This document shows positions 1-21,588 of a stretch of DNA of 21,588 bases, one piece after another. The notes under the pieces are model-generated. The model saw only the letters and a list, made by a program, of their open reading frames with translations. It was not told the origin of the DNA and made no database searches. Numbering within the stretch: the first letter of the stretch is position 1; every line of letters begins with the position of its first letter. This DNA is from Jaenimonas drosophilae. Its lineage: Eukaryota > Euglenozoa > Kinetoplastea > Trypanosomatida > Trypanosomatidae. The translations under genes and the position numbers were made by a program. The DNA is taken from positions 1 to 21,588 of the forward strand of contig JASAON010001406.1 in the NCBI GenBank assembly GCA_030849065.1, given 5' to 3'.

Positions 1-507
1 CTCCATCTCTCTCTCTCTGTCTCTGTCTTCCAGTACTATTATTCCTGGATGATGATGATGACGATGATGTTGGCGGCGATGGGCAAATACTTGCGACTTG
101 GGGGGCACGCACATTCTCTCTGCAAAATTCTCTCATTGTTGCTTATCCCTCCTGTGTGCTGTTGCGGACAACCACCTTCTCCTTCGTGTGACGGAGCGCT
201 GGGGGGTTCCTGTGAGATACGCACCGCCAGCCAGTTCTTCTTCGCTCTCTTTTGACACTTTCTTTTTGATTTGCGTGTGCATGTTCGTTTCTACCATGAA
301 AACCACTGTTGTTCCCATGAGTTGCGTGATCGTTGTGGGCTGTGACGTGATTGCGCGTGCTGTGTATTGCACATGTTGCTTTCCTTTTCTCTCTTCTTCC
401 TTCCATTGACGCACATGCTCTATATGTATGCCCACACTCACACACACACGTTCTTGTGTACGACATAGCTACTCTTTGAGCTATCACTACAATCTCCTTT
501 AACGAAC
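1..507 (+). other. Spacer upstream of the tubulin fragment
   Basis: No convincing gene is visible. The left end is a CT-rich tract ending in CAG at 31-33, which resembles a spliced-leader acceptor, but the open frame after it (from ATG 49) begins with a GATGATGATG repeat and shows no family features. The rest is T-rich spacer with a second pyrimidine tract at about 377-404. If the window begins at the edge of a tubulin array, this would be an intergenic spacer of that array; that is an inference from the downstream fragment only. Confidence 0.5.
377..480 (+). promoter_or_regulatory. Candidate spliced-leader acceptor for the tubulin fragment
   Basis: A long pyrimidine tract (377-404) is followed by AGs at 467-468 and 479-480. 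Several ATGs lie between tract and AG (around 414 and 424-428), but none lies between 468 and the tubulin ATG at 508. This fits trans-splicing at 468 or 480 and means the truncated tubulin may still be made into mature mRNA. Confidence 0.4.
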
Positions 508-630
508 ATGCGTGAAATCGTGTCCTGCCAGGCCGGCCAGTGCGGTAACCAGATTGGTTCCAAGTTCTGGGAAGTCATCGCCGACGAGCACGGCGTGGAC
601 CCCACCGGCACCTACCATGAAGAACACTGA
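508..630 (+). pseudogene. Truncated beta-tubulin, N-terminal fragment (40 codons)
   Basis: The frame starts with ATG and reads [20 protein letters not shown] and onward through [17 protein letters not shown]. This is the conserved beta-tubulin N-terminus, including the first GTP-binding segment around QAGQCGNQ. After about codon 37 the tubulin sequence stops abruptly, and four unrelated residues (HEEH) precede a TGA at 628-630. A full beta-tubulin is about 443 residues, so over 90% is missing, and I find no later tubulin piece in the window. The Ser-Cys pair after MREIV and the Ala in IADEHG match, from memory, the Leishmania/Crithidia type rather than the Trypanosoma type. The remaining codons are undamaged and strongly C/G-ending, so the break is recent, or the end is kept intact by gene conversion with an array, or it is an assembly junction. 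It keeps the MREI start that tubulin mRNA autoregulation recognises in animals. Confidence 0.9.
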
Positions 631-1033
631 TTGTGTTTCTCTTGCTGGCTAAGCGGATGTGTGGTGTGAATGATCCCCTGTGAAATGAAGCGGTAGCGTC
701 TTGTGCATAGATGGCTGCTCTATCTGTTCTGTTTTCTTTCATGTGAGTAGGCCAGTTTGCTTGTTGGAAGATTGCACAAGAGTGAGGTATAGGTGGTTGG
801 TAGGGCACGACAGCGTAACAGGTGGTTGTGCTCGGTCTATATTGTTTTGGTGTTGGTATCAAATATCACAGCTGAGTAGTGCGTGTAGCTACCGCCATAA
901 TCAATAGTGAAGGCTGTACGTGTTGCGTTGCGGGCAACTCGTTGTCTTGTTTGTGAAGGGCTCTTTGGTGAGTAGTTTGTCAGGTTTTGTAGTTTGCTGG
1001 CCTTCCCTCCTTGTAGCATCGTTTGGCGTTGCT
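631..1033 (+). other. Spacer and leader of the AA10-like gene
   Basis: No gene is visible. ATGs occur up to 740-742 (around 669, 685, 710, 740), and then none until 1034. The last 290 nt could therefore be the 5' leader of the next gene. The GC-poor, repeat-poor texture differs from the microsatellite-rich spacers further right. Confidence 0.5.
1001..1016 (+). promoter_or_regulatory. Candidate spliced-leader acceptor for the AA10-like gene
   Basis: The tract CCTTCCCTCCTTGTAG ends in AG at 1015-1016, 17 nt before the ATG at 1034. This is the best pyrimidine-AG signal in the 290-nt ATG-free stretch and fixes 1034 as the first ATG of the mRNA. Earlier AGs (for example around 973 and 991) are weaker alternatives. 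Confidence 0.55.
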
Positions 1034-1642
1034 ATGGGGTCTGCAATGTACGAATTCGTGCACGACCGCCGTTCTGGTTGTACCTGCGTTGTGGTTGGGG
1101 TGATGCTGATACTTCTGGTTCCACCAACAGAGGCTCGTGGCTATGTGGTGAATCCCCCAAGTCGTGCCTACTTATGCTACGTCCACAAGAATGAAAGCTG
1201 TGGTGCTGCCCGTGATGACCCCGTGATGGAATCAACACGCCACTTCCCACGCTTTGGTCCTCGTGACGGCCATCTTGTTGGCGGGAAGCGTATGCCGGAG
1301 CTGGACAGGGAAGGTGTTCGCTGGCCACTCACAACCATCTCAACGACGGAAGTCGTGGAGTTTGTGTGGCATCTTCAAGTTTCGCACCCTACATTACGGT
1401 GGTTTTACTACATCACCCAGCTCACCTGGAACGGTACCCTTCCTCTTACCCGTAATGATTTTATGGTGGAACCGTTTTGTGTTGCTGACGAAGAAGGAAG
1501 GGTGCCCCCGCCGGTGGTTGTGCACCGTTGCAAGCTTCCCCCAACGCACGAGGGCTACCACGTGGTTCTTGCCATTTGGGAGATCGCGGATAGTATTGCG
1601 GGCCACTACCAGGCGATTGACATGTGGCTCAGTAACAAGTGA
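1034..1642 (+). CDS. Secreted AA10-type (LPMO/chitin-binding 4) protein with Arg at position 1
   Basis: This 202-aa protein has a signal peptide (hydrophobic core about residues 16-29, likely cleavage after TEA at residue 34) and a 168-residue mature domain matching the length of a single-domain AA10. Family landmarks are in order: GYVVNPPSRAYLC at the start, GPRDG (75-79), WHLQVSH (112-118), WFYYIT (123-128), TWNGTLPLTR (131-140), PFC (147-149), GYHVVLAIWEIAD (174-186) and YQAID (192-196). Four Cys (48, 56, 149, 166) sit where the chitin-active bacterial protein CBP21 has its two disulfides, and Glu66 aligns with its active-site Glu. AA10 enzymes bind copper with the N-terminal His and a second His. 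His118 is the second, but the first is Arg35 (CGT, 1136-1138), and the axial Phe position is His191. Sequons are at N53 and N133. I infer a secreted binding protein, or one with altered chemistry, rather than a normal LPMO. The frame is open upstream to 920 but has no earlier ATG. GC at third codon positions is about 57% by hand count, so composition gives no strong sign of recent transfer. Confidence 0.88.
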   Translation: MGSAMYEFVHDRRSGCTCVVVGVMLILLVPPTEARGYVVNPPSRAYLCYVHKNESCGAARDDPVMESTRHFPRFGPRDGHLVGGKRMPELDREGVRWPLTTISTTEVVEFVWHLQVSHPTLRWFYYITQLTWNGTLPLTRNDFMVEPFCVADEEGRVPPPVVVHRCKLPPTHEGYHVVLAIWEIADSIAGHYQAIDMWLSNK

Positions 1643-2243
1643 GCACCAACTATCGGTTGGTTTCTTTAACAGATGAAATTCTGAGACTTACTTCTTTCTT
1701 CCCCCCTTTTTTCTGGGTTTGTTTTTCCATTGTCACATGCTCTGCTTCCCCAGTAGGTCTGTGCCTATATGAGGGCTTTGCGCCGTTTGCTAGGGCATTC
1801 ATGTGCTTGCGCGCATCAACACCTGGAGAGAAACAGAAGTGTATGAATGGTACACCAGGTATCCTTGTAACTATAGAGACAACGTATCTTGATGAAGTGT
1901 TTTTTAAATTTTGCTGTTTTTCATGGGACTCAGATGAGAGGGCCCCCACCCTTTCTTTCCTCGTTCATATTGTGTGGGTAGAAAACAAAGCTCGATGCAC
2001 AGTTTCTCCTTCCTATTCAAGTAGTATATATTTCTTGCACATGTGATGTGGATCAAACGAAGCGCCATTATCTTTCTTTCTTCGTTTTGCTTACGATTCA
2101 AATCGTCAAATTGAGTGATGGGTACAAATACACTGAAAACAGCAAGGATATTCATTGTTTTTCCAGCAACGAACGTATACAGTTGATCTCTCAGTGGTGC
2201 ACGGTACCATTTCGGGAGATCAACAGCTGTGTAGCGTCGGATG
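1643..2243 (+). other. Probable 3' UTR and spacer after the AA10-like gene
   Basis: No convincing gene. The stretch is T-rich, contains about a dozen ATGs in all frames, and its short open frames show no family motif. It probably holds the 3' UTR and polyadenylation region of the AA10-like gene. Confidence 0.5.
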
Positions 2244-2466
2244 ACCGACACACAGATACACTGCACACTGTAGTAGCCACTGTGTGTGTGTGTGGGCTCT
2301 GAAGTGTGCACCTCTGAGACGTATCTCTCCCCTTTTCTTTCTCTTCTAAATCGTTGCTCACACACATCAGTCCATTGTGGGATCAAAAAAGTCTCCCATT
2401 GCTCATAGGTAGGTTTCGGCCTGGCTGTATTCGCACACAGGGCGATAGCCACGCAGACTTACTCAC

Positions 2467-2492
2467 CCCTCTTTCTCGTTCTGCTTCTCTAG
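2467..2492 (+). promoter_or_regulatory. Strong spliced-leader acceptor candidate without a nearby ORF
   Basis: The tract CCCCTCTTTCTCGTTCTGCTTCTCTAG is one of the cleanest pyrimidine-AG signals in the window, yet the next ATG is 684 nt downstream, at 3177. If used, it gives the membrane-protein mRNA a leader of about 684 nt. Confidence 0.45.
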
Positions 2493-3030
2493 CGGACGCC
2501 TACTGTGGCCGTGAACGAGCTGGTGCCACTTGGTGGGTGGTGAATCGTTACGTGGTGCCTTTGTGTCAGGTGAGTGCAAACAGAAGAAACAAGAAACAAA
2601 TCCCCTCCCCAGACATTGTTGCGTGTGCACGCAAGGTGGTTTGAGCTAGCCGAAGTTGTGACGTAGGTCTGTTTACGACACACGCGGCGAGTAGTATAGG
2701 GCCCATATCCACACCCTCGGGGCTCTTTTTTTTTAGTTCTTTATTGGTAGCTTGTTTTCTTTTGGGCTTTGAATTTTTTGTTCTCCAGGCATTACGAAAG
2801 AACGGGGGAAAACGAATAGCTGGCAAGGCAGGCAACACGCAGCCATATCAGGTAGAGCTTCCATTCATCTTTTTGTTGGGAGGTGTGTTACAGTCGTCGC
2901 GTGGTGAGGATCCATAAGCGGTAGTACCTTCGTTGGAAGGTCTCTCATCCAGAAGAAAGACGGTAGTTGCGTGTTCAGATTGCTTTCTCCGCAACTCGTC
3001 TGTGTTGAGCCGCTACGTCAAAGAATAAGG

Positions 3031-3099
3031 ATCTTTTCTCACTTGTTGTTTCTTCCACTTGTGCTTGTGGTTGTGACTATTTTTGTGTTGTGTTGTGAG
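3031..3099 (+). promoter_or_regulatory. Proximal spliced-leader acceptor candidate for the membrane protein
   Basis: A T/G-rich stretch with the pyrimidine segment TTGTTTCTTCCACTT ends in AG at 3098-3099, which would give a leader of 77 nt. It competes with the stronger distal tract ending at 2492, so the two would yield mRNAs differing by about 600 nt of leader. Confidence 0.4.
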
Positions 3100-3176
3100 C
3101 AATAAAACGTGAGCGTGCGAGTGCGCCCTGTTCTCGTCCATCGCCGAAAGCCTTTCTCGCTCAACGACAACGGAAG

Positions 3177-6100
3177 ATGCAGAGGGCCACCCCCGATTCC
3201 ACCTTTTCACTGGAGGAGCTGCGCTTGGCTAGCGGCCGACGAAGGCGTGCAGCAGCCAATGCACAGCTCAATGGCGGCGTTAAGGCTGCTGATGCCACCC
3301 ACAACTTCTTTTGGTGGGAGTCTTACCACTCCAAGATGAAAACCAAGGCGTGGCGATGGACCAAGGATGCGGCGGAGTCGATGGATGAACGCTTCACCGT
3401 GACCCGCCACAATGTGGATCCTGCAGCGATGCTGAGGGGCTCGAACTGGTTGTTGCGGACCCACGACTCCCTGTGGCCGCTCTTCATGGCTATTCTGTGG
3501 GTGTTGGCCACGGTGCTGCGCCGGCCAGAGTCGATTGCACGTGGCTACTCTCCCATTGTGCTCGAGACCACCACGATGCTTCTCCACGTCATTCTGCTGG
3601 AAACCTCGCACTTAGGCTGGGGCTACTCCGACCAGGCCTCTTGCCAGCTGGGAGATGGCGGGGCGGCTGAGGATAGTCGGGCGTCGATAGCGGCGCTCAC
3701 TCGACGCAGCGCCGCCACAGCCCCAGTCATTTCAGTCCTGTGTGGCTCTCTCACGACGGCAACGGTGAGCACAACGGGGGCTGGCGGCCTGAGCGGCGGA
3801 GGCTCCCGTGGAGCTCCCATTGGCCGACCTCCCCTCTATTACTCCTTCTACTCCAGAACGGCCTTTGTGGTGGAGCAGTCTGTGTGGTTTCTCTTTGCCT
3901 GGGTACTCCTCGATCCATCCCTCTCGCAGCGTGTAGTGGTTGCGGTGTTCTTTGGCCTTGGCGTGCGGTGGGCGCTCTTTGGATTCGAGGGGATTCTCTG
4001 CGCGCTCTGCTTAACCTATCTCGCTCGTCGCTTTTCATTGATGCCAACGGCGGTGCGGGAGGAGCTTCTTCACCTTCCTGCGCAAGAAGGGCTGATTCAG
4101 CGCTTCTACTGTGCCTACAGCTTCTCCTTGGCCATGACGTTGCTTTTGTCGGAGCTGGACTTATTCGGTGATACACGATCGAAGATTGTGGAGTTATTCT
4201 TGGGAATTCCTGCGCGCATTACACGCTGGTGCCATGGCTACGGCTTCCTGCAATCGGCTGCGTCCTGGTGCTTCCCCTTCTCCAGGGACCAACTACCCTT
4301 TGAGCAGGTGCTCTACGGCTGCATGGGTGTGGCTCTGTGGTACTCCTTCATGGTGCTCGAGTACACTATGGAGATCTCCATTCTTGGCTTGATTGGCTTG
4401 CTGCTCACCTTGCCGCTGCTCTTGGGCAACTTTGGCGGTATTCGCCATTTTTGGCGTCTCTGTCGTGATGGGGCTGTGCGGGCAGGAATCTACGTGGCGA
4501 TGCTCGTCCTTCTCAAGTATGCCGAGCTTCCTCCGAGTGCCATGGGTCTCTTGGCCAACACCATGCGAACAACAGCCATTGCCCTCTACCTAGCCTCTCG
4601 CTGTGATCGGCGGGGTGAGTACCCCGCTGCATTTGCACTCGTGTGGTTGGTGCTGGTAGGACTCGATGCCGCCATGTGGTCAGGCAAAAGTTTCTACGGT
4701 GACTTAACAACAACAACGAACGCGCCGCTGCATCTGTGGAGGACCTCTGCTGTGCCGCTGAGTTCGCTCACGGTGGAATCCACCACACTCGACGACCTAC
4801 ACGCACTGCACATGCTCTGCCGTTGGAGCACGCTCGTACTGCACTACAACACGGTCATTCTCGGTTGTATGTATCTTTCCACGTCGACCATGCGCGTCTT
4901 GATGAATGATGTGCTGGTGCAGCTATTCTACACAACGGTGACGGTGCTTCCCTCGTCGTCCGTCATGAAGGCTCCCGTCAAGGCATCCAACGCGTCCACC
5001 ACGCCAACAACGAATGGGCTAGCCACCTCCACGCGCTCCGCCATCTCTGCACCCCGAACAACAACCTCAGCCAGTGGAGCCAGTGCGAATCCATCCACCT
5101 CCGTGGCGGGTGCCAAGGCAAGTGCTGAGCGACGGCAGGAGACGGCGAAGGCGCCCAAGGCAGCACCTCCCGCTGCATCACGTCAGCCACCTCCCTCCTC
5201 GTCCTCCTCGCCCCCACTCTCTTCGCCCGCCTCGATGGAGCACATGGCACGCTCGCAGCCGGAGGTGTGCGAGGAGGCCTCTCTCACCGCGACACCCGTG
5301 GCTGACCGAAGTGAGCCCCTTCCCTGCGGGACGACGTGTGCGGTTGTCAAGGACCTCAGTCAGGAGTTGGCGAGTCAGCTCCAGCACGCCTCCACGAGCA
5401 ACAGCGCCCCGGAAGGCATCCTCAGCGGCAGCTGCTGCTCCGATGGTGATGTTGGCCGCATCGCCCACTCCACCGACGGCAGCAGTCGCAGCAGCAACCT
5501 CTCGCTCCAAGCCGTGCCATCCAACCCGACGGAGCCCCACGCCCAGACAGATGCCGTAGTGGCCACCCTCCCTCACACACCAACTGAATGTATTTGCAGC
5601 GGAAGTGAGGGCGATCACAAGCCAGCGTCATCTGACGGAGCAGATGAGGTGGTGCTCCGCGAGCCCACCACCATCAACACCCCGCCATCATCTCTTCCTG
5701 AGCCCTTGACCGCCATCAACTCCGCCACCGCCGCACCGAGCAGAAAGAAGAAGGCCAAGGATGCCCCCTTTCACTTCGTGGAGGATGGCAAGGCGAAGCA
5801 GCACAAGGCCAAGAAGAAGGAGGCGGCCCCGCCACCTCCCCCCGTCGTGGCTGCGGTCGAGCGAGAGGTGCCGCCAGCCAACATGGCCCCTACGGTGCGA
5901 GAGCAGCGCAGTCATGTGGTGGTGAAGCAGACCTCCCCAGGCGCCCATCGTGAGATACCAAGTGTGATGGCTGTACGTTCTGCGTTGGCACCCTCCATCA
6001 ACAACGCTGCTGGCGGCGCGGCAAAGAGCTTCTCTGCTGTGGTGCGTGGGGAGGTTCCCACCGAGGCGGCGGAGCGGCCTGCCGCCCCACTTCCACCACC

Positions 6101-7307
6101 ACCACCACCGCCGCCGCTGCCTCCGCCGCCGTCGTCATGGATGTCCCCGCACCGGGTGCCCCTTCCTCGCTCTGCGCAGCAGCGCGGCACCTCCCATTCT
6201 AACCTTGGCGGTGCTTACGTTCCTTATGAGGAGCAGGTCTCTACGCAGAGGCCTCCTTCCCCCCCACTCCGCAGCCTGCCACAACCAACCTCCATCACCC
6301 CACTGGAGCTGCTTTCCGCCCTCATGCATCCATCGACTGACTCAGAATCCCCGGCCCGCGACGGCACGACGGGTGCCGCCCCCTACACCGGTGGCGGCCG
6401 TCAGCGCTCCACCTCCCCCTCCGACGTGCAATGGATGCTGCAGGAGCTGCTCAGGGCACCGGGGAGCTCCCGCGGGGGGTCGAGCCCCGCCCCCCACGAC
6501 GACGTGGATAGTGTTGGGGAGGGGGCGGAGCAGTTTGATTTTCGTGGCGTCCTGCCATCGAGCGAGGAGGATGAGCCAACACAGCAACAACCTCCCGCCT
6601 CCTCCCTCCTGTTGGATGGCTTCTCGCGTGGCGGGACGGGCCACTTCGGGGCCTTTTCGCAGAGCATGACAGGTGAGTCGGGCTACCTTGCCAATGTGCG
6701 CCGCTCCAGTGGGGGCCAGGAGATGGGCCCATCCATCTTCACCTCAATGCGCACGGAGTACGGCCGCCCCAGCGTGGGTGCGGAGCCCGCGGCGTGGTGG
6801 CCACTGCAGCCAGGCGATGATGCTTCCACCATGCCTCCGCCTACGGATAGCCCTGAAACAAGCCGGAGCTCCTTGGCACTGCCGGTGATGCCCAACAACG
6901 TCGTCTCTCCTCAACAGACCGCGCTCTCACCCCCGCCTTACCCGAGAACCCCTCCGTCTGCCACATCGCACCCCGTTGAGGGGGGCAGCTACGCCTTCAG
7001 CACCGCCACAGGCCCCATGATGCCCAACATGCCCAACGTCATGGCTCCACCCGTCTTCACCACCTCACCTGGCATGCTCATGTCCAGCGTTCCGTCGAGC
7101 TACCAAATAATCCCGGCACAGGTGGCACAGACGCCGATGGTGTTGGTGCCCATGACGGCGGTATATCCCATGATGTACGGCAACACCGCCTCACCCCCAA
7201 CCCAACTTCCTGTCGCACCGTACTGGCAGCAAACGACGGAGACTCAGGGAGGCTGGGCGGCAAGCAATGGAGAGGGCCTGGAACCACGCAGCCGACCCTC
7301 ATCCTAG
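3177..7307 (+). CDS. Multi-spanning membrane protein with long disordered tail
   Basis: This 1,376-aa protein is not one I recognise. Residues 1-95 are hydrophilic, with RRRR at 21-24 and a Trp-rich patch near 44-61. Residues about 98-592 hold roughly 11-12 hydrophobic segments, near 98-115, 125-143, 226-246, 252-283, 309-328, 376-395, 399-418, 434-450, 453-473, 483-503, 545-567 and 576-592. A Gly/Ser/Thr-rich loop lies between the second and third. The rest, about 780 residues, is low complexity and probably disordered and cytosolic: Ser/Thr/Ala/Pro-rich, with a Lys-rich stretch near 856-882 (KKKAKDAPFHF, KAKKKEAAPP), a Pro run near 970-985, and a hydrophobic Met/Pro/Tyr-rich end (PMVLVPMTAVYPMM). 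The start is the first ATG for 933 nt. No transporter or enzyme signature is visible. A scaffold or channel-like role is possible but unsupported. The long leader and long tail both suggest post-transcriptional or protein-level regulation, which is inference. Confidence 0.85.
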   Translation: MQRATPDSTFSLEELRLASGRRRRAAANAQLNGGVKAADATHNFFWWESYHSKMKTKAWRWTKDAAESMDERFTVTRHNVDPAAMLRGSNWLLRTHDSLWPLFMAILWVLATVLRRPESIARGYSPIVLETTTMLLHVILLETSHLGWGYSDQASCQLGDGGAAEDSRASIAALTRRSAATAPVISVLCGSLTTATVSTTGAGGLSGGGSRGAPIGRPPLYYSFYSRTAFVVEQSVWFLFAWVLLDPSLSQRVVVAVFFGLGVRWALFGFEGILCALCLTYLARRFSLMPTAVREELLHLPAQEGLIQRFYCAYSFSLAMTLLLSELDLFGDTRSKIVELFLGIPARITRWCHGYGFLQSAASWCFPFSRDQLPFEQVLYGCMGVALWYSFMVLEYTMEISILGLIGLLLTLPLLLGNFGGIRHFWRLCRDGAVRAGIYVAMLVLLKYAELPPSAMGLLANTMRTTAIALYLASRCDRRGEYPAAFALVWLVLVGLDAAMWSGKSFYGDLTTTTNAPLHLWRTSAVPLSSLTVESTTLDDLHALHMLCRWSTLVLHYNTVILGCMYLSTSTMRVLMNDVLVQLFYTTVTVLPSSSVMKAPVKASNASTTPTTNGLATSTRSAISAPRTTTSASGASANPSTSVAGAKASAERRQETAKAPKAAPPAASRQPPPSSSSSPPLSSPASMEHMARSQPEVCEEASLTATPVADRSEPLPCGTTCAVVKDLSQELASQLQHASTSNSAPEGILSGSCCSDGDVGRIAHSTDGSSRSSNLSLQAVPSNPTEPHAQTDAVVATLPHTPTECICSGSEGDHKPASSDGADEVVLREPTTINTPPSSLPEPLTAINSATAAPSRKKKAKDAPFHFVEDGKAKQHKAKKKEAAPPPPPVVAAVEREVPPANMAPTVREQRSHVVVKQTSPGAHREIPSVMAVRSALAPSINNAAGGAAKSFSAVVRGEVPTEAAERPAAPLPPPPPPPPLPPPPSSWMSPHRVPLPRSAQQRGTSHSNLGGAYVPYEEQVSTQRPPSPPLRSLPQPTSITPLELLSALMHPSTDSESPARDGTTGAAPYTGGGRQRSTSPSDVQWMLQELLRAPGSSRGGSSPAPHDDVDSVGEGAEQFDFRGVLPSSEEDEPTQQQPPASSLLLDGFSRGGTGHFGAFSQSMTGESGYLANVRRSSGGQEMGPSIFTSMRTEYGRPSVGAEPAAWWPLQPGDDASTMPPPTDSPETSRSSLALPVMPNNVVSPQQTALSPPPYPRTPPSATSHPVEGGSYAFSTATGPMMPNMPNVMAPPVFTTSPGMLMSSVPSSYQIIPAQVAQTPMVLVPMTAVYPMMYGNTASPPTQLPVAPYWQQTTETQGGWAASNGEGLEPRSRPSS

Positions 7308-7428
7308 TACTTACACACATACACACCTGCAGATATTGAAGGGCAGAGATTGTGGCCTACCTCCATCACCTGCTCTGCTTGTAGCATATATAATGACGGC
7401 ACCAACAGGGATGAGGTCCATGAAGGAT

Positions 7429-7451
7429 GTGTGTGTGTGTGGGGGGGGGGG
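7429..7451. repeat. (GT)n followed by an 11-G run
   Basis: Alternating GT passes directly into an uninterrupted run of 11 G in the presumed 3' UTR of the membrane-protein gene. The G run is on the coding strand, so the RNA would carry it. Such a run is also prone to length error in sequencing. Confidence 0.9.
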
Positions 7452-8245
7452 TGGATCAGATACAGAGCAACACATGGGCAGCGAAATGCGGTTGGCTCAT
7501 CACCTCCACGTGTTTCTTCTTTTGTGGGTGAGGGTTGCGAGCCACGTAGGCTCAACCACCGTCCGTGTGGAGCATGAAGGGGGATGTTTCCAGGTTGTAT
7601 CACCACCAGTATTACCTTCACGCGGCGGCCACATTGCTGGCCAACTTCCCGTGTTGCGCAGGTCGGATTGAGGCAGAAATGTGCAAGACAGAGCAGCAAT
7701 GACATGGCACAACATTCCTTTTTTTTTTTCTTTTCTTCCTTCCTCTCTATTAAGGAGTGCATGTGCATCAAACGATGGAGTACGTGCAAGTGGGTTGGGG
7801 TGATGCTCGTGCTCGCGATTGGATGAGGGAGACAGAAGCTTCGTTGTTCTTCTCATCTCTCCCCACAAAACATACACACGCACACACACACACGCAACAA
7901 TTTTCACTGCTTGTACTCCGGTGCGACTCTCCCCTGAAGACATATCTGACGTCATGTGCGCCCGACGTGAGATGGCGGAGAAAAGAACGGGCACAAAAAA
8001 AAGAATGAAAAAATGGCAAGAATGACGAGAAGAGGAGCGCGTGGCTCCACTGAGGTGCGGGTAGTGCCATGCGGCCGCACATGTTTGTGTGTGATTCGCA
8101 TTGTGGTATTAACGAGCCTCTCTCTTATTTTTTTTTTTCACTGTGTTCTCTTTGGTTTGTTTTCTTTTGTTGTGTACGCAACCGGAGCATTTCTGGGGTG
8201 GGTTCAGACCCTGTTTCCCCCTCGTCTTTCCGTTACTCACCCTCT

Positions 8246-8264
8246 ACACACACACACACACACA
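8246..8264. repeat. (CA)n microsatellite
   Basis: Uninterrupted CA dinucleotides in the spacer between the membrane-protein and hydrolase genes. A similar interrupted CA tract lies at about 7873-7893. Confidence 0.85.
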
Positions 8265-8407
8265 ATTCCAGACAGACACCTACCCACTAACCATGGAAAA
8301 TCGTTTTTTTTGAGCCCATACACACACTTCATGCCACCTCTCTCACGCCTCCCGAATCTCTTCATGTGGATGGCGGTGGTGAAGAGTACCTCATTATCTT
8401 CTTCATG

Positions 8408-8454
8408 CCTACTTTTTCATCATCTTCTTCTTATTCTTGCTGCGTGCTCACAAG
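8408..8454 (+). promoter_or_regulatory. Candidate spliced-leader acceptor for the hydrolase gene
   Basis: A pyrimidine-rich stretch with repeated TTCTTC motifs is followed by AG at 8453-8454. From the last ATG at about 8404 to the start codon at 8602 there is no ATG, giving a leader of about 147 nt. AG at 8513-8514 is an alternative. Confidence 0.5.
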
Positions 8455-8601
8455 ACTCCACGACACATTTCAATCATTGTTCGATCATAGCAAATCGAGG
8501 GGACCCTACCTTCAGCACATTCTGGAGCAAGACCTACCTGACTGAGAGTGCGTTGCTCGTTGAAACCTGTTGGCCACAGTCACAGACGTGTGGTGGATTG
8601 A

Positions 8602-10776
8602 ATGAATATTCATATCTCAGGCAATGTGGAGGGCCCCACTGCCATCTTTCTGGCTGGATGGCCAGACACCTCCGATGTGTTCCGCACCAACGTGATGGCG
8701 GCTCTGGCGCAGGACTATCGCATTGTGGGTCTCACTCTCCCCGGTTTTCATCAGGCGGAGCCCTTCTTCCAGCGCTACCGTAGCCACCAACGGCAGCGGG
8801 CCAAGGAACAGAAGGACGGAGATGCCAACCACCACCCTCATGACGATGTGCAACGTGAGAGCGGCCTCCTCGGGCAAGTTGGTGCAGCCGCCTCACGCAC
8901 ATGGCAGCTCGGCCGCCAACTCCTGCGTCGTGGACGACGTCTGCCCCACCACCCTACCCATGCTTCAACCTCTGCTGCTGCAGGTGCTGCTCTTGCCCTG
9001 CCCACCACATCCGCCCATGTGGAGGAGTGGTTCCCGACGGGGGTTGTCGGCCACGGCTTTCAGGACCTCATTAGCTTGTTGGAGATCGCCGTGGATACCG
9101 CCATGGAAACAAACAACTACTTCAGCCCCAGTGGGGCGATGGATGGCCGCCCCATCCTCATCGCCCACGGCTGGGGCTGCCTACTTGCCTATGAGCTGCT
9201 GCTCTGCCGGCCCACCTTCTTTGCACGCATGGTGGCGCTGGATACGGGTGCCTCCCTCTACGAGGACCGCTCTGCTACTTACGCACATGCCAGCGCATCA
9301 TCATCGCAACCGTCGGAGGAGGCACGTTCATCCACGACGGAACCTCGATCGCTGGCATCGCGCTATGCCATTCGCGGAGGTGGCGGGGTGAAGGCCTCTA
9401 CATCACCACGCCCTCCGAGCAACGCCTACAAGATGTTGGTGCTCTTCGTGCTCGAGGCATTTGTTTTGCTCTGCATGTTGGTAGTGCCTCGTCGTTTGGG
9501 TCAGTGGATGCTCCACCTCTTCCTCCGCGCCTTTGGCCGGCCCCACTACAGCTTCGATCCGCGCCACACACTGCGCTCCGACACAGAACTTCTCAATCAG
9601 CGCCTGCACCACCATTATCACCTCAGCCAGAACTACTTTGACCAACCAACACCTGCTGCTGGATGGCACCACCACCACCACCACAACAATAATCGCCACG
9701 CATCTATGCGGCGTGGGGTTGAGCAGCCAACCTTGCGTGCGGAGCTCTGTGCGGCGCCACCTGGGGCGTGGTCCATCGCCCTCATCCCATTCTTGCGTGT
9801 GGAGGCCGCGACAGACACAGCGCCATCGAACGGTGGTGGCGGCGGCGGCGGCTTCGATGAGCGTGGCCATCGTGTGGCCGCGCGGTATCCCAAATCAACG
9901 CACGCCGGTCGGCGTCGTCGGTGCATGGCGGGTGAGTTCCGCGATAGCAGTGATGATGTGGAGGATCTCATCCACGACGGCAGTGGCCCTGACTCCCCAC
10001 GTCGGCAGAGCTCCGCCATCACAACCATCTACCGAGGCTATGCCAAGGCGGAGGAGAGCGCAGATCTCAGCGGCCTCTCCCACGTCAGCCCCTACCGATC
10101 TATCCGCGAGGCTGCCGGGGCCACGTGCCCCTCATCCGCCACCCAACAAAACGCACGCTTCAGCCCGGCGCAGTTTCGCCTAAAGAAGCATGCCGTCTTT
10201 TACAAGTCGTACTACTTCCCACCGGCACCACGTCGTGGCGTAGCCGGGGAGGAGGAGGCGACGACGACGGTGAATGCCGCCGCCTGTGTGGTGGCTGATC
10301 CCGCATGGGGGTGGCTCTTCTTGCAGTTTTGGATGGGTGTGGTGCTCTCCTTCGTCTTCTCCGATCGTGATTCCAACAACAACAACAACACCAACACCGC
10401 TGCTGCTGCTGCTTCTGCTCCTGCCACGGCACCTGCCGTCTCTTCTCATCATGCTGCCCATCATCGATCATCGCACCACAGCGCACATGCCACGATGCGG
10501 CAGAGTCGCTTTGCTCCGCTCGTGACGATGCGCTATGCCGTGCCTATTCCCATTCCCATCTTGTTTATGTACGGCGGGCGTAAGTTGGCCATGCTGCACT
10601 CCACGCAGTGGTGTGAGTACATCCACACCACCAAACGTGGTGCGGATGGGATATCGGATGTGGTGGAGATGCCACACGGGGGGCATTGGTTCTTTGCGGA
10701 GCCCACGTGCCAAGCATTGGTGTGCCAGCGCATCATTGACTTTCTTCGCGCGCCAAGTCTTCCGCAAGGGGCGTGA
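8602..10776 (+). CDS. Alpha/beta-hydrolase-fold protein with large inserts and Gly at the nucleophile site
   Basis: The 724-aa protein starts right after an in-frame TGA (8599-8601), so the start is firm. The alpha/beta-hydrolase core is split. Residues 11-23 (GPTAIFLAGWPDT) give the first core strand and oxyanion turn, and 39-49 (YRIVGLTLPGF) the next strand. 185-199 (ILIAHGWGCLLAYEL) is the nucleophile elbow, 653-667 (ILFMYGGRKLAMLHS) the late strand, and GGHWF with His695 the catalytic His position. In the epoxide-hydrolase-like branch the elbow usually reads His-Asp-Trp-Gly, and in lipases Gly-x-Ser-x-Gly. Here the position is Gly190 (GGC, 9169-9171), so no nucleophile is visible. About 400 residues of insert lie between elbow and late strand, with poly-His (356-361), poly-Gly, poly-Asn and Ala runs. 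Two hydrophobic segments (about 276-296 and 568-586) may be membrane-spanning or part of a cap. It is probably a pseudoenzyme or one with relocated chemistry. The family level is confident; the role is unknown. Confidence 0.85.
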   Translation: MNIHISGNVEGPTAIFLAGWPDTSDVFRTNVMAALAQDYRIVGLTLPGFHQAEPFFQRYRSHQRQRAKEQKDGDANHHPHDDVQRESGLLGQVGAAASRTWQLGRQLLRRGRRLPHHPTHASTSAAAGAALALPTTSAHVEEWFPTGVVGHGFQDLISLLEIAVDTAMETNNYFSPSGAMDGRPILIAHGWGCLLAYELLLCRPTFFARMVALDTGASLYEDRSATYAHASASSSQPSEEARSSTTEPRSLASRYAIRGGGGVKASTSPRPPSNAYKMLVLFVLEAFVLLCMLVVPRRLGQWMLHLFLRAFGRPHYSFDPRHTLRSDTELLNQRLHHHYHLSQNYFDQPTPAAGWHHHHHHNNNRHASMRRGVEQPTLRAELCAAPPGAWSIALIPFLRVEAATDTAPSNGGGGGGGFDERGHRVAARYPKSTHAGRRRRCMAGEFRDSSDDVEDLIHDGSGPDSPRRQSSAITTIYRGYAKAEESADLSGLSHVSPYRSIREAAGATCPSSATQQNARFSPAQFRLKKHAVFYKSYYFPPAPRRGVAGEEEATTTVNAAACVVADPAWGWLFLQFWMGVVLSFVFSDRDSNNNNNTNTAAAAASAPATAPAVSSHHAAHHRSSHHSAHATMRQSRFAPLVTMRYAVPIPIPILFMYGGRKLAMLHSTQWCEYIHTTKRGADGISDVVEMPHGGHWFFAEPTCQALVCQRIIDFLRAPSLPQGA

Positions 10777-11076
10777 GCGTTCGTTTTTTTTTTGTTTTGT
10801 TTTGTTTTTTTTGTTCGTTTTCGTTTGTTTCGCACGTGAACGTCATCAACTTCATCGCTTTTCCACACATAACACGTTGATGATGAATACGACACAACAT
10901 GAATGGTACCAATCAATGGATGTAGTGCGCCATGCCATGCTACACAAGCACCACACACCTTCTTCGTCTTCTTCTTCTTCCTTCCTTTCTTTGTGGCTTA
11001 ACTCTCATGCAGGTACACCCATCATCACGCAGCACGCCTGTACGCACACCTCATCACTCAACCACCACCCAACAAG
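10777..11076 (+). other. Spacer with T-rich 3' end signal region
   Basis: Directly after the hydrolase stop is a T-rich stretch of TTTTG-type repeats (10783-10830). ATGs are frequent until about 11008. No gene is visible. Confidence 0.6.
10963..11012 (+). promoter_or_regulatory. Spliced-leader acceptor for the WD-repeat gene
   Basis: A long CTTCTTCTTC pyrimidine tract is followed by a CAG ending at 11012, 64 nt before the ATG at 11077. An ATG lies just before this AG (about 11008) and none after it, which supports use of this site. Confidence 0.65.
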
Positions 11077-12915
11077 ATGGATCTCGACGGAGAAGATGCA
11101 TCCGACGCTTGCCTGCTGCTCGGCGACGATGAAACGCCGGCGGTGCCACCCTCGCTCATGTGTTCTGCCCCCGTGATGGATCTGTGCTTCCACCCGCAGC
11201 TGCCCATCCTCGCCGCCGGCCTCGTGACGGGTGAGGTGGAGATTTATGAGTGTACCGACCAGGAGACCATCAAGAAGCCCATGCAGAACGACTTTGGTTC
11301 GTGGATTTTCGGCCCCAACAAGACCTACTCTGAGCAGGATGATATTGTGCTGAATTATCATCATCAAAACATGCGCATGCACCCATCGGGTGGCATCTCG
11401 TCGATGGAGTTCACCGACGATGGGGTGTACCTGGTGTCGGCGAGTAGCGATCGCACCATCTCCGTGATGGATTGTGTCTCAGCCCGCCTGGTGATTCACA
11501 TCAACGCCTCACAAATGGAGTCGTTGTCGGAGAAGAGCAAGAAGAAGCTCAAGACACCGGTGCCGAGTAGGCGAAAGCCGCTGAAGCGAGGCAAGAAGGG
11601 GGCGGCGGCGATGGAGGTGGTGAACCCGCACAAACATGGCGTTTCCGCGCTGAATGTTTGCGATGAAAATCTCATCGCCACCGGAGACGATGATGGGCTC
11701 ATCGCCATTTGGGATATGCGTGAGCGACGACCCGTACACACCTACCACGAACACGCCGACTACGTCTCGCAGCTGTGCTACTTCACCGATGTGGCGGAGC
11801 TCGTCTCGAGCAGCGGTGATACCTGCCTCGGCGTCTATGACCTCCGCGGCGCACGCATTCGCGACTTCAGTGAGAAGCGAAAAGATGAGATTAGCTGCTT
11901 CGCCTTCATCAACGCCTCTGGCGCCAACAGCAGCTCCTTCATTCCTAGTATTCTCTGTGGCACCCCAACAGGCACGTTGCCCATGTGGAAGTACGGCTCG
12001 TGGCGTCGTCCCTACGATGCGATGGAGTACCACCCGAAGGAGTGCGAATCCATCATCTCCTTCCATGGCGAAGACACCGCCTTCAACCACAACCTTGTTC
12101 TGACTGGGGCCTGCGATGGTTTGGTGCGTGTGATTCAGATGTACCCGCTCCGACGCAACCTCTGCCAGCTCAGTGCGCGCGACTACAGCTACAACCACGC
12201 CAACTCCTCCACGGGGTCGGGGGGAAGCGGGAGTAGCAGCTACCACAACAGCAACTTCATCACGAAGAAGAAGAGAGGCCATGAGGGGATTCGTCATATG
12301 CGTCTTCGGCATGATTCACGTGTGTTGGCGGTGTCAGGAACGGATAATATCGTGGATTTTGTAGATGTGCGGTTCCTCACGGATGAAAAGATGCTCGATG
12401 AGCTGCGCGGGAAGGCGGAGCGGCGCCACATGACAACCATCCGCAACATGGAGCGCGAGAAGGCAGAGACAGAGGAGCGTGAGCGTCTGGCGGCAGAGGC
12501 AGGCTCCGACGACAGCGATGATGATGATGATGATGATGATGATTCCAGCAGCGATGATGGAAGCAGCAGCAGCAGCAGTGATGATGATGATGATGGCAAC
12601 ATGGCTGCCAAGTTCGCACGTCGCGAGGTGGCGCGGAAGGCAGCCAAGCGCGCCACTGCCAAGGTCGTGGATGATGCTCAACCAACAAGAAAGACGAAGA
12701 AGGCTCCCGCCACAGTAGTTGCGGCAGCACCGGAGCGTACTCCAGATGACTACATGGAGGAGATCAAGCTTGACCGCCAGACGAAGCGCGAACGTGTGGC
12801 GGCGGCCAAGTGGCTGAAGCTGGAGAAGAAGAAGAAGATTCATTTTGGCTTCGAGAAGCGTCGTCGTCGCGTTGGTGGCTTCTTTGGTGATATGGCCAAC
12901 GGCGGCGGCGAATGA
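11077..12915 (+). CDS. WDR55: WDR55/Jip5-like WD-repeat protein
   Basis: The 612-aa protein opens, after an acidic leader, with APVMDLCFHPQLPILAAGLV (31-50), the typical first blade of the WDR55/Jip5 family. Further blades are visible at about 105-140 (SASSDRTISVMD), 185-222 (ATGDDDGLIAIWD), 226-260 (SSSGDTCLGVYD), 270-308 (CGTPTGTLPMWK), 324-358 (TGACDGLVRVIQM) and 402-433 (SGTDNIVDFVD), seven in all. A basic insert at 152-175 interrupts the second blade and a Gly/Ser insert (378-393) the last. The C-terminus has a long Asp/Ser tract (478-506), then Lys/Arg-rich segments, and ends with RVGGFFGDM, resembling the Phe-Phe-Ala-Asp-Leu/Met end of WDR55/Jip5. In other eukaryotes these are nucleolar proteins of ribosome biogenesis; acidic and basic tails fit a nucleolar protein. 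Family assignment is good; function in this organism is inferred. Confidence 0.87.
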   Translation: MDLDGEDASDACLLLGDDETPAVPPSLMCSAPVMDLCFHPQLPILAAGLVTGEVEIYECTDQETIKKPMQNDFGSWIFGPNKTYSEQDDIVLNYHHQNMRMHPSGGISSMEFTDDGVYLVSASSDRTISVMDCVSARLVIHINASQMESLSEKSKKKLKTPVPSRRKPLKRGKKGAAAMEVVNPHKHGVSALNVCDENLIATGDDDGLIAIWDMRERRPVHTYHEHADYVSQLCYFTDVAELVSSSGDTCLGVYDLRGARIRDFSEKRKDEISCFAFINASGANSSSFIPSILCGTPTGTLPMWKYGSWRRPYDAMEYHPKECESIISFHGEDTAFNHNLVLTGACDGLVRVIQMYPLRRNLCQLSARDYSYNHANSSTGSGGSGSSSYHNSNFITKKKRGHEGIRHMRLRHDSRVLAVSGTDNIVDFVDVRFLTDEKMLDELRGKAERRHMTTIRNMEREKAETEERERLAAEAGSDDSDDDDDDDDDSSSDDGSSSSSSDDDDDGNMAAKFARREVARKAAKRATAKVVDDAQPTRKTKKAPATVVAAAPERTPDDYMEEIKLDRQTKRERVAAAKWLKLEKKKKIHFGFEKRRRRVGGFFGDMANGGGE

Positions 12916-12934
12916 GTGAGTGAGTGAGTGAGTG
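12913..12934 (+). repeat. (TGAG)n tract beginning at the stop codon
   Basis: Five TGAG units start exactly with the TGA stop of the WDR55-like gene. Because the unit is four bases, TGA recurs in all three frames within the tract, so readthrough or frameshifted ribosomes would stop at once. Confidence 0.9.
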
Positions 12935-13361
12935 CGGGAGAGTTCCATGCATCATCGCAACAACATCAGATCTTCTTTTGGGTTGTTGGCGTTTGATGGC
13001 GCACGAAGACTTAATCTGGCAACACACAACAAACGTGTTGGATGACTTCACTCGTGTTGGCCCACACCCCTTCTGAATGTTGCGTGTGTGTGTGTGCGTG
13101 TGCGGAGAAGAGCTGGATGGGGGCGGGTACCACCCCAGCTGTGTATGGACGTATAACTGTGCGTATAACAACACTGAATAAAGTTGTGTGTAGTGCATCA
13201 TGTGTGTGTGTGTGCTCTCCTCTGCTGAGATGTGTTGTTGCTGTGGGCAGACATCATGATCATCTTTACTTTTTCTTTTTGGTTGTTGTTGTTGTTTTAA
13301 TAGGTTGAGTGTGGCTGCCTACTGTGGCTGCACGTGCTTCACTGCTCCACACCTCATCACG
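12916..13361 (+). other. Spacer between WDR55-like and flavodoxin-like genes
   Basis: About 450 nt without a gene. It contains several GT-rich tracts and scattered ATGs up to 13256, then none until 13362. Confidence 0.55.
13264..13303 (+). promoter_or_regulatory. Spliced-leader acceptor for the flavodoxin-like membrane protein
   Basis: A T-rich tract (CTTTACTTTTTCTTTTTGG, then TTG repeats and TTTT) ends in TAG at 13301-13303. The next ATG is 13362, so 13362 rather than the in-frame TTG at 13305 is the likely start. Confidence 0.6.
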
Positions 13362-14420
13362 ATGGCGGAGCTTCTTGTGCTCCACGACCGCTGCGCGTCG
13401 GAGGCCGCCAAACTAAAGACCATCTTTGATGCGGATGATCTTGCGGATGATGCCCTTTCATGGCGTACCATGACGCTACACGCAGCCACGACGAAGCGCC
13501 TGTTTCACACGGAGGGCTCCGCCTCCCCGCCACGCCATCTCATCGTCGTGCTCAGCGACCATCACGAGGAACCAACACAAAAGTTCTCCCAGTACCTGCA
13601 TGATGATGTGGAGGAGGATGCACTGCGGCACACCCTCTTCGCCATTATCATGGTGGGCGAGCATCAATCGAAGGAGGCGGAAGAACTCCGTCGTGAGCTT
13701 GAACGGCATGGAGCAGTGTGCCGTGGCACCACACATCTTCACGGAAGAACAACTGCAGAGATGCACGCGCTCCGCCAGAATGTGCTGGAGGATCTCCTCC
13801 ACCACCGCACTGCAACCTCATCGACGACGCGATGGCCCTTGATGATGAAAGCTGCCGTGGTGTTGTTGGTGGTGTTGGTGGCGTGGGCGTGGGGAGGGGC
13901 ACATGATGATGTTGTTCGTACGACCCCAGCCTGCGGATGTGCCAGGGCAGCGTCACTTAGCAACAACCCCATTGCATCCTTGTTGGCCTACAGCAGCCGC
14001 TCACGCATTGATGGCCTACATCTCATACTCCCTGATGGCGAGGCCGCGGGGGAGGAACGGTTGCAGCGGTCAATGGCGTTTTTGGGTGAGTCGGCGTGCA
14101 GCGGCACAACATTGGTGGTGGATCTGCGGCAGCGAACGTTTTCAAACGCGTTGGAGCTGCACACAGCCCTGCGCCAGCCCTTTGATGCCACCAAAAAACA
14201 TGCAACACGTTGTGTCGTGTGGGTCGTCAGTGAGAAGAGCCTCACCACCACGGGTGGTGTGCTGAAGGCATTGCTGGAAGAGAATCAGCTTCTGCAGAAG
14301 GAGGTGGTGCCACGGGGAAGCAAAGGTGTGTTGCTGCTGCCGTCTTCGCGAAACCGTGAAGGTTTGAAGGCGGCCCTCCCACATCGTGTCGTGCATATGT
14401 TTCGTAGTGAGCGCATCTGA
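13362..14420 (+). CDS. Membrane protein with two degenerate flavodoxin-like domains (tentative)
   Basis: This 352-aa protein has no full family signature. Its N-terminal 150 residues follow the order of a flavodoxin: strand MAELLVLHD, a helix, strand and helix TMTLHAATTKRLF (37-49), strand HLIVVLSDHHEEPTQKF (59-75), helix, strand TLFAIIMVGE (91-100), then RRELERHGA (110-118). The first module of the reductase at 15804 shows LTLNQAITKKIL, LVIVCSTTGEGEPPENAARF, FTVLALGDTN and KLHEAGG in the same order and with similar spacing. The phosphate loop (S/T-x-T-G) and the flavin-stacking loops are gone, so FMN binding is unlikely. One transmembrane helix follows (about 159-177, with AAVVLLVVLVAWAW). 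Residues 215-340 repeat an alternating strand/helix pattern (GLHLILPD, TTLVVDL, CVVWVVSEKS, GVLLLPS) that may be a second such domain. The flavodoxin call is my inference from pattern; the gene itself is secure from length, start context and codon use. Confidence 0.7.
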   Translation: MAELLVLHDRCASEAAKLKTIFDADDLADDALSWRTMTLHAATTKRLFHTEGSASPPRHLIVVLSDHHEEPTQKFSQYLHDDVEEDALRHTLFAIIMVGEHQSKEAEELRRELERHGAVCRGTTHLHGRTTAEMHALRQNVLEDLLHHRTATSSTTRWPLMMKAAVVLLVVLVAWAWGGAHDDVVRTTPACGCARAASLSNNPIASLLAYSSRSRIDGLHLILPDGEAAGEERLQRSMAFLGESACSGTTLVVDLRQRTFSNALELHTALRQPFDATKKHATRCVVWVVSEKSLTTTGGVLKALLEENQLLQKEVVPRGSKGVLLLPSSRNREGLKAALPHRVVHMFRSERI

Positions 14421-14748
14421 GGTGAAAAGCATGCCATCCTCATCACACGGAAGGCTCGTAGCACCTTTTTCCTCATCAACACACACACACGCACACACAC
14501 ACACTTTCAGAATACGTGCTGCAACTCTACACCAACACCAACAAGATTGGCTGTCCAGCCCCGTTATTCTGTTCGTGCCAATTCATGCTTCACATCAACA
14601 CCATCTCTCTCTCTCTCTCTTTTGTTGTGTGCCATTGATTCATCTGAAGTACGTCTGTGCGAGCTGGTACATCCCAACACATACACACACACACAAAACA
14701 CAGATTTTCACTCTGTATTCTTCCTAGTTAGCTCTCCACGCATCAGCC
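14421..14748 (+). other. Spacer with CA and CT repeats
   Basis: Holds CA repeats near 14477-14504 and 14683-14697 and a CT tract near 14603-14621. ATGs stop at about 14584. No gene is visible. Confidence 0.55.
14704..14727 (+). promoter_or_regulatory. Spliced-leader acceptor for the Cys-rich protein
   Basis: TTTTCACTCTGTATTCTTCCTAG ends in AG at 14726-14727, 21 nt before the ATG at 14749; a second AG at 14730-14731 is equally close. No ATG intervenes. Confidence 0.6.
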
Positions 14749-15135
14749 ATGCCTCCTCTTCCAGCCAAGGGCAAGAAGGACGAGAAGAAGAAGAAGGCGC
14801 CGCCCTCCGTCTTGTGTGGATGTGGCGCAGAAACGTACCGACCTCCACCAAAGGGCAAGAAACAGATGGCACCGATTGAGCACAACCCAGGTTGCGTGTT
14901 CCAACGCACCACCTGCGAGGGCTACCCACACCTCCCACGCTGTGAGGTCTGCCAGGCACCGTGCAAGTTCTGCGCGGGGAAGAATCGTTGGTGCCCGCAC
15001 TGTTATGAGCACCAATGTCACTACATACACACACGCATCGTGCAAGGTTGGGCCGACACCGCAGCTGCCGTGGCACCTCTGAAGGCCAACTCCAAGATTG
15101 AGCGTTTTCCCTACATTGGCGGCTATTTTTACTAG
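14749..15135 (+). CDS. Small Cys-rich, probably zinc-binding protein
   Basis: This 128-aa protein has a Lys-rich N-terminus (KGKKDEKKKK, residues 7-16) and then many Cys/His: CGC (23-25), His45, Cys49, Cys56, CxxC (65/68), CxxC (72/75), CxxC (82/85), Cys90, with His84, 88, 91 and 94 nearby. This is enough ligands for two or three zinc ions, but the spacing does not match a finger class I can name with confidence. The C-terminal part (95-128) lacks Cys and ends in an aromatic IGGYFY. The start is the first ATG after a good acceptor and the codons are C/G-ending, so I take it as a real gene. The basic tail could bind nucleic acid, but that is a guess. Confidence 0.8.
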   Translation: MPPLPAKGKKDEKKKKAPPSVLCGCGAETYRPPPKGKKQMAPIEHNPGCVFQRTTCEGYPHLPRCEVCQAPCKFCAGKNRWCPHCYEHQCHYIHTRIVQGWADTAAAVAPLKANSKIERFPYIGGYFY

Positions 15136-15286
15136 CAGCATGCTCGAGTGCTCTTTCAGATGGAGAGATGCGTTGTGCTTGTCATTGGGAACGCACGCCG
15201 GGGTGCGTTCGTTGTGCCACGACTGTTGTTGTTGTTGTTGTTGTTGTTGTTTTCAGCTTGTGGATCAGCTACTCCCTGCTGAGGAG
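15136..15286 (+). other. Spacer with hairpin and TTG tract
   Basis: Contains a perfect 8-bp hairpin at 15189-15210 (GAACGCAC/GTGCGTTC, 6-nt loop), a TTG repeat at 15224-15250, and a TTTTCAG acceptor ending at 15256. Confidence 0.6.
15224..15256 (+). promoter_or_regulatory. TTG-repeat tract with TTTTCAG acceptor
   Basis: About nine TTG units lead into TTTTCAG, a good spliced-leader acceptor in form. The nearest downstream ATG is at 15287, 31 nt on, which opens a 66-codon frame. Confidence 0.45.
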
Positions 15287-15487
15287 ATGTTGCACTCGCT
15301 GGAGCACGTGATTGCCACACTGGAGAACCTGCAACAAACACACACGCACCACGCACACATCATCATCCCTCTCTTGGGGTTCTGTTTGGTGCTCGTGTGT
15401 TGTTGTTGCTGCTACCCACCCTTCTTGATGTACTCAACACTTCTTGTTGGCCAACTTAGAGGCCGCAAGTACCACACCAATACCTAG
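15287..15487 (+). CDS. Possible small membrane protein (66 aa)
   Basis: The frame begins MLHSLEHVIATLENLQQ, an amphipathic helix by eye. It then has a His-rich turn, a hydrophobic segment about residues 24-43 containing five consecutive Cys, a second hydrophobic patch (FLMYSTLLVG), and a basic end (RGRKYHTNT). It starts 31 nt after an acceptor-like site with no ATG for about 115 nt upstream. The helix-like sequence extends in frame upstream of the ATG to the acceptor (LVDQLLPAEE). Against it: the Cys run comes from a TGT/TGC microsatellite, the frame lies in a repeat-rich spacer, and I know no family. It could equally be part of a UTR. Confidence 0.35.
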   Translation: MLHSLEHVIATLENLQQTHTHHAHIIIPLLGFCLVLVCCCCCYPPFLMYSTLLVGQLRGRKYHTNT

Positions 15488-15803
15488 AACTACTGCACCA
15501 CGTAGAGGTGATGATGATGTTGATGTGCTTGAAGCACCCAACGCATGTTCCTCTCGCTGCCTCTTTCTTCTTGTGCTCTTCTTCACACCAACACACGCAG
15601 CCACACACATACACGTGCGTAGAGAGGAGGTACTACAACTATAGCAAGAACCCCTCTCCTCCATTCATCACTTCTGATTTTTTTTTTTTAAGAATTGATT
15701 GCGTCTTCGGTAGCACGATTCAACGTTGACGAGTGCGCGCACGCGGCTTTTTGTGTTCTTCTTCTCGTTCTTTCTTATATTGTGTGGTGTGTGCTCGACG
15801 GCG
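15488..15803 (+). other. Spacer and leader of the reductase gene
   Basis: No gene is visible. ATGs cease at about 15545. Two pyrimidine tracts (15676-15689 and 15752-15778) precede the reductase ATG. Confidence 0.55.
15676..15712 (+). promoter_or_regulatory. Spliced-leader acceptor candidate for the reductase gene
   Basis: A long T run, then AAG (15692) and GTAG ending at 15712. Use of 15712 gives a 91-nt leader whose first ATG is 15804. There is no AG between 15734 and the start codon, although the strongest pyrimidine tract (15752-15778) lies inside this interval. Confidence 0.45.
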
Positions 15804-18800
15804 ATGAGTGAGCCCACAACATCCACGGAGAGGCTCGCCATTCTCTACGGCTCTGAAACTGGTAACAGTGAAAGCATCGCCAAACGCCTGCATCATGCAG
15901 CAGTACATAACCACGGCCACCCCGACGCGCTCTGCCTCACGCTGAATCAGGCCATCACCAAGAAGATCCTCGACGGCCAATGCAGCGAGGAGGCCACCCC
16001 GCTCTGCCTCGTTATTGTGTGCAGCACAACGGGCGAGGGTGAGCCGCCGGAGAACGCCGCCCGCTTCCGTCGCTGGTTGCGCAACCACCCAACCACCACA
16101 CCCTTGCACCACCTCCGCTTCACGGTGTTGGCCCTTGGAGATACCAACTACAACAACTTCTGTGCCGCGGGCATCTACATGGATAATAAGCTCCATGAAG
16201 CGGGTGGGGTGCGCTTCTACGCACGTGGGGAGGCTGATGATGGCATCGGGCTGGACCTCGTCGTGGAGCCGTGGATGGAGCACCTCTGGCCCGCCATGAT
16301 TGGCCAGCCGGAACAAGGCGTCAGCCACACACGCTACCAAACCACCAACATCACGGAACAACGGTGGAACATGGCCGTGGCACAGGAGGTGCTCATCCTC
16401 TACGACTGCAACTCACTCCTCTGCTCCACGTACGCCCTCTACGTGTATGAGCGGCTGACAGAGCTGGGCGGTGTAGGTGAGCTGCAGCCGGTGCAGCACC
16501 TCGTGGTGGAGCGTCTTGCACGTACACCAAAGTTGCTGTTGTTGTTGGCCTCCGCCGATGCTGGCGCGGATGGTGCTCAGGCGATGAGCACACAGCACAA
16601 GCCTGACGCGGAGGTGGGCGGCGGCGCTCCATCACCATCATCACCATCATCATCATCCACGACGTCCATGTGGATGGATCTGCAAGCGTGGCTCGCCGTG
16701 GCGGGCCTTCGTGCCGCTCAGAGCCTTTGCATCCTTACCTCCCCCGCCGAGGTGCAGCGTGCCGTGGTGGTGGAGAGTGCGTTGCGTGAGTTGCTGCATG
16801 CGTGCAAGCTAGAGGCCATTGTGCGAAAGGTGCCCCACACCCCAACCATCGCCACCTCCGCCGCCGACCTCCTCTTGTGGTGCGAGGCGGTGCTTGATAC
16901 AACACCGGGCATCACCCACGATACCGCCACCATTCGCGTGGCGCTGGAGCGACGCTTTGGAAAACACGTTCTCCCAGCTCTGCGTCTCGCGAATGCTACG
17001 CATGGCGGTGATGATGATGATGGCATGGCGGCATTTGATGGCAACGAACGCACGCGTGGAGATGCAGAAGAAGGTGGTGCTGACCATGGCCGCCTCCTTC
17101 ACGGGCCCATCCTCAGCGACCTACTCACTCCATTGGTGTTCCTCTACGCCAGCACGGGCAGCCGTCTGAGCGCGGAGGTGGCGCAGCGCATGCACGCCAC
17201 CGCCGAGGAGCACCAACTACGCAGCTCGCTGACGGATATATCCAAGCTGCGCATGACGGGATTCCCACGACGTGCCACCTTCATCTTCATTGTGAATGGC
17301 ATCTCCAAGGCCATGTCGCGTGTGATGAAGGTTCTCCGCGATGGTGTGCGGCGCGGGAAGCATCTCAGCCAGGACAACTTTGCCGGCGTGCGCTTCGCCA
17401 TCCTCGGCATCGATAATGGGCGGCGCAGCGATCACTTCAATCTCTGTGCGCTGGAGCTCGAGACGTTGCTGCTATCCTTGCACGCCACGAAGATTCATGC
17501 CACCGGTCTTGTGGATGAGGGCTGCCAAGATAGCGTGCCGGCTGTGTTGCAGGCGTGGGAGAGCAACCTACTCAGCGCCGTCATGGCACCAACCACGAGC
17601 CGGGCATATCTCGATGCTCAATCTCCCAACATAACCTCCGTGGCGCCCGTCTTTCCGTCTTTTGGCGGCCCGCTGCCACGTGGGGTGGAGGGCGGCGTGG
17701 ATGTTGCCGCGCCGGAAGTGGTGGCGCAGATACTCTCCTCGCCCACCTCTACGCAGAGCTTCGAGCGCATCATCTCGCCCGTGCAGCCAACAACAACAAC
17801 AACTCCCACGAAAACAGAGGGTGGCACACAGACCACCAACAACAACAACCACACCGCGGGCATGCTGATGATGATGATGGAGGATGGAGCAACCAACGCC
17901 ACCACACTTCCCTGGCGGCCGCTCCCGCTCCATCGTGCCAACGTGGCGCACACACCTCTCACGCTCCTCTACGCCTCCTCGGGCATGCCCAAGGCGATGG
18001 CGCTCCACGCGTGCAAGGCGGCGCAGGAGATGGGCTTCGTTGCCACAACACACTCCCTCGCAGACACACAACGCATGGATTTTTCACAACACCCGAACCT
18101 CCTTCTCTTCTGCGAGGGTGGGCGGTTAGCGGGGCAAAACCGCGGTGCGCAGCTCCTGCGGCGATCCTTGTTGCATCCATCGCGCCGCCCCGACGCGCTC
18201 TCCTTCGTTCGCTTCTCCATCCTGGGTCTTGGCGCGGTGGAGCCCGCACACACACATCCAGCCTTTCAGTGGGCGGGATTGTTGGCGCGATTGCAGGCCA
18301 ACCGTGTCTTTCCTGTTGTCGTGATGCGCTCCATGTCGCAGCTGCACTCGTTTGGTTTGCCGTGGTGCGAGTGCGCCATGGCTGCCATGGCCGCACAACC
18401 CCCGCTGCTCGTGCCACCATCCAACAACAACACCAACACCAACACTGCAACAACAAGAGATGATGATGGTGCTGCTGCTGCTGCTGCCACCAACAAGGAT
18501 GCAACATTGGTGCAGCCCACGACGAATGATGTGCCGAGTGATGGTGCCAAGGTGCTCTTCTTATTTGGCAGCTCCACCGGCATGGCGGAGGCCATCGCGC
18601 GAGATCTTCATCAGCAGGCGCTGCAACTGGGCTACGCCTCTCGCGTCGCTGCGCTGAAATTTTTCGAGAAGATGAGTTTCTTGACCACCCCACACGTCAT
18701 TATTGTGTGCAGCACCACCAACCTCCACGTGGGTGGCTTTCCGAGCAACGCACGCAAGTTCGCGCAGTACCTCCAACTCCGCGCACAACCACGGAATCTC

Positions 18801-21248
18801 CTCACGGGGACGCACTACGCCGTGTTGGGTGTTGGCAATGAATCTGCCTACCCGCACACGTTTTGTAGCGCGGCGATTCGCATCGATGCACGCTTGGAGG
18901 AGCTTGGTGGGCGGCGCATCTGTGAAATGGGCCGGCTGGATGTTTCGCACAGCATTCTGGCACGCATGGCAGCGTGGAGGGTGAGCCTCTTTGATGCGCT
19001 GCGTGCCACCACAACGGAGGCACAAGGAGTGATGGTGGAGGAGGATTCATCCAGTACCTCATGCCCCCATCCTCATCATCATCTTCATCATCCAAGCGCA
19101 TTGGTGCCTCCCGCCTTGCCAACCTCGGAAGGCTGCACAGATGCCTCCTGCCCCTCATCCCCAGCAACGTTGCAGAAGTGGGGTGTGTTGTTGGTGCAGG
19201 GCTCCTCCGACACAAGTGCGGTGATGGGCATCACCGAGCATCTCCGCCAGGTTATTCAGGACAACACCACACTCCAACCCGCCACCTGCACCATGAATGA
19301 GTTTGCCAAGCTCACGTGGCGCACACGCTACCGCCTCATCATCTTTCTCGTTGCGAGCAACGACGAAGGCGATTGTCCGCTCAACGCCACGGCCTTCTTT
19401 CGTTTGCTGCGCCACAAATCCACCCCGCGTGATCTCTTCGCGTCGGTGAGGTACACCGTCATGGCGGTGTCCGATACGAATGAGGGCCGTTTTTATCTGG
19501 GCCGGCAGCTCGATCGGCGTCTCGAGGAGCTCGGCGGGACGAGATGTTTCGCGCGTGGGGAGGCCGTTGATTCGTTTCGTCTCGAGCGCACCGTTGAGCG
19601 CTGGATTCATGGCCTCATGGCCATCCTCGCGGACGCATGCGAGGAGTGCAGCGAAGGCGCGCAACAACAACAACAACAACAACGTGCCATGGCACCATGC
19701 GCCGCCCGCACCACCAACAAGCTTGGCAGTGCCAACTTCAATCACGCCACCACCTCTTCCGACAAGAACAACACCGCGGCTGCTGCCTCCAGCCACGTGG
19801 ATGATGGTGATGGTGCGATGGATGCGGCTGATCTCACGGCCATGGCCGCATCGCCCGTTGATCGCATCGCAGCCTTCATGCCGCGCACCGGCAGCGACGA
19901 GGTGCGCGTGGAGGCTGTTATTGATGGGTGGAGGTGCCTCACTTCCCCACACGTGCAGGAGTGTGGCGGCACCGTTCTTCTGATGCATCTTCGTGTGGCA
20001 CCGGAGGTGGTTTGGGTGCCTGGCCAGACCGTGGCCATTCTCCCACCAAACCCACATGAGGCGGTGCAGCGTGTGTTGCGCTACTTTGATGTGAAGGCTG
20101 AGATGCCCTTTCATCCGCTGAGTGTGGCTGGTGTAGGGAGCAGCTCCTACCCCAACGCACCGCTGTACGAGAGCGTGGATTTTCCCGTGAGCGTCGAGAC
20201 GCTCCTTCTGCGCTACGTTGGCATCACGCTGAGCCCCACCAACAGCCGCGGGCTGATGGAGATGTTGTTGCAACGAAGTGGCGAGCATGCGGAGATGCAG
20301 GAGCGCATCAGGGCCTACTGGCAAGAGATGTGCGCCACACGTGTGCCACGACGTCTTGAGGAGGTGCTCGATGCACTCCCGCACCTGCCCATAACCTTGC
20401 GCCATCTCGTTGAGCACCTCCCGCTGTTGCAGCCACGCATCTACTCCATCTGCAGCTCCAAGTTGGCCACCCCAACACGTTTGTCGCTGTGCTTTAAGGT
20501 GGTGCCACACGGCTTATGCACGCACTGGTTGCTGGATCAGTGTGTGTGGGCCGCACGCCTCTCCACCAACACCAACACCAACACCATGAGTAGTAGTGTA
20601 GCTGCGGCAAGTGCTGGATGGGGCTGCGAGGTACGCGCACAACGTACGTGCGGGCTGAGTTTGGTGTTGCGGCCTACTTCAGACTTCATCATGCCACCGC
20701 AACTCACAACGCCGCTCATTTCAATTGGCCCAGGCACCGGCGTGGCGCCGTTCCGTGCCTTTATCGAAGAGCGCGGGGCGCTGATGCGCCAGCAACAACA
20801 ACAAAGCAACAACAACAACGTGGAGGAGCCATCTACATGTGCTGCCACACTTGGCTCTATGGAGCTCTTCTTTGGTTGCCGTCGTCGTGAGGATGACTTC
20901 TTGTTTGCCGAGGAGCTCGTGGAGGCGGAGCGGTGTGGCATCCTCTCATCGCTGCACGTCGCCTTCTCGCGTGAGCCCAACAATGATGGATCTTTTTGGT
21001 ACGGCGGTTGCTACGTGCAGGATAAGATGTTGGAGGCGGCGGGGGTGCTCGTGGATGTGCTCGTGCATCGCCAAGGACGGCTCTACGTGTGTGGCGATGC
21101 AGAGATGGCGAAGGAGGTGCATCAAACCTTCTTGGATATTTTGCAACAACATCTTTGCATTTCAGCAACAGCAGCGGCCACACTCGTGGAGAACATGGTG
21201 TCGCGTGGGGAGTACCTCCGCGATGTATGGACGACCTCACTGCCATGA
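15804..21248 (+). CDS. Six-flavodoxin diflavin reductase (methionine synthase reductase-like)
   Basis: The 1,814-aa protein has six flavodoxin-like modules and one FAD/NADPH module. Module 1 (about 9-166) keeps all FMN loops: GSETGNS (16-22), CSTTGEGEPPENA (73-85), LGDTNYNNFC (111-120). It ends ADDGIGLDLVVEPW, close to human methionine synthase reductase. Modules 2-6, near 194-368, 442-592, 717-863, 914-1068 and 1125-1276, keep the strand/helix order but lose loops. Module 5 is best preserved (GSSTGMAE 922-929, CSTTN 969-973, VGNESAYPHTFC 1010-1021); module 6 keeps only traces (SNDEG, SDTNEG). Modules are joined by Asn/Ser/Thr/His/Gln-rich linkers. The FAD/NADPH part (about 1360-1814) is complete: PGQTVAILPP (1406-1415), RIYSI (1545-1549), GLCTHW (1570-1575), GPGTGVAPFRAF (1642-1653), SRE (1722-1724), YVQDK (1737-1741), YVCGDAEMAKEV (1761-1772), and a C-terminal DVW (1807-1809), where this family has its flavin-shielding Trp. 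It should move electrons from NADPH through FAD to FMN in module 1. Usual relatives are 600-750 residues. The partner is unknown; methionine synthase, a P450 or a heme protein are options. Confidence 0.92.
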   Translation: MSEPTTSTERLAILYGSETGNSESIAKRLHHAAVHNHGHPDALCLTLNQAITKKILDGQCSEEATPLCLVIVCSTTGEGEPPENAARFRRWLRNHPTTTPLHHLRFTVLALGDTNYNNFCAAGIYMDNKLHEAGGVRFYARGEADDGIGLDLVVEPWMEHLWPAMIGQPEQGVSHTRYQTTNITEQRWNMAVAQEVLILYDCNSLLCSTYALYVYERLTELGGVGELQPVQHLVVERLARTPKLLLLLASADAGADGAQAMSTQHKPDAEVGGGAPSPSSPSSSSTTSMWMDLQAWLAVAGLRAAQSLCILTSPAEVQRAVVVESALRELLHACKLEAIVRKVPHTPTIATSAADLLLWCEAVLDTTPGITHDTATIRVALERRFGKHVLPALRLANATHGGDDDDGMAAFDGNERTRGDAEEGGADHGRLLHGPILSDLLTPLVFLYASTGSRLSAEVAQRMHATAEEHQLRSSLTDISKLRMTGFPRRATFIFIVNGISKAMSRVMKVLRDGVRRGKHLSQDNFAGVRFAILGIDNGRRSDHFNLCALELETLLLSLHATKIHATGLVDEGCQDSVPAVLQAWESNLLSAVMAPTTSRAYLDAQSPNITSVAPVFPSFGGPLPRGVEGGVDVAAPEVVAQILSSPTSTQSFERIISPVQPTTTTTPTKTEGGTQTTNNNNHTAGMLMMMMEDGATNATTLPWRPLPLHRANVAHTPLTLLYASSGMPKAMALHACKAAQEMGFVATTHSLADTQRMDFSQHPNLLLFCEGGRLAGQNRGAQLLRRSLLHPSRRPDALSFVRFSILGLGAVEPAHTHPAFQWAGLLARLQANRVFPVVVMRSMSQLHSFGLPWCECAMAAMAAQPPLLVPPSNNNTNTNTATTRDDDGAAAAAATNKDATLVQPTTNDVPSDGAKVLFLFGSSTGMAEAIARDLHQQALQLGYASRVAALKFFEKMSFLTTPHVIIVCSTTNLHVGGFPSNARKFAQYLQLRAQPRNLLTGTHYAVLGVGNESAYPHTFCSAAIRIDARLEELGGRRICEMGRLDVSHSILARMAAWRVSLFDALRATTTEAQGVMVEEDSSSTSCPHPHHHLHHPSALVPPALPTSEGCTDASCPSSPATLQKWGVLLVQGSSDTSAVMGITEHLRQVIQDNTTLQPATCTMNEFAKLTWRTRYRLIIFLVASNDEGDCPLNATAFFRLLRHKSTPRDLFASVRYTVMAVSDTNEGRFYLGRQLDRRLEELGGTRCFARGEAVDSFRLERTVERWIHGLMAILADACEECSEGAQQQQQQQRAMAPCAARTTNKLGSANFNHATTSSDKNNTAAAASSHVDDGDGAMDAADLTAMAASPVDRIAAFMPRTGSDEVRVEAVIDGWRCLTSPHVQECGGTVLLMHLRVAPEVVWVPGQTVAILPPNPHEAVQRVLRYFDVKAEMPFHPLSVAGVGSSSYPNAPLYESVDFPVSVETLLLRYVGITLSPTNSRGLMEMLLQRSGEHAEMQERIRAYWQEMCATRVPRRLEEVLDALPHLPITLRHLVEHLPLLQPRIYSICSSKLATPTRLSLCFKVVPHGLCTHWLLDQCVWAARLSTNTNTNTMSSSVAAASAGWGCEVRAQRTCGLSLVLRPTSDFIMPPQLTTPLISIGPGTGVAPFRAFIEERGALMRQQQQQSNNNNVEEPSTCAATLGSMELFFGCRRREDDFLFAEELVEAERCGILSSLHVAFSREPNNDGSFWYGGCYVQDKMLEAAGVLVDVLVHRQGRLYVCGDAEMAKEVHQTFLDILQQHLCISATAAATLVENMVSRGEYLRDVWTTSLP

Positions 21249-21588
21249 TGGGCTAGATGCATCCGCATGCGTGTTGTTGTTGTTGTTGTTTCTTAGTGGA
21301 GTGTGATGTTGGATTGAACCCAACGCATCATCATCTTCATCATCATCTCCTTCTTCATCTCCTTCTGTTCGTGTTCCTGGCGTGGCTTTGTGGGATTTGT
21401 TGTGGCGGCTGCGCCTGTTTCGCGTTTACGTCTCTCACTGGATGAATGTGCTCCATCCGCACATATTTTCATCTTTGGTACAACCACTTCCATCATCATC
21501 ATCATCATCATCTTCCCTCTTCTTCTTCTTCTTCTTCTTCTTCTTCTTGTGTGTGTGTGTGTAGCAGAACGTTTCACACTTTGTGTCT
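21249..21588 (+). other. Spacer at the right end
   Basis: Presumed 3' UTR of the reductase and start of the next spacer. It contains a TTG repeat (21270-21290), CAT/TCA repeats (21326-21345 and 21491-21512) and a CTT tract. No gene is visible before the window ends. Confidence 0.6.
21513..21564 (+). promoter_or_regulatory. Acceptor-like tract of the next gene
   Basis: A CTT repeat of about 30 nt and a (GT)n run end in TAG at 21562-21564, followed by CAG. This resembles the other acceptor sites here and suggests that another + strand gene follows outside the window. Confidence 0.5.

What the first reader, a model, noticed from the sequence alone, without database searches (positions are those of the whole stretch)
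1034..1642. AA10-type LPMO-like protein in a kinetoplastid with Arg in place of the copper-binding N-terminal His
Seen: the mature N-terminus after a clear signal peptide is Arg-Gly-Tyr-Val, where active AA10 enzymes have His-Gly-Tyr-Val. The rest of the domain, including the second brace His (118), Glu66 and four Cys, is kept. CGT differs from a His codon by one base. Known: both His are needed for the copper brace, and a fungal AA9 subgroup with Arg at position 1 has been described as lacking LPMO activity. Inference: this is an independent AA10 case of the same loss, kept as a secreted, perhaps chitin- or glycan-binding protein. That would suit a parasite facing an insect peritrophic matrix or a free-living bacterivore.
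Basis: partly seen in the sequence, partly recalled or inferred. Interest (0 to 1): 0.85.

Follow-up and report, generated by a model that had tools for sequence, protein, structure and literature searches.

The report
Secreted chitin-enzyme relative without copper site
A flagellate of the trypanosome group carries genes that look like normal copper enzymes for attacking chitin and, beside them, a relative whose copper-binding face has been rewritten while the protein scaffold was kept, so it is most likely a former enzyme now used for something else.

Summary
Window 1034-1642 encodes a 202-aa AA10-fold protein with a leader (PF03067, 98.7 bits; model pLDDT 94.9; 1.0-1.1 A from CBP21). Its mature N-terminus is Arg-Gly-Tyr-Val; all 122 relatives compared (best 120 of 2819 hits plus two paralogues) have His1. 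Of 44 near-invariant columns, 6 of 11 in a published copper-site model depart, against 3 of 33 elsewhere (p 0.004). A single-base read error cannot explain this. The host is a trypanosomatid. Its genome also encodes a complete AA10 paralogue with His1 and the normal copper face, a second one cut by a contig end, and a GH18 protein. Best reading: horizontal acquisition, duplication, loss of the histidine brace, retention of the fold as a non-oxidative secreted protein. Kinship with the paralogues is favoured but not firm. Chitin binding is doubtful (3 of 6 patch residues left). A rearranged metal site (amine, His84, His157) is not excluded. No orthologue was found; selection after the loss is inferred.

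The parts
1034..1642 (+). ORF of the Arg1 AA10-fold protein, 202 aa plus stop
   Evidence: first in-frame ATG; in-frame codon score best of six frames
1034..1135 (+). signal peptide (34 aa, ends T-E-A)
   Evidence: sequence; cleavage placed by homology: residue -1 is Ala in 74 of 122 relatives and -3 is Thr in 16 of 122
1136..1639 (+). mature AA10-fold domain, 168 aa, four Cys (mature 14, 22, 115, 132)
1136..1138 (+). CGT, Arg1 in place of brace His1
   Evidence: His in 122 of 122 relatives
1214..1219 (+). Asp27-Asp28 in place of Tyr54-Glu55 of CBP21
   Evidence: Tyr 113, Trp 8, Asn 1 of 122; Glu 122 of 122
1220..1225 (+). Pro29-Val30: near-invariant Gln between them deleted, Ser replaced by Val
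   Evidence: Gln 121 of 122, Ser 122 of 122
1376..1381 (+). Gln81-Val82 in place of Thr111-Ala112 of CBP21
   Evidence: Thr 116 and Ala 119 of 122
1385..1387 (+). His84, second brace histidine, kept
   Evidence: His 120 of 122
1604..1606 (+). CAC, His157 in place of the axial Phe187 of CBP21
   Evidence: Phe 121 of 121 (P0002 is cut before this column)
1001..1016 (+). pyrimidine-rich tract ending in AG, possible trans-splice acceptor
   Evidence: read from the sequence; inference

Best explanation
This is a pseudo-LPMO. A bacterial-type chitin-active AA10 gene entered a trypanosomatid genome and was duplicated. One copy lost the copper histidine brace (His1 to Arg) together with the surrounding copper face, while the beta-sandwich fold, disulfides, signal peptide and reading frame were kept. 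Shown: the sequence changes, their concentration at the copper site, a confidently predicted intact fold, and His1 paralogues in the same genome. Inferred: horizontal origin and one duplication; that it does not bind copper in the usual way and does not cleave glycans; that it is secreted; that selection kept it for a non-oxidative job, such as binding a glycan or protein surface, perhaps alongside the His1 paralogues and the GH18 protein.
For: PF03067 over cut-off. Fold within 1.0-1.1 A of CBP21 and PlAA10, residue 1 aligned to the brace His. His1 in 122 of 122 relatives. 9 of 44 near-invariant columns changed, 6 of 11 at the published PlAA10 copper-site residues against 3 of 33 elsewhere, one-sided Fisher p 0.0038 (residue list from a passage of PMC9131454). 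His1 paralogues P0001 and P0002 in the same genome, on a contig with gamma-tubulin complex, DEAD helicase, 2-oxoglutarate dehydrogenase and CFAP298 genes. On one fixed alignment, leaving out 16 face columns shortens this protein's end branch from 2.38 to 1.41, while leaving out 16 random others, three draws, gave 2.56 to 3.04. Frame open although 237 of 498 aligned bases differ from the paralogue; under substitution-only neutral simulation 0.26% of runs stay open, 2.8% at half that number, 14% at a quarter.
Against: No orthologue, so constraint after the loss is not measured. dS to the paralogue is near saturation (dN 0.61, dS 1.70). Codon bias is the weakest of the seven window genes scored (GC3s 0.545), though the GH18 gene scores the same. 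Grouping with the paralogues is unsteady: absent from the tree on re-aligned rows (not rejected, AU p 0.212), weakly present on the fixed alignment (75/78), 85/93 without the face columns, and present in 1 of 3 random-deletion controls. The 16 columns were chosen after seeing the departures. No expression data. Asp at the Tyr54 position also occurs in a bacterial His1 relative (L032), so that change alone says little.
Confidence: 0.74

Rival explanations
1. Rearranged metal site: the N-terminal amine of Arg1, His84 and the new His157 at the axial position form a three-nitrogen site, so a metal is still bound but in another geometry.
For: Axial Phe is His, two bases away from Phe, where 121 of 121 relatives have Phe; PMC11137697 (introduction read) states that all LPMOs have Tyr or Phe there; His84 and the amine remain.
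Against: No coordinates could be measured here. His157 might be a surface or packing change. Gln and Ser beside the site are lost as well.
Confidence: 0.14
2. Decaying gene: function was lost recently and the frame has not yet broken.
For: Long branch, weak codon bias, place near a contig end behind a beta-tubulin fragment, no orthologue found.
Against: Nine near-invariant positions changed, six of them at the copper site, while 30 of 33 near-invariant columns elsewhere are kept; a freely drifting gene is expected to lose both alike (inference). Frame open, confident model.
Confidence: 0.1
3. Sequencing, assembly or cleavage artefact: a normal AA10 enzyme misread at position 1.
For: CGT is one base from CAT; single assembly; the window is a whole contig with a tubulin fragment near its end.
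Against: One base cannot explain eight further departures including a deleted codon and Phe to His. The model puts Arg1 on the brace His.
Confidence: 0.02

Closest known systems
CBP21 (SmAA10A, Serratia marcescens), PlAA10 (Photorhabdus) and the GbpA LPMO domain: chitin-active AA10 LPMOs
   Different: His1, axial Phe, Ala112, Thr111, Ser58, deleted Gln57, Tyr54, Glu55 and Asn185 equivalents all changed (CBP21 numbering, by alignment)
AA10 paralogues P0001 and P0002 of the same genome (C265)
   Same: Same family; kinship with this protein favoured by some trees
   Different: Both keep His1, Tyr-Glu-Pro-Gln-Ser and Ala-Pro-His; P0001 also keeps Asn-Ala-Phe-Tyr, a part that P0002, cut by the contig end after 135 aa, does not reach; 41.7% and 38.9% identity in the mature domain
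Arg-AA9 proteins of fungi (Frandsen et al. 2019, not held; known here through a passage of PMC6950343)
   Same: Arg in place of the N-terminal His; the passage says no activity was identified for the one characterised
   Different: Family AA9, fungal; whether its axial residue or wider face changed was not checked here
SpCBP28 of Serratia proteamaculans (PMC3348882, passages read)
   Same: CBM33/AA10-family protein short of the CBP21 patch residues; did not bind the tested chitins or cellulose
   Different: Keeps one patch residue by that paper; its position 1 was not checked here

Membership tests
AA10 / LPMO_10 (PF03067), as a sequence family | Profile match over the curated cut-off | tested here: met
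   98.7 bits against 23
AA10 / LPMO_10 (PF03067), as a sequence family | AA10 beta-sandwich fold | tested here: met
AA10 LPMO, as an enzyme | N-terminal His1 of the histidine brace | tested here: not met
   Arg1; His in 122 of 122 relatives
AA10 LPMO, as an enzyme | Second brace His | tested here: met
   His84
AA10 LPMO, as an enzyme | Axial Phe or Tyr | tested here: not met
   His157; Phe in 121 of 121
AA10 LPMO, as an enzyme | Second-sphere Glu/Gln | tested here: met
   Glu32 at the Glu60 position; that this is the second-sphere Glu of the AA10 literature is recalled
AA10 LPMO, as an enzyme | Copper binding and oxidative cleavage | not testable with these tools
   Needs the protein
Chitin-binding CBP21-type surface | Patch Tyr54, Glu55, Glu60, His114, Asp182, Asn185 | tested here: not met
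   3 of 6 kept, against 4 to 6 in 122 relatives
Arg-AA9 | Arg at mature position 1 | tested here: met
   CGT at 1136-1138
Arg-AA9 | AA9 family and fold subtype | tested here: not met

The most novel reading that the evidence does not exclude
The protein has moved its metal site: the imidazole lost at position 1 is made up for by a histidine at the axial position, giving an amine, His84 and His157 site unlike the brace of known LPMOs, used for metal capture or a different chemistry by a trypanosomatid in a chitin-lined gut.
Probability: 0.13. Interest if true: 0.85.

Novelty: new variant of a known kind. Interest (0 to 1): 0.6.

Why it matters
Loss of His1 in LPMO-fold proteins is on record for fungal AA9 (passage of PMC6950343). 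An AA10 case with a His1 paralogue in the same genome gives a natural pair for asking what the fold does without copper. The finding also puts AA10 genes in a trypanosomatid, beside a GH18 gene. The same paper calls AA10 99% bacterial. My searches for LPMO or AA10 with kinetoplastid, trypanosomatid or trypanosom terms listed no paper that by title or abstract start describes a trypanosomatid LPMO; they listed 1 of 1, 19 of 20, 20 of 3,964 and 10 of 14 papers. Chitin handling by such parasites in insect guts is an open field (PMC2408650 on Leishmania chitinase; listing and abstract start only).

Tried and rejected
Orthologue search with the protein alone: 176 candidates, none at E 0.001 or better; this search also missed bacterial relatives of 45% identity found later, so it excludes only close orthologues. 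A profile of the three genome copies listed 120 of 2819 hits, none named as trypanosomatid (many have no name), although one search shows that trypanosomatid proteins are held.

Viral contigs: no relative. Genome contigs: 9 loci, all bacterial by title.

Spliced-leader patterns: no match, so kinetoplastid identity rests on the WDR55-like gene. Rfam scan of the window: nothing.

Survey for other AA10s without His1 in two groups of unnamed bacterial genomes; 295 genomes, 91 matches (summed from its genome table); 85 start at profile position 1, one of these a fragment. Of the 6 others, 4 were fetched and all have His at the leader end; 2 are partial and were not assessed; 295 genomes; the 150 matches listed (my count) all start at position 1; further matches were not listed. 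Starting at position 1 is a proxy for His1, not a reading of it.

First version of the tree argument mended: comparing (rows re-aligned) overstated the effect of the face columns. One search ran the same fixed alignment with all columns (end branch 2.38, grouping 75/78) and three random deletions of 16 columns (2.57, 3.04, 2.56; grouping found in one, 88/60). The shortening to 1.41 stands; the grouping is only favoured.

GH19: no match, but the control rang nowhere, so this says nothing.

Rejected: a plain read error (see rivals); an alternative mature N-terminus at the His in the leader, which lies before the hydrophobic stretch.

Could not do: coordinates of the model are not given, so the His84 to His157 distance was not measured. 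The Arg-AA9 paper is not held.

Full report
What is there. The window is the whole of contig C115 (21588 bases) of an 18.8 Mb, 370-contig assembly. Bases 1034-1642 encode a 202-aa protein that matches PF03067 with 98.7 bits. After a hydrophobic leader ending T-E-A comes R-G-Y-V; the Arg codon is CGT at 1136-1138. The frame scores best of the six for host codon use. A pyrimidine-rich tract ending in AG at 1015-1016 lies just before the first in-frame ATG, as a trans-spliced gene would have (read from the sequence, inference).

Host. The WDR55-like gene at 11077-12912 has its best named matches in trypanosomatids (Phytomonas, Lotmaria, Strigomonas, Porcisia, Leptomonas, Leishmania, Angomonas, Trypanosoma), with Bodo saltans lower. 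The genus is not known. Two spliced-leader patterns gave no match.

Paralogues. The genome search found three PF03067 genes. The other two lie at the two ends of C265: P0001, 204 aa, complete, and P0002, cut by the contig end after 135 aa. Both have Asp-Ala before His-Gly-Tyr-Val. C265 also carries genes for a gamma-tubulin complex component, a DEAD helicase, 2-oxoglutarate dehydrogenase E1, CFAP298 and a family 25 glycosyltransferase, so the AA10 genes appear to sit in the flagellate's genome rather than in a bacterial contaminant. One GH18 gene was found, on C356.

How unusual the protein is. I compared it with 122 relatives: the best 120 of 2819 hits of a three-sequence profile plus P0001 and P0002. 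That sample is biased towards good matches. Position 1 is His in 122 of 122. Among 44 columns at least 95% conserved (one of them a Gln that this protein lacks), it departs at 9 and keeps 35, including the second brace His, Glu32, Asp152 and Cys14 and Cys22; Cys115 and Cys132, each conserved in 101 of 122, are present too. In the earlier count over 43 columns, which leaves out the Gln, it departs at 8, while no relative departs at more than 4 and their median is 0. To avoid choosing the copper face myself I used the 17 residues of a published active-site model of PlAA10 (PMC9131454, passage), mapped through the alignment. Eleven of the 17 fall on near-invariant columns; 6 of these 11 depart, against 3 of the other 33 (one-sided Fisher p 0.0038). 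The axial residue is His where 121 of 121 relatives have Phe, and a paper on second-sphere residues says that all LPMOs have Tyr or Phe there (PMC11137697, introduction).

Chitin surface. Of the six CBP21 patch residues listed in PMC3348882 (passages), this protein keeps three; the 122 relatives keep six (101 rows), five (19) or four (2). Against weighing single changes too much: a bacterial relative with His1 has Asp at the Tyr54 position (L032), and two of the 122 lack the second brace His (P0042, P0071).

Origin. On re-aligned rows the protein has an end branch of 2.97 against a median of 0.19 and no supported place; grouping with the two paralogues is not rejected (p-AU 0.212), nor is grouping with P0005, P0007 and P0009 (0.145). 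On one fixed alignment with all columns the branch is 2.38 and the three genome copies group together weakly, 75/78. With 16 face columns left out, chosen after seeing the departures, the branch falls to 1.41 and the grouping has 85/93, not starred. Three controls that left out 16 random other columns gave branches of 2.57, 3.04 and 2.56, with the grouping in one of the three. So the excess change is concentrated in the face, and one acquisition followed by duplication is favoured, not shown. The nearest named relatives are bacterial; five of the 120 listed hits come from eukaryote transcriptomes, and the four of these put in the tree lie elsewhere in it.

Constraint. Against P0001 the protein differs at 237 of 498 aligned bases, with dN 0.61 and dS 1.70. 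If all 237 differences had fallen at random, 0.26% of simulated sequences would be free of stops; with half of them, 2.8%; with a quarter, 14% (substitutions only). This suggests that much of the divergence happened under coding constraint. Whether constraint continued after the loss of His1 is inferred from the pattern (face changed, scaffold kept), not measured.

How it most likely works. Without the His1 imidazole, and with the Gln, Ser, Ala and Phe positions around the copper changed, normal LPMO chemistry is not expected (established knowledge of the histidine brace; PMC6950343 passage, for the AA9 parallel). The protein is most likely secreted and uses the scaffold for binding or for another role. 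Chitin is a doubtful ligand given the patch. A rearranged site of amine, His84 and His157 cannot be excluded.

Verdict. It is a homologue within PF03067 by sequence and fold, but it fails two defining copper features of an AA10 LPMO, so I do not file it as one. It parallels the Arg-AA9 proteins in another family. I found no report of an AA10 without His1 in my paper searches (listings: 20 of 987 papers, 20 of 90, none; and the passages cited above), nor such a protein among the 122 relatives or the bacterial matches listed and assessable; the held library misses most subscription papers.

Noticed in passing
window 508-630: A beta-tubulin start of 36 codons followed by four foreign codons and a stop; 507-617 is 99% identical to an intact beta-tubulin start on C343, and contigs C157 and C33 end in the same piece. 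A rearrangement or an assembly joint at the tubulin repeats.
   Followed up: partly
L025:3413-5056 (minus strand; G000 C356): GH18-family protein of 547 aa whose catalytic motif reads DGVDLNWEYP: Asn where the usual DxxDxDxE motif (recalled) has its last Asp. The chitinase itself may be weakened.
   Followed up: no
L001:1565-1640 and L003:1761-1836 (G000 C265, both ends): The two His1 AA10 genes share an identical run of 76 bases, ending where the contig ends, although the proteins are 77% identical overall: gene conversion, or an assembly joint.
   Followed up: partly
window 15804-21248: 1814-aa protein with four flavodoxin stretches and FAD and NAD binding reductase domains, an unusual tandem arrangement.
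   Followed up: no
P0042, P0071: Two relatives keep His1 but have Arg or Tyr in place of the second brace His: possible brace-less AA10s of the opposite kind.
   Followed up: no
L032 (G219): Bacterial His1 AA10 with Asp at the Tyr54 position (RDEP), as in the window protein.
   Followed up: no
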